Below, piece by piece: positions 1 through 64,000 of a stretch of 64,000 nt of DNA. Made by a program: the position numbers and the translations under genes. The notes under the pieces are model-generated. The model was given only the letters and a program-made list of their open reading frames with translations. It had not been told where the DNA came from and made no database searches. The DNA is from Rhodothermus marinus DSM 4252 (GTDB lineage Bacteria > Bacteroidota > Rhodothermia > Rhodothermales > Rhodothermaceae): assembly GCF_000024845.1 (NCBI RefSeq), contig NC_013501.1, forward strand, positions 2,460,874-2,524,873, given 5' to 3'. Numbering within the stretch: the first letter of the stretch is position 1; each line of letters begins with the position of its first letter.

Positions 1-1
1 C

Positions 2-1438
2 CGCGAGACGGCCCCGCAGGCAGCCACCCGTGATATGTTTCTGGACGAGCAGGGCCGGTTCGTGCCGGAACGCAGCCAGCAGGGCTACCTGGCTTCGGGC
101 GTGCCCGGCTCGGTGGCCGGCCTGCTGCTGGCCCACGAAAAGTACGGCCGCCTTTCCCGCGCCGAAGTGCTGGAACCGGCCATCCGCCTGGCCGAAGAGG
201 GCTTCCGCCTCACCCGCGAGCAGGCCGCCCGCTTCAACGCCTTCCGTGAAGCCTTCTCACGCTACCCCTCCACCCGGAAGTATTTCGTAAAAGACACGCC
301 TTTCCGGGAAGGCGAGCGGTTCGTGCAGAAGGACCTGGCCCGCACGCTCCGGCGCATCCAGCAATACGGTGCCGACGACTTCTACCGGGGCGAGACGGCC
401 GATCTGATCGTGGCCGAAATGCAGCGGGGTGGCGGTCTGATTACGCACGAAGACCTGGCGTCCTATCGGGCCATCGAACGCCCACCGGTCGTCGGTACCT
501 ATCGGGGGTACCGGATCATTTCGATGGGGCCGCCATCTTCCGGTGGAATCGGCCTGATCCAGCTTCTCAATGCCGTCGAGCCCTACGACATTGCGGAGAT
601 GGGCTTCGGCAGCAGCGCCACCATTCACCTGATGGCCGAGGCCATGCGCCGCGTCTATGCCGACCGTGCGCAGTGGCTGGGCGATCCAGACTTTGTGAAG
701 GTCCCCGTGCAGGGGCTGATCAGCAAGGAATACATGCGCCGGCGCATGGCCGACTTCAACCCCTATCGCGCCGACACCAGCCAGCGCATCACGCACGGCG
801 ACCCGTGGGCCTTCGAGTCGCAGGAGACCACGCACTATTCGGTGGTCGACGACGAAGGCAATGCGGTCAGCGTGACCACCACGATCAATGGCGCCTACGG
901 CTCGCTCGTGGTGGTCGATGGCGCCGGATTTTTCCTGAACAACGAGATGGACGACTTCAGCGCCGCGCCCGGCGTGCCCAACATGTACGGGCTGGTGGGT
1001 TCCGAGGCCAACGCCATTGCGCCGGGCAAGCGCATGCTCTCGTCCATGACGCCCACCATCGTCGAAGATCCGGAAGGCCGGCTCTTTCTGGTACTGGGGA
1101 CGCCGGGCGGTTCGACGATCATCACGACGGTCTTTCAGCTCGTACTGAACGTGATCGATCACGGGATGAACATCCAGCAGGCCGTGCTGGCCCCGCGCAT
1201 CCACCACCAGTGGCTCCCCGATGTGCTCTATTACGAACGCCGGGGCCTGCCGCGCGATGTGGTCGAAAACCTGAAGCGACGGGGCTGGAAGGTAGTCGAG
1301 CGCAGCGGCACCAGCGGACGGGCACACGCCATCCAGGTCGTCTATGGACCGGACGAACTGGCACCCCTGCCCGGCGTGACCCGGGTCTATCTGGCGGGCG
1401 TCGATCCGCGCGGCGAAGGGGGCGCAGCTGGCTACTGA
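2..1438 (+). CDS. ggt: Gamma-glutamyltranspeptidase (5' end missing)
   Basis: Hydrolyses or transfers the gamma-glutamyl group of glutathione and related compounds; usually exported and cleaved autocatalytically into two subunits. The frame is open from base 2 (RETAPQAATRDMF), which matches the family's conserved 'RE..P.AAT.DM' segment, so the start and about 90-100 N-terminal residues lie outside the window. The TTHYSVVD motif gives the autoprocessing and catalytic threonine at codon 827-829, the first residue of the small subunit. Later family blocks are also present: NNEMDDF, a SSMTPTIV segment and GTPGGSTIITT. The internal ATG at 35 is not the real start. It converges with purF; the two stops are one base apart. 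Confidence 0.95.
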   Translation, partial: RETAPQAATRDMFLDEQGRFVPERSQQGYLASGVPGSVAGLLLAHEKYGRLSRAEVLEPAIRLAEEGFRLTREQAARFNAFREAFSRYPSTRKYFVKDTPFREGERFVQKDLARTLRRIQQYGADDFYRGETADLIVAEMQRGGGLITHEDLASYRAIERPPVVGTYRGYRIISMGPPSSGGIGLIQLLNAVEPYDIAEMGFGSSATIHLMAEAMRRVYADRAQWLGDPDFVKVPVQGLISKEYMRRRMADFNPYRADTSQRITHGDPWAFESQETTHYSVVDDEGNAVSVTTTINGAYGSLVVVDGAGFFLNNEMDDFSAAPGVPNMYGLVGSEANAIAPGKRMLSSMTPTIVEDPEGRLFLVLGTPGGSTIITTVFQLVLNVIDHGMNIQQAVLAPRIHHQWLPDVLYYERRGLPRDVVENLKRRGWKVVERSGTSGRAHAIQVVYGPDELAPLPGVTRVYLAGVDPRGEGGAAGY

Positions 1439-1439
1439 G

Positions 1440-2933
1440 CTACCACTCGTTCTCCTCCTTCGTCACGCCCATCTCGACGGGCACCGGATAGTCGGCCGTG
1501 AAGCAGGCGTTGCAGTAGTCCAGCCCGTCAGGATGGGCCGAGCGAACAGCTTGCATCAGCCCCTCGACCGACAGGTAGGCCAGCGAATCCACGCCCAGCC
1601 ACCGACGCATTTCTTCGATGCTGGCAAACTTGTTGGCCAGCAGTTCCTCGGCACTCGGGAAGTCCATCCCGTAGAAGCACGGGCTGATCACCGGTGGCGA
1701 GGCGATCCGGAGATGCACTTCGCGCGCGCCCGCCTGCCGGATCATGTTGACCAGAAAACGCGAAGTCGTACCGCGCACGATGGAATCGTCCACCACCACC
1801 ACGATACGATCGCGCAGCACACCCTCGACCGTATTGAACTTGCACCGGACGCGCATTTCGCGACGGTCCTGGCCCGGCGCGATGAAGGTACGTCCGACGT
1901 AATGGTTGCGGATCAGGCCGATCTCGTAGCGGCAGCGGTAGCCCAGCTTCTGGCACTCGGTGGTGTAGCCCAGCGCGATCGTATTGGAGGAGTCGGGGAC
2001 CGAGATCACGATCGGCGGCTTGTCGTCCGGTCCGACCTCCGGCACCGGGGCCTCGTGCGCGAGCTGCTTGCCCAGCTTACGCCGCACCTTGTCGACCATC
2101 TCGCCAAAGACTTTCGAGTCGGGCCGGGCAAAGTAAACGTACTCGAAAATGCACTGGCTGATGCGAAAGCGGCGCGGCAGGAAATAGCGCTCGAACTGAC
2201 CCGTCTCGCAGCCTTTCTGATCGATGACCAGAATTTCGCCGGGCTCGATGTCGCGCACGTACTCGGCGCCGATCAGATCGAATGCGCAGGTCTCGCTGGC
2301 CACGCAGTAGGCCCAGGAGCCGTCCTCGTTGCGCAACCGTCCCAGCGCCAGCGGCCGGAAACCGTTCGGATCGCGCACGGCGATCAGGCTGGTGTCGGTC
2401 AGGATCAGCAGCGAGAAAGCCCCTTCGAGTTGCGTGAGCGCGTCGATGATCTGGTCGATCTGGCGCTGGCGGCGGCTCTGGGCGATCAGGTGCAGGATGA
2501 GTTCGCTATCGCTGGTGGTGAGAAAGAGGGTGCCCCGTTCGCTGAAGGCCTGGCGCAGCTCGCGGGCGTTCGAAAGGTTGCCGTTATGCGCCAGCGCAAT
2601 GTTGCCGTCGCGGTAGTGCACGACGAACGGCTGGATGTTGGCCGGATTGGTGGCCGAGCCGCTCGTCGAATAGCGGTTGTGTCCGATCCCCGCCCGTCCC
2701 AGCAGCTTGGTCTCGAAAATGGACGGATCGTCGAACACGTCGAGCACCAGCCCGAAGCCTTTGTGGACCGGCATGACGGGGCGCTGACGCACCTCGTCGT
2801 ACGTGGAAGTCACAATACCGGCCGATTCCTGACCCCGGTGCTGGAGCGCATGCAGGCCGTAGTAGATCAGACGCGCTGCATTGGGGGCATTGTAAACGCC
2901 AAAAATGCCGCAGTACTCTTTGATTTCACGCAT
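1440..2933 (-). CDS. purF: Amidophosphoribosyltransferase
   Basis: First committed step of de novo purine synthesis: PRPP plus glutamine gives phosphoribosylamine. The N-terminal Ntn glutaminase begins after a short propeptide, with nucleophile Cys8 in CGIFGVY; HRGQESAGI and NGNLSN are further glutaminase motifs. The C-terminal phosphoribosyltransferase has the PRPP loop VVVVDDSIVRGTTS. Cysteines in the SQCIFEY, VRCKFN and CNAC segments match the four 4Fe-4S ligands of the B. subtilis-type enzyme. The length of 497 aa is normal. It is the last gene of a minus run, 41 bp after the DUF2279-like gene. Confidence 0.97.
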   Translation of the reverse strand: MREIKEYCGIFGVYNAPNAARLIYYGLHALQHRGQESAGIVTSTYDEVRQRPVMPVHKGFGLVLDVFDDPSIFETKLLGRAGIGHNRYSTSGSATNPANIQPFVVHYRDGNIALAHNGNLSNARELRQAFSERGTLFLTTSDSELILHLIAQSRRQRQIDQIIDALTQLEGAFSLLILTDTSLIAVRDPNGFRPLALGRLRNEDGSWAYCVASETCAFDLIGAEYVRDIEPGEILVIDQKGCETGQFERYFLPRRFRISQCIFEYVYFARPDSKVFGEMVDKVRRKLGKQLAHEAPVPEVGPDDKPPIVISVPDSSNTIALGYTTECQKLGYRCRYEIGLIRNHYVGRTFIAPGQDRREMRVRCKFNTVEGVLRDRIVVVVDDSIVRGTTSRFLVNMIRQAGAREVHLRIASPPVISPCFYGMDFPSAEELLANKFASIEEMRRWLGVDSLAYLSVEGLMQAVRSAHPDGLDYCNACFTADYPVPVEMGVTKEENEW

Positions 2934-2974
2934 GACCTCGGAGGCCTGATCGCCTGGTTTACCGCGGGGAGGGT

Positions 2975-3358
2975 CTACAGGAAAATAAAACCGACGGCCA
3001 GGGCAATGCCCAGACCGTCTGCCACCAGATCACGATAGCTGAAGCGCCGACTTGGACCCACTTTCCAGTCGTACAGTTCCTTGGCCAGCCCCACGGCGGC
3101 CGAGGTACCGGCCGCCAGCGGCCAGGCCCGACCCGGACGCCAGCCCGCCTTCTGCTCCAGGGCATACTGACTGCTGAGCGTCCAGAGAAAAGAAAACGTC
3201 AGATGCTGCACCTTGTCGTAGCCCAGCCACGGATCGACTTTCGCTGCTTCTCGGTCCTCGGGAACAGGCCACGGAAGCAGGGCCCTTTCGGCGTTCACCG
3301 GTACCTCGGACGCCTGCAGGCAACAACCCAGACCAGCGACCACCAGCAGCCACGTCAT
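2975..3358 (-). CDS. DUF2279/YfiM-like small exported protein
   Basis: A 127-aa protein with a hydrophobic N-terminus (possible signal peptide or lipoprotein, CC at about 12-13). The conserved core has DKVQHL, a KE-x-YD pair (AKELYDWK) and FSYRDLVADGLG, followed by a terminal hydrophobic segment. This pattern resembles the YfiM/DUF2279 envelope family, whose function is unclear. Its ATG overlaps the stop of the upstream CNNM/CorC gene as ATGA, so translation is probably coupled. The family call is from motif resemblance only. Confidence 0.75.
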   Translation of the reverse strand: MTWLLVVAGLGCCLQASEVPVNAERALLPWPVPEDREAAKVDPWLGYDKVQHLTFSFLWTLSSQYALEQKAGWRPGRAWPLAAGTSAAVGLAKELYDWKVGPSRRFSYRDLVADGLGIALAVGFIFL

Positions 3359-4758
3359 GACTCGGCTCCGTTCTTGCGGACGGCCACCGGCGTCGGTTCA
3401 ACCCGCACCAGCACCTGGCCGATCCGGTGGTTGTCGACCGTCTCCACGCGCAGGTGCAGCGGGCCATACTGCACTTCGTCGCCCGGCTCCGGAATCACCC
3501 CGAGCAGGTGAAAGATCAGGCCGCCGAGCGTTTCGAAATCGAACGATTCGGTGTCCAGCTCGATGCCCAGCAGCTCGGCCAGATCGTCCAGGTTCATCCG
3601 GGCATCGACCCGGTAGGTGTGTTCGTCGAGCTGCTCGTAAAGGACCGGCTCGGTTTCGTCGTGCTCGTCGCGGATGTCGCCCACGATCTCTTCCAGCACG
3701 TCCTCCAGCGTTACCAGGCCGGCCGTCCCGCCGTACTCGTCCACCACGATGGCCATGTGCGTTTTGCGCCGCTGAAAGTCGCGCAGCAGATCGTCCAGTC
3801 GCTTGCTGAGCGGCACGAACATGGCCGGCCGGGCAATGTCGCGCCAGTTCAGCGGCTGGTCCAGCTCGGCCCGTCCCAGATACGGAAGCAGGTCTTTGGC
3901 ATAGACGATGCCCAGAATGTTGTCGAGATGCTCGGCGTAGAGCGGCAGGCGCGAGTGGCCGCTGGTGCGGATGCACGCGAGCACTTCGCCGAAGGTGGCC
4001 GTCTCGGGGATGGCGACAATGTCGAGCCGGCTCACCATGATCTCCCGCACCGTGGTTTCGCCGAACTCCAGGATGGCGGCCAGCAGCTCGCGTTCGTCCT
4101 CGCCGAGCATACCGTCCTGCGCCACCTCCAGCGCTTTCAGCTCGTCCGGCGAAAGCGGACGCTCCGGAGCGCGGAGTCGTCGCTGCACGTGCGCGCTCAG
4201 CCGCACCAGCGCATCGGCCACCGGATAAAGCGCCCGTTGCAGTACCCAGACCACGGCGGCCATGCGTCGGGCGAACGGCTCGGCGTAGCGTCCGGCCAGC
4301 AGGCGCGGCGTAATCTCGCCCATGACCAGCAGCACGAGCGCCACCCCCAGCAACTCCACCAGCAGCACGAGCACCGGGGGCCAGTGGACCTGCCACGCCA
4401 GCCGCGCCGCCAGCACCACGGCCATCAGGGCCGCGCCCACGTTCGCCAGCGTGTTGAGCAGCTGGAGCGTCACGATCAGATGACGGGGACGGGCCAGCAG
4501 CTCCTGCAACCGGCGAACGGCCGGATCGGTCGCCTCACCGGACGTAAGCCCGACCGTCCGCAGCGACAGCAGCGCCGCTTCCGAACCGGACAGCAGCGCC
4601 GAAATCAACAAGAACAGCACAAAGAGAACACCTGCCGTAACGAGCGCTGCCGGCTCTGAAGTCAGCTCAAAAGGAAACGTCAGCAGGTAAAAAACAGCAC
4701 GAGATGGCGGTGCGTCTGCTTCCAAGGCCGTAGGGGCGTCAGGCCCCGGTTGGTTCAA
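3355..4758 (-). CDS. CNNM/CorC-family membrane protein (GldE-like)
   Basis: A 467-aa protein with the order DUF21 (CNNM) transmembrane domain, CBS pair, CorC/HlyC C-terminal domain. Several membrane spans lie at about residues 40-160, with SGSEAALLS and the signature GEITPR. The CBS pair follows ([46 protein letters not shown]), then a FAD-binding-like CorC domain from about 370. Relatives act in Mg2+/Co2+ efflux or, in Bacteroidota, as the gliding accessory protein GldE; the sequence cannot decide between these. It is translationally coupled to the downstream DUF2279-like gene. Confidence 0.9.
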
Positions 4759-4880
4759 CGCTCAGGTTTCTTTACAATTTAGCACAAAAACCGTCAAAGG
4801 CAAGAGATTGACGACGGTCCCGCTTCCGGGTTCCACACGATTCGTCCGCAACATGGCAACAAGCACCGTGCCGTGCCGAC

Positions 4881-6248
4881 TCAGCCCAGATAGCCCCGGA
4901 AGACGTTCAGCAGGATGATAAAGATCACCACTGGGCAGACGTACCGGATGAAAAACTGCCACACGCGCACCAGTCCGGGGCCCACCCGGCTGCCCTGCCG
5001 CAGCTCTTCGGCCGCCCGATCGACGCCCCAGACCCATCCCACGAAGATGCTGATCAGCAGCGCGCCCAGCGCCAGCGCCAGATTGCCCCAGATGGCGTCC
5101 ATGATGCTCAGAAAGTCGTGCTGTCCGAGCAGGCCGTCCGCCCCGAACAACCAGTCCATGTTGCTCAGTCCCGCCACGGTGCCCTGCGACAGCGCCGACG
5201 GCAACCCAATCAGGAACGTCAGGGCGCCCACCACCCAGACCGACCGCTTCCGGCTCCAGCGTCGCTCGTCCACGAAATAGGCAACCACCACCTCCAGCAG
5301 CGAGACGGTGGACGTCAGCGCGGCAATCGACAGCAGCAGGAAAAACAGCGCGCCGATCAGATTCCCCAGCGGCAGGGCCTGAAAGATCTCGGGCAGCACG
5401 ATGAAGACCAGCGCCGGACCGCTGGCCGGATCGTGTCCCGTGGCAAAAACGGCCGGAAAGATCATGAAACCGGCCATCAGCGCAATGAGCGTATCGAAAA
5501 GCGCCACGTAGGAGCCGGCCACCACCACGTCTTCATGCCGCGACAGGTAGGAGCCATAGGTGATCATGGCGCCCATGCCCAGGCTGAGCGAAAAGAACGC
5601 CTGCCCGAGCGCCGCCACGATCACCTCGCCCGTCACCTTGGAAAAATCCGGCTTCAAGTAGAAAGCCAGGCCCTTTTCGGCGCCGGGCAACGTCACCGAG
5701 CGCACGATCAGGACGATCATGAGCAGAACCAGCAGCGGCATGAGCACCTTCGACCAGCGCTCGATCCCCTCCTCTACCCCGCCAAACACCACCAGCATCG
5801 TCAGCCCCAGAAACAGCGCAAACAGTGGAATGACGATCCACGGGCTGGCGATAAAGTGCCCGAAGTCCAGGTGTGCAAACAGCAGGTTTTTGAAGATGTA
5901 GCCGAACGTCCAGCCTGCAATGACCGCATAGTAGCTCAGGATGAAGACGCCGGTCAGCACGCACAGGCCACCCACGAGCACCCAGGGCGAGCCGGGGCGA
6001 ATGGTCCGGATGGCGCCCAGCGGATTTTTCTGCGTGTGCCGTCCCAGCACCAGCTCGGCAAACAGATAGGGCAGGCAGACCAGCGCCACGCAGACCAGAT
6101 AAATCACCACAAATGCAGCCCCGCCGCTCTGGCCGGTGATATAGGGAAAGCGCCAGATGTTGCCGAGCCCGACGGCCGAGCCGGCGGCCGCCAGAATGAA
6201 GCCCACGCGGGAGCCCCACTGGCCCCGCTCTGCACCCGGTGTGGCCAT
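4881..6248 (-). CDS. Sodium-dependent transporter, NSS/SNF family
   Basis: A multi-pass symporter of the neurotransmitter:sodium symporter family (LeuT fold), importing an amino acid or similar solute with Na+. TM1 carries the family signature GSAVGLGNIWRFPY, with its unwound Na+-binding region. TM6 and TM8 type segments (SLSLGMGAMITYGSY, IAALTSTVSLLEVVVAY) are present. The length, about 455 aa with 11-12 predicted spans, is typical of prokaryotic NSS. I chose the ATG at 6248 (MATPGAERGQW); the frame extends 17 codons to a TTG at 6299 that adds no conserved sequence. The substrate cannot be read from the sequence. Confidence 0.93.
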   Translation of the reverse strand: MATPGAERGQWGSRVGFILAAAGSAVGLGNIWRFPYITGQSGGAAFVVIYLVCVALVCLPYLFAELVLGRHTQKNPLGAIRTIRPGSPWVLVGGLCVLTGVFILSYYAVIAGWTFGYIFKNLLFAHLDFGHFIASPWIVIPLFALFLGLTMLVVFGGVEEGIERWSKVLMPLLVLLMIVLIVRSVTLPGAEKGLAFYLKPDFSKVTGEVIVAALGQAFFSLSLGMGAMITYGSYLSRHEDVVVAGSYVALFDTLIALMAGFMIFPAVFATGHDPASGPALVFIVLPEIFQALPLGNLIGALFFLLLSIAALTSTVSLLEVVVAYFVDERRWSRKRSVWVVGALTFLIGLPSALSQGTVAGLSNMDWLFGADGLLGQHDFLSIMDAIWGNLALALGALLISIFVGWVWGVDRAAEELRQGSRVGPGLVRVWQFFIRYVCPVVIFIILLNVFRGYLG

Positions 6249-6329
6249 AGGCGTGCGTTCTGTCCGTTGCGTTACAGAATGAACACGGAACGGCGCCAAT
6301 AACCGGTTTTAGCGGCAAAAAATCAAGGC

Positions 6330-8264
6330 TCACATGCGAATCATGTGGGCCCCGTAACGCATGGCAAGCGCTTCCTGCGCCTCCTGAATCATCGAAAAGA
6401 CGATTTTGAGCATTTTGCGCTGCACGCCGCTGAGCTGTTCCGGTACGATGTGATTATCGGGCGGCTGCCCCGCTTCGATCTGGCGGAGCTGATGATCCAG
6501 CCGCACCTCGGTCAGCAGACGATAGGCTTCCTGCAGATTCTGGCAGGTCTGGCGAACCTCGTGAATCCGCTCGGCGGCCGCCTGGAGTCGGTCGAGCGTT
6601 CCGGTCGTGCGCAGGTAACCGGCTTCCAGCGCCAGAATGCGGGCCAGATCGACGATCGGCATCAGCCCGCGCAGCTTGATGTCGAAGCCGGGGCGCTGCT
6701 CGCCGGAGCGATCCAGCACGAAACGGCGGAAAAACGAAAGCGGCGGCCGGTTACGCAGCGCATTGCGCATCATGAACGGCAGAAAGCCACGTTCTTCCTG
6801 CAGCGCCTGTTGCAGATCGTCCTTGAGTTGCTCGACCAGCTCACCGGCGCCGTAAAGGGCCCGCAGGTCGAAAAAGATCGAAGCGTGCAACAGCGCCTTT
6901 TCGTCAGGTTCAAAGATCCAGCGCCGGAACGTGCGCTTCCATCCACTGAGCGCCTGTCGCCATCGGGGGTTGGAGGCCATCATGTCGGCCGGACAGCGCG
7001 GGAAGCCCACCTGCTCCAGCGCGTCGTTGGCCCGGCGCGCCAGTTCGCCGAACCACTCTTCGGCCCGGCGTGCCCGCGCTTCGTCATGCGGATCCGCATA
7101 GATGAGCGCGTTGTCCTGATCCGCCTTGAAACTCATTTCCCGGCGCCCTTCGCTGCCCAGCGCCATCCAGACCCACGGCAGCTCCGGCGTCTGGTCGGGC
7201 CGCTCTTCCCGCAGTTGCGCTTCGACAAGCTCCAGCACACGCACCGCCACCCGGTCGCTCAGCTCCGTGCTGATGCGCAGCAGATCGACGGCCGGAACGC
7301 CCTGGTGCCGGAGCTGCCGCAACAGCACGAACGTCTCCTCACGCAGCGAAGCCAGCAGGGCCAGCGAATCGGCCTGCTCGATGCGCTTGATGGTCGCCAC
7401 CGGATCATGCCCGCGGGCGTGCGCGATGTCCTGCCCGGAGATGACGCCCACCACCGGGCTTGCAGCCGTGCCGTCTTCGGTGAGCACCAGATGATGAAAC
7501 CCATGCCGCGCCATCAGCACCAGCCCTTCCAGGATGGGTGCGTCGGCGGCGATCGTCACCGGCGGCGCACTCATCAGCGCCTCGACGGGCATGTCGGGCA
7601 GTCGTCCCTCGGCCACCACCTTGTCGCGCAGGTCACTGTTGGTCAGAATACCCACAGGACGCCGCTCGGCGTCCATCACCAGAATGGAGCCGATCCGCTC
7701 GGCCCGCATGATCCGGGCGGCTTCCTGCACCGGTGTTTCGGGCGCACATCCGATGGGTGAACGCCGGACCAGCGTGCACAACGGCGTGTTCAGGAGCAGC
7801 GGTGCGCCCACCGCGTCGGCCTGCTCGCGGCGCAGCCGCGCGGAAAACGCGGCCAGATCGTTGTCAAAAAAGGCGGCAAAGGCCCGATTGGAACGATACA
7901 CCCGGAAAAAGGCTGCCTCCGGAATCAGCACGCACTGCGTGGGTTCGATGGCCCGCGCCTCGTAGGGCAGCGGTCCTTCGCGAAGCAATGCGTAATGCCC
8001 GAACACGGCGCCCTCGTCGCAGCGGTCGATCAGCCGCCCGCTTTCGGTGTCCGTCAGCTGCACCGCTCCGGAAACCACCAGGTACAGGTAGCGGGGATGT
8101 GCGGGCACCACACCCTGCGCCAGGATTTCCGTGCCGGGCTCGTAGAAGGCCAGCAGCGCTTCGCCGAAAAGCTGGCGTCGCTCGGCGCCCGAGAGCACGT
8201 TGAACGGCGGGCTGTCGTCGAGCAGTTCTTCCAGGTGATCCAGGCTGACGGTTTCGCCTTCCAT
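6330..8264 (-). CDS. cNMP-binding/CBS/DUF294 nucleotidyltransferase-like protein
   Basis: A 644-aa cytoplasmic multidomain signalling protein. A cyclic-nucleotide-binding-like domain spans about 20-140 (YLVVSGAVQLTD, GHYALLREG). A CBS pair spans about 160-285. A GlnD-like DUF294 nucleotidyltransferase domain follows, with the GSEGRREMSFKADQDNAL motif near residue 370, and the DUF294 C-terminal domain completes the protein. The role is unknown; the layout suggests nucleotide sensing linked to nucleotidyl transfer. The ATG at 8264 was chosen because it lies 5 bp after the pabB-pabC stop and begins the conserved region; the upstream extension is low-complexity and overlaps that gene. Confidence 0.88.
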   Translation of the reverse strand: MEGETVSLDHLEELLDDSPPFNVLSGAERRQLFGEALLAFYEPGTEILAQGVVPAHPRYLYLVVSGAVQLTDTESGRLIDRCDEGAVFGHYALLREGPLPYEARAIEPTQCVLIPEAAFFRVYRSNRAFAAFFDNDLAAFSARLRREQADAVGAPLLLNTPLCTLVRRSPIGCAPETPVQEAARIMRAERIGSILVMDAERRPVGILTNSDLRDKVVAEGRLPDMPVEALMSAPPVTIAADAPILEGLVLMARHGFHHLVLTEDGTAASPVVGVISGQDIAHARGHDPVATIKRIEQADSLALLASLREETFVLLRQLRHQGVPAVDLLRISTELSDRVAVRVLELVEAQLREERPDQTPELPWVWMALGSEGRREMSFKADQDNALIYADPHDEARARRAEEWFGELARRANDALEQVGFPRCPADMMASNPRWRQALSGWKRTFRRWIFEPDEKALLHASIFFDLRALYGAGELVEQLKDDLQQALQEERGFLPFMMRNALRNRPPLSFFRRFVLDRSGEQRPGFDIKLRGLMPIVDLARILALEAGYLRTTGTLDRLQAAAERIHEVRQTCQNLQEAYRLLTEVRLDHQLRQIEAGQPPDNHIVPEQLSGVQRKMLKIVFSMIQEAQEALAMRYGAHMIRM

Positions 8265-8269
8265 AGATG

Positions 8270-10075
8270 TCAGAGCGTTGTGAGCACCGGTTCGGGCACC
8301 GCCAGCACGGCCGGTCGCCAGCCGCGCACGGCATTGCATACGTAGAGCGCCTCGGCCCGGCGCAGATCGGCCAGCGTCAGCACCCGTTCTTCGACATCCG
8401 GACGCGTGCGCAGCACGTGCTGCCGGTACACCCCGGGCAGCAGTCCGCACGAAACCGGCGGCGTGTAGAGCCGCCCGTCGAGCTGCACGAACAGGTTGGT
8501 GCGTGAACCCTCGCAGACCTCATCCCGCGTGTTCAGAAACAGCACCTCGTCGAAGCCGGCCGCCTGCGCCTGCAGGTAGGCCGCCTCGTAGTGCGCGCGG
8601 CGCGTCGTCTTGTGGTAGCGCAGCGGATCGGAAGGGTCCAGCCGCTCCCGCGCCACGCAGAGCCGCCAGGGTCGATCCGGCTCCGGTTCGAGCTCGGCGG
8701 TGGTCAGCTGCGTCTGGCCCGAAACCTCCAGCGTCAGACGCAACCGCCACACCTTCGCAGGGTCCAGCGCCTGCTGCACCTGCTCCAGCTGGGCCCGCAC
8801 CCGCCCTTCGTCCAGCGCAAACCCGAAATGCGCGGCGGACCGGCGCAGACGCTCCAGGTGCAGTTCCAGCAGCGGAATGCGCCCCTGTTCGCAGCGCATC
8901 GTTTCGATCAGCGCAAACGGCTCGGCGGCCGCCCGCAGAAACTGCCCCTTCAGCCAGCACTCCTCGTATTCCGCGTCCGGATCGGAGTCCCACACGATCC
9001 CGCTGCCCACGCCCATACGCCCTTCCGATCCGGCCAGCTCCAGCGTGCGGATGGCCACGTTGAACACCGCCTCGCCGTCCGGTGCCGCATAGCCGATCGC
9101 GCCACAGTAGACCCCCCGCGGAGCCGGTTCCAGCCGTGCAATGTGCTGCATGGCCCGGAGCTTGGGCGCGCCGGTCACGGACCCCGACGGAAACAGCGCC
9201 CGGAACAGCTCGGCATAGCCCACCCCGGACCGAAGCCGTCCCGTTACCGTCGAGGTCATCTGCCAGACCGTCGGATAGGCTTCGACGCGAAACAGCTCGG
9301 AGACCGCCACCGAACCCGGCTCGCAGCAGACCGACAGGTCGTTGCGCAGCAGATCGACGATCATCAGGTTTTCCGCCCGGTTCTTTTCGTCGGTGCGCAA
9401 CGCCTCGGCCAACCGGGCATCTTCCTCCGGGAGCGACGAACGCCGCGCCGTGCCTTTCATCGGACGCGTATAGATCTGTTCGCCGTTGCGCCGGAAGAAA
9501 AGCTCTGGCGAGAGGCTCAGCACCAGCCGCTCGCCCGTGTTGACAAAGGCGGCGTAGGGAACCGGTTGCTGGCGCCGAAGGGCCAGGAAAAACGCGATCG
9601 GATCGCCCTCGAAGCGAAAACGCAGCGGCAGCGTGAAGTTGATCTGATAGACTTCGCCTTCCCGGATCAGTGCGCGGATGTGCTGCACGCGCTCGCGATA
9701 GGCCTCGCGCGAAAGCGCCAGGTGCAGATCCCGCACGGCATAATCGCCGGTCTTCCCTGCCAGCGCGGCTGTACTGGCCGGTGCCAGCACGTGCGGCATT
9801 TCATAGACGCCGAACCAGGCAAGCGGTCCGGTTTCGTCAGGCACCTGAAGCGGCACGGGGGCCAGCGCATAGCCGGCCTCGTAGGCCATGTAGCCGGCCA
9901 CGTAGTAACCGGCCGCGACGGCACCGTCGAGCGCCCGCAGCAGCGCTGGCACCTGCTCCGGGGTGTCGGCCTGCAGCACCCGGACCGGCCGCATGAACAG
10001 CAGACTCCGGCGGTTTTCTTCGTCCGGCTGGGCGGTGTCGAGCCAGACCGTGCCCGGCAGCAGCAGGGGATGCAT
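8270..10075 (-). CDS. pabB-pabC: Aminodeoxychorismate synthase I / 4-amino-4-deoxychorismate lyase fusion
   Basis: A 601-aa bifunctional enzyme of p-aminobenzoate (folate) synthesis. Residues 1 to about 365 form the chorismate-binding domain (MKGTARR, DEKNRAENLMIVDLLRNDL, FPSGSVTGAPK, GVYCGAIGY, GVGSGIVWDS). From about 385 on it is a class IV PLP lyase (ETMRCEQG, PLP lysine in YHKTTRRAHY, EGSRTNLF, GLLPGVYR). The fusion would make aminodeoxychorismate and cleave it to PABA; the glutaminase partner PabA is not in the window. It sits 5 bp upstream of the DUF294 gene on the same strand. Confidence 0.93.
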   Translation of the reverse strand: MHPLLLPGTVWLDTAQPDEENRRSLLFMRPVRVLQADTPEQVPALLRALDGAVAAGYYVAGYMAYEAGYALAPVPLQVPDETGPLAWFGVYEMPHVLAPASTAALAGKTGDYAVRDLHLALSREAYRERVQHIRALIREGEVYQINFTLPLRFRFEGDPIAFFLALRRQQPVPYAAFVNTGERLVLSLSPELFFRRNGEQIYTRPMKGTARRSSLPEEDARLAEALRTDEKNRAENLMIVDLLRNDLSVCCEPGSVAVSELFRVEAYPTVWQMTSTVTGRLRSGVGYAELFRALFPSGSVTGAPKLRAMQHIARLEPAPRGVYCGAIGYAAPDGEAVFNVAIRTLELAGSEGRMGVGSGIVWDSDPDAEYEECWLKGQFLRAAAEPFALIETMRCEQGRIPLLELHLERLRRSAAHFGFALDEGRVRAQLEQVQQALDPAKVWRLRLTLEVSGQTQLTTAELEPEPDRPWRLCVARERLDPSDPLRYHKTTRRAHYEAAYLQAQAAGFDEVLFLNTRDEVCEGSRTNLFVQLDGRLYTPPVSCGLLPGVYRQHVLRTRPDVEERVLTLADLRRAEALYVCNAVRGWRPAVLAVPEPVLTTL

Positions 10076-10143
10076 ACGTCAACTCGTTGCTTTCCGGGCT
10101 TGTACGCGGCACCTGCCGTTTTGCCCCCGAATAGCTCTTGCTG

Positions 10144-11628
10144 TTACGAGGCCGGAGATTGCATCCGGCAATGCGTCTGAAACTGCTCGTAGACAAACTG
10201 CAGAAGCTTTTCAGCTTCTTTCTCGGGAAGGTCTCGGATTTGCGGGCCTCCGATAGCCGGCGCTCCGGCCATATCCACCTGCAGACTGGCCAGTCCCAGC
10301 CGGCGCTGAAACAGCGAGCGCGTCAGCGAAAAGACCTGCATTTTCTGATAGGGCAGACACCAGATGCGATGCCGAAAAACACCCTGCCGCACGAACAGGT
10401 AGGACGCTTCTACCGCGTAGCCATGGCGGCGATACTGCAGCCAGGCCAGCAGCGGCGCTCCTATGGGCAGCCCCGCCAGCAGCCAGCGTACCTCGGGCCA
10501 GATCCATCCCAGCCCCAGAAGCACCCCTGCCCCGATCAGCAGGTAACGCACGGTGGCACGGCGAATCATGCGCGGCGAGACGCGCTGCCAGGCTGTGGGC
10601 AGCGCAATCGGCCACACGTGGGCGGCGATCTGCTGGATCTCGGACAGCCGCCCGAAAGGCACCAATGTCTGCACGCCCTGCGTTTCGCGGTCCAGCCCGA
10701 TCAGCTGCGCCTCCAGCGCATACCACCCGAAGTGCTGCATGAGCGGATTGGTCCGGATCACCAGCGCCTGAACCCGCCGCCGGGGCAACGCGCTTTCCGC
10801 CACGGTAAACAGGCCGCTGCGCCGATAGAAGCGTTCGCCTTCCTGCCAGAGCTGAAAGCCGTAGAAGCGCACCACATGCACCACGATCCCGGCCACCCAG
10901 CCCAGCAGCGCCGCCAGCAGAAGCGTGGCCATGGTGGCCAGCAGCGGCGCCTGCTCGAAAGCCTCCTGCACCCAGTGCAGCCGCCCGCGTACCACCCAGT
11001 CGATCAGGTCCTCGGGCGTCAGGTCCAGGTACTCCATGCCGGAAAACATGCCGGCCAGGTACACCAGCGAAAAGCGAAACGCCCCGGAGCGCAACAGCTG
11101 GCCGGGCGTCATCGCAAACAGCAACGTGCGCGCCGGTTGCGCCGCCTGTTCGGACACCGGGCTGCCCCGAAACGCCCGCACCTGTTCTTTCAGACGCTGC
11201 GCTTCGGCCAGGCTGACGAAAGCGATCTCCCCTTCGGTTTCGGCGCTCCCGGCCGTCTCGATGCGCACGCGGGCCAGTCCCAGCAACCGCGCCAGCAGCG
11301 TGCGCTCGATCTGAATGTTCTGAATGCGATCGATCGGAATGCTGCGTCGCCGGTGCGTCAGCACGCCGCTTTCGATGAGCAGTTCGCGCGGCGTCAGCGC
11401 ATAGCGAAAGCGAAGATAATGTGCCAGGATCAGCGGAAAGGCGAGCAGGCCGTACAGGATCAGGGTGACCAGCGTCCCCTGATCGATCGTCTGTCCCCGA
11501 AGCGCCGGCAGCAGCAGAATGATGAGGGCCGGCAAACTCATCAGCAGGCGCACCAGCAACGTCAACGGGTGCAGCCGGCGGAATTGCGGGGCTTCGGAGG
11601 ATGGTTCGGACGCAGGCGAACGTTCCAT
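10144..11628 (-). CDS. PH-domain (bPH2/DUF304) membrane protein, YdbT-like
   Basis: A 494-aa membrane protein built from repeated units of hydrophobic hairpin plus bacterial PH-like (bPH2) domain. Clear copies follow the TM pairs near 30-75 and 235-260 and again near 375-400, with the shared pattern 'YAL..REL.IESGVLTHRRRSIPIDRIQN' type strands. Such proteins occur as YdbS/YdbT pairs; their role in the envelope is unresolved. The start ATG overlaps the stop of the upstream short PH gene by one base (TGATG), indicating coupled translation and probably a shared complex. Confidence 0.88.
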   Translation of the reverse strand: MERSPASEPSSEAPQFRRLHPLTLLVRLLMSLPALIILLLPALRGQTIDQGTLVTLILYGLLAFPLILAHYLRFRYALTPRELLIESGVLTHRRRSIPIDRIQNIQIERTLLARLLGLARVRIETAGSAETEGEIAFVSLAEAQRLKEQVRAFRGSPVSEQAAQPARTLLFAMTPGQLLRSGAFRFSLVYLAGMFSGMEYLDLTPEDLIDWVVRGRLHWVQEAFEQAPLLATMATLLLAALLGWVAGIVVHVVRFYGFQLWQEGERFYRRSGLFTVAESALPRRRVQALVIRTNPLMQHFGWYALEAQLIGLDRETQGVQTLVPFGRLSEIQQIAAHVWPIALPTAWQRVSPRMIRRATVRYLLIGAGVLLGLGWIWPEVRWLLAGLPIGAPLLAWLQYRRHGYAVEASYLFVRQGVFRHRIWCLPYQKMQVFSLTRSLFQRRLGLASLQVDMAGAPAIGGPQIRDLPEKEAEKLLQFVYEQFQTHCRMQSPAS

Positions 11629-12095
11629 CAGAGCGTTTCCTCCAGCAGGTACCGCTTGATCGCATCCCGCAGCGCCTCGGCCTGTTCCTGGCGCAGGCCG
11701 GGTAGCACGACGGCGCTGTGCCGGGTACCGGCCGTGTGCAGCACGATGCGGGCCAGCCCGAATTCGCGCTCGATCAAGTCCTGGGCAATGTCCAGATGCT
11801 GCACGCGTCGCAGCGGCACGATCGTGCGCACGCGCACCAGCACCCCCCGCTCCAGAATCAGTTCTTCAGGACCCAGTGCATAACGCCAGTAGCGGTAGCG
11901 CAGCCGGGGCAACCACCAGATCATTGAACCACCGCCAATCAGCACCAGCACGAGGAGAAGGCCCGGAGGTAACCAGCGATCCGACACAAACAGATGGGTC
12001 ACTTCATAGAAAACGACGGGAATCAGCACCAGCAGCGTCCAGAGCAGCAGCTTGATACGCCAGACGGTACGGATGGCCGGATCCAGCGATTCCAT
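11628..12095 (-). CDS. PH-domain (bPH2/DUF304) membrane protein, YdbS-like
   Basis: A 155-aa protein: two membrane segments (about 12-32 and 40-62) followed by one bPH2 domain (YALGPEELILERGVLVRVRTIVPLRRVQ split over two strands, then a helix with RQEQAEALRDAIKRYL). It is the short partner of the adjacent triple-PH protein, and the TGATG overlap at 11626-11630 is typical of YdbS-YdbT pairs. The function is not established. Confidence 0.88.
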   Translation of the reverse strand: MESLDPAIRTVWRIKLLLWTLLVLIPVVFYEVTHLFVSDRWLPPGLLLVLVLIGGGSMIWWLPRLRYRYWRYALGPEELILERGVLVRVRTIVPLRRVQHLDIAQDLIEREFGLARIVLHTAGTRHSAVVLPGLRQEQAEALRDAIKRYLLEETL

Positions 12096-12161
12096 GGGAC
12101 AAAGGCCGGGTTCCTGCAGCAGTGCTGCTGGTATTCACCAGAGAAGAAGCAGGTTTCCGCT

Positions 12162-12596
12162 TTACGAACCCGGCGCGAGGTGGCGTGCCCGATAGAGGCC
12201 GTCCGGCACGTAACGGTTGATGGAGATCCAGTAAGCGCGATCGGTTGCCAGGATGAGTTGCAGCGGCAACAACGGCGTGCCGGGGCGCCAGCGCATGAGC
12301 CGCAGGCTGTCGCCCACGGCATAACCGTCTTTTTCCGGCGTCATGGGATCGTCGGCCCAGAGCGTCAGCGCCGTGCTATGCCCCTCCCAGCGGATCTGTC
12401 CGGCACATCGCCCCTCGGGCGTGAAGGCCAGCAACAGATCGCCCGGCCGGAGATCGAGTCCCTGCAACGCATCGGCCGGCAGCAGGAGCGTGGCGTTGCG
12501 GCCGGTCCGAAAGGCACAGGTCGGCTGCGCATGGGCGCCGGTCGCCACCAGCAGACCGCACGCCAGCAGCCCGATGCAACGACACCTGACGGTCAT
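12162..12596 (-). CDS. Small secreted protein with Gly-Asp-rich beta repeat
   Basis: A 144-aa protein with a clear signal peptide (GLLACGLLVATGAHA, cleavage near residue 23). The mature part has the pattern 'L-R-P-G-D ... G-x-C-x-G ... W-x-x-D-x-x-T ... D-G-Y-x-x-G-D'. This resembles a repeat common in Bacteroidota/Rhodothermota cell-surface proteins (ligand-binding-like 'GD.I..F...G.C.G...W.DD..T...DGf..Gd'). Only one repeat is present and there is no sorting tail. It lies 3 bp from the PAS-like gene upstream. Function unknown. Confidence 0.7.
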   Translation of the reverse strand: MTVRCRCIGLLACGLLVATGAHAQPTCAFRTGRNATLLLPADALQGLDLRPGDLLLAFTPEGRCAGQIRWEGHSTALTLWADDPMTPEKDGYAVGDSLRLMRWRPGTPLLPLQLILATDRAYWISINRYVPDGLYRARHLAPGS

Positions 12597-12599
12597 AGC

Positions 12600-12956
12600 T
12601 CAGCCGGCCGCTTCTAACGGATTCAGCCACAGGCGGATGAACCCGTCATGCTGCCGCATGGCCATCATCTGCGCCCAGCGCCACGTGCCCGTCCCCGTGC
12701 GCACACGCACCCGCCAGACCCGCGGTGCCGCTACCCCATCCTGCACGCACTGCACGTAATGCAGCGCCAGGTCCAGATCGTGACGATGCACCAGTCCCCA
12801 CCAGGGATGCCCCAGCAGTCGATGCCGTCCCGGTCCCAGCCAGCTGCTGTGGCCGGGGCTCACCGAGCGAATGATTCCCTCTCGGTCCACCACAAGGGAG
12901 ACGGGCTCCGCCCGTACCGAAGGAATTGGACGAACTTCCAGAAAGGCCGGCTGCAT
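12600..12956 (-). CDS. Stand-alone PAS-like domain protein
   Basis: A 118-aa soluble protein. The order of elements resembles a PAS sensor fold: VVDREGIIRSVSPG, a LLGHPWWGLVHRHDL stretch like the conserved 'G....d.vhpdD', then WRVRVRTGTGTWRW and MRQHDGFIRLWL strands. No output domain is attached. It is transcribed with the secreted protein downstream (3-bp gap) and is the first gene of the long minus run. The PAS assignment is by pattern only and needs a profile search. Confidence 0.6.
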   Translation of the reverse strand: MQPAFLEVRPIPSVRAEPVSLVVDREGIIRSVSPGHSSWLGPGRHRLLGHPWWGLVHRHDLDLALHYVQCVQDGVAAPRVWRVRVRTGTGTWRWAQMMAMRQHDGFIRLWLNPLEAAG

Positions 12957-13180
12957 ACGTCCTCCGTTGATTCGGAAACCAGACTGTACGTAATTTACTG
13001 CCGAACTTCTGCTCTGTGTTACTTCCGAAACGCTCCGGGCGGCTTAAAGAAAAACCCCCTTCTCGGAGTAACTTCCGGCGCATTTAAATAGGTAGAAAAG
13101 GCGCAATCCCTTCGCCGGGCTTAACTCGGCGCGGTTTCGGTCGATCCCCCTGTTAGACGAACCCGCAACCATGCCTTGCT

Positions 13181-13384
13181 ATGAAACAGGTGCCCGGTCG
13201 TCCCATGTCGTTCACCTTCGACCACGAAGCCGTTGCCGAGCTGCCGCCGGTGCTTCAGCGCTATGTGCTGGCGCTGTACCACCGGGTCTGGACGGCCTAC
13301 CGGAAGGCGGGCTGTCCTTTCGGGGAGACGGATGCGGCCATGCTGCTCTGGTTCGAGTTTCGAAGCTACGCTACGACAAACTGA
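13181..13384 (+). CDS. Small hypothetical protein
   Basis: A 67-aa open frame starting at the ATG at 13181, with an alternative Met at 13205. Its composition is protein-like (FDHEAVAELPPVLQRYVLALYHRV, helix-rich when read in two halves, then an aromatic C-terminal part). No family is recognised. It precedes the DUF4342 gene by 98 bp on the same strand. There is no strong ribosome site, so it may be a small real gene or chance. Confidence 0.45.
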   Translation: MKQVPGRPMSFTFDHEAVAELPPVLQRYVLALYHRVWTAYRKAGCPFGETDAAMLLWFEFRSYATTN

Positions 13385-13482
13385 GGCGTTGCAAATCTTT
13401 CCCGTCTACGGTGCAACCGGAGGCGCCCCCTGTCGTAAGGATCGACAAACGCAACCCATTTCGTCGATCTCAGGGAGGAGCC

Positions 13483-13812
13483 ATGGCCGAGCCCAGACAG
13501 CATTTTGAGACATTCAAGGTCAAGGGCGGACAGTTGCTCGATCGCATTCGCGAAATCATCGAGGAAGGAAATGCCCGGCGCGTTATTCTGAAAAAGGACG
13601 ATCGCGTCCTGCTGGAATTTCCGCTCTCGGTGGGAGTCGGCGGTGCGGCGGCCGCCGTGTTGTTTGCGCCGACGCTGGCTGCGGTCGGCGCCATTGCCGC
13701 CCTGGTCAGCGACGTGGACGTGATCATCGAGCGGCGCCCCCCACCGCCCCAGGAGTTGCCCCCTGCCGAGCAGACTTCTGGTGAAAACGCAGCGCAATCG
13801 CCCGGCAACTGA
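13483..13812 (+). CDS. DUF4342-like small membrane-associated protein
   Basis: A 109-aa protein. The N-terminal half matches the DUF4342 pattern (FKVKGGQLLDRIREIIEEGN, RRVILKKDDRVLLEFPL). It is followed by a glycine/alanine-rich hydrophobic stretch (about 45-75) that could enter the membrane, the motif VDVIIER, and a Pro/Glu-rich tail. The start is set by a strong ribosome site, GGGAGGAG, 4-5 bases before the ATG. The same frame is open further upstream, but that part is non-conserved low-complexity sequence. Function unknown. Confidence 0.8.
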   Translation: MAEPRQHFETFKVKGGQLLDRIREIIEEGNARRVILKKDDRVLLEFPLSVGVGGAAAAVLFAPTLAAVGAIAALVSDVDVIIERRPPPPQELPPAEQTSGENAAQSPGN

Positions 13813-13820
13813 AATGCAAA

Positions 13821-13858
13821 AGGCGCCCCGGCCAGCCAGAAACCGGGGCGCCTTTTTC
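13821..13858 (+). terminator. Rho-independent terminator
   Basis: An 11-bp perfect stem (AGGCGCCCCGG / CCGGGGCGCCT) at 13821-13831 and 13843-13853 with a T-run after it. It lies between the convergent DUF4342 and TorF-like genes and could serve both. Confidence 0.88.
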
Positions 13859-13873
13859 TCCCCGCAGCGCCGC

Positions 13874-14563
13874 TCAGAGACTGAAGCCGAACACCAGATA
13901 GGAGCGCTCCACGCGTGGATTCGGATTCAGGATGTATCGCACGAAGACCGGCAATCCGAACGACTCGGTGATCTGGATGGTACGCGAGGCCGAGAGGCCC
14001 AGATTGACCAGCGCCACGCCGCCCGTGTTGTAGAATCCGCTCTCGCCGGCCACCACACCTACGGTCAACCCCATCTCCACCCCGTTGACCACAAACGGAA
14101 ACTGCCCTTCCAGGTAGATCGAGTTGTCCGGATCGTTATGGGCAAAAAATCCGGCAAACAGCGTAAACGGCGCAGTTTCCGGCCCACTGATCTGGAGAAA
14201 AGGCTCCAGGTAATGCGCGCCTTCCCCGTTGTCATCGAAATCGAAGAACCCGGGTCCTCCCGGCGCCGGGAAGTAATAGTCCGTTACGCCGATCGAAACG
14301 GCCCCGAAGCTCAGGCTCAGGTAAAGGTCGTGCTCGTTGGCACCGGCGCCCGGGGCCGAGATCGCGTAGGAAGCCCACGTGCCCACCGTCAGCGCGCCCA
14401 CCGAAAGGCTCAGTCCCGGCTGCACGCTCATCGACTCGCCGAAGTCCGTGCCGCGCCAGATGTACCGGCTGACCACATCGGCGCCCAGTTGAACTTCCTG
14501 AGCCCGGACCATGGTGGCCAGCAAAAGGGTTCCAAGCAACAGGCTGTGGCGGAGATGCTTCAT
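13874..14563 (-). CDS. TorF-like putative outer-membrane porin
   Basis: A 229-aa protein with a signal peptide (LLLGTLLLATMVRA) and a beta-barrel pattern of alternating residues. The mature start (VQLGADVVSRYIWRGTDFG) is the hallmark of the TorF/Gcw_chp putative porin family, and the chain ends in an aromatic/hydrophobic strand (YLVFGFSL), as outer-membrane barrels do. The transported solute is unknown. An AT-rich leader of about 110 bp separates it from the divergent dehydratase gene. Confidence 0.82.
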   Translation of the reverse strand: MKHLRHSLLLGTLLLATMVRAQEVQLGADVVSRYIWRGTDFGESMSVQPGLSLSVGALTVGTWASYAISAPGAGANEHDLYLSLSFGAVSIGVTDYYFPAPGGPGFFDFDDNGEGAHYLEPFLQISGPETAPFTLFAGFFAHNDPDNSIYLEGQFPFVVNGVEMGLTVGVVAGESGFYNTGGVALVNLGLSASRTIQITESFGLPVFVRYILNPNPRVERSYLVFGFSL

Positions 14564-14675
14564 GGCGTTTTCTGTTTTTAATTAGTCATTGTGATTACAA
14601 TGCCAATTTTATTGAATAGAAAACTTGTTATCAACATACTTTTTTAAACAGAAGCGCTTTCTATCATAAATCTTT

Positions 14676-15674
14676 ATGATAACCCTGCTGCCCACCTATG
14701 CCGATGTCGAGGCGGCGGCCCGGCGCCTGGAAGGCGTCGCCCACCGCACGCCGGTCGTGCGCAGCCGCACGCTCGATCGCCTGACAGGAGCCACGCTGTT
14801 TTTCAAGTGCGAGCACTTTCAGCGCGCCGGCTCTTTCAAATTCCGTGGGGCCTACAATGCACTGGCCACGCTTCCGGAGGCCGAACGCCGTCGGGGCGTG
14901 CTCACCTACTCCTCGGGCAACCACGCCCAGGCGCTGGCACTGGCCGGACGCCTGCTCGGCGTACGGGTAACGGTGGTCATGCCCCAGAATGCCCCGGAAG
15001 TCAAGCGAGCGGCCACGGCCGGCTACGGTGCCGAGATCGTGCTGTACGATCCGGAACAGATCACGCGCGAGGAACTGGGGCGGCGGCTGGCTGCCGAACG
15101 GGGCCTGACGATCATTCCGCCCTACGACCATCCGCAGATCGTGGCCGGACAGGGCACGGCGGCCCGGGAGCTGCTGGAAGAAGTAAAGTCGCTCGACGTG
15201 CTGCTGGTGCCCTGTGGGGGCGGCGGGCTGCTTTCGGGCTCAGCGCTCAGCGCCCGGGCGCTGGCGCCCCGGTGCCGCGTGATCGGGGTCGAGCCCGAGC
15301 GGGCCGACGACGCCACGCGCTCGTTCCGCACCGGACGACTGCACCGCGTGCACAACCCGGACACCATCGCCGACGGCGCCCGCACGCCCTCGCTGGGCGA
15401 GGTCACCTTCCCGCTGGTGCGGCAATATGTGGACGACATGGTGACCGTCTCGGAAACGGCCATCCTGCAGGCCATGTACGTGCTCTGGGAGCGGCTCAAG
15501 CTGGTGGTCGAACCCACCGGCGCGCTGCCGCTGGCCGCCCTGCTCGAAAACCGGGTGGCCGTCAAGGGCCGGCAGGTCGGACTGATCCTCAGCGGCGGCA
15601 ACGTCGATCTGCGCCGCGCCGCCACGCTCTTTGCCGAACTGAACCAACCGCCCGAATTGCCCCCCAGCGTATGA
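14676..15674 (+). CDS. Threonine/serine dehydratase (PLP fold type II)
   Basis: A 332-aa PLP enzyme that deaminates threonine or serine; some relatives are serine racemases. The PLP lysine is in AGSFKFRGAYNAL, the substrate loop is YSSGNHAQALA, and the phosphate-binding glycine loop is CGGGGLLSG. No C-terminal ACT regulatory domain is present, so this is the short catabolic-type form rather than the full biosynthetic IlvA. The stop overlaps the next gene's start as ATGA. Confidence 0.9.
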   Translation: MITLLPTYADVEAAARRLEGVAHRTPVVRSRTLDRLTGATLFFKCEHFQRAGSFKFRGAYNALATLPEAERRRGVLTYSSGNHAQALALAGRLLGVRVTVVMPQNAPEVKRAATAGYGAEIVLYDPEQITREELGRRLAAERGLTIIPPYDHPQIVAGQGTAARELLEEVKSLDVLLVPCGGGGLLSGSALSARALAPRCRVIGVEPERADDATRSFRTGRLHRVHNPDTIADGARTPSLGEVTFPLVRQYVDDMVTVSETAILQAMYVLWERLKLVVEPTGALPLAALLENRVAVKGRQVGLILSGGNVDLRRAATLFAELNQPPELPPSV

Positions 15675-16465
15675 TTGTCGATCGCCAGATGCTGGACGCG
15701 CTGGTTGCGCGCTACGAGCAGCCGGACTTCATCGCCTCCGACCCGATCGCCATCCCACACGCCTTCGACGACGCGCGTGATCAGGAAGTGATCGGGCTGT
15801 ACGCCGCGTTGCTGGCCTGGGGGCGTCGGTCGATCATTCTGCAAAAGCTGGAAGAACTGTGCGCACGCATGGACTACCGGCCCTATCGTTTCGTGCGCTT
15901 TTTCGACCCCGAGCGCGATGCGGAGCGGCTGCGCACGTTTCGGCATCGCACGTTTCAGCCGGAAGATGCGCTCTGGCTGACGCGCAACCTGCAGGCTCTG
16001 CTGGCCCGCTACGACACGATTGAACACTTCGTGGCCGCGCACCTGCCGGCCGACGCGCCGGACATCGGTCCGGCCATCGAGGCGTTGAGCCGGGCGCTCT
16101 GCGGGCTGCCGGGCACCCCTCCCCGCCTGCGCAAGCACCTGCCCCGCCCTTCCACGGGTAGCGCCTGCAAACGGCTGGCACTTTACTTTCGCTGGATGGT
16201 GCGGCCCGGACCGGTCGATCTGGGGCTGTGGCGCGCGGTACGCCCGGCGCAACTGGTGCTGCCACTGGACGTGCACGTCGGACGCCAGGCGCGGGCCTGG
16301 GGACTGCTCCGGCGTAAAGCCAACGACTGGAAAGCGGTGCAGGAGCTGACGGCCGTCTGTCGCCGCTTCTGTCCGGACGATCCGGTGCGCTACGACTTTG
16401 CGCTGTTCGGCGCGGCGCTGTTGAGCAGCTTGCCGGAGGCCAGCTCCTCGCCGACGGCCCGGTAG
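15671..16465 (+). CDS. TIGR02757 (DUF2400) family protein
   Basis: A 264-aa protein of the TIGR02757 family, common in Bacteroidota and of unknown function. Typical features are the N-terminal SDPIAIPHAFDDARDQEVIGLYAALLAWG (read in parts), FFRxMVR-like LYFRWMVRPG, and PLDVHVGRQARAWGLLRRK. Relatives show remote similarity to HhH DNA glycosylase folds; that is inference. It is coupled to the dehydratase by an ATGA overlap, and its last 76 bp overlap the convergent flavin reductase gene. Confidence 0.87.
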   Translation: MIVDRQMLDALVARYEQPDFIASDPIAIPHAFDDARDQEVIGLYAALLAWGRRSIILQKLEELCARMDYRPYRFVRFFDPERDAERLRTFRHRTFQPEDALWLTRNLQALLARYDTIEHFVAAHLPADAPDIGPAIEALSRALCGLPGTPPRLRKHLPRPSTGSACKRLALYFRWMVRPGPVDLGLWRAVRPAQLVLPLDVHVGRQARAWGLLRRKANDWKAVQELTAVCRRFCPDDPVRYDFALFGAALLSSLPEASSSPTAR

Positions 16466-16943
16466 GCCCGGTTGTAGTAAAGCAGCGGGGGGCCATCGGT
16501 AAGCGTCTCAATTTCGATGACCTCACCGACAAAAATCGTGTGGTCGCCGGCCTCCAGCGTACGGTACGGGCGGCAATGCAGCACGGCCAGCACGCCTTCC
16601 AGCACCGGAGTGCCCTCGGGGTGCAACCGGTAAGCCAGCCCTTCGAACTGCTCCGCACCGCTCAGACCGGGCTCAGCAAAGCGCCGGCCAAGCGCCACCT
16701 GTTCGGTCCCCAGGATGTGCACGGCAAAATGACGGGCTTCAAGCAACAGGGGATGCATGCGCGCCTGCTGCGCCACATTGAACGAAATGAGCGGCGGATT
16801 CAGCGAAACGCTGGTAAACGAGCCGATCGTAATGCCCCGCATTTCACCGCGGGCGGCCGCCGTGACCACGGTCACGGGCGAGGGCACCCGCCGCATCACC
16901 TGTCGCAGGGCTTCTCCAAGAGCTGGTGCGGTCACGTGAGACA

Positions 16944-16944
<1 letters not shown>
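16390..16944 (-). CDS. Flavin reductase family protein
   Basis: A 184-aa protein with a split-barrel flavin reductase-like fold. The N-terminus has the family pattern RRVPSPVTVVTA, then GITIGSFTSVSLNPPLISFNV and FAVHILGTEQ, and a histidine-containing HTIFVGEVIEIE strand. It would reduce FMN or FAD with NAD(P)H for a partner, or act as an FMN-binding oxidoreductase. The ATG at 16944 overlaps the dnaJ stop (TGATG), so it may be co-translated with the heat-shock operon. Confidence 0.88.
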
Positions 16945-18104
<1,160 letters not shown>

Positions 18105-18118
18105 TCAGGGCCTTCCGT

Positions 18119-18733
18119 TCAGGCCTGGCGGTTTCCGTCGGGCGGAGCCGCCACAACGACCCGGCTGTGCCGGAGCACGCGTTCGCCCATCCGGTACCCC
18201 TTCTGCACTTCCTGCAGGACCGTTCCGGGCGTCACGCCCTCCGGTGCCGGCTGCTGCATCATGGCTTCGTGCAGGGCCGGATCGAAGGGCTGACCCACCG
18301 CCTCGATGGGCTCCACACCCAGGCGGGCCAGCTCGGTGAGAAATTTCTGATGGACCAGTTCGACGCCCTCACGCAGCTTGTGGTAGGCAGCGCCCGGATC
18401 CTGCGTTTCGGCCTGGCGCGCCGCCTCCAGCGAGCGTTCCAGGTCGTCCAGCACCTCCAGCAGCGGGCGGATCGCCAGCGCCTTGCCCATTTCCAGCAGT
18501 TGCCGCTTCTCCTGTTCGACGCGCCGGCGATAGTTCTGCAATTCGGCCGCCGTGCGCAGGAACTTGTCCTGCACCTGCGCCAGTTCGGCCTCCAGTTGTT
18601 CGATACGGGCTACCAGATCGTTTTCCTCCTCCGCCGGCGTCTCCGAAGCGGTAGCTTCCGCTTCGGGCGTCGGCGTGTTTTCCGTTTCGTTTACCTGTTC
18701 CGCGTTCGGTGTGGTTTTCATTTCCTCCGCCAT
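18119..18733 (-). CDS. grpE: Nucleotide exchange factor GrpE
   Basis: Promotes ADP release from DnaK. The 204-aa protein has an acidic Glu/Thr/Pro-rich disordered N-terminus, a long coiled-coil helix (about 45-110: ARIEQLEAELAQVQDKFLR then AELQNYRRRVEQEK), and the conserved C-terminal beta domain (GVEPIEAVGQPFDPALHEAM, VLQEVQKGYRMGERVLRHSRV, each read in parts). Its place between hrcA and dnaJ is classical for heat-shock operons. Confidence 0.96.
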   Translation of the reverse strand: MAEEMKTTPNAEQVNETENTPTPEAEATASETPAEEENDLVARIEQLEAELAQVQDKFLRTAAELQNYRRRVEQEKRQLLEMGKALAIRPLLEVLDDLERSLEAARQAETQDPGAAYHKLREGVELVHQKFLTELARLGVEPIEAVGQPFDPALHEAMMQQPAPEGVTPGTVLQEVQKGYRMGERVLRHSRVVVAAPPDGNRQA

Positions 18734-18766
18734 GGTCTTCGTCGCTTCGTTTCGCTCCCCACCGGT

Positions 18767-19888
18767 TCAGTTGACCGTCTCATCGATCGGACGGCTCAGG
18801 AGCCGGGCCATCTCCTGCACCAGCGCCAGCACGCGCCGGTAGTCCATACGGGTAGGCCCGATCACTCCGATGGTTCCCACGGCATCGCCCAGGCGATAGC
18901 GTGCCGTGACGATCGAGAATCTTTCTACCTTTTCGTCCTGATTTTCACGTCCGATCGACACCTGGGCGCGGCCTACTTCAACGTCATCGGACGTGTCGGT
19001 TCCCTCCAGCAGCCGCACCAGCTCCTCCTCGTCTTCCAGCAGCAGAAAGAGATTACGCAGCTCTTCCGGCTGCTGAAATTCCGGCTGGCCCATGATGTAC
19101 TGGGTGCCGCCGAAGCGTACGCGGCCTTCGCTGGGTTCGCTGAAAAGCACAGGCGCTTCGGTCATTACCAGTTGTACCAGGCCGGTTCGATCTTCCAGAT
19201 CACGCAGGCGTTGATGGCAGCTCTGTCGGATCGCGGCCAGCGTGAGTCCGGCCAGCCGCTCGTTGAGCAGGGCCACGACCAGTTCCAGATCACGACGGCT
19301 CAGCTCCGAGGTCAGCTCCACAAGGATCGTGCGCACCAGGCCGCCCCGCACGCTGAGCACGAACATGGCCCGGGTGGACGAAAGCGGCACCACCTCGAGC
19401 CGCTCCAGCACGCCGGTCGAGAGCCGGGGCGTCAGCAACACGCCCAGCAGCCGGGAAAGCTGGCCGAGCAGGCGCGTGCTCTCCCGCCACAGCTCCTCCG
19501 GATCGTTGCCGATCTCCCGCACCTTCTGCTGGAGCAGCCGGCGTTCGTCCGGAGCCAGCTCGGGCACGTCCATCAGCGCATCGACGAAGGTCCGGTAACC
19601 CAGGTCCGTGGGCACCCGACCGGCCGATGTGTAGGGATGGTCCAGGTAGCCCATCTCCTCCAGATCGCTCATCGTGTTGCGAATGGAGGCCGGGCTCAGG
19701 CCGATCGGATACCGCCGGGCCAGAAAGTGCGATCCGACCGGACCGGCCGTGTCGATGAAGCTCTCGACCACCAGCCGCAGAATCCGCCGCTCCCGCTCGT
19801 TCAGCAGCGCGGCCGGATCATCCTTCCGCACCACCCGGTACGGTGGCTTCCGTCGCCGCATCTGTCCCGTCTGCACCTGTCCACGCAT
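18767..19888 (-). CDS. hrcA: Heat-inducible transcription repressor HrcA
   Basis: Represses class I heat-shock genes by binding CIRCE operators. The N-terminal winged helix (LNERERRILRLVVESFI, GLSPASIRNTMSDLEEMGYL) contains the typical VGSHFLARRY and TSAGRVPTDLGYR segments; a GAF-like HrcA domain follows. I took the ATG at 19888 (MRGQVQTGQ); a second Met at 19861 (MRRRKPPYR) is also possible, and the frame runs open to 19999. It is first in hrcA-grpE-dnaJ. No canonical CIRCE inverted repeat was found upstream. Confidence 0.95.
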   Translation of the reverse strand: MRGQVQTGQMRRRKPPYRVVRKDDPAALLNERERRILRLVVESFIDTAGPVGSHFLARRYPIGLSPASIRNTMSDLEEMGYLDHPYTSAGRVPTDLGYRTFVDALMDVPELAPDERRLLQQKVREIGNDPEELWRESTRLLGQLSRLLGVLLTPRLSTGVLERLEVVPLSSTRAMFVLSVRGGLVRTILVELTSELSRRDLELVVALLNERLAGLTLAAIRQSCHQRLRDLEDRTGLVQLVMTEAPVLFSEPSEGRVRFGGTQYIMGQPEFQQPEELRNLFLLLEDEEELVRLLEGTDTSDDVEVGRAQVSIGRENQDEKVERFSIVTARYRLGDAVGTIGVIGPTRMDYRRVLALVQEMARLLSRPIDETVN

Positions 19889-20084
19889 ATCGTTTTCCAC
19901 GGAAGTTGACCGCTGATCCGACGCAAAGGGCCGTAATTCCAACCGCCTTGCCGCAAAGGCGGTTTCCCGCATGATTTTCGCGATAGCACTTCCAACCACC
20001 CCGTAACTTTACCCGTCGCCCTTTCGTAGCAACCGGCGTCGTATCTTTCAGACGATATTTTTCACCAACGGCTGGAAGTCTGCC

Positions 20085-21899
20085 ATGCGGTTTCTTTCCT
20101 CGCTGCTGGCCAGCATTCTCGGCACGCTGATCGCCATCGGGCTGGTCTTTCTGTTCCTGTTTCTGTTTCTGATGGGGCTGGCGACGGCCGTCGAGCAACC
20201 ACCGGCCATTCGCTCGGGCTCGGTGCTGGTGATCCGCCTGAGCGGTCCCATTCCGGAAGTCGTCTCGCCCGATCCGCTCAGTCGCCTGCTACTGGAGGAG
20301 CCCCCCTACGGCCTGCACGACCTGACGCACGCCCTGAAAAAGGCGGCGGCCGACCGGCGCATCGAAGCCGTCTGGCTTCGCCTGCAGAATCCGCAGCTCT
20401 CCTGGGCTTCGCTGGAAGAAGTTCGCACCGCGCTGGTCGATTTCCGCGCCAGCGGCAAACTCCTCATCGCCTCGTGCGAGGACTTCGGCATGGACGAGGC
20501 CACCTATTTCCTGGCCAGCGCAGCCGACAGCGTGTTTGCCGGACCGGAGTCGTTCTTCGAGTTCAACGGCTTTTACCTGACGGCCGAATTCTACAAGCGG
20601 CTGCTCGACAAGCTGGAAGTCGAAGCCCAGGTGGTGCGGGCCGGTGCCTTCAAGAGTGCCGGCGAACCGTTCGTGCGCGAACATCTCTCCGAAGAAAACC
20701 GCCTGCAATTGCAGGCGCTGCTCGACGCCTACAACCGGCGCTTCCTGGAGACGGTGGCCGAAGCCCGCGGGCTTTCGGTGGAAGACGTGAACCGGCTGGC
20801 GACCGAGCAACTGCTGCTCTCCGCCGAGGAGGCCGTGCAGGCCGGGTTGCTCGACGGGCTCCGCGACGCCGGCCAGATCGAGCGCATGCTGAAGACGCAC
20901 CTGGGCTATGGACCGGACGAAAAGCTGCGGCGCGTCTCGCTCCGCCAGTACGCGCGCGTGCCCGACCGCGAGGCCGGGCTGCCCACCGGCAACGAGGGCG
21001 AGATCGCCGTGGTCTACGCCGTGGGGACGATCGTGCCCGGCAAAAGCCAGCAGGAGCCGGTCCCGGTCCCCTTCCTGGGCGGCCGGATGCTCGGGAGCGA
21101 AACGCTGATCGCCGCGCTGGAGGAGGCGCGCCAGAGCGAACGGGTGAAGGCCGTGGTGCTGCGCATCAACTCGCCGGGCGGCTCGGCGGCCGCCTCGGAA
21201 GCCATGTGGCAGGCGATCCGGCGCACGGCCGAAGAAAAGCCCGTGATCGTCTCGATGGGCGACGTGGCCGCCTCCGGCGGTTACTGGATCAGCACGGCCG
21301 CCGATACGATCGTGGCCGACCCGCTGACCATAACGGGCTCGATCGGGGTGATCGGCATGCTGCTCAATGCAGGTGGCCTGTTCGAAAACAAGATCGGCAT
21401 CACCTACGACCTGCTGCGCACCAGCCCGTACGCCGACATGTTCTCGGGGCTGGTCCCCCCGGAGCCCTACGAGGTAGAGCGCCTGCAGCAGACCATCATG
21501 GCGACCTATCGTACGTTCCTGCAAAAGGTATCGCAAGCCCGAGGCCTTCCCGTCGACTCGGTCGATGCCATCGGTGGGGGACGTGTCTGGATCGGCGAAA
21601 CGGCCCACCGGATCGGTCTGGTGGACGTGCTGGGCGGCCTGGACCGGGCCATTGCCATTGCCGCCGAAAAAGCCGGCCTGGCGCCGGGCACCTATCGGAT
21701 TCGCGTGCTGCCGCGTCCCCGGATGTTTGCCGAGCGCCTGGCCGAGCAGCTGGAAGCCAGGGCCGTGCAGACCTGGCGCAACCTGACCGCCTCGCCGGCC
21801 ACCCGGATGCTGGAGGCCTACCGGCCCGCGCTGGACCGGCTCCGGCTGCTGCACGGTACGCCGCTGGCCCGCATGTGGCCCGAGGTGTCGGTGCGCTAA
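20085..21899 (+). CDS. sppA: Signal peptide peptidase SppA, 67-kDa type
   Basis: Membrane-anchored serine protease that degrades cleaved signal peptides. The N-terminal anchor (residues 7-35) is very hydrophobic. Two tandem S49 domains follow. The general-base lysine is K190 in RAGAFKSAGEPF of the first domain, and the nucleophile is S397 in GDVAASGGYWIS of the second, the same split arrangement as the E. coli enzyme. The length of 604 aa fits. It is divergent from hrcA, with GGAAG about 6 bases before the ATG. Confidence 0.95.
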   Translation: MRFLSSLLASILGTLIAIGLVFLFLFLFLMGLATAVEQPPAIRSGSVLVIRLSGPIPEVVSPDPLSRLLLEEPPYGLHDLTHALKKAAADRRIEAVWLRLQNPQLSWASLEEVRTALVDFRASGKLLIASCEDFGMDEATYFLASAADSVFAGPESFFEFNGFYLTAEFYKRLLDKLEVEAQVVRAGAFKSAGEPFVREHLSEENRLQLQALLDAYNRRFLETVAEARGLSVEDVNRLATEQLLLSAEEAVQAGLLDGLRDAGQIERMLKTHLGYGPDEKLRRVSLRQYARVPDREAGLPTGNEGEIAVVYAVGTIVPGKSQQEPVPVPFLGGRMLGSETLIAALEEARQSERVKAVVLRINSPGGSAAASEAMWQAIRRTAEEKPVIVSMGDVAASGGYWISTAADTIVADPLTITGSIGVIGMLLNAGGLFENKIGITYDLLRTSPYADMFSGLVPPEPYEVERLQQTIMATYRTFLQKVSQARGLPVDSVDAIGGGRVWIGETAHRIGLVDVLGGLDRAIAIAAEKAGLAPGTYRIRVLPRPRMFAERLAEQLEARAVQTWRNLTASPATRMLEAYRPALDRLRLLHGTPLARMWPEVSVR

Positions 21900-21916
21900 C
21901 CTGCTTCGCAACAAAA

Positions 21917-21955
21917 AGCGGGGCGACCGGCCGTCCGGTCGCCCCGCTTTCTTTT
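21917..21955 (+). terminator. Rho-independent terminator between sppA and gdhA
   Basis: A 14-bp stem (AGCGGGGCGACCGG / CCGGTCGCCCCGCT) with a 4-base loop and TTTCTTTT after it. The genes converge here, so it may act on both strands. Confidence 0.9.
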
Positions 21956-21968
21956 CGCCGATCGCCTC

Positions 21969-23402
21969 TCACGGGAAAATGCCCAGCTCCAGATACGACT
22001 GGGCCACCTTGTTGATCGCGTCGATGAAGGCGGCCGTGCGAAGGTCTACGCCGTGCTCGCGCCGGATGGCCAGGATCTCCTGATAGGCGTTGATCATGGT
22101 CTCCTCCAGACCGGAGTTGACCAGATCTTCCTCGTCGGCTCCGTGCGCCACCTCCTGCACGAGCTCCACCGGCACTTTCTTGCCGGTCAGGTCCTCGATG
22201 ACTTCCAGGATGCGGCTGAAGGTGCGTTCCTCGAAGCGCTTGCTGAGCCGCCCGAACCGTACGTGATACAGATTGCGCAGCCACTCGAAGTAGGAGACCG
22301 TTACGCCGCCGGCATTGAGGTACACGTCCGGAATGATCAGCACGCCCTTCTTGAGCAGAATCTCCTCGGCCTCGATGGTTACCGGACCGTTGGCCGCCTC
22401 GGCGATGATCTTAGCCTGGATGTGCGGGGCATTTTCCACCGTAATCTGATTTTCCAGCGCGGCCGGCACGAGAATGTCGCAGGGCAGCTCCAGCGCATCC
22501 TGAGAACGCTCCAGGTTTTTGGCGCCCGGGAAGTTCAGAATCGAGCCGGTGCGCCGCCGGTGCTCCATGACGGCTTCCAGATCGAGGCCGTCCGGATTGT
22601 AGATCGCCCCTTCGATTTCGGCCAGGCCCACCAGCACGGCCCCGCCTTCCTGCAGGAATTTGGCCGCGTGGTAGCCCACGTTACCCAGTCCCTGCACGAC
22701 CACCGTCTTGCCGCCCAGGCCGGTCTGGAGCCCCAGCGCTTTCATGTCCTCTTCCACGCTGCAGGCCTCCCGCACGCCGAAGAATACGCCGCGACCGGTG
22801 GCCTCCTTGCGACCGCGCACACCGCCCTGTCCGACCGGCTTGCCGGTCACACAGGCCAGCGCTTCGAGCGGATTGGAAGAGAACGAATTGTACGTATCCA
22901 GAATCCAGGCCATCTCGCGGGGGCCGGTCCCGTAGTCCGGCGCGGGCACATCCACGCCGGGACCGATGAAGTTCTTTTTGAGCAATTCGTAGGTATAGCG
23001 GCGGGTGATCCGCTCCAGTTCGGCCTCGCTGTACTTACGCCGGTCGATTTTTACACCACCTTTGGCCCCGCCAAACGGCACGTCCACGATGGCACACTTG
23101 TAGGTCATCAGCGCGGCCAGCGCCATCACCTCGTCTTCAGTGACGTTCGGCGCGTACCGGATGCCTCCTTTCGTGGGTAGCTTGTGGTGGCTGTGCTCGG
23201 CCCGATAGGCCCGGACCACTTCGATCGAGCCGTCGTCTCGCTTGACGGGGAATTCCATCCGGTAGACGCTGTTGCAGGCCTTGATCTGATCGAGCAGTCC
23301 TTTGGGATGCTTTGTATGGGCGGCCGCCCGATCGAACATGCGGTTGACCTGTTCCCAGAAGGAATAGGTCCGTTCTTCTACGGGTGCTTCGGTCAGTTGC
23401 AT
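21969..23402 (-). CDS. gdhA: Glutamate dehydrogenase (Glu/Leu/Phe/Val family)
   Basis: Interconverts glutamate and 2-oxoglutarate plus ammonia. The 477-aa sequence has the substrate and catalytic lysines in KGGIRYAP and [11 protein letters not shown], the [19 protein letters not shown] segment (read in parts), and the Rossmann nucleotide loop [14 protein letters not shown]. The acid E at the end of strand 2 region ([16 protein letters not shown]) hints at NAD use, but cofactor choice is not certain. It joins glnN in nitrogen assimilation in this window. Confidence 0.94.
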
Positions 23403-23519
23403 GGCTGTCTCTGGCTCGTTTGGTAGGTGCAGTGAAAATATAGGAGGAAGTTGTTGGATTCGAAAGCGCTTCCGAAGAAAATCTTGCCGAAAAATTTCTC
23501 CGGGTCGAACGCGGTGCGT

Positions 23520-26441
23520 TCAGGCCAGCGCCTCGAGCAGGATTTCCGCCGGGTGCAGCGCCCGCCGCCCCGTCGTATCCTGAATCTGCGCGCGGCACGA
23601 AGTGCCGGGGGCTGCAATGAGCGTGCCGTCGTCGGCCGCCCGCACGGCTGGCGCCAGCCGCCGCTCGGCCATCTTCAGCGAAATGTCCACGTGTTCCTTT
23701 TCGTACCCGAAAGCGCCGGCCATGCCGCAGCAGCTCGTATCGAGCACTTCGACCGTGTAACCAGGCAGCGCCAGCACCCGGGCGGCCGCCTGGGTCCCGA
23801 CCAGCGCCTTCTGGTGGCAATGGCCGTGCAGCAGCACCCGCCGCGGCGTGTCGGTCCAGCGCACCCCGTCGAGCCGGCCTTCGTCGGCCAGCCGGGCCAC
23901 GTATTCCTCGAAGGTGAACACACTGCGCGCCAGCGCGCGGGCCCGCGGATCGCCCGGCAGCAGGGCGAGCAGTTCGTCGCGAAACGTCAGAATGCAACTC
24001 GGCTCGAGCCCGACGATCGGCCAGCCCTGCTCTACGTAAGGATGCAGGCGTTCGACGGCGTCGAGTACCTGCCGCTGCGCCTCGCTGAGCAATCCCTTGG
24101 AGATGAGCGGCCGGCCGCAACAGGCTTTTTCGTCGGGCACCACCACCTGAAGGCCCAGCCTCCAGAAAAACTCGGTGGCCGCCCGCGCGACCTCGGGATG
24201 ATGGTAGTTGTTGAACGTGTCGGCAAAGAGCACGACGGTCGGTCCGTCGCTCGTGCGCTGCTGCCTGCGGAACCAGTGTGTGAACGGCTCGACGGCAAAG
24301 GTGGGCAACTGTCGCCGGGCGCTGATGCCCAGCGTCCAGTCCATCACCCGACGCACAAGCGGGTTGCGCAGGCCGAAGTTGGCCAGCCGGGCCTTCCAGC
24401 CGCCCCCGATCCACCGGGCCAGCCGGGGCTGGTGGGCAAACAGCCGCACGCGCAGCGGCACCCCGTTCGCCTCCCAGTACTTGGCCAGCCACTCCGCCTT
24501 GATGCGGGCCATGTCCACGTTCGACGGACACTCGGTCTTGCAGCCCTTGCACTGCACGCACAGGTCCATCACTTCGTAGAGCGCCTCGCCCGTCAGTTCT
24601 TCGACGGGAAGCGCCCCGGACATCACCGAACGCAGCGCATTGGCCCGTCCGCGCGTCGTGTGCCGCTCGTCGCGCGTGACCATGTAGCTCGGGCACATGA
24701 CGCCGCTTTCCAGCTTACGGCAGGCGCCGTTGCCGTTGCACTGCTCGACGGCCCGCGCAAAGCCCCCTTCTTCCGACCAGTCCAGTTCCTCAATCAGTTC
24801 GATGGTGTGATAGGTGGGCCCCATGCGCAGGTTTTCCGTCAGCGGGGGCGTATCGATGATCTTGCCCGGATTGAGCAGGCCGTCCGGGTCGAAGATCTGC
24901 TTGAGCCGTCGATACACGTCGCAGAGTTCCGGTCCCAGAAACGCCTCGTTGAGCGCGCCCCGCACGATGCCGTCGCCGTGCTCGGACGCAAGCACACCGC
25001 CGTACTTTTTGACCAGCTCCATGGAGCCGACGGCGATGTCGCGCATTTTTTCCACCTCGCGGGCGTCCTTCGTGTTGATGAAGGGGCGGATGTGCAGGCA
25101 GCCCGCCGAAGCGTGCGCGTAGAAGACGGCGCGGGTGTTCGTCTCCTGAAGCAGCCGTTCCAGGTCGGCCACATAGTCGGCCAGGTGCTCGACGGGCACG
25201 GCGGCGTCTTCGATGATCGGGATCGGCTTGTGGTCGCCTTTGACCCCCATCACCAGCCCCACCCCTTCGCTGCGGACGTTCCAGACGTTCCGGATGTGCT
25301 CGGGCTGAAGGGCCCGCACCACGGCATAGCCCTGACCGGCCCGCCGAAGCGTCGCTTCCAGCACGTCCAGCCGATGCACCAGCTCCTCCTCGCTTTCGCC
25401 GAAGTATTCGGTGATGAGCACGGCGCCCGGATCTCCCTGAATGAACGTGGCCAGCAGCGGCGCGTAGCCCGGCGCGTGGCGCGTGGCTTCGATGGCCACG
25501 CCGTCAAATAGCTCGACGGCCGACGGCTCGGTCTCCAGGATGGTCGTTACGGCACGCAGCGCCTCGTCGCGCGTGTGGAAGTGGACCACGCCCAGCGCCG
25601 TCCGCTTCGGACGCGGCACCAGCTTCACGGTCAGTTCGGTCACGACGGCCAGCGTGCCTTCGCTTCCGCAGAGCAGTTGCGCCAGGTTACGCTCGGCCGG
25701 ATCCAGCAGATATTCGAGCCGGTAGCCGCTGTTGCGGCGCCAGTGGCGCGGCGTGTCGCGGGCGATGACGTCGCCTTTTTCGCGCAGCAGGGCGTCCAGC
25801 TCGCGATAGAGCCGGCCTTCGGGTCCATCGCGGCGCGTGCGCTCGGCCCAGGCGTCGGCCGAAAGTGGCTCGAAGTGCACGGGCGTCCCGTCGGCCAGCA
25901 GTGCCTCGACCGCGTGCACGTGCCGGATCATGTTGCCGTACAGAATGGAGTGGGCACCGGTCGAATTGTTGGCGAGCATGCCGCCCAGGGTGGCACGCCC
26001 TCCGCTGGCAGGATCAGGCCCCACCATCAGGCCGTAGGGCTGCAGCGCCTTGTTGAGCTGCTCCAGCGGGCACCCCGGCTCCACCCGAACCCACCGTTCT
26101 TCCGCATTGATTTCCAGAATGCGGTGCAGGCGTGGCGTGAAGTCGATCACCAGCGCTTCGTTGACGGCCTGGCCGGCCAGCGACGAACCGCCGCCGCGCG
26201 GCAGCACCGGAATGCCGAATTCCTGCGCCAGCTCCAGCGCGGCCTGCACGTCGTCGGCATGCGCGGGCAGCAGCACACCGACCGGTTCCATCCGATAGAT
26301 GCTGGCGTCGGTCGCGTAAAGCGCCCGCGTCATCGGGTCCATGCAGAGCGATCCGCGAAGACGTGGACGCAGCCGGGCGGCAAATTCTTCCAGGCGTTCG
26401 GTCGAAAGGATGGGGCGGGTGGGGCGAACCAGCGTTTCCAT
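23520..26441 (-). CDS. FAD-linked oxidase / 4Fe-4S / CCG-domain oxidoreductase (D-lactate/glycolate dehydrogenase-like)
   Basis: A 973-aa fusion. The PCMH-type FAD domain (about 45-220: GVLLPAHADDVQAALE, LPRGGGSSLAGQAVN, PGCPLEQLNKAL) is followed by the FAD-oxidase C-terminal domain. A ferredoxin-like block near residue 600 (LCVQCKGCKTECPSNVD) and two cysteine-rich heterodisulfide-reductase-type motifs (KACCGRPLISKG, TSCCGMAGAFGYE) complete the chain. Fused GlcD/GlpC-like enzymes oxidise 2-hydroxy acids and pass electrons to quinone; the substrate is unknown. A ribosome site AGGAA precedes the ATG. It lies 34 bp downstream of the metallo-hydrolase gene. Confidence 0.92.
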   Translation of the reverse strand: METLVRPTRPILSTERLEEFAARLRPRLRGSLCMDPMTRALYATDASIYRMEPVGVLLPAHADDVQAALELAQEFGIPVLPRGGGSSLAGQAVNEALVIDFTPRLHRILEINAEERWVRVEPGCPLEQLNKALQPYGLMVGPDPASGGRATLGGMLANNSTGAHSILYGNMIRHVHAVEALLADGTPVHFEPLSADAWAERTRRDGPEGRLYRELDALLREKGDVIARDTPRHWRRNSGYRLEYLLDPAERNLAQLLCGSEGTLAVVTELTVKLVPRPKRTALGVVHFHTRDEALRAVTTILETEPSAVELFDGVAIEATRHAPGYAPLLATFIQGDPGAVLITEYFGESEEELVHRLDVLEATLRRAGQGYAVVRALQPEHIRNVWNVRSEGVGLVMGVKGDHKPIPIIEDAAVPVEHLADYVADLERLLQETNTRAVFYAHASAGCLHIRPFINTKDAREVEKMRDIAVGSMELVKKYGGVLASEHGDGIVRGALNEAFLGPELCDVYRRLKQIFDPDGLLNPGKIIDTPPLTENLRMGPTYHTIELIEELDWSEEGGFARAVEQCNGNGACRKLESGVMCPSYMVTRDERHTTRGRANALRSVMSGALPVEELTGEALYEVMDLCVQCKGCKTECPSNVDMARIKAEWLAKYWEANGVPLRVRLFAHQPRLARWIGGGWKARLANFGLRNPLVRRVMDWTLGISARRQLPTFAVEPFTHWFRRQQRTSDGPTVVLFADTFNNYHHPEVARAATEFFWRLGLQVVVPDEKACCGRPLISKGLLSEAQRQVLDAVERLHPYVEQGWPIVGLEPSCILTFRDELLALLPGDPRARALARSVFTFEEYVARLADEGRLDGVRWTDTPRRVLLHGHCHQKALVGTQAAARVLALPGYTVEVLDTSCCGMAGAFGYEKEHVDISLKMAERRLAPAVRAADDGTLIAAPGTSCRAQIQDTTGRRALHPAEILLEALA

Positions 26442-26475
26442 GACAGAATTTCCTGCGTAAAACGAACCGGCTACT

Positions 26476-27903
26476 TCACAACTCCAGCGGCTCGCCGGAG
26501 CGCGGCATCCATACGTTTACTTCGGGATAGAAAAACTGGATGTTGTCGGCCATCCATTCACGCGCATCTTCGTCGCCGTGCACCAGGATCACATGGCGGG
26601 GCTGGAGACGCTCGACCAGCCGCAGCAGGTCGCGGCGATGGCTGTGGCCGCTGAAGCGGAAACGTGCCACCTCGCAGCGGAGCGATTGCGGCCCGCGTTG
26701 CTCGTCGAGCACGATCTCTTCGGCGCCGGCTTCGGCGGCGGCCAGCAGTCGCCCGGCCGGCGAGTCTTCCCGGGCGAATCCTACCAGAAAGATCGCGTGC
26801 CGCTCGTCTTCCACCAGCAGTTGCGCCATTCGGTTCGAGAGCGACCGCTCGAACATCATCCCGCTGCTGAGCACGTAGATGGCCGGCTCGGCCAGCGCCT
26901 GCCGCACGGCCTCCAGGCGCCGGGGCAGCCGCCGCTGCTCGACGCGGAACACCTCGAACGACGGATCGAGCCGGGGTGTGACGAAGCGCGTCCGATCATA
27001 CAGGTCGGCAATGGCCCGCATGGTCCCGGCCGTATAGACGGGCACGTCGGCGGGCAGTACCTTTTCCCGCTTGAGTCGGTCGATCACGGCCAGCACTTCC
27101 TGGGCCCGCCCGAGCGCAAAGGCCGGCACCAGTACGCTGCCGCCCCGATCCAGCACACGCCGCACCGCTTCGCCGAAGCGCTCCTCCTCCAGGCGGCGCG
27201 TGGTGCGTTCGGCCTCGGGATCGGCTCCGGCCGTCGATTCCAGAATGAGCACATCGACCGGCTCCTCCGGGTAGTCGCCTCCCGGGATGATGGCCTGCGG
27301 CCGGAGGTTGGTGTCGCTCGTGTAGAACACACGCTGGCGACGGCCGTCTTCTTCGTGCGTCAGCAACACGCCGGCCGATCCCAGCACATGGCCGGCATGG
27401 TAGAAGCGGGCGCGCACGGGCGAGCGCCCTCGTAGGCCCGTCACACTGAAGTCCTGTCCCGGCTCGTGCGTCAGGTAGAGGTAGCTGTAGCCCTCCAGTT
27501 GCTTTTCGTCGAAAAGCGGACCGTAGCTCGAGCGGCCTTCCTGCAGGCGGCGACGTTGCAGGCGAGCCGAGGCGGGCAGCAGCAGATCGGCAAGCTGGCG
27601 CGTGACGCGCGTCATGTGAACCAGCACGTGCGGAAACTCGCGGAGCAGGACCGGCAACGCCCCGATGTGGTCGTGATGCGCGTGCGTGACGATGGCGTGA
27701 TCGATGTACCAGTCCGGGTTGCGGTGGATCAGCTCGAAGCGCGGCAGGCTCTCGGGTCCTTCCTCGTTCGGATCGACCCCCACGTCGAGCACGAGTCCCG
27801 TCCCGTCCAGCTTCACAAAATAGCAGTTGGCCCCGATCGCCTCGGTATCACCCAGCGCGACGAAGATCATCTGAGGTTGTGCCTTGCCATTAAGCGCATG
27901 CAA
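26476..27903 (-). CDS. MBL-fold/beta-CASP-type metallo-hydrolase
   Basis: A 475-aa metallo-beta-lactamase-fold protein with the metal site THAHHDHIGALP, AGHVLGSAGVLL and a late FSGHSHRRDLLRLV and HGDEDAREWM pattern, plus an inserted beta-CASP-like region (VLVPAFALGRAQEVLAVID). This layout is that of RNA-processing exonucleases of the YSH1/CPSF type. The N-terminus MIFVALGDTEAIGANCYFV is at an ATG at 27870. I extended to the TTG at 27903 because AGGAG lies 8 bases before it; either start is possible. Probable operon with the FAD oxidase downstream. Confidence 0.88.
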   Translation of the reverse strand: MHALNGKAQPQMIFVALGDTEAIGANCYFVKLDGTGLVLDVGVDPNEEGPESLPRFELIHRNPDWYIDHAIVTHAHHDHIGALPVLLREFPHVLVHMTRVTRQLADLLLPASARLQRRRLQEGRSSYGPLFDEKQLEGYSYLYLTHEPGQDFSVTGLRGRSPVRARFYHAGHVLGSAGVLLTHEEDGRRQRVFYTSDTNLRPQAIIPGGDYPEEPVDVLILESTAGADPEAERTTRRLEEERFGEAVRRVLDRGGSVLVPAFALGRAQEVLAVIDRLKREKVLPADVPVYTAGTMRAIADLYDRTRFVTPRLDPSFEVFRVEQRRLPRRLEAVRQALAEPAIYVLSSGMMFERSLSNRMAQLLVEDERHAIFLVGFAREDSPAGRLLAAAEAGAEEIVLDEQRGPQSLRCEVARFRFSGHSHRRDLLRLVERLQPRHVILVHGDEDAREWMADNIQFFYPEVNVWMPRSGEPLEL

Positions 27904-27986
27904 TGAAGCAACTCCTGTTCAAATCGTTTCAGGCTGCACGACCAAACCGGCGCTCGAAATTTTTTGTTTCCCTGTTCGAACGCGCT

Positions 27987-29363
27987 TCACGTTGGCCGCT
28001 GACCGTACCGTTCCAGAAAATGCACGATGCTTTCGATGCCCTGTCGGAAGCGGTCCAGCCCGAAGTGTTCGTCGGGCGAATGGATCGCGTCCGAATTCAA
28101 CCCGAAGCCCATGAGCACGCTGTCGAGCCCCAGCAGCCGCTTGAAGTCGGCCACGACGGGGATGGAGCCGCCCTCGCGGGTGAAGTAGGGCCGGCGTCCG
28201 AACACGCGGGCCATGGCCTCGGCGGCCGCCTGCATGGCCGGATGGCGCGTATCGACCAGCACGGGATGGCCGCCGTGCAGCGACGTAAAGCGTAGCTTGC
28301 AGGTGGGCGGCGTCTTCTGTTCGAAGTAGCGGCGGGTTTTCTCGACGATGTCGTCCGGGTCCTGATCGGGTACCAGCCGCATGGAGATCTTGGCTCCGGC
28401 TTTCGCAGGCAGCACGGTTTTGGCACCCTTGCCCTGGTAGCCGCCCCAGATGCCGTTCACGTCCAGCGTCGGCCGCGCCGTGATCGCCTCCAGGATCGTG
28501 TACCCCTTCTCGGTACGGACGGCCGACACGCCGATTTCCTCCATCCAGGCCTTTTCGTCGAAGGGCAACTCCCGAAACGTACGCCGTTCCTCCTCGGTCA
28601 GGGGCCGCACGTCGTCGTAAAAGCCCGGGATCGTGATCCGGTGGTCTTCGTCGTGGAGCCCGGCGATCAGCCGCGCCAGCACGTTGATCGGATTTTCGAC
28701 GGCCCCGCCATAGACGCCCGAGTGCAGGTCGCGGGCTGGACCGGTCAGTTCCACCTCCACGTAGGCCAGCCCGCGCAGCCCGTAGGTGATCGAGGGCACC
28801 CCCGGCGCGAACATGGCCGTGTCGGAAATGACCACGACGTCGGCCGCCAGCAGCTCGCGATGCGCTTCGATGAAAGGCGCCAGGTGCACCGAACCTGACT
28901 CCTCCTCCCCTTCCAGCAGGAATTTCAGGTTCACGGGGAGCGTGCCGGCCGTCTTCAGGTAGGCCTCGGCCGCCTTCACATGCATGAAAAGCTGGCCCTT
29001 GTCGTCGCAGGCGCCCCGCGCGTAGAGGTTGCCGTCCCGGATCTCCGGCTCGAAGGGGGGCGAGGTCCACAGTTCCAGCGGATCGGGCGGCTGCACGTCG
29101 TAGTGACCGTAGACGAGCACGGTCGGCCGCGTCGCGTCCACCGTGTACTCGGCATAGACGATGGGATGGCCCTCGGTCTCAAAGACTTCTACTTTCAGGA
29201 AGCCCAGCTTCCGGAAATGCTCGGCCAGCCAGTCGGCCGCCCGTCGCACCTCGGGCGCGTAGTCCGGATCGGTACTGATCGACGGAATGCGCAGCAGGTC
29301 TTTCAATTCTTCGACAAAGCGCGAAAAATGCGTATCGACGTAGGATAATGCCTGTTCGGTCAT
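27987..29363 (-). CDS. M20-family dipeptidase
   Basis: A dizinc exopeptidase of about 458 aa. The metal and catalytic motifs are VYGHYDVQPPDP (His and catalytic Asp), YARGACDDKGQ (bridging Asp), FLLEGEEESGS (catalytic Glu and metal Glu) and a C-terminal REGGSIPV plus late histidine in SDAIHSPDEHFG. A dimerisation domain is inserted between them (about 200-360). The ATG at 29363 (MTEQALSYVDTHF) was chosen; the frame runs 30 codons further without conserved residues. Confidence 0.93.
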   Translation of the reverse strand: MTEQALSYVDTHFSRFVEELKDLLRIPSISTDPDYAPEVRRAADWLAEHFRKLGFLKVEVFETEGHPIVYAEYTVDATRPTVLVYGHYDVQPPDPLELWTSPPFEPEIRDGNLYARGACDDKGQLFMHVKAAEAYLKTAGTLPVNLKFLLEGEEESGSVHLAPFIEAHRELLAADVVVISDTAMFAPGVPSITYGLRGLAYVEVELTGPARDLHSGVYGGAVENPINVLARLIAGLHDEDHRITIPGFYDDVRPLTEEERRTFRELPFDEKAWMEEIGVSAVRTEKGYTILEAITARPTLDVNGIWGGYQGKGAKTVLPAKAGAKISMRLVPDQDPDDIVEKTRRYFEQKTPPTCKLRFTSLHGGHPVLVDTRHPAMQAAAEAMARVFGRRPYFTREGGSIPVVADFKRLLGLDSVLMGFGLNSDAIHSPDEHFGLDRFRQGIESIVHFLERYGQRPT

Positions 29364-29523
29364 GGTCTCGATGGTCAGGTTCGATGATCGCTGATGTGAT
29401 ACGAGACAACTCCTTCGGAAGTGCCGTTGACCGAAGTTGCACGGGCTTTTCACCGGGAGTTAGCGATCGGGCCTTGCTTCCAAAAGAGATTTTTCGTTCC
29501 TTTTTGTGTCAATTGTTCAGGCC

Positions 29524-29910
29524 ATGATGGTGTGGCCGTTTATTACATATCGCCTGCCGGCGCTCCTGTTGAGCGTGGCGCTCCTGATGCCGGTCTTTCC
29601 CTGGGCGGCATTACGGGCGCCGCACGCCCACGAGCACGGCGGTTCGATCTGCCACCACACGAGTTGCCCGCACAAGATCCGGCACTGCACCTGCCACGGA
29701 CACGACGCCCTGCCCCTCTGGCAACGCTGCCACGATGACAGCGCGACGCCGAGCGGCCCATCGGCTATGCCGTACGGTCCGTTGCCCTCGGCGCCGGTGA
29801 TGATCCCACCGGCCTTTGCGACGCCGACGGCGCTGTCGGATACCGCGCCGCCTCCACTTCGACCCGTCGCCGACATTTTCCATCCTCCGCGGCGGAAGCC
29901 CCTTGCCTGA
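29524..29910 (+). CDS. His/Cys-rich exported protein, putative metal-binding
   Basis: About 128 aa from the ATG at 29524; a GTG at 29506 would add six residues. A hydrophobic N-terminus (YRLPALLLSVALLMPVF) looks like a signal peptide. Next comes a dense His/Cys cluster (HAHEHGG, CHHTSCPH, HCTCHGHD), then a Pro-rich tail ending in basic residues. I do not recognise a named family. It sits 72 bp before a TonB receptor gene on the same strand. Metal binding and a link to metal or metallophore uptake are inferences. Confidence 0.65.
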   Translation: MMVWPFITYRLPALLLSVALLMPVFPWAALRAPHAHEHGGSICHHTSCPHKIRHCTCHGHDALPLWQRCHDDSATPSGPSAMPYGPLPSAPVMIPPAFATPTALSDTAPPPLRPVADIFHPPRRKPLA

Positions 29911-29982
29911 GGCCGCTACCGAAGCAGGCCTCGGGACGCCCTCTTTCAGGCTTCCGTTTCACCAACCGCTGGAGGATGAACC

Positions 29983-32265
29983 ATGCGCAACGTTCGCTTT
30001 ACGCTGCTTCTGATTTTCGGACTTTCGCTGTCGGCGCGGGCGCAGGCGGTGTTGACCGGCCAGGTGCTCGACGCCGAGACGCGCACGCCGCTTCCCGGCG
30101 CGCACGTGCTGATCGACAGCACCGCCCACGCCACCGTTACCAACGCGGCAGGTCTGTTCACGCTGCACCTGCCACCCGGCCGCTACACGGTCTCGGTGCG
30201 GTTTGTCGGATACGAGACGACGCGGCGACCGGTCGAGCTGGTGGCGGGCGATACCGTGTTTGTGCCGATCCTGCTTCGGCCCGTCAGTTTCGAGCTGGAA
30301 GGCATTCAGGTGACGGCCCTGCGGCCGGACCTCTCGCCCACGGCGCAGCTTCAGGAGGCTGCCGTGCGCGAGGCCAATCCGCGGGATGCCGGCGAGCTGC
30401 TCCGGGCGCTTCCGGGTCTGGCGGCCGTGCGACGCGGGCCGCTCGGGCTCGACCCGGTCGTCCGTGGCCTTCGGGAGACCGAGGTGGGCGTCTATCTGGA
30501 CGGCTCGCGGCTCTTCCCGGCTGGTCCGGCCCGCATGGACTCGCCCATGAGCCACTTCGACCCCACGGTCATCCAGTCGATGGAGGTGGTCAAAGGGCCC
30601 TATGCGCTGACCTGGGGTGCCGGTAACCTGAGCGCCATCCGCGTCGAGACGCGCGGCCTCCGCACGCTCGCGCCCGGACGCATGCAGGGGCGCCTGCACG
30701 CCGGTTACGACACGAACCTGAACGCCTTCGAAAACGGGGTGCAGCTCGGCTACCGACAGGGCGCCTTCGGCCTGCTGGCGCAGACGGCCTGGCGGCAGGG
30801 CGCCGACTACCGGGCCGGCGACGGCTCGACGGTTCCGGCCGACTTCCGCTCGCGCGAGGTGCGGGTGAAGCTCGGCTACCTGCCACGGTCCGACGTCCGG
30901 TTCGTCGTAGCCGCCGGCTATCAGGCTCAGCGCGATCTGGACTACCCCGGCCTTATCCTGAACGCCGACTACTTCGACGCCTACACGCTCTCGGCCAGCT
31001 TTCAGCGCACGTTCTCCGAGGGCCCCGTGCGCGGGTTGGACGTGCAGGCTTATTACAACGCCGTCGATCACGGCATGGACAACGACGGCAAGCCGACGGC
31101 CGAACCCAACCCCGAGCGCATGCCGCCCTTCGCCCTCGACGTGCAGATCAATTCGGGGATCGACGTCGTCGGCGGGCGGCTGGCGCTCAGCCTGGCGCCC
31201 GGCTTTGCCGACGAACTGGAAATCGGCGCCGATGGCTACCACACCTATCGAAACGCCATGCGATGGATTCGCCGGCGCGACACGGGCATGCTGCTTTTCG
31301 AGGACCTGGTCTGGCCGAAGGCACGCATCACGGACGTCGGTCTGTTCGCCCGCCTGACCCACAGCCCGGCCGCCCGCTGGCAGGTGGCTGCCACGGCCCG
31401 GCTCGACCTGGTGGACGCCCGCGCCGACACGGCCAGTGCCTTTTTCCTCGAAAACGTCTCCACCGACCTGACGGCCCGCGAGGCCAACCTGAGCGGGGCG
31501 CTGACCGTAAGCTGGCTGCCCCATCCGCGCTGGAGCGTGGCCGTCGGCGTGGGCTCGGCCGTACGCACGGCCGACGCCACCGAGCGCTACTCGGACCGGC
31601 TGCCGTCGAGCAAGGCCCAGATGAGCGCCGAATTCGTCGGCAACCCGGCGCTCCGGCCCGAGCGCAGCACGCAGGCCGACCTCTGGCTGGAAACCGCCCA
31701 TCCGAGCTGGAGCCTGTCGCTGAATCTGTTTGCCCGCCGTCTCGACAACTACATCACCATCGAGCCTACCGACCTGCCCAAACGGTTGCCGCTGAGCCCG
31801 CCCACCGTCTTTCGCTACGTGAACGGCACGGCTACCTTCTACGGCGGCGAGGCCACGCTGGCCGTGCGGCTACCCTACGCGCTGACGCTCACCACCACGG
31901 GCAGCTACCTGTGGGGGCAGGACGAGACGCGCGACGAGCCCGCCTTTGGCGTGGCACCGCCTCGCGTGGACATCGGCCTGCGCTACGAGCCGTCCGCCCG
32001 CTTCTTCGCCGAGGCCACCCTGCACCGGGTAGCCCGCCAGGATCGCGTGGCCACCAGCCGCGGCGAAGTACCCACCGACGGCTACACCACGCTGGACCTG
32101 AAGGCCGGCCTCCGGGTGCTCCGGCAGTGGCGGCTTCAGTTCGGCGTGCAGAACCTGACCGACGCGGCCTACGCCGACCATCTGAACGCGAAAAATCCCT
32201 TCACCGGCCAGCGCATTCCGGAGCCCGGCCGCGTGCTTTTCCTCGATCTGACGCTGGCGTTCTGA
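29983..32265 (+). CDS. TonB-dependent receptor
   Basis: A 760-aa outer-membrane receptor. It has a signal peptide (1-20: LLIFGLSLSARA) and a CarboxypepD_reg-like beta-sandwich (about 22-108: LTGQVLDAETRTPLPGAHV, GLFTLHLPPGRYTVSV). A plug domain (LLRALPGLAAVRRGPLG, VEVVKGPYALTWG-type) and a 22-strand barrel follow, ending in an aromatic strand (VLFLDLTLAF). The conserved GVQNLTDAAYADHL near the C-terminus is typical. The substrate is unknown; the preceding His/Cys-rich gene suggests metal. Confidence 0.93.
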   Translation: MRNVRFTLLLIFGLSLSARAQAVLTGQVLDAETRTPLPGAHVLIDSTAHATVTNAAGLFTLHLPPGRYTVSVRFVGYETTRRPVELVAGDTVFVPILLRPVSFELEGIQVTALRPDLSPTAQLQEAAVREANPRDAGELLRALPGLAAVRRGPLGLDPVVRGLRETEVGVYLDGSRLFPAGPARMDSPMSHFDPTVIQSMEVVKGPYALTWGAGNLSAIRVETRGLRTLAPGRMQGRLHAGYDTNLNAFENGVQLGYRQGAFGLLAQTAWRQGADYRAGDGSTVPADFRSREVRVKLGYLPRSDVRFVVAAGYQAQRDLDYPGLILNADYFDAYTLSASFQRTFSEGPVRGLDVQAYYNAVDHGMDNDGKPTAEPNPERMPPFALDVQINSGIDVVGGRLALSLAPGFADELEIGADGYHTYRNAMRWIRRRDTGMLLFEDLVWPKARITDVGLFARLTHSPAARWQVAATARLDLVDARADTASAFFLENVSTDLTAREANLSGALTVSWLPHPRWSVAVGVGSAVRTADATERYSDRLPSSKAQMSAEFVGNPALRPERSTQADLWLETAHPSWSLSLNLFARRLDNYITIEPTDLPKRLPLSPPTVFRYVNGTATFYGGEATLAVRLPYALTLTTTGSYLWGQDETRDEPAFGVAPPRVDIGLRYEPSARFFAEATLHRVARQDRVATSRGEVPTDGYTTLDLKAGLRVLRQWRLQFGVQNLTDAAYADHLNAKNPFTGQRIPEPGRVLFLDLTLAF

Positions 32266-32292
32266 TCGAACCCGGCGAAAACCGCATTTACG

Positions 32293-32334
32293 AAGGGCCC
32301 TGCCGGAAAAGCGGCGGGGCCTTTCGTTTTTTGC
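32293..32334 (+). terminator. Rho-independent terminator after the TonB receptor
   Basis: A 13-bp stem at 32293-32305 and 32312-32324 with two G-T pairs, then CGTTTTTT. Confidence 0.8.
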
Positions 32335-32457
32335 GCTTCCGGCGCAGTGCCAACGCCCATTTTGCTCCCGAAGCGCACCGCTTTCCTGCTCGCCTGTACT
32401 TGCCCTTTGGCGCTCTTTATCCGTCTTTGACTGCGTATCACCGGCCTCGGAAGGCCC

Positions 32458-33288
32458 ATGCACCCACGAATCTTTTCGGCAATACGTCGGCTGGCCGCCG
32501 AGATCGGCCTGCAAAAGACGTGGGAATGGGCGGCCAATCGTTACTGCTGGTCGGCCTTTCCTCCGGCCCCCGAAGTACGCAACCGGCTGCTCCAGATCAC
32601 GGGGCTGACCCGATCGGGCAAGACGCTGCTCGGGGCCATCCTGGGTACCCATCCCGAAGTGCTGATGCTTCACGAGCCCTATCACCAGTGGCTTTTTCGT
32701 GGCTTCATCGAATATGCGCACGGCGACGTGATACACCGTTGGTCCGGCCATCCGGGGCGGTTGCTTTCGGTCCTGGCCGCCTCGCCGGCACAATGGATCG
32801 CCTTCGAAGAACCCTACCGCAGCCGTGCTCATGGCCGCTGGGCCAATCAGCATTTCTTTGAGCGTAACGTTCAACTCGGCATTCGAACCTTTGTAATGAT
32901 CCGCGATCCCCGGGACATCTGGATTGAAATCGTCAGACGGATTCCAGGAAAGAAAGGACACGTACCCGATCGATTTCTGGACACGTGGAACAGCCTGGCT
33001 CGCTGGGTCCTCTCGGAAAAGATCTGTTATTTCCGATATGAAGACCTGATCGAAGATCTACAGAATCATCTCCGACAACTCTGCCTTACGCTCTCGCTCG
33101 CTCCGGCCGCGATCGACGCGGTACATCACGGCGATCCGGAGTTGCCCGAAGCCTTCCGGTGGAACGGAGGCGCCATCGACAGGGCCGTACCGAGCTGCAC
33201 CCACAAAGAACGAAGCGCATTTCAGGCAGATTGCGAACGCATTGTCAGCGCCTGTGGTCTGCTGATGAGCCGTTTCGGTTACCGGTAG
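32458..33288 (+). CDS. Sulfotransferase-like protein
   Basis: A 276-aa protein with the PAPS-sulfotransferase pattern: the 5'-phosphosulfate loop-like TGLTRSGKTLLGAIL near residue 48, and the 3'-phosphate motif MIRDPRDIWIEIVRR near 142, followed by the acceptor-side helix RYEDLIEDLQNHLRQL. It would transfer sulfate to a saccharide or small molecule. No signal peptide. It is isolated from other polysaccharide genes, so the acceptor cannot be guessed. Confidence 0.8.
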   Translation: MHPRIFSAIRRLAAEIGLQKTWEWAANRYCWSAFPPAPEVRNRLLQITGLTRSGKTLLGAILGTHPEVLMLHEPYHQWLFRGFIEYAHGDVIHRWSGHPGRLLSVLAASPAQWIAFEEPYRSRAHGRWANQHFFERNVQLGIRTFVMIRDPRDIWIEIVRRIPGKKGHVPDRFLDTWNSLARWVLSEKICYFRYEDLIEDLQNHLRQLCLTLSLAPAAIDAVHHGDPELPEAFRWNGGAIDRAVPSCTHKERSAFQADCERIVSACGLLMSRFGYR

Positions 33289-33810
33289 CTACAGTTCGCT
33301 CTCGTCGCGCCAGCGGCGCAGTCGCCAGGGTGAGAGCGTGTCGGGCCGTACCAGCAGAAAGTTGACGTTGCCGCTGCTCCGAAACAGGCTTCCCTGTTCC
33401 AGCGTGACCAGCAGATTGAACGAGCGCACCACGCGGGCCTGCCGGCCGTTGTCGAAGACTTCCTGCAGCAGCACCTGATTCCACTGCAGTTGAATGGCAC
33501 TGGTGGCCAGAAACAGTCGCCGTGTGGCCTCCAGCTCCTGCGAAAACCCCCACTGGCGCTCGACCTGCGCATCGTAGTCGTAGAAGACGAACACGAAGGC
33601 CGAGTCGATCAGCGGCTCGTAGAGGCTGATGTCGCGCAATTCGTAGGCGGCTTTGAAATTCTGGAAAAAGCCTTCGATCGTGCGTGGATCGCCCATGAGC
33701 ACGGCGAACGGATCGCCCTCCTCCAGCGCGGGCGCGAACGGATTGCACCCGCCGAGCCCGATCAGCAGCAGTCCGACCAGCAGGAATCGCCGGGCCATGG
33801 TTGCCTTCAC
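33289..33810 (-). CDS. Putative lipoprotein, nuclear-transport-factor-like
   Basis: A 173-aa protein with a lipobox (LLIGLGGC; Cys about residue 22), so lipid-anchored. The mature part (FFQNFKAAYELRDISLYEPLIDS, VFYDYDAQVERQWGF) suggests an NTF2/SnoaL-like alpha+beta fold; this is inference. Start at 33810, or four codons later (MARRFLLV). It converges with the sulfotransferase gene; the stops are adjacent. Function unknown. Confidence 0.78.
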   Translation of the reverse strand: MKATMARRFLLVGLLLIGLGGCNPFAPALEEGDPFAVLMGDPRTIEGFFQNFKAAYELRDISLYEPLIDSAFVFVFYDYDAQVERQWGFSQELEATRRLFLATSAIQLQWNQVLLQEVFDNGRQARVVRSFNLLVTLEQGSLFRSSGNVNFLLVRPDTLSPWRLRRWRDESEL

Positions 33811-33898
33811 TTTTCAGAAAAGTACGACACCGACGGCTGGAGAAAAAGCCCGCGCGCTTGTAGATTGCGCCGACACGCAACCCGAAACGTGACCGATC

Positions 33899-34669
33899 AT
33901 GGCGCTGGAGATCGATCTGAGCGGGCGCGTGGCGCTCGTGACGGGCGCCAGCCGGGGTATCGGCCGGGCACTGGCCGAGGGGCTGGCGCAGGCCGGCGCG
34001 ACGGTGGCCGTGCACTACCACCGAAACCGCGAGGCGGCCGAAGCGCTCGCCGCCCGCCTGGGCCACGGCGCCCGTGCCTTCGGGGCCGATCTGGCCGACG
34101 TGGCCGCCTGTCGCCGCCTGTTCGACGACGTGCTGGCCGCCTACGGCCGCCTGGACGTGCTTGTCAACAATGCCGGCGTGGCGATCGGGGCTGAACTGGA
34201 CGCGTCCGTCGAGACCTGGCAGGACGCCTGGGAGCGCACGATGGCTGTCAACCTCCGGGCGCCGGAGCTGCTCTGCCGCCTGGCCATTCAGCAGTTTCTG
34301 AAGCAGGGCGGCGGCCGCATCATCAACATCGCCTCGCGGGCAGCCTTCCGGGGCGACACGCCCGAATACATGGCCTACGCCGCCTCCAAAGGCGGTCTGG
34401 TGGCGCTGACGCGCTCGATCGCCCGGAGCCCGAAGCTGGGCCACGCCGGCATCCGCGCCTTCGTGGTAGCCCCCGGCTTCACACGCACCGACATGGCGCA
34501 GGACTTCATCGACCGCTACGGCCCCGAAATTGCTCTGGGCGACATTGCGCTGGAGCGGCTGACCGAGCCCGAAGATCTGGCGCCCATCGTGGTGCTGCTG
34601 GCCAGCGGACTGGCCGACCACGCCACCGGCTGCACGATCGACATGAACGCCGGCAGTTACGTCCACTGA
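33899..34669 (+). CDS. SDR-family oxidoreductase
   Basis: A 256-aa Rossmann-fold dehydrogenase of the classical short-chain family. It has cofactor loop TGASRGIGRALAEG, NNAGVAIG, the catalytic Ser region (IINIASRAAF) and YAASK with the Tyr-x-x-x-Lys pair, and the C-terminal TGCTIDMNAGSYV. FabG-like members reduce 3-oxoacyl groups. It is 15 bp upstream of tesB, compatible with acyl metabolism; substrate not determined. Confidence 0.92.
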   Translation: MALEIDLSGRVALVTGASRGIGRALAEGLAQAGATVAVHYHRNREAAEALAARLGHGARAFGADLADVAACRRLFDDVLAAYGRLDVLVNNAGVAIGAELDASVETWQDAWERTMAVNLRAPELLCRLAIQQFLKQGGGRIINIASRAAFRGDTPEYMAYAASKGGLVALTRSIARSPKLGHAGIRAFVVAPGFTRTDMAQDFIDRYGPEIALGDIALERLTEPEDLAPIVVLLASGLADHATGCTIDMNAGSYVH

Positions 34670-34684
34670 AGTGCTCTGCCTGCT

Positions 34685-35551
34685 ATGAGTGAACCGGTCG
34701 ATCACCTGCTGCACCTGCTGAATCTGGAACGCATCGAAGAAAACATCTTCCGCGGACCGAGCCGCGACATCGGGAGCCCGACTGTGTTCGGGGGACAGGT
34801 GCTCGGTCAGGCGCTGCGGGCGGCCGCCTACACGGTGCCGCCCGAGCGCCGGGCGCATTCGCTCCACGCCTACTTCATCCTGCCCGGCGATCCGAACGCG
34901 CCCATCGTCTATCTGGTCGAGCGGCTGCGCGACGGCCGGAGCTTCACCACGCGCCGCGTGACGGCCATCCAGCACGGCCGCCCGATTTTCAACCTGTCGG
35001 CCTCGTTCCAGATCGAAGAGCCCGGCGTGGAACACCAGGATCCCATGCCCGAAGTGCCTCCGCCGGAAGAGCTGATCTCCGAGGCCGAGCTGCGCCGCCA
35101 GCTTGCCGAGCAGGTGCCCGAAGTGCTCCGGCCGTTCCTGCTGCACGAACGCCCCATCGAGATCCGTCCGGTCGAGCCCGTCAACCTGCTGTTTCCCGAA
35201 AAGCGTCCGCCCCGGCGCCATGCCTGGATCCGTGCGGCCGGTACGCTCCCCGACGACGATCTTGCGCTGCACCAGAGCGTGCTCGCCTACGCGTCGGATT
35301 TCGGTTTCATGGGGACGGCCATGCTGCCCCACGGCCTGTCGTTTCTGCAACCGCACGTGCAGGCCGCCAGCCTGGATCATGCCATGTGGTTCTACCGGCC
35401 GTTCCGCGCCGACGAATGGCTGCTGTTCGCCATGGAAAGCCCGGTGGCGGCCCACGCCCGGGGACTGAACCGCGGCCTGTTCTTCCGACGCGACGGCACG
35501 CTCGTGGCCGCCGTCGTCCAGGAAGGCCTCATGCGCATTCGATCGGATTGA
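34685..35551 (+). CDS. tesB: Acyl-CoA thioesterase II
   Basis: Hydrolyses acyl-CoA esters. The 288-aa double hot-dog protein has the family opening ENIFRGPSRDIGSPTVFGGQ (read in parts), LHAYFILPGD and RDGRSFTTRRV. The catalytic Asp is in YASDFGFMG and the Gln in VQEGLMR, matching the Asp-Thr/Ser-Gln site of E. coli TesB. It follows the SDR gene and precedes DUF2283 by 3 bp, a likely operon. Confidence 0.94.
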   Translation: MSEPVDHLLHLLNLERIEENIFRGPSRDIGSPTVFGGQVLGQALRAAAYTVPPERRAHSLHAYFILPGDPNAPIVYLVERLRDGRSFTTRRVTAIQHGRPIFNLSASFQIEEPGVEHQDPMPEVPPPEELISEAELRRQLAEQVPEVLRPFLLHERPIEIRPVEPVNLLFPEKRPPRRHAWIRAAGTLPDDDLALHQSVLAYASDFGFMGTAMLPHGLSFLQPHVQAASLDHAMWFYRPFRADEWLLFAMESPVAAHARGLNRGLFFRRDGTLVAAVVQEGLMRIRSD

Positions 35552-35554
35552 GCT

Positions 35555-35749
35555 GTGAACATCATCTACGACATCCAGACCGACACGCTAACGATCGTTT
35601 TCACCGAAGCGCCCGTGGCCGAAAGCGACGAAGCCGCACCGGGCGTGATCCTGGACTTCGATGCGGCCGGCAATCTGGTAGCCCTGGAGCTGCTGGACGC
35701 TTTCCGACGGGTCACGCATCCCCAACAGGTCACCTTGATTATACCGTAG
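35555..35749 (+). CDS. DUF2283 family protein
   Basis: A 64-aa protein from a GTG start, 3 bp after tesB. The pattern IYDIQTDTLTIVF, GVILDFDAAGNLVALELLDA (read in parts) is that of DUF2283, small proteins often near toxin-antitoxin loci. Function unknown. It is the last gene before the AT-rich island. Confidence 0.85.
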   Translation: MNIIYDIQTDTLTIVFTEAPVAESDEAAPGVILDFDAAGNLVALELLDAFRRVTHPQQVTLIIP

Positions 35750-35872
35750 AACTTTCTAATGAAGTTTTCCAATAATGACACCATAGCTTGGAGTTTGCAA
35801 TTCACTAAAAAGTTGGACTTCACCGATCAGCAAACCTTTTTCATCATCACGGTGAATCAGTACTCTATGTAA

Positions 35873-36781
35873 GGTGATTGCTTAATAGGTTCCACCTTGT
35901 TAAATTCCCCAAGCCATCCATAAGGTGGGATCATGAAGCTGAGTGAACTGGCCGCGCTGGCCGCCGACGAGCAAAAAGCCGAAGCCTTCCTGCAAAGCCG
36001 CGGCCTGCTGCCGCGCTTCACCCACTGCCCCTACTGCAAAAGCGAACACCTCGGCCGCGTGCGGCGGCGCTTTTACAAATGCTATCGGTGCCGCCGCGAA
36101 TGGAGCCCCCGCAAGGGTTCGCTCCTGGAGGGTTTGCGCCTGCCGCTGGGCAAGTTTCTGCTGGCCTTGAAGCTATTTGAACTGGAAGTGTCGGCCCGGC
36201 GTGCGGCTCGTGAGCTTGGCCTGGCCTACAACACGGTGCATCGGTTGTTTCTGTTGTTTCGGGAGCGGATCTATCAGTCCAGCAGCCAGGAAGCCCAGCT
36301 TTCGGGCGAAATCGAGATGGACGAGAGCTACTTTGGGGGTCGTCGTCGGGGCAGGCGGGGACGTGGGGCTGTGGGCAAGCTGCCGGTGTTTGGGATTCTG
36401 GAGCGGGGTGGCAAAGTAAAGGTAGAAGTGGTGCCGGACGTGCGGGCCGAGACGTTGCTGCGGGAGGCGATTCGGAAGGTCCGACGGGGCAGTTTGATCT
36501 ACACGGATCGGTTTCGGAGCTACGATGGGCTGGTGTGCTATGGGTTTCGGCATGAGCGGATTGATCACGGGCAGCGTTTTGCCAACGGGAAGGTGTACAT
36601 CAACGGGATTGAGGGTTTTTGGAGCTATGCGAAGGAGCGTTTGCTGAAGTATCATGGGTTGTCGGCCCTGTGGTTTCCGTTGTACTTGAAGGAATTGGAG
36701 TTTCGATACAATCATCGGAAGGAGGATTTGTTTGAGAAACTGCTGGAAGTGCTAAAAGGTGGAATGAATTGAGCAATCACC
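35873..36781 (+). mobile_element. Complete IS1595-family insertion sequence (909 bp)
   Basis: Bounded by 26-bp imperfect inverted repeats (35873-35898 and 36756-36781, 22 of 26 identical) starting GGTGATTGCT. It holds one transposase gene, whose stop codon lies inside the right repeat. Both ends and the duplication are intact, so it may still be active. Confidence 0.93.
35933..36772 (+). CDS. IS1595-family transposase
   Basis: A 279-aa transposase. It has an N-terminal zinc-ribbon (CPYCKSEHLGRV ... CYRCRREW, residues 33-57) and a helix-turn-helix-like segment (RRAARELGLAYNTVHRLF). The ISXO2-like DDE/N catalytic domain has the first Asp in EMDESYFGGRRRGR, the second in LIYTDRFRSYDGL and the third block NGIEGFWSYAKERLLKYHG, where Asn/Glu lie as in the family, ending with RYNHR. 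Full length with no frameshift. Confidence 0.94.
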   Translation: MKLSELAALAADEQKAEAFLQSRGLLPRFTHCPYCKSEHLGRVRRRFYKCYRCRREWSPRKGSLLEGLRLPLGKFLLALKLFELEVSARRAARELGLAYNTVHRLFLLFRERIYQSSSQEAQLSGEIEMDESYFGGRRRGRRGRGAVGKLPVFGILERGGKVKVEVVPDVRAETLLREAIRKVRRGSLIYTDRFRSYDGLVCYGFRHERIDHGQRFANGKVYINGIEGFWSYAKERLLKYHGLSALWFPLYLKELEFRYNHRKEDLFEKLLEVLKGGMN

Positions 36782-37484
36782 CTATGTAAAGTACCTTTAT
36801 GCGCTTGTAGAGGCCGAGTTAAAGTTCCTACCCAACGGCCAATGTCGTCTGTTTCTCCAAGAATAGCAGAACGCACAGTTACTTCTTTCAGTAGACTCAG
36901 TTGATTTTCTGCTGCAGCCATAGCATATGCAATCTTAGCAATCATTCTAGCAAATGAAATAGGTTTATGAGATTGTTCTATTTCAATTTTTGACGTCTTC
37001 AATTTTCTCATAACTTCATCTATTGATGGACCAAAAGAAATTGTTATCACTCCTTCAAGATGAATCCCTCCAGAATAATTCTCAGGTTGTAAAAAACCAG
37101 GCGGTGAGAAAATGGGAAAATGGAGCAAAACCGGATATTCTTTCAATGGAAGATAAACTATTTCTTTCTTGTTCTTTCTAATTATACTAAGCGGATATTT
37201 TTCAGGAGCTTCTTTATGTTTTGTTCGCGATTTAAGGTTAAGCAATATTCTTACTGCCCATAATGGACCGCGTAACACATCTTGCTCTATCATACCTGTA
37301 ATTTTTGCACATTTATTACATGTTGATTTTAATAGCTTAGCGGTACCACTCAATCCGAAAGGAAGAATATGTTCATCACTCAAATCATTTTTGGCACCGC
37401 AATAAATACAATAACCAATCGGTCCATAAACCAAATTATTAAGAGATTTCATCTTATCTATCTTCTTTTTATCCGTCCCTTTAG

Positions 37485-39587
37485 TCATCCCACCCGCGCA
37501 AAACCCAGCGAGCGCGTGGCATAGAAGCGGTCGTAGTAGGCGCGCAGCATGGCGTGCTCGGGCGCCTCAAGGTTGGGATCGCGGCGGATCAGCTCGAAGG
37601 CGGCCTCACGTGCTTTGATCAGAATCGGCTGGTCCTGCGTGATGTCGGCAATCTTCAGATCGGGTAGTCCGCTCTGGCGCGTGCCGAAAAAGTCGCCCGC
37701 CCCGCGGAGCTTCAGGTCCATCTCGCTGATCTTGAAGCCGTCGTCCGTCTCGGCCATCACCCGAAGGCGCTCTTCGGCCTCGGCCGTGCGCCGGTGGTCC
37801 ACCATCAGGATGCAGTAGCTCTGCTCGGCGCCGCGCCCGACGCGGCCCCGGAGCTGGTGCAGCTGGCTCAGTCCAAACCGCTCGGCGTGCTCGATGATCA
37901 TCACCGTCGCGTTCGGCACATCGACGCCCACCTCGATCACCGTCGTGGCCACCAGGATGTCAGTCTCGCCGTTTTTGAACCGCTCCATGGCCTCCTCCTT
38001 CTCGTAGGGCAGCATGCGGCCGTGGATCAGATCCACGCGGTAGGGCCGGAACAGCTCCTTGAGCCGTCGGTAGCCGTTCTCGGCGTCCTGCAGGTCCATT
38101 TTTTCGCTTTCCTCGACGAGCGGATAGACCACATAGGCCTGGCGCCCCTGGCGGAGTTGCTCGCGGAGAAAGGCGTACACCTCACCCCGACGTTTTTCGG
38201 AGCGGATCCAGGTGATGACGGGCTTGCGTCCGGCCGGCCGCTCGTCGATGATCGACACGTCCAGATCGCCGTAGAGCGTCATGGCCAGCGAACGCGGGAT
38301 CGGCGTGGCCGTCATGAGCAGCATGTGCGGGTTTTCGCCTTTGCTGAAGAGTTCGGCCCGCTGCACCACCCCGAAGCGGTGCTGCTCGTCCACGATGGCC
38401 AGCCCCAGCCGATGAAACTGCACGGTCTCCTGAATCACCGCATGCGTGCCCACGGCCACGTGCGCCCGACCTTCGGCCAGATCGGCCAGAATTTCTTCGC
38501 GCAGCGACTTGCGCTGCCCGCCCAGCAGCAGCCGCACCTCGACGCCCAGCGGGTCCAGGTAGCGGCGCATGTTCGCATAGTGCTGCTCGGCCAGGATTTC
38601 CGTGGGCACCATGAAGGCGCTCTGGTAGCCGTTGTCCACCGCGTGCAGGATGGCCGCCATGGCCACCACGGTCTTGCCGCTCCCCACGTCGCCCTGGATG
38701 AGCCGGTTCATCTGCAGGCCCGAGGTGGTGTCGCGGATGATGTCCTCCAGGGCCCGCTTCTGGGCGTTCGTCAGCTCGAAGGGAAGGATTTCGTTCAGAA
38801 AGCGATGAAACCGTTCGCCGGGCGGTCCGAAGCGGGGTCCGGCCACGGCCTGGCGGATCTGCTTCGTGCGGGCCAGCATGAGCTGGATGAAGAACAACTC
38901 CTCGAACTTGAGCCGCTCGCGGGCCTGGGCCAGCTCCGCCTGACTCCGCGGGAAGTGCACGGCCCGAAGCGCCACGCGGCCGTCCATCAGCCCGTAGCGC
39001 GTGCGGATCCACTCGGGAAGGATCTCCGGAAGCTTCAGCCCGTGCTGTTTGAAGAACGTGTACAGGATGCGCCGGAACGTGCGGCTGGTGAGCCCGACTT
39101 TTTCCAGCGCGGCACCGCCCGGATACAGGGCGATGATGCGGCCGGTGGCCAGCGCGGCCCCTTCCCCGTCGAGCCGATCGAAGTCCGGATGCGTCATCGA
39201 AAACGTGTAGCCGAAGCGCTGGACCTTGCCGTGAAAGGCCACCCGATCGCCCGGCTTGAATGCTTTCGCGACCCAGTTCAGGCGGTTGAACCAGACGCAC
39301 TTCAGGCGACCGCCGCTCTCGTCTTCCAGGATCAGTTCGAACCGCTTGCGGCCTTTGCCCTCCACCACCCCGGCCACGCGCACCGTTCCGACCACCGTCA
39401 CGGACCCCATGCGCTCGTCCAGCCGCCGAAGCGGCACGATCGTCGAGCGGTCCAGATAGCGCCGCGGAAAGTAGTGCAGCAGGTCCCGGACGGTGTGCAC
39501 GCCCACGCGGGCCAGCACCTCAGCCCGACGCGGTCCCACCCCGGCCAGGTAGCGCACCTCGGTGGACAGGATGTTCAGATCGGCCAC
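37485..39587 (-). CDS. recG: ATP-dependent DNA helicase RecG
   Basis: Remodels stalled replication forks and Holliday junctions. The 700-aa protein has the N-terminal wedge/OB domain (LLHYFPRRYLDRS, VVGTVRVAGVVEGKGRKRFE), Walker A GDVGSGKTVVAMAA, DEQHRFGVVQR, LMTATPIPRS, and the final helicase motif with RGRVGRGAEQSYC. Family-typical C-terminal LKLRGAGDFFGTRQSG is intact. It starts with GTG at 39587. Its stop overlaps the start of the AT-rich HNH-like gene. Confidence 0.96.
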   Translation of the reverse strand: MADLNILSTEVRYLAGVGPRRAEVLARVGVHTVRDLLHYFPRRYLDRSTIVPLRRLDERMGSVTVVGTVRVAGVVEGKGRKRFELILEDESGGRLKCVWFNRLNWVAKAFKPGDRVAFHGKVQRFGYTFSMTHPDFDRLDGEGAALATGRIIALYPGGAALEKVGLTSRTFRRILYTFFKQHGLKLPEILPEWIRTRYGLMDGRVALRAVHFPRSQAELAQARERLKFEELFFIQLMLARTKQIRQAVAGPRFGPPGERFHRFLNEILPFELTNAQKRALEDIIRDTTSGLQMNRLIQGDVGSGKTVVAMAAILHAVDNGYQSAFMVPTEILAEQHYANMRRYLDPLGVEVRLLLGGQRKSLREEILADLAEGRAHVAVGTHAVIQETVQFHRLGLAIVDEQHRFGVVQRAELFSKGENPHMLLMTATPIPRSLAMTLYGDLDVSIIDERPAGRKPVITWIRSEKRRGEVYAFLREQLRQGRQAYVVYPLVEESEKMDLQDAENGYRRLKELFRPYRVDLIHGRMLPYEKEEAMERFKNGETDILVATTVIEVGVDVPNATVMIIEHAERFGLSQLHQLRGRVGRGAEQSYCILMVDHRRTAEAEERLRVMAETDDGFKISEMDLKLRGAGDFFGTRQSGLPDLKIADITQDQPILIKAREAAFELIRRDPNLEAPEHAMLRAYYDRFYATRSLGFARVG

Positions 39588-39747
39588 GCCTGCGATTCCG
39601 TGCCGTTGTGTTTCAGAACGAATTTAACGCATTTCGCCGCCCGGCACATCCCCCACGCGCAAAAACTTAATGGCCCGGCCGGTAACTTTATGCCTGCGCG
39701 TCCGTAGGCCCTGAGAAACATCCTTTTTCATACTGGTACCTGAAGCC

Positions 39748-40152
39748 ATGCGATATACCCCAATGCTTGCCGGACTGTGGCTGCTGCTGTTCGTCCCGAC
39801 GACCCTGCGCGCCGGTCCGGCACCTGTCCCCGACACCACCACCCAGGCCTGCCAGGTAACGCGCGTTCTTTATGCACTTGACAGCCCACACGCCCACCTC
39901 CAGAACTGGGGCCTGGAAGAAACGCTGTATCTCGTCGAACGCCATGCCGAAGCGCTCCCGCTGGCCCGTCTGTTTGCGGCCGTGGTACGCGCCTACGAAC
40001 AGGCCGTCGATGATCAGCGCACGCTGGCGCTGGCCGCACTGCTCAGCTTCGATGCCGACGACGCCCGCGCCTACGTGCACGGCCACGCCACCGAATCGGA
40101 ACAGCAGGACGCCCGCGACCGCTGGATCCGCGTGCTCAACGGCCGGCTGTAG
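39748..40152 (+). CDS. Small secreted helical protein (paralog 1)
   Basis: A 134-aa protein with a signal peptide (PMLAGLWLLLFVPTTLRA). The mature part is helical: RVLYALDSPHAHLQNWGLEET, LPLARLFAAVVRAYEQAVDD, RTLALAALLSFDADDARAYV. The order and spacing match the next gene (paralog 2), with shared VV-x-AY-(E/D)QA, TLA-x-AAL and AY-(V/L)H. The pattern is HEAT-like and of unknown role. It is divergent from recG. Confidence 0.75.
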   Translation: MRYTPMLAGLWLLLFVPTTLRAGPAPVPDTTTQACQVTRVLYALDSPHAHLQNWGLEETLYLVERHAEALPLARLFAAVVRAYEQAVDDQRTLALAALLSFDADDARAYVHGHATESEQQDARDRWIRVLNGRL

Positions 40153-40319
40153 ACCGGACGAATCCGCAAAGATGCCGCCCGGGAAGTGGCTCCGATTCAA
40201 CTTTATTTTGTCCATCGCTTCAGAACGGGCAACTTTGCGCGGTAGCCCCCGTAACCTCTGAACAGATCCAGCTTGTGCAGTGGGTCTCCGGTATTTTTCT
40301 CATTAAACGGAGACGTGTT

Positions 40320-40757
40320 ATGTGGAAACGCTTATCTGGACCCGCGCTGATCTTCCTGATCGGCACCTTTACGCTCACCGCAACGACCACGGCCCAGGAC
40401 CGCTTTGCGGATAACGACCCGGACTGGTGGCACCGCGTGGCCATCCAGGCCGTGGCAAACGTCGGCAGCGCCGACACGGAAATTCAACGCATGGGCCTTG
40501 AAAACCTGATTTACCTTACGGTTTTCTATCGGGAGCACCTGCCCATGGACTACCTGCTGCAGGCGGTCGTAGCCGCCTACGACCAGGCCCCCAATGAAGT
40601 AAACCGGACGCTGGCCCGCGCGGCCCTGATCAGCATTGGAACGCCCACGGCCATCGCCTACCTGCACGACAACGGATCACGACGCCAGGAGCAGCTGGCC
40701 CGCGTCGAACTGATCCGCGTATTGCAGGACCAGCAAGCCCATGTCAATCGGTTCTGA
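40320..40757 (+). CDS. Small secreted helical protein (paralog 2)
   Basis: A 145-aa protein, signal peptide (ALIFLIGTFTLTATTTAQ), then helices with GLENLIYLTVFYREHLPMDY, VVAAYDQAPNEVNRTLARAA and AIAYLHDNGSRRQEQLARVE (read in parts). It is clearly related to the preceding gene. A GGAG ribosome site lies about 7-8 bases before the ATG. The role is unknown; such small tandem paralogs in Bacteroidota envelopes may be stress-linked, which is speculation. Confidence 0.8.
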   Translation: MWKRLSGPALIFLIGTFTLTATTTAQDRFADNDPDWWHRVAIQAVANVGSADTEIQRMGLENLIYLTVFYREHLPMDYLLQAVVAAYDQAPNEVNRTLARAALISIGTPTAIAYLHDNGSRRQEQLARVELIRVLQDQQAHVNRF

Positions 40758-40779
40758 ATCCCGTAAACAATCGTTCCTG

Positions 40780-40813
40780 CAGGGGCATGGCATCGCCGTG
40801 CCCCTGTTTTTTG
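40780..40813 (+). terminator. Rho-independent terminator
   Basis: Stem CAGGGGCA / TGCCCCTG (40780-40787, 40799-40806) followed by TTTTTTG. It closes the paralog pair. Confidence 0.88.
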
Positions 40814-40890
40814 TTCGAACAACGGAAACTCTCGCTGCACAAGCGCTTTTCTGAAAAAGCGTTCCCCGGCAACCATCATTCCCTACCACC

Positions 40891-41406
40891 ATGATTCCGG
40901 TACTGCTGAGCATGCTGCTGCTTTTTGGTTTCGGCAAGGACGACATGCCCCGTGTGGGCGACCCGGCCCCCGACTTCGAGGCACAGGCCACCGGCGGCAA
41001 GACGATTCGCCTGAGCGACCTGCGCGGCCACTGGGTGGTGCTCTACTTCTATCCCAAGTCGTTCACGCCGGGCTGCACGACGGAAGCCTGCACGCTGCGC
41101 GACGCCTACGAAAAGATCCAGTCGCTGGGCGCCGTTATCCTCGGCGTAAGCCTCGATGACCTGGAGACCCAGGAGCGCTTCAAGGCCGAGTACAAGCTGC
41201 CCTTCGACCTGATCAGCGATCACGACAAGAAGATTGCGAAGGCCTACGGCGTGCTGGGCATGGGCGGGCTGTACGCGAAGCGGGTTACGTTTCTGATCGA
41301 TCCGGAAGGCCGCATTGCGCACATCTTCGAAAAAGTCGATCCGGCGCGCCACGACCGCGACGTCTACGAGACGCTCAAAAAACTTCAGGAAACGGCCAAG
41401 TCCTGA
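40891..41406 (+). CDS. Peroxiredoxin (Bcp/PrxQ type)
   Basis: Thiol peroxidase of 171 aa. The peroxidatic Cys is in YPKSFTPGCTTEACTLRD, with the resolving Cys five residues later, the PrxQ atypical two-Cys arrangement. A short hydrophobic N-terminus (VLLSMLLLFGF) may anchor or export it. FLIDPEGRIAHIF is conserved. Confidence 0.92.
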   Translation: MIPVLLSMLLLFGFGKDDMPRVGDPAPDFEAQATGGKTIRLSDLRGHWVVLYFYPKSFTPGCTTEACTLRDAYEKIQSLGAVILGVSLDDLETQERFKAEYKLPFDLISDHDKKIAKAYGVLGMGGLYAKRVTFLIDPEGRIAHIFEKVDPARHDRDVYETLKKLQETAKS

Positions 41407-41437
41407 GCGGTCGTCACCTGCAGCCCCTCTTAAAGTC

Positions 41438-41881
41438 TCAGGATGACTCCCTGCCGGAAGGCCGTCCCTGTGCAAGATACGCCTGCAGGCGCCTCTGCAC
41501 GGCTGCCTTTACCCGATGGGCTTCCTGGAGCGCGCTGCGCGCCGTCTCTCGGTCGGCCACCGTTTCGCCAGGATAGCGGAACTCCACTCCAAATGGCGTA
41601 AGCATAGCAGCGGATGCCAGCTCTTCCGGCAGGGAAGGATCGGCCTGTGCTGCCAGCTCCAGAAGGAACCCGATGTCATGCGTTTTGGGAAAGGGAATCT
41701 GATGGCGCACCAGAAAAGCCTTCAGGAATTTTTCGGCGGCCTGCTGCGCGTGAAATGCCGTTACGAAATAATCTTCCTGCTCCAGCGCAAGCAGATGTTC
41801 GGCGGCCCGGAGATCCCCTTCAGCCTTCCGAAGCCATTCGCGTACGAAGTCCCAGACGACCTGCTCACGTGTCCGCTTCAT
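41438..41881 (-). CDS. HEPN domain protein
   Basis: A 147-aa all-helical HEPN protein (VWDFVREWLRKAEGDLRAAE, YFVTAFHAQQAAEKFLKAFL, FPKTHDIGFLLELAAQ). HEPN proteins of this type pair with MNT nucleotidyltransferases and some are RNase toxins. Here the classic R-x4-6-H motif is not obvious (RHQIPFPKTH is the nearest), so the protein may be the non-nuclease minimal type. Its start overlaps the MNT stop by 17 bp. Confidence 0.86.
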   Translation of the reverse strand: MKRTREQVVWDFVREWLRKAEGDLRAAEHLLALEQEDYFVTAFHAQQAAEKFLKAFLVRHQIPFPKTHDIGFLLELAAQADPSLPEELASAAMLTPFGVEFRYPGETVADRETARSALQEAHRVKAAVQRRLQAYLAQGRPSGRESS

Positions 41882-42203
41882 AGAGTACTTTTCCCCGGTG
41901 ATGGGCGGGATAGGCGAGTCCCCCCACCACGTCCCGGGTCTCTTCGAACGTTTCCGGGCTCATGAAGACAAGTTGCACCGGCACGGAACTGAGCCGGCTG
42001 AACTCCCGGGCAACTTTCCACTGCTCACCCCGCGGAGGAGGATTCGCCGTGACCACCAGCAGGTCCAGATCACTCCCTTCGTGAGGCTGCCCGTAGGCAT
42101 ATGACCCAAAGAGAATAATCTTACGGGGCCGAAATCGTCGGACAATCTGTCGGACGATTTCCGGAAGGCGCTCCAGCACAGCTGCTGTTGTGGCTTCGGC
42201 CAT
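41865..42203 (-). CDS. MNT-type minimal nucleotidyltransferase
   Basis: A 112-aa protein with the polymerase-beta-like motif GSYAYGQPHEGSDLDLLVV (GS-x10-D-x-D) near residues 33-51. Partner of the overlapping HEPN gene. In studied pairs the MNT AMPylates and neutralises the HEPN toxin; that is family knowledge. An AT-poor 363-bp non-coding stretch lies upstream. Confidence 0.88.
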   Translation of the reverse strand: MAEATTAAVLERLPEIVRQIVRRFRPRKIILFGSYAYGQPHEGSDLDLLVVTANPPPRGEQWKVAREFSRLSSVPVQLVFMSPETFEETRDVVGGLAYPAHHRGKVLYEADT

Positions 42204-42344
42204 CTTTAACTGGCCCGCAAAAGATGAAGACCCGGCTTATACGATTTCTGAAAAATCATAGTGCATGTGAGAAAACACGGGCGCACCGTAGTGTGCTTCC
42301 AGCCCAAGCCCAGAATGAGCGACGCTCGGAACCATCAGAGCCAC

Positions 42345-42505
42345 CCTCCCCCTGGCCCCCTCCCTGACAGGGAGGGGGAAGCCCAAGAGAGAAAGCCGCG
42401 ATGCTGCAACACGCGCAGGCGCCTGTCTCCACCACCAGCCGTAGCCCGTAGACACCGCTCCCCCTTGTAGGGGGAGCTGGCCCGAAGGGCCTGAGGGGGT
42501 CATGA
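42345..42505. repeat. GC-rich palindromic intergenic repeat
   Basis: Contains two near-perfect hairpins: CCCCCTCCCTG/CAGGGAGGGGG (42356-42366, 42368-42378) and GCTCCCCCT/AGGGGGAGC (42457-42465, 42469-42477), and GGCCC-GAA-GGGCC (42479-42491). The rest of the 42204-42566 gap holds no convincing gene; open frames across it are low-complexity. It looks like the dispersed 'CCCCCTC...GAGGGGG' intergenic repeats seen in many genomes. Confidence 0.7.
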
Positions 42506-42566
42506 GAACCCGCTGCACCATGATATCCAAGAAACTGGCAAACAGCACGGGCATCCTGTAACATTC

Positions 42567-42642
42567 TGGTGGGCCCGGCAGGATTCGAACCTGCGACCGT
42601 CGGATTATGAGTCCGCTGCTCTAACCGCTGAGCTACGGGCCC
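42567..42642 (-). tRNA. tRNA with CAU anticodon (Ile2 candidate, or Met elongator)
   Basis: A full cloverleaf on the minus strand; 76 nt including an encoded CCA. Acceptor GGGCCCG pairs with CGGGCCC; the D-loop AGCTCAGCGGTTAGAGC, anticodon CAT (42607-42609) and GGTTCGAATCC T-arm are all present. The 4-69 and 5-68 pairs are C-G, as in TilS (lysidine) substrates, and the D-loop length matches E. coli Ile2. I favour tRNA-Ile2, but elongator Met is not excluded. Confidence 0.9.
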
Positions 42643-42858
42643 GGCTTTCAGCGCAAAGCAACCGCATTGCCCGCCTTCAGGATCCCGGGGAACACTCCTT
42701 CTAATTTTTTAAGCACCTCACCTCGAGCTTCTTTAAAGATCTTATCTTTTCCCTGGATTCCCCTGGAACCCCTTTCATTCAACATAATTTTTTAAGACAA
42801 ACGACCCACTCACCGAACTTATTTCACTAAATTAATCATCAACCTGACAGATTGAATC

Positions 42859-43362
42859 ATGAGCGCGGTAGAACGCATCGATGAGATCGACGTCCGGATC
42901 CTGGAACTGCTCCAGGAGCACGGACGCATGAAGCGCAATCGCATCGCCGAAGAGGTGGGCCTGTCGGTCCCCTCGGTCAGCGAGCGCATGCGCAAGCTCG
43001 AAGAACGCGGGGTCATCACCGGCTACCATGCCGTGCTGGACCACAAGCGCCTACACTTCGACATCACGGCCTTCATCCGGGTGATCGTGGACGGCTCCGA
43101 ATACTATCCGGAGTTCATCCGCCGCGCCTGTGCGCTGGACGAAGTGCTCGAGGTCCACTCCATCACGGGCGAAGGCTCGCACATCCTGAAAGTCCGCACG
43201 CGTAACACGACCACGCTCGAACGGCTTCTTTCCCGCATCCAGTCGTGGCCCGGCGTGCACGGCACGGTCACCAGCATCGTGCTGAGCACCTTCAAGGAAA
43301 CGCGCCGGTTGCCGGTGGTGCCCACCGAACTGGTCCCCGTAGAAGAATTCGAAACCTCCTGA
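42859..43362 (+). CDS. Lrp/AsnC-family transcriptional regulator
   Basis: A 167-aa protein with the AsnC HTH ([40 protein letters not shown]) and a RAM ligand-binding domain (about 70-145: [33 protein letters not shown]). It lies 29 bp before glnN on the same strand, so it probably senses an amino acid and controls glnN; this is inference. The 216-bp gap upstream, after the tRNA, is AT-rich and likely holds its promoter. Confidence 0.93.
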
Positions 43363-43391
43363 ACATAAACCCTCAAACCAACCAGCCGCCC

Positions 43392-45596
<2,205 letters not shown>

Positions 45597-45618
45597 TTTT
45601 GCGGCCGTTGCGGTTCGG

Positions 45619-45654
45619 CAGGCCCGCGTCGATCCGGCGCGGGCCTGTTTTTTT
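45619..45654 (+). terminator. Rho-independent terminator after glnN
   Basis: Stem CAGGCCCGCG / CGCGGGCCTG (45619-45628, 45638-45647) with T7 after it. Confidence 0.9.
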
Positions 45655-45709
45655 CGACGCGGATTGTTCCTATCTTGCAGGGCAAAGGACCAGGACAGCA
45701 GACGTGCGC

Positions 45710-46306
45710 ATGTCTTCGCCGCCTTCGGCTTCGAGCGAACAGGACCGGGCCTTTGTGGCCGAAGCGCTGCAGGGCAATGAGGCAGCCTATCAGGCCCTGA
45801 TGGACAAGTACCGCCCGGCGCTGCGCCGCCATATCGCCCGGATCGTACGCGACCCGCGCGACCTGGACGATCTCGTGCAGGAGACCTTCATCAAAGCCTT
45901 CACGGCCCTGTCCACCTACTCCACCGAGTACGCCTTCTCGACCTGGCTCTACAAGATCGCCACCAACCACGCCATCGACTACCTGCGCCGCAAGAAGCTC
46001 CGCACGCTCTCGTTGGACGAACCCATTCAGACGAAAGAAGGCACGCTCGAACGCGAACTGGCCGACACCACCTACTTTCCCGACCGGCACATCGTGGAAG
46101 ACCAGCGGCGCATGCTGCTCCAGGAAGCCATCAACGCCCTGCCCGAAAAGTACCGGCGCGTCATCGTGATGCGCCATCAGCAGGAAAAATCCTACGAAGA
46201 GATTGCCGAGGAGCTGAACCTGCCACTCGGCACCGTCAAGGCGCACATCTTCCGGGCCCGTCGCCTGCTCTACAAATACCTGCGCAGCAGGCGGAGCAGC
46301 CTTTGA
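45710..46306 (+). CDS. RNA polymerase sigma factor, ECF type
   Basis: A 198-aa sigma-70-family factor. Region 2 spans about 30-95 ([52 protein letters not shown]) and region 4 about 135-190 ([27 protein letters not shown] read in parts, [14 protein letters not shown]). No anti-sigma gene is adjacent, which is unusual for classical ECFs; it may be an ECF20/RpoE-like stand-alone. It precedes purB by 79 bp. Confidence 0.92.
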
Positions 46307-46385
46307 TCTTTTTTCGCCCCGCACCGTTCCGTTTGTCCCTAACTTTCGGCGTCGCGAAAGTTGCACGCAAGGAAAGCTACCGACC

Positions 46386-47681
46386 ATGATTGCCCGCTAC
46401 ACGCGCCCCGAAATGGCGCAGCTCTGGAGCGAGGAGGCGCAATACCAGTCGTGGCTCGAAGTCGAACTGGCTGCCTGCGAAGCCTGGGCCGAAATCGGCG
46501 TCATCCCGAAAGAAGACGTGGAAAAACTGCGTCGGAACGCCCGTTTCGACATCCGGCGCATTCACGAACTGGAAAAGATCACGCGGCACGACGTGGTGGC
46601 CTTCACACGGGCCGTGAGCGAGTCGCTGGGCGAAGAGCGCCGCTGGGTTCACTACGGCCTCACCTCGTCCGACGTGGTCGATACTGCCTGGTCCTATCGC
46701 CTGAAAAAGGCCAACGAGCTGATTCTGGAGGCGCTGGATCACTTTCTGGAGGTGCTGGCGCGGCGGGCCCGCGAGCACAAGTACACGCTGATGATCGGCC
46801 GCACGCACGGCGTGCACGCCGAGCCGACCACGTTCGGGCTCAAGCTGGCGCTTTTTTACGACATGATGCAGCGCAACCGGGCGCGCTTCGTGGCGGCCGC
46901 CGAAGAGATACGCGTGGGCAAACTATCGGGCGCCGTGGGCACGTTCGCCCACATCCCCCCCGAGGTCGAACGCATCACCTGCGAAAAGCTGGGCCTGAAG
47001 CCGGCGCCCATTTCCACGCAGGTGCTGGCCCGCGACCGCCATGCCCACTACCTGTCGGTGCTCGCGCTGATCGGGGCCACGCTGGAGCAACTGGCCGTCG
47101 AAGTCCGGCACCTGCAGCGCAGCGAGGTGCGCGAGGTAGAAGAAGCCTTCGGCAAGGGCCAGAAGGGCTCGTCGGCCATGCCGCACAAGCGCAACCCGAT
47201 CGCCTCCGAAAACATCACGGGCGTGGCCCGGCTGCTGCGCGGCTACATGATCTCGGCCTACGAGAACGTGGCGCTCTGGCACGAGCGCGACATCTCGCAT
47301 TCATCCGTCGAACGTGTCATCCTGCCCGACGCCACCACGCTCGTGCACTATGCGCTGCACCGCTACGCCGGCGTCCTCGACACCCTGAAGGTCTATCCGC
47401 AACGCATGCGGCGCAACATGGAGCTGACCTTCGGGCTCTACAACAGCCAGCGCCTGCTGCTGATGCTGATCGACAAAGGCCTGAGCCGCGAGGCGGCCTA
47501 CGACCTGGTGCAACCGGCCGCCATGCAGGCCTGGGACGAAGAGCGGCCGTTCTACGAGATCGTGCGTCGGCACCCGGCCATCACGAAGTACCTTTCGCCG
47601 GAAGAAATCGACGAGGCCTTCAACCCGGAATACCACCTGCGCCACGTGGACGAAATCTTCCGGCGCGTCGGGCTGGAATAG
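46386..47681 (+). CDS. purB: Adenylosuccinate lyase
   Basis: Catalyses two steps of purine synthesis (SAICAR and adenylosuccinate cleavage). The 431 aa is typical of the B. subtilis-type enzyme. Motifs: [32 protein letters not shown] with the catalytic His, and the signature [17 protein letters not shown] with the flexible Ser loop. It shares the pathway with purF at 1440. Confidence 0.96.
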
Positions 47682-47777
47682 GCCTTATTTTTAAAGAATC
47701 CGACAAACATTGACGGATTCCCCCCGCTTCGGTACTTTGGTACGTTTGAAGGTGCACTCGGACACGCGTAGACCGCC

Positions 47778-48149
47778 ATGCTGACCGATTTCCTTCCGCT
47801 GTTTATCATGATCGTGCTGGCCGCCGGGCTGGCCTTTTCGCTGCTCAAGCTGGCCGAGATCCTGGGGCCGCACCGGCCCAATCCCATCAAGCGCATGCCC
47901 TACGAAAGCGGCATGGACCCGGTGGGATCGGCCCGCGAGCGCTACACGGTGAAGTTCTATCTGGTGGCCATGATCTTCATCGTGTTCGACGTGGAAATCG
48001 TTTTCCTGTACCCGTGGGCCGTCAGCTATCGGGATTTTCTGGAAGCCGGTGCGGGCCTGGGCGTGCTGGCGGTCGTTGTGTTTTTCCTGATCATTCTGGC
48101 CGTGGGCCTGCTCTACGACATCAAGAAAGGTGGGCTGGAGTTCGACTGA
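47778..48149 (+). CDS. nuoA: NADH-quinone oxidoreductase subunit A
   Basis: Small membrane subunit of complex I (Nqo7). 123 aa with three spans and the conserved KRMPYESGMDPVGSARERYTVKFYLVAMIFIVFDVE region (read in parts). It starts the seven-gene cluster; the last membrane span precedes the VGLLYDIKKGGLEFD tail. Confidence 0.95.
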   Translation: MLTDFLPLFIMIVLAAGLAFSLLKLAEILGPHRPNPIKRMPYESGMDPVGSARERYTVKFYLVAMIFIVFDVEIVFLYPWAVSYRDFLEAGAGLGVLAVVVFFLIILAVGLLYDIKKGGLEFD

Positions 48150-48227
48150 AGGCGCCTGCCGAAACAGCCCGTGCCCTGGCTCATTAAACCCGTCCGGACC
48201 AGGCCTTGAAACCGACCGATTTGTCCC

Positions 48228-48812
48228 ATGCTGGATCTACGTGAAGGGTTTCTGACGACGCGGCTGGACGTGCTGCTGAACTGGGCGCGTTCCAACTCGC
48301 TCATGCCCATGCCGATGGGCCTGGCCTGCTGCGCCATCGAGATGATGGCCTTTGCGGGGCCGAAGTACGACGTGGCCCGCTTCGGAAGCGAGGCCATGCG
48401 CTTTTCGCCCCGCCAGGCCGACCTGATGATCGTGGCGGGCTGGTGCTCCTACAAGATGGCCCATGCCATTCGGCGTGTGTGGGACCAGATGCCCGATCCC
48501 AAGTGGTGCATTGCCATGGGCGCCTGCGCTTCGACGGGCGGCATGCACCGCTGCTACGGCGTGGTGCAGGGCGTCGATAACTTCCTGCCGGTCGACGTCT
48601 ACATTCCGGGCTGCCCGCCCCGTCCGGAGGCCGTCCTGCACGCGTTGATGGATATTCAGGAGAAGATCCGGAACGAGTACTCGGTAGCGCTGGACTACGC
48701 GAAAGGCGAGCCGCGTCCGCCTGCCCCACCGGCGCGTCCGCACGTCCTGTCGCCGGAAGGAGACGAACCGGTGGCGCGCGAAGTGTTGCACCGGCCGCTG
48801 AAGTCGACCTGA
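48228..48812 (+). CDS. nuoB: NADH-quinone oxidoreductase subunit B
   Basis: Carries the terminal 4Fe-4S cluster N2 next to the quinone site (Nqo6). Tandem cysteines in [11 protein letters not shown], with further ligands in [10 protein letters not shown] and [10 protein letters not shown]. Length 194 aa; the C-terminus is a charged tail beyond the core domain. 78 bp after nuoA. Confidence 0.96.
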
Positions 48813-48819
48813 TGCTGCC

Positions 48820-49512
48820 ATGGCCAAAAACGAACGTCCCAAAACGCACGAAGCGCTGAAGTTCTACTTCACGCCCGTCGATCCGCCCCGTGGGGATGAG
48901 CTGAACCCCCACGCCAAGGCGACCACCTACGTGCCCGAGGTGGTGGAAGCCCTGAAGGAGCGCTTCGGCGACGTGATCGAGGAGGTGGAGCTGTACGCGG
49001 GCGAGCATACGGTGCGCGTCCGCGCCGACAAAATCGTCGAGGTATGTCGCTTTCTGAAGGAAGAACAGGGCTTCAACTACCTGGCCGACCTGGGCGGCAT
49101 CGACCGCTTCACCGACGAGGGGCGCTTTGAGGTGTTCTATAACCTGGTTTCCATCGAGCGGCGCAAGCGCATCCGCCTGAAGGTGCGCGTCGAAGAAGAC
49201 AACCCGGTGGTGCCTTCGGTGACGTCCGTCTACCGGGCGGCCAACTGGAACGAACGTGAATGCTACGACATGTTCGGCATTTGCTTCGAAGGGCACCCGG
49301 ACCTGCGGCGGATGTACATGCCGGAGGACTTCGAATACCATCCGCTCCGCAAAGAATTTCCGCTGCTGGGCATCCCGGGCTCTCTGCCCCTGCCGCCCCA
49401 GACGCCGGGGGGTCCGCTGACGCGCGACCCATTCCCACGGGCGCACGGCTACGTACCGCCGCCGGGCTTCGAGGAGCCTCCGGCCGAAGACGAGGAAGTC
49501 TCCGAGCATTGA
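48820..49512 (+). CDS. nuoC: NADH-quinone oxidoreductase subunit C
   Basis: 30-kDa subunit (Nqo5) that supports subunit D. 230 aa with the family signature ERECYDMFGICFEGHPDLRR and YHPLRKEFPL; the C-terminal Pro/Glu-rich tail is extra. Seven bases separate it from nuoB. Confidence 0.94.
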   Translation: MAKNERPKTHEALKFYFTPVDPPRGDELNPHAKATTYVPEVVEALKERFGDVIEEVELYAGEHTVRVRADKIVEVCRFLKEEQGFNYLADLGGIDRFTDEGRFEVFYNLVSIERRKRIRLKVRVEEDNPVVPSVTSVYRAANWNERECYDMFGICFEGHPDLRRMYMPEDFEYHPLRKEFPLLGIPGSLPLPPQTPGGPLTRDPFPRAHGYVPPPGFEEPPAEDEEVSEH

Positions 49513-49525
49513 GTAAGCGACGACC

Positions 49526-50851
49526 ATGAGCACGGCGCCAAGCCTTGTAGGACCCGACCGTCACGGCCTGTTCAACTTCTGGCCCCGCCACAACGAGGCC
49601 ATCTATCGCCGGCTGGAAACCAAGCACGCTTGGCTGGAAGAACGGCATCGTCCGCCGGGCGGCGACGGGGAGCCCGATCCGCTCGAACACGAGATGATCC
49701 TCAACATCGGGCCCCAGCATCCGGCCACGCACGGCGTGCTCCGGTGCATCGTCAAGCTCGACGGCGAGGTCATGGAAAAGTGCGTGCTCGACCTGGGCTA
49801 CCTGCACCGGGGCCTGGAAAAGGTGGCCGAGCACAAAACCTACCAGGAGTTCATGCCCTACACCGACCGCATGGACTACCTGTCGCCCTACTCCAACAAC
49901 GTGGCCTGGTGCCTTGCCGTCGAGAAAGTGGCCGGTATCGAGGTGCCCGAGCGGGCCCAGTGGATTCGCATGATCATGTGCGAGCTGGCCCGCATCTCCA
50001 GCCACCTGCTCTGGCTGGGCGTGGGTCTGATGGATGCCGGCGCCGTGTCGGTCTTCCTCTGGGCCTTCAAATACCGTGAGGAGATCTACAGCATCTTCGA
50101 CGAAGTGTGCGGGGCCCGCTTCACCGTCTCGCACAGCCGCATCGGCGGCGTGGCCTCGGACCTGTCGCCGACGGCCATCGCCATGATCCGCCGCTTTGTG
50201 GAAGAATTTCCCGAAGAACTGGCCGGCTGGGAAAAGATCATCAACCGCAACAAAATCTGGATCGACCGCAACGAAGGCATTGGCGTCCTGACCGCCGAGG
50301 AAGCCATCGAGCTGGGCGTTACGGGCCCCAACCTGCGTGGAAGCGGCGTCGATTACGACATTCGTCGCTTCGAGCCCTATCTGAAGTACGACGAGGTGGA
50401 CTTCAACATCCCCATTCGCACCGAAGGCGACAGCCTGGCCCGGTACTTCGTGCGGATGGAGGAAATGAAGGAAAGCGTGCGAATCATCCGCCAGTGCCTG
50501 GAGCGGTTGCCCGAAGGGCCCATCCGCAACGACAACGCCAAGCTGGCCTACCCCTCCAAGGAGGAGGTCTATTACTCCATGGAAGGCATGATTCACGACT
50601 TCCTCTATACCGACGTGGGCGTCTGCCCGCCCAAGGGCGCCCACAGCTACCACGCAATCGAGGCCCCCAAAGGCGAGCTGGGCTTCTATATCATCTCGGA
50701 TGGCACGGGCAAACCGTGGCGCGTGCGCATCAAAGCACCCAGCTTTTCGAACCTGCAGGGCCTCGAATACATGATGGAAGGCGCCATGATCGGCGACATG
50801 GTGATCCTGATCGGGACCATCGACCCGGTCATGGGCGAAGCCGACAAGTAA
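49526..50851 (+). CDS. nuoD: NADH-quinone oxidoreductase subunit D
   Basis: 49-kDa subunit (Nqo4) lining the quinone cavity. The 441 aa includes NIGPQHPATHGVLRCIVKLDGE, DLGYLHRGLEKVAE, YTDRMDYLSPYSNN and the C-terminal LIGTIDPVMGEADK (typical DPVMGE.DR). It has an N-terminal extension of about 50 residues before MILNIGPQHP. Separate from nuoC, as in Thermus. Confidence 0.96.
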   Translation: MSTAPSLVGPDRHGLFNFWPRHNEAIYRRLETKHAWLEERHRPPGGDGEPDPLEHEMILNIGPQHPATHGVLRCIVKLDGEVMEKCVLDLGYLHRGLEKVAEHKTYQEFMPYTDRMDYLSPYSNNVAWCLAVEKVAGIEVPERAQWIRMIMCELARISSHLLWLGVGLMDAGAVSVFLWAFKYREEIYSIFDEVCGARFTVSHSRIGGVASDLSPTAIAMIRRFVEEFPEELAGWEKIINRNKIWIDRNEGIGVLTAEEAIELGVTGPNLRGSGVDYDIRRFEPYLKYDEVDFNIPIRTEGDSLARYFVRMEEMKESVRIIRQCLERLPEGPIRNDNAKLAYPSKEEVYYSMEGMIHDFLYTDVGVCPPKGAHSYHAIEAPKGELGFYIISDGTGKPWRVRIKAPSFSNLQGLEYMMEGAMIGDMVILIGTIDPVMGEADK

Positions 50852-50870
50852 CGACCAACCGGAAAGCCCG

Positions 50871-51545
50871 ATGGCTGACTTTGTCAAAAAACCGGTCGTA
50901 CCGCTGCCGGAGCTGCATCCGGAGCCGCAGATTCCGGCCGACCAGCTTTTCTTCACGGAGGAAGAAAAGGCCAAGATCGCCCGCTTCAAGGAGCAGTATC
51001 TGGAGCCGGCCGGGGCCGTGATGAAAACGCTCTGGCTGGCCCAGGAAAAATTCGGCTTTCTGCCGCCGGAGGTGCTCCAGCTGGTAGCCGACGAACTGGG
51101 CATTCCCTATGCCCAGGTTTACGGCGTGGCCACCTTCTACACCCAGTACTACAAGGAAAGGAAAGGCAAGTACGTGCTGGACGTCTGCACCTGCTTTACC
51201 TGCCAGGTGTGCGGCGGCTACGACATCCTGCACTACCTCGAAGAAAAGCTGGGCATCCACAAAGGCGAGACGACGCCGGACGGCCTGTTCACGCTGCAGG
51301 AGGTGGAATGCCTGGGCGCGTGCGGCTCGGCACCGGTCTTGCAGGTATCCAACGGGCCGTACGTGCACAACCTGACGCCGGAAAAGGTCGATCAACTGCT
51401 GGAGGATCTGAAACAGGGCAAACTGCCGCCCTTCGTTTCGCTCACGCTGCCCCAGGACGAGGCGGAGCTGGGCGGCAACCGGCGCTCGGACGCCGAAGCC
51501 GTCGAGTCGTACCAGACCCCGCCGGTCGCCCACCACACGCGCTGA
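50871..51545 (+). CDS. nuoE: NADH-quinone oxidoreductase subunit E
   Basis: 24-kDa subunit (Nqo2) with the N1a 2Fe-2S cluster. The ligand motif is VCTCFTCQVCGG (C-x4-C) and ECLGACGSAP (C-x3-C). Two extra cysteines occur in the first motif. 224 aa with a C-terminal extension. Next come the Uma2 genes rather than nuoF. Confidence 0.95.
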   Translation: MADFVKKPVVPLPELHPEPQIPADQLFFTEEEKAKIARFKEQYLEPAGAVMKTLWLAQEKFGFLPPEVLQLVADELGIPYAQVYGVATFYTQYYKERKGKYVLDVCTCFTCQVCGGYDILHYLEEKLGIHKGETTPDGLFTLQEVECLGACGSAPVLQVSNGPYVHNLTPEKVDQLLEDLKQGKLPPFVSLTLPQDEAELGGNRRSDAEAVESYQTPPVAHHTR

Positions 51546-51550
51546 GCCGT

Positions 51551-52108
51551 ATGGAGGCGGTGCAGACATATCGCTGGACGCGCGAGGCCTTCGAAAAACT
51601 GGCTGAAGTCGGGCTCGTCGCCCCCGACGCCCGCCTCGAACTCATCGACGGCGAAATCCTCCAGAAAATGAGCCCGCAATCCAGCCAGCATGCCACGGCC
51701 GTCCTGCTGGTCGCCGAGGCATTGCGCTCGATCTTTACCCCACCAGTCTACACGATCCGCGTGCAGTTGCCGCTGGCGCTGGGTCCCTACAGCGAGCCTG
51801 AGCCCGACGTGGCCGTCGTCGAGGGTGCGCCGCGCCAGTATCGCGACGAACACCCCTCGTCGGCGGTGCTGGTGGTGGAGGTGGCCGATGCCTCACTGCA
51901 GTTCGACCGCACGCGCAAGGCCGCGCTCTACGCCCGCGCCGGCATCCCCGAATACTGGATCGTCAATCTGCTCGACGGCGTGCTCGAAGTCTACCGTCGG
52001 CCCGAAAACGACACCTACCAGCAACGCATGGTGCTACGCACCCAGGACCATGTGCGACCGCTGGCCCGACCGGAGGTGGAAATCGCGGTGGCCGAACTGT
52101 TGCCCTGA
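51551..52108 (+). CDS. Uma2-family PD-(D/E)XK nuclease-like protein, copy 1
   Basis: 185 aa, 5 bp after nuoE. The Uma2 core has RLELIDGEILQKMSPQS, EPEPDVAVVEG, VLVVEVADASLQFDRTRKAALYARAGI and YWIVNLLDG (read in parts), with the D, E-x-E/V and Lys positions of the nuclease fold. Uma2 proteins are common in cyanobacteria and thermophiles in many copies; function is unproven. About 60 nt at the 5' end are nearly identical in all three copies. Confidence 0.9.
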   Translation: MEAVQTYRWTREAFEKLAEVGLVAPDARLELIDGEILQKMSPQSSQHATAVLLVAEALRSIFTPPVYTIRVQLPLALGPYSEPEPDVAVVEGAPRQYRDEHPSSAVLVVEVADASLQFDRTRKAALYARAGIPEYWIVNLLDGVLEVYRRPENDTYQQRMVLRTQDHVRPLARPEVEIAVAELLP

Positions 52109-52110
52109 CG

Positions 52111-52671
52111 ATGATGGAGGCGGTGCAGACATATCGCTGGACGCGTGAGGCCTTCGAAAAACTGGCCGAAGTCGGGCTCATTGAACCCGACGCCCGCCTC
52201 GAACTCGTCGACGGCGAAATCCTCCAGAAAATGAGCCCGCAATCGAGTCGCCACGCTGCGGCCATCCGCCGGATTGAAGAAACGCTTCGGAGCGTTTTTC
52301 CGCTGGATCGATACGACGTGCGCGTGCAGTTGCCGCTGGCGCTGGGTCCCTACAGCGAGCCCGAGCCCGACGTGGCCGTCGTCGAAGGCACCCTCGACGA
52401 CTACGTCGAGGCGCATCCTTCGACGGCGGTGCTGGTGGTGGAGGTGGCCGATGCCTCGCTGCAGTTCGACCGCACGCGCAAGGCCGCGCTCTACGCCCGC
52501 GCCGGCATCCCCGACTACTGGATCGTCAACCTCCTCGACGGCGTGCTCGAAGTCCATCGCCAGCCCGAAGGCGATACCTACCGGGAACGTCTGGTGCTGC
52601 CGTCTCAGGAGCGGGTGCGGCCGCTGGCCCGGCCGGAGGTGGAAATTGCGGTAGCCGAACTGTTGCCCTGA
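52111..52671 (+). CDS. Uma2-family PD-(D/E)XK nuclease-like protein, copy 2
   Basis: 186 aa (alternative ATG at 52114), 2 bp after copy 1. Same core motifs. Differs from copy 1 in the middle (SRHAAAIRRIEETLR, then FPLDRYDVRVQLPLALGPY) but shares the C-terminal RPLARPEVEIAVAELLP with it, while the middle matches copy 3. Confidence 0.9.
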   Translation: MMEAVQTYRWTREAFEKLAEVGLIEPDARLELVDGEILQKMSPQSSRHAAAIRRIEETLRSVFPLDRYDVRVQLPLALGPYSEPEPDVAVVEGTLDDYVEAHPSTAVLVVEVADASLQFDRTRKAALYARAGIPDYWIVNLLDGVLEVHRQPEGDTYRERLVLPSQERVRPLARPEVEIAVAELLP

Positions 52672-52672
52672 C

Positions 52673-53242
52673 ATGGAGGCGGTGCAGACATATCGCTGGA
52701 CGCGCGAGGCCTTCGAAAAACTGGCCGAAGTCGGGCTCGTCGACCCCGACGCCCGCCTCGAACTCATCGACGGCGAAATCCTCCAGAAAATGAGCCCGCA
52801 ATCCAGCCGGCACGCCGCGGCCATTCGTCGGATCGAAGAGACGCTCCGGCGCTTCTTTCCGCTGGACCGATATGACGTGCGCGTGCAGTTGCCGCTGGCA
52901 CTGGGCCCCTACAGCGAGCCGGAGCCCGACGTGGCCGTCGTCGAAGGCACCATCGACGACTACGTCGAGGCGCATCCTTCGACGGCGGTGCTGGTGGTGG
53001 AGGTGGCCGATGCCTCGCTGCAGTTCGACCGCACGCGCAAGGCTGCGCTCTACGCCCGCGCCGGCATCCCCGACTACTGGATCGTCAACCTCCTCGACGG
53101 CGTGCTCGAAGTCTACCGTCGGCCCGAAAACGACACCTACCAGCAACGCATGGTGCTGGCCCCGCATGAACAGATTGCGCCCCTGGCGCAGCCCGGGGCT
53201 TCCCTTGAAGTTGCCCGGTTGTTTCCTGAATCTCGCGCTTAA
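52673..53242 (+). CDS. Uma2-family PD-(D/E)XK nuclease-like protein, copy 3
   Basis: 189 aa, 1 bp after copy 2. The middle resembles copy 2 and the EVYRRPENDTYQQRMVL segment resembles copy 1, with a distinct C-terminal tail (GASLEVARLFPESRA). It ends 12 bp before nuoF, so the cassette keeps operon spacing. Confidence 0.9.
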   Translation: MEAVQTYRWTREAFEKLAEVGLVDPDARLELIDGEILQKMSPQSSRHAAAIRRIEETLRRFFPLDRYDVRVQLPLALGPYSEPEPDVAVVEGTIDDYVEAHPSTAVLVVEVADASLQFDRTRKAALYARAGIPDYWIVNLLDGVLEVYRRPENDTYQQRMVLAPHEQIAPLAQPGASLEVARLFPESRA

Positions 53243-53254
53243 CCTGCTGTGCAT

Positions 53255-54586
53255 ATGGCAACGAACGGAGCCCAGAGTAAAGCCGGAGACTGGCGGAATC
53301 ACAAGCGGGTGCTGCTCCCGCCCATTCGGGATCTGCACCGGCTGGAAGTCTACGAAGCGCACGGGGGCTACCAGACCCTGCGCGAAGTGCTGACCTCCGA
53401 CCGCTGGGATCCCAAGTCGGTCATCGAAGAAGTCAAAAAGAGCAAGCTGCGCGGACGGGGCGGCGCCGGCTTCCCCACCGGGCTGAAGTGGAGCTTCATG
53501 CCCCCGGTGGACGATCGGCCCCGCTTCCTGTGCTGCAACGGCGACGAAAGCGAGCCGGGCACGTTCAAGGACCGCCAGCTCATGGAGTTCAATCCCCACC
53601 AGATTTTCGAGGGGATTCTGATCGCCTGCTACGCCATGTCGGTGCGCACGTGCTACCTGTACGTGCGCGGCGAATTTGCCCGGTGGATCGAGCACATGGA
53701 GCGGGAGCTGGAAAAGCTCTACGCGAAAGGCTACGTGGGGAAAAACATTATGGGCACGGACTTCTCGGCCGACATCGTGATCCACAAGGGAGCCGGGGCC
53801 TACATCTGCGGCGAGGAGTCCAGCCTGATGGAGTCGGTCGAGGGCAAGCGGGCCTACCCGCGCATCAAGCCGCCGTTTCCAGCCCAGCGAGGCCTGTGGG
53901 GCTACCCCACCACGATCAACAACGTGGAGACGCTGGCGAACGTCCCGCTCATTCTGCGCAACGGCGGCGAGTGGTTCGCGTCCATCGGCGCGCCCAACCA
54001 TCCCGGTCCGGTGCTCTACGGCATCTCGGGCCACGTCAACCGCCCCGGCGTCTATGAATACCCCACCGGCATGCTGATCACCGACCTGATCTACGAGGTG
54101 GCCGGAGGCATCCGCGGGGGTAAAAAGCTCAAGGCCGTCATCCCGGGCGGAAGCTCCACACCGCCCCTGCGGGCCGACATGATCGACGGCGTGACGATGG
54201 ACGCCGAGTCGCTGCGCGAGGCCGGCTCGATGATGGGCACGGCCGGCCTGCTCGTGCTCGACGAAGACACCGACATGGTCTCGTGGCTGCGACGCGTGGC
54301 GCACTTCTACGCGCACGAAAGCTGCGGCCAGTGCACGCCCTGCCGCGAGGGCACCGGCTGGCTCGAAAACATCCTCACGCGCATCGACGAGGGCGAAGGC
54401 CGCCTGCGCGACCTGGACCTGCTGCTGGACCTGTGCGACCAGATGGAAGGCCGCACGGTCTGCGCCCTGGCCGACGCCGCCGCCTGGCCCGTACGCTACA
54501 CCATCCTGCGCTTCCGCGAAGAGTTCGAGGCCAGGTGCAAGCCCAGCCTGGTCCCGACGGGCATCGATCTGACGCCAACCAGCTGA
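53255..54586 (+). CDS. nuoF: NADH-quinone oxidoreductase subunit F
   Basis: 51-kDa subunit (Nqo1), site of NADH oxidation with FMN and cluster N3. Seen: the FMN/NADH loop LRGRGGAGFPTGLKW, CNGDESEPGTFKDR, GEESSLMESVEGK, and 4Fe-4S ligands ESCGQCTPCREGT plus the downstream Cys in MEGRTVCALAD. 443 aa. The ATG at 53255 was chosen over a GTG two codons upstream. Confidence 0.96.
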   Translation: MATNGAQSKAGDWRNHKRVLLPPIRDLHRLEVYEAHGGYQTLREVLTSDRWDPKSVIEEVKKSKLRGRGGAGFPTGLKWSFMPPVDDRPRFLCCNGDESEPGTFKDRQLMEFNPHQIFEGILIACYAMSVRTCYLYVRGEFARWIEHMERELEKLYAKGYVGKNIMGTDFSADIVIHKGAGAYICGEESSLMESVEGKRAYPRIKPPFPAQRGLWGYPTTINNVETLANVPLILRNGGEWFASIGAPNHPGPVLYGISGHVNRPGVYEYPTGMLITDLIYEVAGGIRGGKKLKAVIPGGSSTPPLRADMIDGVTMDAESLREAGSMMGTAGLLVLDEDTDMVSWLRRVAHFYAHESCGQCTPCREGTGWLENILTRIDEGEGRLRDLDLLLDLCDQMEGRTVCALADAAAWPVRYTILRFREEFEARCKPSLVPTGIDLTPTS

Positions 54587-54590
54587 CTCC

Positions 54591-55025
54591 ATGCGCTACG
54601 CCTCCTACCCGCCTTCGCTGAACGACCTGCTCTTCGAGGAGACGGTGCGGGCGCTCCTGCCCGACCTCGGAGAGGCGGCCATGCGGATGCGGTTGGACGA
54701 GCTTCCCAAATTCCTGGACCCGGACTTCGTCGAGCGGCGCATGAACCAGTTGCACCGCTATCGGGCCTGGGCCATGGCGGGCATGATTTTCGGCTTTCTG
54801 GCCATCGTGCTGTTGCTGGTGGCGGCGATCTTTCGCCTTGCGCTCCCCGACTATGTGCTGTTTCCGACCTCGTTTCTGTCGCTTTCCGCTCCCTACTGGG
54901 GGTTTCGGTATGCCCGACTGGGCTATTTTCTGTACGCCTACCGGATGCTCAACCACTTTGTCTACGACCTGATCGTTTATAAAGACTACCGTCCGGCGCT
55001 CCATCAGTTGACCGACCAAACCTGA
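54591..55025 (+). CDS. Two-helix membrane protein of unknown function in the nuo cluster
   Basis: 144 aa. A helical soluble N-terminus (LFEETVRALLPDLGEAAMRM, DPDFVERRMNQLHRYRA) is followed by two membrane segments (about 58-82 and 86-104) and a C-terminal helix rich in aromatics. No known complex I subunit matches. It lies 4 bp after nuoF and 7 bp before nuoG, so it should be co-expressed with complex I. Confidence 0.8.
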   Translation: MRYASYPPSLNDLLFEETVRALLPDLGEAAMRMRLDELPKFLDPDFVERRMNQLHRYRAWAMAGMIFGFLAIVLLLVAAIFRLALPDYVLFPTSFLSLSAPYWGFRYARLGYFLYAYRMLNHFVYDLIVYKDYRPALHQLTDQT

Positions 55026-55032
55026 ACGCACC

Positions 55033-56763
55033 ATGCCCCGGATTACCATAGACGGCACGGTTTACGAATTCGAAGGGCGGCCTAAGCTGTTGCAGTTCTT
55101 CCTCGATCACGGCATCGAGCTGCCCCACTTCTGCTACCACCCGGCGCTATCGATCCCGGCCAACTGTCGCCAGTGCCTGGTGGAGGTGGGCATGCCGGTC
55201 ATCGACCGGGAGACCGGCAAACCGAAGCTCGACGAAAACGGCCAGCCCGTCATCCAGTTCATGCCCAAGCTCCAGACGAGCTGCTCGCTCGACATGGCCG
55301 ACGGGATGGTCGTCAAAACGCATCGCACCAGCGAGAAGGTGGCGCGCGCTCAGCGCGACACCCTGGAATTTCTGCTGATCAACCACCCGCTCGACTGCCC
55401 GATCTGCGATCAGGCTGGCAAATGTCCGCTCCAGATTCAGGCCTACAAGTACGGGCCTGAAGGCTCCCGCTTCGAGTTTCTCAAGGTGCACAAGCCCAAG
55501 CGGGTAAAGCTGGGCCCCCGCGTCATGCTCGACGCCGAGCGGTGCATCAACTGCACGCGCTGCGTGCGTTTCACCGATGAGATTTCCAAGAGCCACCAGC
55601 TCACCATCATCGAGCGCGGGGTCAGGAACTATCCGATCACGCCGCCCGGCGTGGAGTTCGATGATCCCTACTCCATGAACGTGATCGACCTGTGCCCGGT
55701 GGGCGCGCTGACGTCCATCGACGCCCGCTTCAAGGCGCGCCCCTGGGAGATGAGCGCCACGCCCTCGATCACGATCACCAACGCGAAGGGCTCCAACTGC
55801 TACTACTGGGTGCGCGACAACCTGATCGTCGAGATCACGGCGCGCGCCAATGCGGCCGTCAACGGCTACTGGCTGCCCGACGAAGACCGGCTCGACTACC
55901 ATCGCTTCAACGAAAACCGCCCGGACGGCCCCGAGGTGCGTCGCGACGGTCGGCTCGTGCGCGTGAGCTGGGAAGAAGCCTACGACCGGGCGGCCGAGCT
56001 GCTTGCGGGCATCGACGGCCGTCGCATCCTGTTCCTGGGCTCGGCCTACGCGACCGTCGAGGACAACTACCTGCTCAAGCGGCTGGCCGAGGCGCTGGGC
56101 GCCGACACGCCCGTTTACATTCCCCACATCGAGCCCGGCCACGGCGACGGCTGGCTCCGCACCGACGACCGCACCCCCAACGCCCAGGGTTGCCAGCGTC
56201 TGGGCATCCTGCCCGTCGACGAAGCCCTTGTGCGGAGCCGCCTCGAAAGCGGCGACATCCAGGCGGTGTACGTGCTCGAAGACGACCCGGTCGGCTCCGG
56301 GCTCTTCACGGCCGAGGCGCTGGCCGACATTCCCGTCATCCTGCATTATTACAACACGACCAACCAGACGCTGGCCGTGGCCGACGTGGCGCTCCCGGCC
56401 GCCACGGTGGTCGAGACCGTCGGGACCTACGTCAACTGCGACGGGCATGCCCAGCGCGTGCGCCCGGCCAAAGCCATCCGCACAGTCAACCGCGTGTTGA
56501 TGCAGGAAATCGGCAAAAGCCGCCTGGACCAGCACGGTACGCCTTACGACCGCTGGTACAACGAAAAGCACCAGGTGGACTGCAAGCCGAGCTGGGAAAT
56601 CCTGCCCGAGGTGGCCGAACGGCTGGGCCATCCGCTCCGCTACAAGGGGCCGAAGTACATCATGCAGGAGATCGCCGAGACGATCCCGGCTTTCGCTGGC
56701 GCCACCTACGAGGCGATGGGCCTGGAGGGCGTCCGCCTTGCCGAGATCGGCGCCGAGGTGTAG
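55033..56763 (+). CDS. nuoG: NADH-quinone oxidoreductase subunit G (short form)
   Basis: 75-kDa-type subunit (Nqo3). The 2Fe-2S ligands are HFCYHPALSIPANCRQC and QTSCSLDM. A 4Fe-4S cluster has the His-ligand form INHPLDCPICDQAGKCPLQ, and another is in RCINCTRCVRF and VIDLCPVGAL. The rest is a shortened molybdopterin-oxidoreductase-like domain. At 576 aa it is shorter than most NuoG proteins (about 750-900). A terminator follows. Confidence 0.93.
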   Translation: MPRITIDGTVYEFEGRPKLLQFFLDHGIELPHFCYHPALSIPANCRQCLVEVGMPVIDRETGKPKLDENGQPVIQFMPKLQTSCSLDMADGMVVKTHRTSEKVARAQRDTLEFLLINHPLDCPICDQAGKCPLQIQAYKYGPEGSRFEFLKVHKPKRVKLGPRVMLDAERCINCTRCVRFTDEISKSHQLTIIERGVRNYPITPPGVEFDDPYSMNVIDLCPVGALTSIDARFKARPWEMSATPSITITNAKGSNCYYWVRDNLIVEITARANAAVNGYWLPDEDRLDYHRFNENRPDGPEVRRDGRLVRVSWEEAYDRAAELLAGIDGRRILFLGSAYATVEDNYLLKRLAEALGADTPVYIPHIEPGHGDGWLRTDDRTPNAQGCQRLGILPVDEALVRSRLESGDIQAVYVLEDDPVGSGLFTAEALADIPVILHYYNTTNQTLAVADVALPAATVVETVGTYVNCDGHAQRVRPAKAIRTVNRVLMQEIGKSRLDQHGTPYDRWYNEKHQVDCKPSWEILPEVAERLGHPLRYKGPKYIMQEIAETIPAFAGATYEAMGLEGVRLAEIGAEV

Positions 56764-56789
56764 GCCAGTCCGCTCACCGAAAAAAGCAA

Positions 56790-56821
56790 CCCCGTGCGCA
56801 GGAACGCACGGGTTTTTTTTC
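56790..56821 (+). terminator. Rho-independent terminator after nuoG
   Basis: Stem CCCGTGCG / CGCACGGG (56791-56798, 56805-56812) followed by T8. Ends the complex I cluster. Confidence 0.92.
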
Positions 56822-56869
56822 ATTACATCAAGCCCATTCCGTCAAGGGGCGCAAGCACCACGGCCGCGA

Positions 56870-58456
56870 TCAGCCCGGCACCATTTCCAGCTGCAGCAGA
56901 CGTTCGTAGGCCGGAAACGTCAGGAATTCGATGAAGGAATCGGACAGCACCAGGTAGTCGAGCACCTCGGCCGCCTCGCGGTAATGGGCCGTGTCGCGCC
57001 CGCCCAGTTTCGCCAGCTCTTCTTCGCGCACCTGCGCGTACAGCTCCGGCGTGATGGGCCGGCCGTCGTCCAGACGCGCCTCGCGGTGGACCCACTGCCA
57101 GAGCTGCGCGCGGGCGATCTCGGCCGTGGCCGCGTCTTCCATCAGATTGAAGATCGCGGCCGCCCCGTTGCCCGAGAACCACTGGTTCAGATACTGCAAC
57201 GCCACGCTTACGTTGTTGCGCAGGCCGCCTTCGGTAATGCGCCCGCCCGGCACCCGGAAGTCCAGCAGATCGTCGGCCGTCACCTGCACATCCTCACGCA
57301 ACCGGTCTTTCTGGTGCGGCCGATCGCCCAGATAGCGATCGAACACCTCCTCGGCCACCGGTACCAGATCGGGATGGGCCACCCAGGTGCCGTCGAAGCC
57401 CTGTCCGGCCTCCCGCTCCTTGTCTTTGCGCACTTCGGCCAGCGCGCGTTCGTTGACCGCCGGATCGCGCCGCGAGGGAATGAAGGCGGCCATGCCGCCG
57501 ATGGCATGCGCGCCGCGCCGGTGGCAGGTTTTCACCAGCAGTTCCGTGTAGGCATACATGAACGGTACGGTCATCGTCACCTGCGCCCGGTCCGGAAAGA
57601 TGGGCGCCGTCGCATGGAATTTTTTGATACAACTGAAGATGTAATCCCAGCGCCCGGCGTTCAGTCCGGCGGCATGATCCCGCAGCTCGTAGAGAATTTC
57701 CTCCATTTCCAGCGCGGCCAGGATCGTCTCGATCAGCACGGTGGCCCGGATTGTCCCGCGCGGGATGCCCAGGTAATCCTGCGCAAAATTGAACACCTCG
57801 TTCCAGAGCCGCGCTTCCAGATGGCTTTCCAGCTTCGGCAGATAGAAATACGGTCCACTTCCCCGCTCCAGGAGTTCTCGGGCATTGTGGAAGAAGTACA
57901 GGCCAAAGTCGAACAGTGAGGCGCTGACGGGCTCGCCGTCGATCCAGACGTGCCGCTCTTCCAGATGCCACCCACGCGGCCGCACCAGCAGCGTGGCCAG
58001 CTTCTCCCCCAGCCGGTATTCCTTCCCTTCCGGCGAGGTGTACTCCAGCGTGCGGCGTACGGCGTCGATCAGGTTCTTCTGACCGCGCACCACGTTTTCC
58101 CAGGTGGGCGAGAGCGCGTCCTCGAAGTCGGCCATGAAGACCCGTGCCCCGGAGTTCAGCGCGTTGATCATCATCTTGCGATCTACCGGCCCGGTGATCT
58201 CCACACGCCGATCCTGCAGATCGTCCGGACAGGGCGCCACCTTCCAGTCGCCCTCGCGGATGTGCCGCGTGTGCGGCAGAAAATCGGGGCGTTCTCCTTC
58301 GAGCAGCCGTGCCCAGATCTCCGCGCGGCGGGCCAGCAATCCCTTACGCACCGCATTGAACTCACGGTGCAGTCCGGCCACGAAGTCCAGCGCTTCAGGA
58401 GTCAGCACCTGTTCGGCTTCGGGCAGCCGCGCGCCTCGAATCTCAATGCCTTGCAT
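56870..58456 (-). CDS. aceB: Malate synthase A
   Basis: Glyoxylate plus acetyl-CoA gives malate, second step of the glyoxylate shunt. The 528-aa protein has [68 protein letters not shown] (all read in parts), [15 protein letters not shown] and [12 protein letters not shown], the active-site blocks of the A-type enzyme. The ATG at 58456 has GGAGGG upstream. No isocitrate lyase gene lies in the window. It is divergent from an IclR regulator. Confidence 0.95.
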
Positions 58457-58510
58457 GGGTCCCTCCAGAAATGGTTGCCGGTTGCGCTGCCCCAAACTTA
58501 CAACTCCCTC

Positions 58511-58540
58511 TTGACTTTGTCAATATATGAAATTAATTTC
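58511..58540. promoter_or_regulatory. Candidate operator(s) between aceB and the IclR gene
   Basis: Two dyads lie in the 114-bp divergent gap: TTGAC-TTT-GTCAA (58511-58523, perfect) and GAAATTAATTTC (58529-58540, a perfect 12-bp palindrome continuing as TTTCCA). The latter resembles the E. coli IclR consensus TGGAAAT-N-ATTTCCA. The role as a binding site is inferred. Confidence 0.55.
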
Positions 58541-58570
58541 CATTGAACGAAAAACAAACCCGGATCAATC

Positions 58571-59404
58571 ATGGCCACGCGAAAACCCGGACGTGCCCGC
58601 ATCGGTGAGCCGACCGGGGTGCGGGCGCTGGAACGCGGGCTGCGCCTGCTCGAAGAGCTGGGCAGCGGCGAGGCGCTCTCGCTGTCCGAACTGGCGCGAC
58701 GCGCCGAACTGACGCCGAGCACCACCTATCGGCTGCTGGAGACGTTGCGGCGGCGACACTTTGTCGACTGGGACGAGCTCTCCGGCCTCTGGCGCATCGG
58801 GCTACGGGCCTACCAGATCGGCCAGGCCTTCTGTCATCCGAACAGCCTTTCGTCGCTGGCGCTGGAAGCCATGCAGCGGCTGGTGGCCCGCATCAACGAG
58901 ACGGTCAACCTGGCGGTGCTTGACGGGGCCGAGGCCGTTTACATTCAGCAGGTCGAAAGCCGCCAGATGCTGCGCATGTTCACGCAGTTGGGTGCCCGCG
59001 TGCCGTTGCACTGCACGGGCGTCGGGAAGGTGTTGCTGGCCTGGCGTTCGGAAGAAGAGGTGCGGCAGTTGCTGGGACCCGAACCGCTGGTGGCCTTTAC
59101 GCCACACACGCTGACCCGGGTGGATGCCGTGCTGCAGGAACTGGAGCGGGTGCGCCGGCTGGGTTACGCGGTTGACCGGGAAGAGCGAGAGATCGGCGTG
59201 CGCTGTCTGGCCGCACCGGTGCGCGACGCGACGGGTCGTGTGGTGGCGGCGCTCAGCCTGTCGGCGCCGGCCGTGCGGCTTCCGGAGCGTCGCCTGGCCG
59301 AACTGGCCCCGGTCGTGCTGGAGACCACCCGGGATCTGTCGCTGCGGCTGGGCTGGCAGCCGGAGACGGCGCCGCTCCCGGTGGATCAGTCCAGCCCCAC
59401 CTGA
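58571..59404 (+). CDS. IclR-family transcriptional regulator
   Basis: 277 aa. The N-terminal winged helix-turn-helix (GVRALERGLRLLEELGSGEAL, LSLSELARRAELTPSTTYRLLETL, read in parts) is followed by the GAF-like effector domain (AVYIQQVESRQMLRMFTQLGARVPLHCTGVGKVLLAW in parts) with the family's GVRCLAAPVRDATG. Divergent from aceB, so probably it controls the glyoxylate shunt and itself. The stop overlaps the convergent unknown gene by 19 bp. Confidence 0.93.
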   Translation: MATRKPGRARIGEPTGVRALERGLRLLEELGSGEALSLSELARRAELTPSTTYRLLETLRRRHFVDWDELSGLWRIGLRAYQIGQAFCHPNSLSSLALEAMQRLVARINETVNLAVLDGAEAVYIQQVESRQMLRMFTQLGARVPLHCTGVGKVLLAWRSEEEVRQLLGPEPLVAFTPHTLTRVDAVLQELERVRRLGYAVDREEREIGVRCLAAPVRDATGRVVAALSLSAPAVRLPERRLAELAPVVLETTRDLSLRLGWQPETAPLPVDQSSPT

Positions 59405-60066
59405 AAGCGGGCGCGCAGGCGTTGCACGTGCAGGGCCAGCGCGTTACGCAGTTCGTAGACGTCTTCGTAGAGCCTGTGGTATCGCTCGGTCGTCATGTAA
59501 GGCGCCGTGCGCAGTTCGGCGAGCGCCTCCAGGGCCCGGTTGGCCGTATTCAGCGCGTGGCGTGCGCACACGATGTTGCCGCCGAGCGTTTCGCGTTCGT
59601 AGCCCAGCAGGTGTCCTTCGGCCAGTTCCAGCGGGATCTGGGCCAGGCTGGCGCAGAAGTGTACCAGTGCACTGGTTTTGTGCGTGCCGGGCAGCCGGTT
59701 GGCCCATTCCTGCACGGCTTCGGCCAGCTGACGCGCCCGGGCCATCAGCGTCCGGCAGGCTTCTGCTTCGGGCAGCAACGTCTCCTCCTCTTCCCCGAAG
59801 AGGGCCTCCCCTTCGAAAAAGAAGCGTTCTTCGCGGGCCCGCAGCAGCCCGTCGATGGCCTCGGCGCTCCAGCCGCGCTCTTGCAGAAAAGCCCGAAGGC
59901 GCGTCTTCCAGGCACGCACCTGATCGGAAGACGCACCTTCGGGGTAGGGATCGTAGCGGGTAAACGTGAAATAGTCTTCCAGCAGGCGGTCGATCTGACG
60001 TCGCCGCGCCTTCAGGTAGGCTTCCCAGCGCTCCTCGTCCCAGATTTCACCCTCCCACGGCAGCAT
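59386..60066 (-). CDS. Hypothetical helical protein
   Basis: 226 aa, acidic and arginine-rich, predicted largely helical (YLKARRRQIDRLLEDYF, WKTRLRAFLQERGWSAEAID, MARARQLAEAVQEWANRLP). No known domain is recognised. It lies 16 bp downstream of the PNP gene and seems to end the YggS-DivIVA-PNP run. It overlaps the 3' end of the IclR gene. Confidence 0.72.
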   Translation of the reverse strand: MLPWEGEIWDEERWEAYLKARRRQIDRLLEDYFTFTRYDPYPEGASSDQVRAWKTRLRAFLQERGWSAEAIDGLLRAREERFFFEGEALFGEEEETLLPEAEACRTLMARARQLAEAVQEWANRLPGTHKTSALVHFCASLAQIPLELAEGHLLGYERETLGGNIVCARHALNTANRALEALAELRTAPYMTTERYHRLYEDVYELRNALALHVQRLRARFQVGLD

Positions 60067-60082
60067 CGGACACGGCGATACT

Positions 60083-60952
60083 TCAGGTTGAAGGGGCGGC
60101 CGCCTGCTGGCCTACGGCTTCCACCACGGCCTTCATCAGCCGGGTCAGACAGGGTTCGGCCTCGGCGGCGGCGGCCAGCACCGCTTCGAGCGACAACGGC
60201 TCCAGCGCGTCCGGGAAGCATTCGTCCGTGATGACCGAGATGGCCATCACACGCAGATTCATGTGCCGGGCCACGATCACCTCGGGCACCGTGCTCATGC
60301 CCACGGCGTCGGCGCCGATGAGCCGCAGGAATCGGTATTCCGCCTTGGTTTCCAGGTTCGGCCCCAGCACGGCCACGTACACGCCCTGCTGCAGCTTGAT
60401 GCCCAGTTCCAGCGCCTTTTCTTCGGCCAGCCGGCGCAATTCCGGATCGTAGGGCTCGCTCATGTCCGGGAAGCGCGGGCCCCATTCGTCGACGTTGGGG
60501 CCGACCAGCGGATTCTGGCCCTGCAAGTTGATGTGGTCGGTAATCAGCATCAGGTCGCCCCGCCGAAACAGCGGGTTCATGCCGCCGGCCGCATTCGAAA
60601 TGAAGAGTGTATCGATGCCCAGCGTGGCCAGCACGCGCACCGGAAAGGTGACCTGACGGGGCGTGTACCCTTCGTACAGGTGAAAGCGTCCCTGCAGGGC
60701 ATAGACCGGAACGCCGCTCAGGTGGCCGACGATCAGCCGGCCGTGGTGCGACTCGACCGTCGAGAGCGGAAAGTGCGGGATGTTGTCGTAGGAAAGCGTG
60801 GTTTCGGCTTCGATCTCGCGGGCCAGTTCGCCCAGCCCGGTTCCCAGAATGATACCCAAACGCGGCCGCAGTTGCGTGCGCTCGCGAATGTAAGCGGCCG
60901 CCTCTTCGACCTGGCGGCGGTACGTTTCGACGTCGAACAGCGACTCCTGCAT
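60083..60952 (-). CDS. punA: Purine-nucleoside phosphorylase
   Basis: Phosphorolysis of purine nucleosides in salvage. The 289-aa trimeric-type (PNP-II) enzyme has LGIILGTGLGELA, VESHHGRLIVGHL, GRFHLYEGY, NAAGGMNPLF, VLGPNLETKAEYRFLR and GMSTVPEVIVARHMNL. It starts 10 bp after the DivIVA gene stop. Confidence 0.94.
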   Translation of the reverse strand: MQESLFDVETYRRQVEEAAAYIRERTQLRPRLGIILGTGLGELAREIEAETTLSYDNIPHFPLSTVESHHGRLIVGHLSGVPVYALQGRFHLYEGYTPRQVTFPVRVLATLGIDTLFISNAAGGMNPLFRRGDLMLITDHINLQGQNPLVGPNVDEWGPRFPDMSEPYDPELRRLAEEKALELGIKLQQGVYVAVLGPNLETKAEYRFLRLIGADAVGMSTVPEVIVARHMNLRVMAISVITDECFPDALEPLSLEAVLAAAAEAEPCLTRLMKAVVEAVGQQAAAPST

Positions 60953-60962
60953 GGCTTTTCCT

Positions 60963-61871
60963 TCAGTCCAGATCTCTCAGGATACGACGAATTTTTTCGA
61001 ATTCCTCGTTCGCCTGCTCGGATTGCTCCGGAGGATTTTCCGGGGATTCGTCCGGCGTCCGGGAAGCCGGTGGCGTGCCCACAATGCTCCGCACCGTCCA
61101 CCCTTTGCGTTCGGGGGGTGGCTCAGGCGGTGCAGGAGGCTCCGGAGGGGGCGCCGGATCCGGTGCGGTCGGCTCCGGCTCCATCGCTTCAGGTTCCGGC
61201 TGGAACGTAGCGAAGCGCGGCACCATGGGGGGCTCCTCAGGCTCCGGCTCGCTTTCCATGTCCAGCGCTGCTTCCTGCGGCATGGCCTCCTCGGGCGCCA
61301 TCGCAGGCATCTCCGGAGCGGCTGAAGGCTCCGGCTCGACAGGGGCTTCGGCCTGCCCCTCGGCAGGCGCCGACGCCGGCGCGGCCTCGGAAACGGCCGC
61401 TGCTTCCGACGCCGCAGTCCGTGCCCGTTCTTCGAATTTGGCCAGCACCTCCATTTCCGCCCGCAGGAAGGCGCGCAGCCGGGCGATCAGCTCGTCGCGA
61501 CGCTCCACCAGTTCGGCGATGCGCTGCTGCAGCTGACGACGCTCCTGCTCGGCCTGCCAGCGGATCTCGTCGGCCCGGGTCCGGGCCTCCTCCAGAATAA
61601 GCCGTGCTTTTCGCTCGGCCTGTTCTATCGTCTGGCGGGCGTTCTCGCGGGCCGTCTCCAGCGCCTGCTGCAGCGCTTCTTCGATCCGCCGGTAGTGTTC
61701 CAGCTTTTCTTCCAGCTCGCGGATGCGTTCGGCCTGTCGGCGCTGTTCATCCAGCACCTGCTGCCACTGCTCCGAGACGGTCTGCAGAAACGCCTGTACT
61801 TCTTCTACTTCGTAGCCACGAAAAGCGCGCGTAAATTCCTGCTTGCGGATGTCCAGCGGCGTGAGTTTCAT
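60963..61871 (-). CDS. DivIVA-domain protein
   Basis: 302 aa. The N-terminus has the DivIVA lipid-binding pattern (LTPLDIRKQEFTRAFRGYEVEEVQAFLQ in two parts). A long coiled-coil (about 35-165) follows, then a Pro/Glu/Ala-rich low-complexity linker (about 165-270) and a short conserved C-terminal end (EKIRRILRDLD). DivIVA proteins mark curved or polar membranes and scaffold cell-wall machinery. Located between yggS and punA. Confidence 0.9.
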   Translation of the reverse strand: MKLTPLDIRKQEFTRAFRGYEVEEVQAFLQTVSEQWQQVLDEQRRQAERIRELEEKLEHYRRIEEALQQALETARENARQTIEQAERKARLILEEARTRADEIRWQAEQERRQLQQRIAELVERRDELIARLRAFLRAEMEVLAKFEERARTAASEAAAVSEAAPASAPAEGQAEAPVEPEPSAAPEMPAMAPEEAMPQEAALDMESEPEPEEPPMVPRFATFQPEPEAMEPEPTAPDPAPPPEPPAPPEPPPERKGWTVRSIVGTPPASRTPDESPENPPEQSEQANEEFEKIRRILRDLD

Positions 61872-61933
61872 GAGGGCGTACCGGATGCGTCAGGGTTCAT
61901 TCAAAGATAGGAAAAAAAGCACCATTTCGCACC

Positions 61934-62668
61934 TCATGGCTCCAGGCGTGGCCCGAACAGCGCACTTCCGATCCGCACATGGGTGGCTCCTTCTTCAATG
62001 GCCACCTCGAAGTCGCCGCTCATGCCCATCGACAGGTAGCGCAACTGGACGCGCGGATTGTTGCGGCGGTCATAGGTCTCGGCCAGCCGGCGCAGCAGCC
62101 GGAACTGGGGTCGCACCGCTTCCGGATCTTCGGCAGGAGCCGCCAGCGTCATGAGTCCCACGATCTCCAGGTGCTCGAAAGGCGCCAGCGCGTCCAGAAA
62201 GTCGTGGACGGCGTCGGGTTCGAGTCCGAATTTGGTCGGTTCGCCCGAGACGTTCACCTCCACGAAGCACGGCAGCACGCGATCGGCCATGGCCGCCCGG
62301 CGTTCCAGTGTTTCGGCCAGCCGCAGGTTGTCCAGGCTGTGCAGCCAGTCAGCATGAGCCACCACGTCTCTGGCCTTGTTGCGTTGCAGGTGGCCGATCA
62401 TGTGCCAGGTGACCTCCCCGCCTTCGATGCGTCCGGGCAGCACGGCCGCCTTGGCCACCAGCTCCTGCACCCGGTTTTCGCCGAAATGGCGCAGCCCGGC
62501 CTCGTAGGCCGCCTGCACGACCGCGACCGGAAACGTCTTGGTCACGCCGATGAGCGTCACCTCGTCGGGGCTGCGTCCGGCCCGCCGACAGGCGCGTTCG
62601 ATCCGCTCCTGAATCCAGGCCAGCCGCTCCCGGATGGCAGGCACGTCCAGAACCTGCTGCTCGGCCAT
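61934..62668 (-). CDS. YggS-family PLP homeostasis protein
   Basis: 244 aa, single-domain PLP-binding protein like the alanine-racemase N-terminal fold (COG0325). PLP lysine in LIGVTKTFPV, followed by FGENRVQELVAK, WHMIGHLQRNKAR, HSLDNLRLAETL and LSMGMSGDFEVAIEEGATHVRIG (each in parts). It regulates PLP supply. The ATG at 62668 (MAEQQVLDV) was chosen; the frame runs open far upstream into speE. Confidence 0.94.
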   Translation of the reverse strand: MAEQQVLDVPAIRERLAWIQERIERACRRAGRSPDEVTLIGVTKTFPVAVVQAAYEAGLRHFGENRVQELVAKAAVLPGRIEGGEVTWHMIGHLQRNKARDVVAHADWLHSLDNLRLAETLERRAAMADRVLPCFVEVNVSGEPTKFGLEPDAVHDFLDALAPFEHLEIVGLMTLAAPAEDPEAVRPQFRLLRRLAETYDRRNNPRVQLRYLSMGMSGDFEVAIEEGATHVRIGSALFGPRLEP

Positions 62669-62794
62669 AGCTTGTCGGTTTTTGGTGTCTCGAATGTTCA
62701 ATGCCGGGGAAAAGGTCCCTCCGGCAGAAACCCGAAGGCTTATGCAGGGGTAGGCTATGCGGTTTCTGCTCATGTGACGTAACCTGAAACAGGG

Positions 62795-63685
62795 ATGGCA
62801 GAATTCGGGGCTGCTTCGGAGAACGAGCCGATCTGGTGGTACGAAACCGGCACCGACGACATCACGCTGGGCCTTCGCATGCGGCTGCTCCACCGCGAGC
62901 GGACGCCCTATCAACTCCTGGAAATCTATGAGCATCCCTTCTTCGGGCGCGTGCTGGTGCTGGACGGCAATCTGCAGACCACGCAGGGCGACGAATTCAT
63001 CTATCATGAAATGCTCACGCACGTCCCGCTGCTGGGCGCGTTGCCGGCCAGCATGAACGACGCTTCGGTGTTGATCATCGGCGGAGGCGACGGCGGCACG
63101 CTGCGCGAAGTGCTGCGTCACGACTGGGTCCGACGCGTCGTCATGGTGGAAATCGACCAGGTGGTCATCGAGCGTTGCAGGGAATTCCTGGGCTTCAACG
63201 GCAACTACGACGATCCGCGGGTTACGCTGATCATCGGCGACGCGGCGCAGTACGTGGCCGAGGAAGCCGCACGCCAGCGGCCGTTCGATGCCATTCTGGT
63301 GGACTCCACCGACCCGGTCGGCCCGGGCGAGGTGCTTTTCACGCCGGAATTCATCCGCAACGCTTGGGCCTGTCTGAAGCCGGGCGGTGTGTTTGCCCGC
63401 CACCTGTGCATGCCGCTATTCGACGGCCCGATCGTGCGGGACGGCGTGGCCCGCCTGCGGCAGGTGTTTCCTCGCGTCGAAGTCTATCAGGCCACGATCT
63501 TCACCTACGTGGGCGCGCAGATGGCGTTCGTGGCCTGCACCAAAGACGGCCGGTCCGTACGCGAGCCCCAGCGCCTGCTGACGGGGCGTTACTACAATCC
63601 CGACGTGCACCGGGCCGCCTTCGCCCTGCCGACCTGGTGGGTGACCGAACTGATCGATGCCCCGGCGGCCGAAGCCGGACTGTGA
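62795..63685 (+). CDS. speE: Polyamine aminopropyltransferase (spermidine synthase)
   Basis: 296 aa; transfers the aminopropyl group of decarboxylated SAM to putrescine or related polyamines. Seen: VLDGNLQTTQGDEFIYHEML (in parts), the SAM loop IIGGGDGGTLREVLRH, MVEIDQVVIERCREF and VDSTDPVGPGEVLF with the catalytic Asp. Divergent from yggS. Substrate range may be broader in thermophiles; not visible here. Confidence 0.94.
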   Translation: MAEFGAASENEPIWWYETGTDDITLGLRMRLLHRERTPYQLLEIYEHPFFGRVLVLDGNLQTTQGDEFIYHEMLTHVPLLGALPASMNDASVLIIGGGDGGTLREVLRHDWVRRVVMVEIDQVVIERCREFLGFNGNYDDPRVTLIIGDAAQYVAEEAARQRPFDAILVDSTDPVGPGEVLFTPEFIRNAWACLKPGGVFARHLCMPLFDGPIVRDGVARLRQVFPRVEVYQATIFTYVGAQMAFVACTKDGRSVREPQRLLTGRYYNPDVHRAAFALPTWWVTELIDAPAAEAGL

Positions 63686-63709
63686 CCGACGATCTGGTGT
63701 AAAAACAGA

Positions 63710-63740
63710 AAGGCCGGGCCTGCCAGCCCGGCCTTTTTTA
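63710..63740 (+). terminator. Rho-independent terminator between speE and pntB
   Basis: Stem AAGGCCGGGC / GCCCGGCCTT (63710-63719, 63726-63735) with a T-run. The genes converge, so it may serve both. Confidence 0.88.
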
Positions 63741-63761
63741 TCGCGCCAGTGGACGATCTAC

Positions 63762-64000
63762 TTACAGGTTTTTGATTTCGTTAATCAACTTCACCAGCGA
63801 CTCCTTGGCATCGCCAAAGAGCATGCGCGTGTTGGGCAGGTAGAACAGTTCGTTCTCGATGCCCGAGTAGCCCGGCCGCAGGCTGCGCTTGAGCACGAGC
63901 ACGGTCTTGGCCTGATCGACGTTCAGGATCGGCATGCCGTAGATCGGGCTGTTTCTGTCGTAGCGGGCGGCCGGGTTCACCACGTCGTTGGCACCGATGA
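63762..64000 (-). CDS. pntB: NAD(P) transhydrogenase subunit beta (3' end only)
   Basis: The C-terminal 79 codons of the NADP-binding dIII domain: [43 protein letters not shown] and [14 protein letters not shown] are the highly conserved end of PntB. The rest lies beyond the window. Couples hydride transfer between NADH and NADP+ to proton translocation. Confidence 0.95.

Follow-up and report, generated by a model that had tools for sequence, protein, structure and literature searches.

ISApl4, a 712-bp insertion sequence of the IS1016 group within the IS1595 family, has terminal inverted repeats and makes 8-bp target duplications (PMC12561309). The catalytic signature of IS1016 reads DESYFG-(53)-YTD----Y-(24)-xINGIExFW (PMC12561309). 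Solitary HNH_5-like endonucleases (PF14279), e.g., WP_150131671.1 of Rhizobium leguminosarum, are ∼265 to 290 amino acids long and combine a Cys4/DEH motif with a conserved C-terminal segment. The window analyzed here (64,000 nucleotides of the Rhodothermus marinus DSM 4252 genome, which comprises 3,386,737 bases in two contigs, the larger of 3,261,604) contains a relative of each. Its HNH_5-like protein shares the motif, length range, and C-terminal segment of the solitary endonucleases; unlike theirs, the Rhodothermus gene is split by an insertion sequence and strongly diverged. In our reading, to which we assign a probability of about 0.94, the HNH_5-like gene was acquired at recG and later inactivated by an IS1595-family insertion, with the preinsertion state being a reconstruction from sequence. 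The inactivation of an acquired gene by an insertion sequence is an ordinary type of event; the locus is a clear-cut example of a gene being acquired and then inactivated in this way at a variable chromosomal site. The annotation is also corrected, as the 258-amino-acid frame that ends within the element is best read as an interrupted HNH_5-like gene.

Structure and probable activity of the insertion element

The insertion sequence (909 bp, positions 35873 to 36781, plus strand) is complete. Its terminal inverted repeats, GGTGATTGCTTAATAGGTTCCACCTT and GGTGATTGCTCAATTCATTCCACCTT, lie at 35873 to 35898 (plus strand) and 36756 to 36781 (minus strand) and are identical at 22 of 26 bases; the element starts with GGTGATTGCT, and the inverse stands at the other end. 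The 8-bp target duplication CTATGTAA is exact at both edges (35865 to 35872 and 36782 to 36789). The original prediction, which described 26-bp imperfect inverted repeats within a flanking duplication, was thus correct on both points. The transposase (279 amino acids, 35933 to 36772, plus strand) matches PF12762 with 119 bits (E value of 2.4e-34; cutoff of 27) and the NCBIfam model NF033547 with 156.8 bits (cutoff of 75). Its catalytic signature is intact, with IS1016-type motifs at positions 130, 190, 224, and 253, and the spacing nearly equals that described for IS1016, the last interval being off by one residue (PMC12561309). The features by which IS1595 membership is recognized (a transposase above curated cutoffs, the signature spacing, inverted repeats, and target duplications of 7 to 9 bp) were all found, and the profile scores and spacing confirm the family proposed in the original prediction. 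The element shares with ISApl4 the transposase family, catalytic signature, terminal inverted repeats, and 8-bp target duplications; in contrast to ISApl4, it measures 909 rather than 712 bp, its repeats are longer and imperfect, and its host is chromosomal, in Rhodothermus (PMC12561309).

A second full copy, identical to the first and with its own 8-bp duplication (ATAATCTG), is located at 1442202 to 1443110 of the genome. A third copy, flanked by ATAAAATTA, is identical over 882 bases and split by another transposase-bearing insertion. The identity of the copies and the exactness of the target duplications argue for recent activity of the element in the R. marinus genome; these observations, along with a frame free of decay, also bear out the proposed recency of the disruption. 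The sequence shows that the IS1016-like element, apparently active in the R. marinus genome, entered at CTATGTAA and duplicated its 8-bp target. Among the seven Rhodothermus genomes searched, only two contain the element. The congener G005 has one full related copy (92% identical) plus numerous fragments, most of them located at the ends of contigs, but no copy at the recG site, where the HNH gene is absent as well. The plasmid records searched yielded no copy of the element and none of the HNH locus, and the viral contigs contained neither the exact empty-site sequence nor the flank of the HNH gene beside the element.

Two further observations concern the other copies. The second full copy (G000:C1:1442202-1443110) lies just downstream of the apparent 3′ end of a tRNA gene. 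The third copy (G000:C1:1559319-1561411) is interrupted by an element with an IS630-like transposase and what seems to be a duplicated TTAA.

Removal of the element restores an HNH_5-like frame

On the minus strand, the 5′ part of the HNH_5-like gene (36782 to 37488) encodes the whole Cys4/DEH motif, while the severed 3′ part (35756 to 35872, which includes one target duplication) amounts to 117 nucleotides, i.e., 38 codons and a stop. Removing the element and one CTATGTAA gives a minus-strand frame of 271 codons that runs from 37488 to 35756, where the stop ends. The insertion thereby falls within codons 234 to 236, with the junction after residue 233. The present-day disrupted frame (258 amino acids, 36712 to 37488, minus strand) derives its last ∼20 residues from the element.

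The join was assessed with a profile built from 57 homologous proteins without any sequence of the window. Against this profile, the restored protein reached 230.2 bits, aligning with positions 7 to 265 of 277, up to the natural end of the family. The present 258-residue frame scored 202.9 bits, the 5′ part alone scored 200.7 bits, and joins shifted by 1 or 2 bases scored 200.8 to 201.1 bits. None of 500 shuffled tails scored above 208.3 bits. Searched alone as a single sequence, the tail matched in the predicted frame (E value of 1.3e-8) and gave no match to this profile in the other two frames. A tblastn search recovered four homologs from plasmids, all carrying an HNH endonuclease annotation; one of them aligns with residues 21 to 268 of the restored protein and so crosses the junction. 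Many loci from an alignment-based scan likewise match up to residues 268 to 271. Because only the exact join restores the profile match, with shuffled tails and shifted joins failing to do so, the predicted join is, by these tests, real beyond chance.

The restored frame could in principle be a chance read-through into an intergenic tail, as the tail is merely 38 codons long. The profile tests and their controls refute this reading, the homolog alignment also speaks against it, and we regard it as practically excluded. The 271-codon frame and the 38-codon tail of the original prediction therefore hold, as do homologs that span the junction. Its figure of 7 bp between the restored stop and that of the DUF2283 gene (35747 to 35749) needs correction to 6 bp.

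A solitary HNH_5-like nuclease candidate

The restored protein matches Pfam HNH_5 (PF14279) with 22.9 bits (E value of 8.2e-5), which is below the gathering cutoff of 27.5. Nearly all homologs (48/49) match HNH_5 at an E value of ≤0.01, and the motif C-x2-C, DEHIxP, C-x2-C is present (C27, C30, D38-E39-H40, P43, C57, and C60), with residues that are invariant or nearly so across 57 homologs. The proposed nuclease is thus backed by the homologs and the conserved motif, while its own score falls short of the Pfam threshold. We consider the protein a candidate solitary HNH_5-like nuclease and do not file it as a curated PF14279 member.

A single-sequence scan of genome contigs retrieved no relatives; the alignment scan retrieved 59 genomic loci plus another 11 on viral contigs. 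Phage records gave no match, and an Rfam search was also without a match. Against PDB sequences, the profile gave weak matches, confined to the HNH stretch, with HNH nuclease domains that form part of larger proteins. The best homolog, from Peristeroidobacter (L032), is ∼40% identical. The locus points to a widespread, little-described family of solitary HNH proteins; for their C-terminal domain, solved structures offer no confident match.

The original prediction had also raised a defense function, and the gene might accordingly be an antiphage defense gene that was switched off. HNH domains are found in defense effectors, and a few homologs lie beside defense-like genes (capP, E2, GmrSD, TIR, or type II methylase), at one locus each. 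However, no profile of PADLOC-DB 2.0.0 matches the Rhodothermus protein or three of its homologs. No conserved defense partner gene was found either (the same PADLOC family occurs in at most 2 of 107 homolog neighbors), and the Rhodothermus locus itself has no partner gene. Lacking both a PADLOC match and a conserved gene partner, the defense function is unsupported, and we judge this explanation quite unlikely.

Consequences of the lost C terminus

The 258-residue frame retains the HNH motif but lacks ∼35 to 38 residues, predicted to form three conserved C-terminal β-strands, and has ∼20 unrelated residues in their place. In the AlphaFold2 model of the closest homolog, L032 (mean pLDDT of 90), strands 229 to 235, 238 to 244, and 253 to 259 correspond to the part severed in Rhodothermus. 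Positions conserved in most homologs also lie beyond the junction (L254, P261, Y263, V265, and G268).

The truncated product might still work, in which case the insertion would have exchanged a C terminus and not knocked out the gene. The insertion leaves both the Cys4/DEH motif and the start region undamaged, and the reading frame continues without a stop into the element. Yet the missing residues include sites that most homologs conserve, a confidently predicted fold is deprived of three strands, and the new tail is element sequence that adds only ∼2 bits over no tail. A working product is therefore very unlikely in our estimation. From the homolog alignment and the model, we infer that the 258-residue product is most likely inactive.

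The L032 model (4965 to 5780; model m2f7a7108f4f2) contains a C-terminal domain of ∼200 residues, predicted with high confidence and without a significant match among PDB or viral models. The best Foldseek E values were 0.53 (PDB) and 0.27 (viral models), and VIA-align gave a best Z score of 3.7, to thioesterase-like folds, which is not significant; the absence of a match does not show a new fold.

Genomic setting of the HNH gene

The HNH gene and insertion sequence lie in a lineage-specific, low-GC segment (35738 to 37484) that replaces ∼30 bp and is absent from all sampled congeners. The HNH gene has a GC content of 0.36 and a GC3 of 0.24, versus a GC3 of 0.87 for recG; without the insertion sequence, the foreign segment is hardly larger than the HNH gene. 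On one side, recG (37485 to 39587, minus strand) is directly upstream of the HNH gene and on the same strand. The ATG of the HNH gene overlaps the recG stop as ATGA, and the two genes could therefore be translated together. On the other side, a DUF2283 gene (35555 to 35749, plus strand; PF10049, E value of 1.4e-15) with an altered 3′ end flanks the insertion, and the far border of the variable site is formed by an acyl-coenzyme A (CoA) thioesterase gene (34685 to 35551, plus strand).

The comparison set comprised six other Rhodothermus genomes, including R. marinus AA3-38, with one genome per species. The intact gene or empty site that the original prediction had expected in relatives was not found among these six genomes, all of which, AA3-38 included, lack the HNH gene. 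The thioesterase gene directly adjoins recG in G001 and G006; in G005, DUF2283 is the sole gene between them; in AA3-38 (G002), a DUF4258 frame and DUF2283 occupy the interval; and in G003 and G004, 1.5 to 1.9 kb of other cargo is followed by a repeat of the thioesterase gene end. A similar difference exists between Calidithermus relatives, the sister having other DNA where the HNH gene sits. A flank comparison in Bradyrhizobium was set aside, as it was dominated by a repeated element. Because the congeners differ at the site and the Calidithermus comparison is similar, we conclude that the thioesterase-recG site is variable and that the HNH gene arrived before the insertion sequence. Its absence from congeners, low-GC composition, and breakpoints suggest that this R. 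marinus lineage acquired the solitary gene horizontally at the recG 3′ end, in a low-GC segment scarcely longer than the gene.

These patterns could also be those of a selfish, free-standing (homing-like) endonuclease that inserts as a single gene, the insertion sequence having merely hit one copy. Presence or absence as a single gene, in Rhodothermus and between the Calidithermus relatives, would agree with this, as would the scattered distribution of homologs over many phyla and viral contigs and their lack of a conserved partner gene. However, the comparison covers two sites only, without a systematic look for a common target, and the other DNA in the sister Calidithermus is what a general cargo site would be expected to hold. 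PF14279 genes have also been reported among integron-associated genes and therefore travel by other means (PMC7370490). We consider a selfish endonuclease unlikely. Similarly doubtful is the wider proposal that the HNH_5-like family consists of single-gene mobile endonucleases inserting at gene ends in unrelated bacteria, with the recG locus catching one insertion before its inactivation by the insertion sequence.

Between recG and the thioesterase gene, the cargo in G003 and G004 (L024, 1507 to 3169; L023, 4532 to 6417) includes a gene of the PD40/WD40-like lipoprotein type. The repeat of the thioesterase 3′ end that follows is 142 bp long and 88% identical in one congener; in the second, its length is 33 bp and its identity 94%. 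By its sequence arrangement, this interval in G003 and G004 appears to be a small integration hot spot. In AA3-38 (L021, 1594 to 2086), the DUF4258 frame (PF14076) is apparently frameshifted near its end and lies directly before DUF2283. The lone DUF2283 gene of the window (35555 to 35749) looks like the remnant of a decaying two-gene module.

Follow-up and report, generated by a model that had tools for sequence, protein, structure and literature searches.

Results

A small gene between nuoF and nuoG

The 64,000-nucleotide stretch of Rhodothermus marinus DSM 4252 DNA that we analysed (the window) contains an open reading frame with an ATG start (54591..55025, + strand; hereafter the ORF) that encodes a 144-residue predicted membrane-hairpin protein. 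Its immediate upstream neighbour is nuoF, the gene of the NADH/FMN-binding subunit (53249..54586, +; Pfam Complex1_51K at 5.2e-48 and NADH_4Fe-4S), and its immediate downstream neighbour is nuoG (55033..56763, +; Pfam Fer4_Nqo3 at 3.4e-21 and NADH-G_4Fe-4S_3). The nuoF stop is separated from the ORF start by 4 bp and the ORF end from the nuoG start by 7 bp, which confirms, with Pfam-verified neighbours, the tight embedding described in an earlier note on this DNA. Upstream on the same strand lie nuoE (50871..51545; Pfam 2Fe-2S_thioredx) and, in the nuoE-nuoF gap, three tandem Uma2-like genes (51566-52108, 52111-52671 and 52673-53242), the first with a Pfam Uma2 match at 9.1e-35 and the second and third assigned by visible similarity only. 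In several relatives this gap is the slot of a two-helix (2-TM) gene. The cluster in the window (47778-56763) runs from nuoA to nuoG only, and the remaining nuo genes of R. marinus must be located outside it. A terminator-like hairpin 3' of nuoG (56791..56812, +; 8 pairs with a T8 tail) is the clearest in the interval 53200-56900, where weaker matches to the terminator pattern also occur within the ORF (54765) and within nuoG (55077) and where no promoter-like sites were found. After the nuo cluster comes a malate-synthase-like gene on the reverse strand (56870-58495), assigned by eye.

A Pfam scan of the ORF gave nothing above cut-off, an NCBIfam scan no match and a PDB sequence search no credible relative; Foldseek with an AlphaFold2 model returned nothing usable, the model (pLDDT 59.9) being too poor for fold claims. 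The statement that the protein matches no standard subunit holds. In a search of 40 genomes the ORF was found in all 7 Rhodothermus genomes, each time with nuoF before it and nuoG after it and at 58-99% identity; in the 33 other genomes of the order the single sequence gave no more than noise-level matches (best E 0.02). Pairwise comparison of orthologues yielded dN/dS values of 0.037-0.138 in 6 of 6 cases, indicating that the protein is under selection; those of nuoF and nuoG are lower (0.024-0.041). The ORF is thus under purifying selection, yet faster-evolving than its two neighbours, and synteny throughout the genus together with this selection shows that it is a real gene, beyond chance.

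Predicted topology

Residues 1-61 (54591..54773, +), which contain 9 K/R and 10 D/E, form a predicted cytosolic, helical N-terminal part ending in the family motif LDPDFVERRMNQLHRYRAW (profile alignment of residues 37-81, leave-group-out). Transmembrane helix 1 follows at residues 62-82 (54774..54836, +) and covers the single strong hydropathy peak (2.83, residues 63-81). A second, weaker membrane segment at residues 89-105 (54855..54905, +), with boundaries set by eye, lies inside the second of the two long helices (44-80 and 87-142) of the low-confidence AlphaFold2 model (mean pLDDT 59.9). A separate second hydropathy peak exceeds the threshold in just 1 of the 7 Rhodothermus orthologues, whereas the remote relatives described below have two clear hydrophobic peaks. 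For the ORF itself two helices are plausible, though a single helix is the safer description. Membrane segments can be oriented by the positive-inside rule. No K/R occurs in the short loop at residues 83-88, against 9 in the segment preceding the hairpin and 5 in the one following it, so that both ends of the protein are probably cytosolic, on the side of the NuoEFG arm. The protein has no cysteine, which makes an Fe-S role of its own unlikely.

Occupants of the nuoF-nuoG and nuoE-nuoF gaps

We surveyed the nuoF-nuoG gap at 99 nuoF loci, one per genome and Rhodothermus included; nuoF matches had been obtained in 101 genomes, of which G042 and G103 (a fragment) were left out. Both nuoF and nuoG are visible at 93 loci, where the gap holds a DUF4920-type lipoprotein (53), nothing (28), a two-helix protein (9, of which 7 are in Rhodothermus and 2 elsewhere), both (1) or another insert (2). 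Six of the 99 loci stop before nuoG, with the two-helix protein seen in two of them and the DUF4920-type protein in two. In other families of the order the gap is usually filled by this lipoprotein, which is recognisable by a C-x3-GCW motif (L034-L135); counting the one locus that it shares with a 2-TM gene, it is present at 54 of the 93. Pfam DUF4920 was confirmed at 3.2e-19 for one tested gap protein, and 65 of the 114 genomes searched in the order contain this family (PF16267); it matched 0 of the 7 Rhodothermus genomes and did not appear in the Pfam scan of the ORF. That the ORF might be a decayed DUF4920 lipoprotein was rejected, since it has neither the motif nor a PF16267 match.

The nuoE-nuoF gap was scanned by position at 40 loci (2 of 42 were without a gene) and at 4 loci of family f12. 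Two-helix proteins occupy it at 11 of the 40 loci, and measure ~130-170 aa in family f13 and ~220-245 aa in f4, f6 and f7. Hairpin genes are present in both gaps of one genome in G063, G066, G076 and G077. Single Uma2 genes fill the nuoE-nuoF gap at L034, L035, L042, L043 and L185.

A probable remote family of membrane hairpins

Two-helix proteins were found at the nuoF-nuoG slot in five f13 genomes (G076, G066, G063, G037 and G077). When 226 gap ORFs were searched with the Rhodothermus profile, four of these five were its best non-genus matches (E 0.0012, 0.003, 0.042 and 0.047; the fifth has E 1.4). The profile of the f13 proteins in turn recovers 7 of 7 Rhodothermus ORFs at E 4.5e-5 to 1.3e-3. 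A profile of the f4, f6 and f7 members led to further genes directly upstream of nuoF in f12, among them a tandem pair in G062, and to three genomes outside the order (f40). When the Rhodothermus-only profile was run against 394 genomes of the phylum, just three weak matches appeared outside the genus, and one of the three (G139) was rejected because by eye it resembles a TPR/SH3-type protein. Among 960 ORFs the best match of this profile was an unrelated TPR-type protein. The independence of the groups is limited in that A2 was spotted partly through its high rank with the Rhodothermus profile, A4 and A5 were collected by position after a mixed profile had flagged the nuoE-nuoF gap, and the f12 members and A6 were derived from A4.

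By eye, members have in common a pre-TM1 helix of the form 'L-x-x-x-F-(V/I)-x-x-x-L-x-x-(L/M)-x-R' and a basic stretch after TM2 that ends in 'Y-x-A-L-R-x-L' or similar. Pfam and NCBIfam scans of 15 relatives gave no consistent family. Two diverged hairpin genes stand in tandem between nuoE and nuoF in G062 (L215 4613-6183), and in G076 an apparent second hairpin copy, split over two frames, lies beside an intact one (L069 1425-1780, nuoF orientation).

Relatedness was assessed with profiles free of Rhodothermus. When whole genomes were searched with profile A7, whose 15 rows are small transmembrane-hairpin proteins from other genera and include none from Rhodothermus, the ORF came first in all 7 Rhodothermus genomes, with E values from 1.7e-4 to 2.4e-3. 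With a 25-member non-Rhodothermus profile the seven Rhodothermus ORFs scored 19.0-23.9 bits, against control maxima of 16.3 for 296 other membrane hairpins, 12.8 for 300 segment shuffles and 13.5 for the 7 reversed copies. A stricter profile, comprising the nuoE-nuoF members of f4, f6, f7 and f12 and the f40 members, all gathered by position and by their own profile, gave 11.9-15.0 bits versus control maxima of 8.2 (hairpins), 5.3 (shuffles) and 2.4 (reversed). The similarity of the Rhodothermus proteins to other members is weak and local, at residues 37-81, and the hhalign probability for the Rhodothermus branch is 10% to A4 and 68-71% to A2 and A7. Taking the controlled profile scores and the low hhalign values together, we consider it likely, with a good degree of confidence, that the Rhodothermus ORF is related to these remote hairpins. 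Such comparisons suggest that the ORF belongs, as its Rhodothermus branch, to a more widespread and undescribed membrane-hairpin family that usually adjoins complex I genes, and the label "lineage-specific" in the earlier note is too narrow.

Genomic linkage to nuoF and to mrp/apbC

Linkage was counted on the matches of the non-Rhodothermus profile A7 in the order at E<=1e-4 (n=28, of which 12 were themselves profile rows). Twenty-two of the 28 lie <=1 kb from nuoF, in the nuoE-nuoF or the nuoF-nuoG gap; five are away from nuo genes, and one (G098) is on a contig without nuoF, although a second contig of this genome starts with the tail of such a hairpin gene beside nuoF. The 16 matches that were not rows divide into 10 adjoining nuoF (G017, G036, the second copy in G062, G065, G067, G068, G077, G080, G083 and G099), the one in G098 and 5 elsewhere (G018, G034, a second match in G067 and two in G078). 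Remote homologues occur at a nuoE-nuoF or nuoF-nuoG junction in families f4, f6, f7, f12 and f13, which with f1 makes six. Synteny in relatives, for which the earlier note had proposed to search, is found both in 7 of 7 Rhodothermus genomes and, through these homologues, at the nuo junctions of five further families.

A convincing relative is present in just 3 of 98 genomes of the class to which the f40 genomes belong. In 3 of 3 it is followed directly, on the same strand, by an mrp/apbC-like Fe-S carrier gene (relatives at L211 1981-2421, L212 5821-6204 and L213 5537-5905), the Mrp identification being made by eye from the SGKGGVGKST loop. The nuoF gene is represented only by contig-edge fragments in two of these three genomes and has no match in the third. 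A protein 49-51% identical to the 366-aa f40 Mrp-type protein exists in 7 of 7 Rhodothermus genomes; that the Rhodothermus mrp gene might itself adjoin an ORF relative was rejected, as none was present there in the two genomes read. Ind1 is an Nbp35/ApbC-like protein that serves Fe-S assembly of complex I in mitochondria (PMC7980591). The mrp/apbC neighbourhood of the f40 relatives suggests a possible link to Fe-S cluster delivery.

Discussion

Our results lead us to propose tentatively, at a little under an even chance, that the ORF encodes a membrane-anchored assembly or docking factor for the NADH-oxidising NuoEFG module. In the architecture predicted for the family, the N-terminal part would be cytosolic and helical and include a conserved helix immediately ahead of TM1; the two membrane helices would follow, and a basic/aromatic C-terminal helix would lie back on the cytosolic side. 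The protein would be made together with NuoF and NuoG through the tight gene spacing and would stay in the membrane, where its cytosolic helices could hold or receive the NuoEFG module, with its NADH, FMN and Fe-S sites, for as long as the module matures and docks on the membrane arm. Having no cysteine, the protein would act in assembly or docking and not as a redox subunit, and its patchy distribution and faster evolution suit an auxiliary role more than that of a core subunit. Against an aid to assembly, nuoF and nuoG occur without a hairpin gene in many members of the order: 28 of 99 nuoF-nuoG junctions are empty and most of the non-empty ones hold the DUF4920 lipoprotein instead. Also against it are the 5 of 28 family matches located away from nuo genes, the weak, local similarity of the Rhodothermus branch, the scarcity of relatives in the class of the f40 genomes (3 of 98) and the lack of a relative beside mrp in the two Rhodothermus genomes read. 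A bolder and rather improbable version, suggested by gene neighbourhoods, is that the family represents an unrecognised class of membrane-anchored chaperones that receive NuoE, NuoF and NuoG and coordinate Fe-S loading via Mrp/ApbC with membrane-arm docking. If true, this would be a bacterial assembly system without known counterpart.

The main competing explanation is that the ORF is a passenger, an unrelated small membrane protein settled at the insertion-tolerant nuoE-nuoF and nuoF-nuoG junctions. The same gaps hold DUF4920 lipoproteins, Uma2 genes, other ORFs or nothing elsewhere, some members of the family sit in other parts of the genome, and one G076 copy appears split over two frames. 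However, random passengers would not be expected to recur beside nuoF (22 of 28) in six families and in either of two gaps, with some genomes carrying the gene in both, and we regard this explanation as unlikely, if one to be taken seriously. The hairpin could also be a stoichiometric supernumerary subunit that stays bound in finished complex I, for example where the peripheral arm meets the membrane arm. It would draw on the same linkage as an assembly factor (7 of 7 synteny, 22 of 28 near nuoF) and on the 4 and 7 bp gaps to two structural genes, but nuoF and nuoG are present without the hairpin gene in many relatives, the ORF evolves faster than its neighbours (dN/dS 0.04-0.14 versus 0.02-0.04), unlike core subunits, and solved complex I chains, none of them from this group, include no relative; a permanent subunit therefore strikes us as distinctly unlikely. 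That the Rhodothermus ORF is an orphan resembling other hairpins merely through hydrophobic composition, as its weak, local similarity and hhalign values of 10% (A4) and 68-71% (A2, A7) might indicate, is very doubtful given that hairpin, segment-shuffle and reversed controls all score lower and that it is the best genome-wide match in 7 of 7 Rhodothermus genomes. The weights we attach to the assembly or docking factor, the passenger and the subunit are rough, and the orphan possibility cuts across them.

A family recurring at the exact NuoEFG gene junctions is a concrete candidate for an accessory or assembly role in complex I. To our knowledge, complex I of bacteria has few known assembly or accessory proteins dedicated to it when set against its mitochondrial counterpart. 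Purified menaquinone-reducing complex I has classically been obtained from Rhodothermus marinus, and Batista et al. reportedly analysed the subunit composition of this enzyme by mass spectrometry in 2010.

Neither the ORF nor its family is described in the titles and abstracts examined on complex I of Rhodothermus, accessory subunits in bacteria, the two gene gaps, DUF4920 and Mrp/NUBPL, and no paper in the literature searched names DUF4920. The organism offers a parallel of its own: according to a 2005 study by Melo et al., its second complex I operon (nqoB) reportedly contains NhaD and PCD genes. These too are non-core genes embedded in a complex I operon, but they are other genes in the other operon half and belong to known families, whereas the ORF is without a family model. 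The DUF4920 (PF16267) lipoproteins share the nuoF-nuoG slot with the ORF in related families, yet carry the C-x3-GCW motif and are not homologous to it. With the Mrp/ApbC/Ind1 (NUBPL) pathway the likeness lies in the position of the f40 relatives immediately upstream of an Mrp/ApbC-type gene; the ORF differs in that it encodes no P-loop ATPase and, in Rhodothermus, lies away from mrp. Among solved complex I structures, no accessory chain in the PDB is homologous to the ORF. The solved complexes are distant from Rhodothermus, the best NuoF match scoring 469 bits versus 1053 for self, and a new subunit is thus still compatible with them. Soluble supernumerary subunits of the peripheral arm are known from bacterial complex I, namely Nqo15 and Nqo16 in Thermus and the NDUFS4, NDUFS6 and NDUFA12 homologues in Paracoccus. 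The ORF differs from them in that its product is a predicted membrane hairpin that none of the solved chains matches in sequence, but it resembles them in being extra to the 14 core subunits and lineage-restricted, as a candidate member of complex I.
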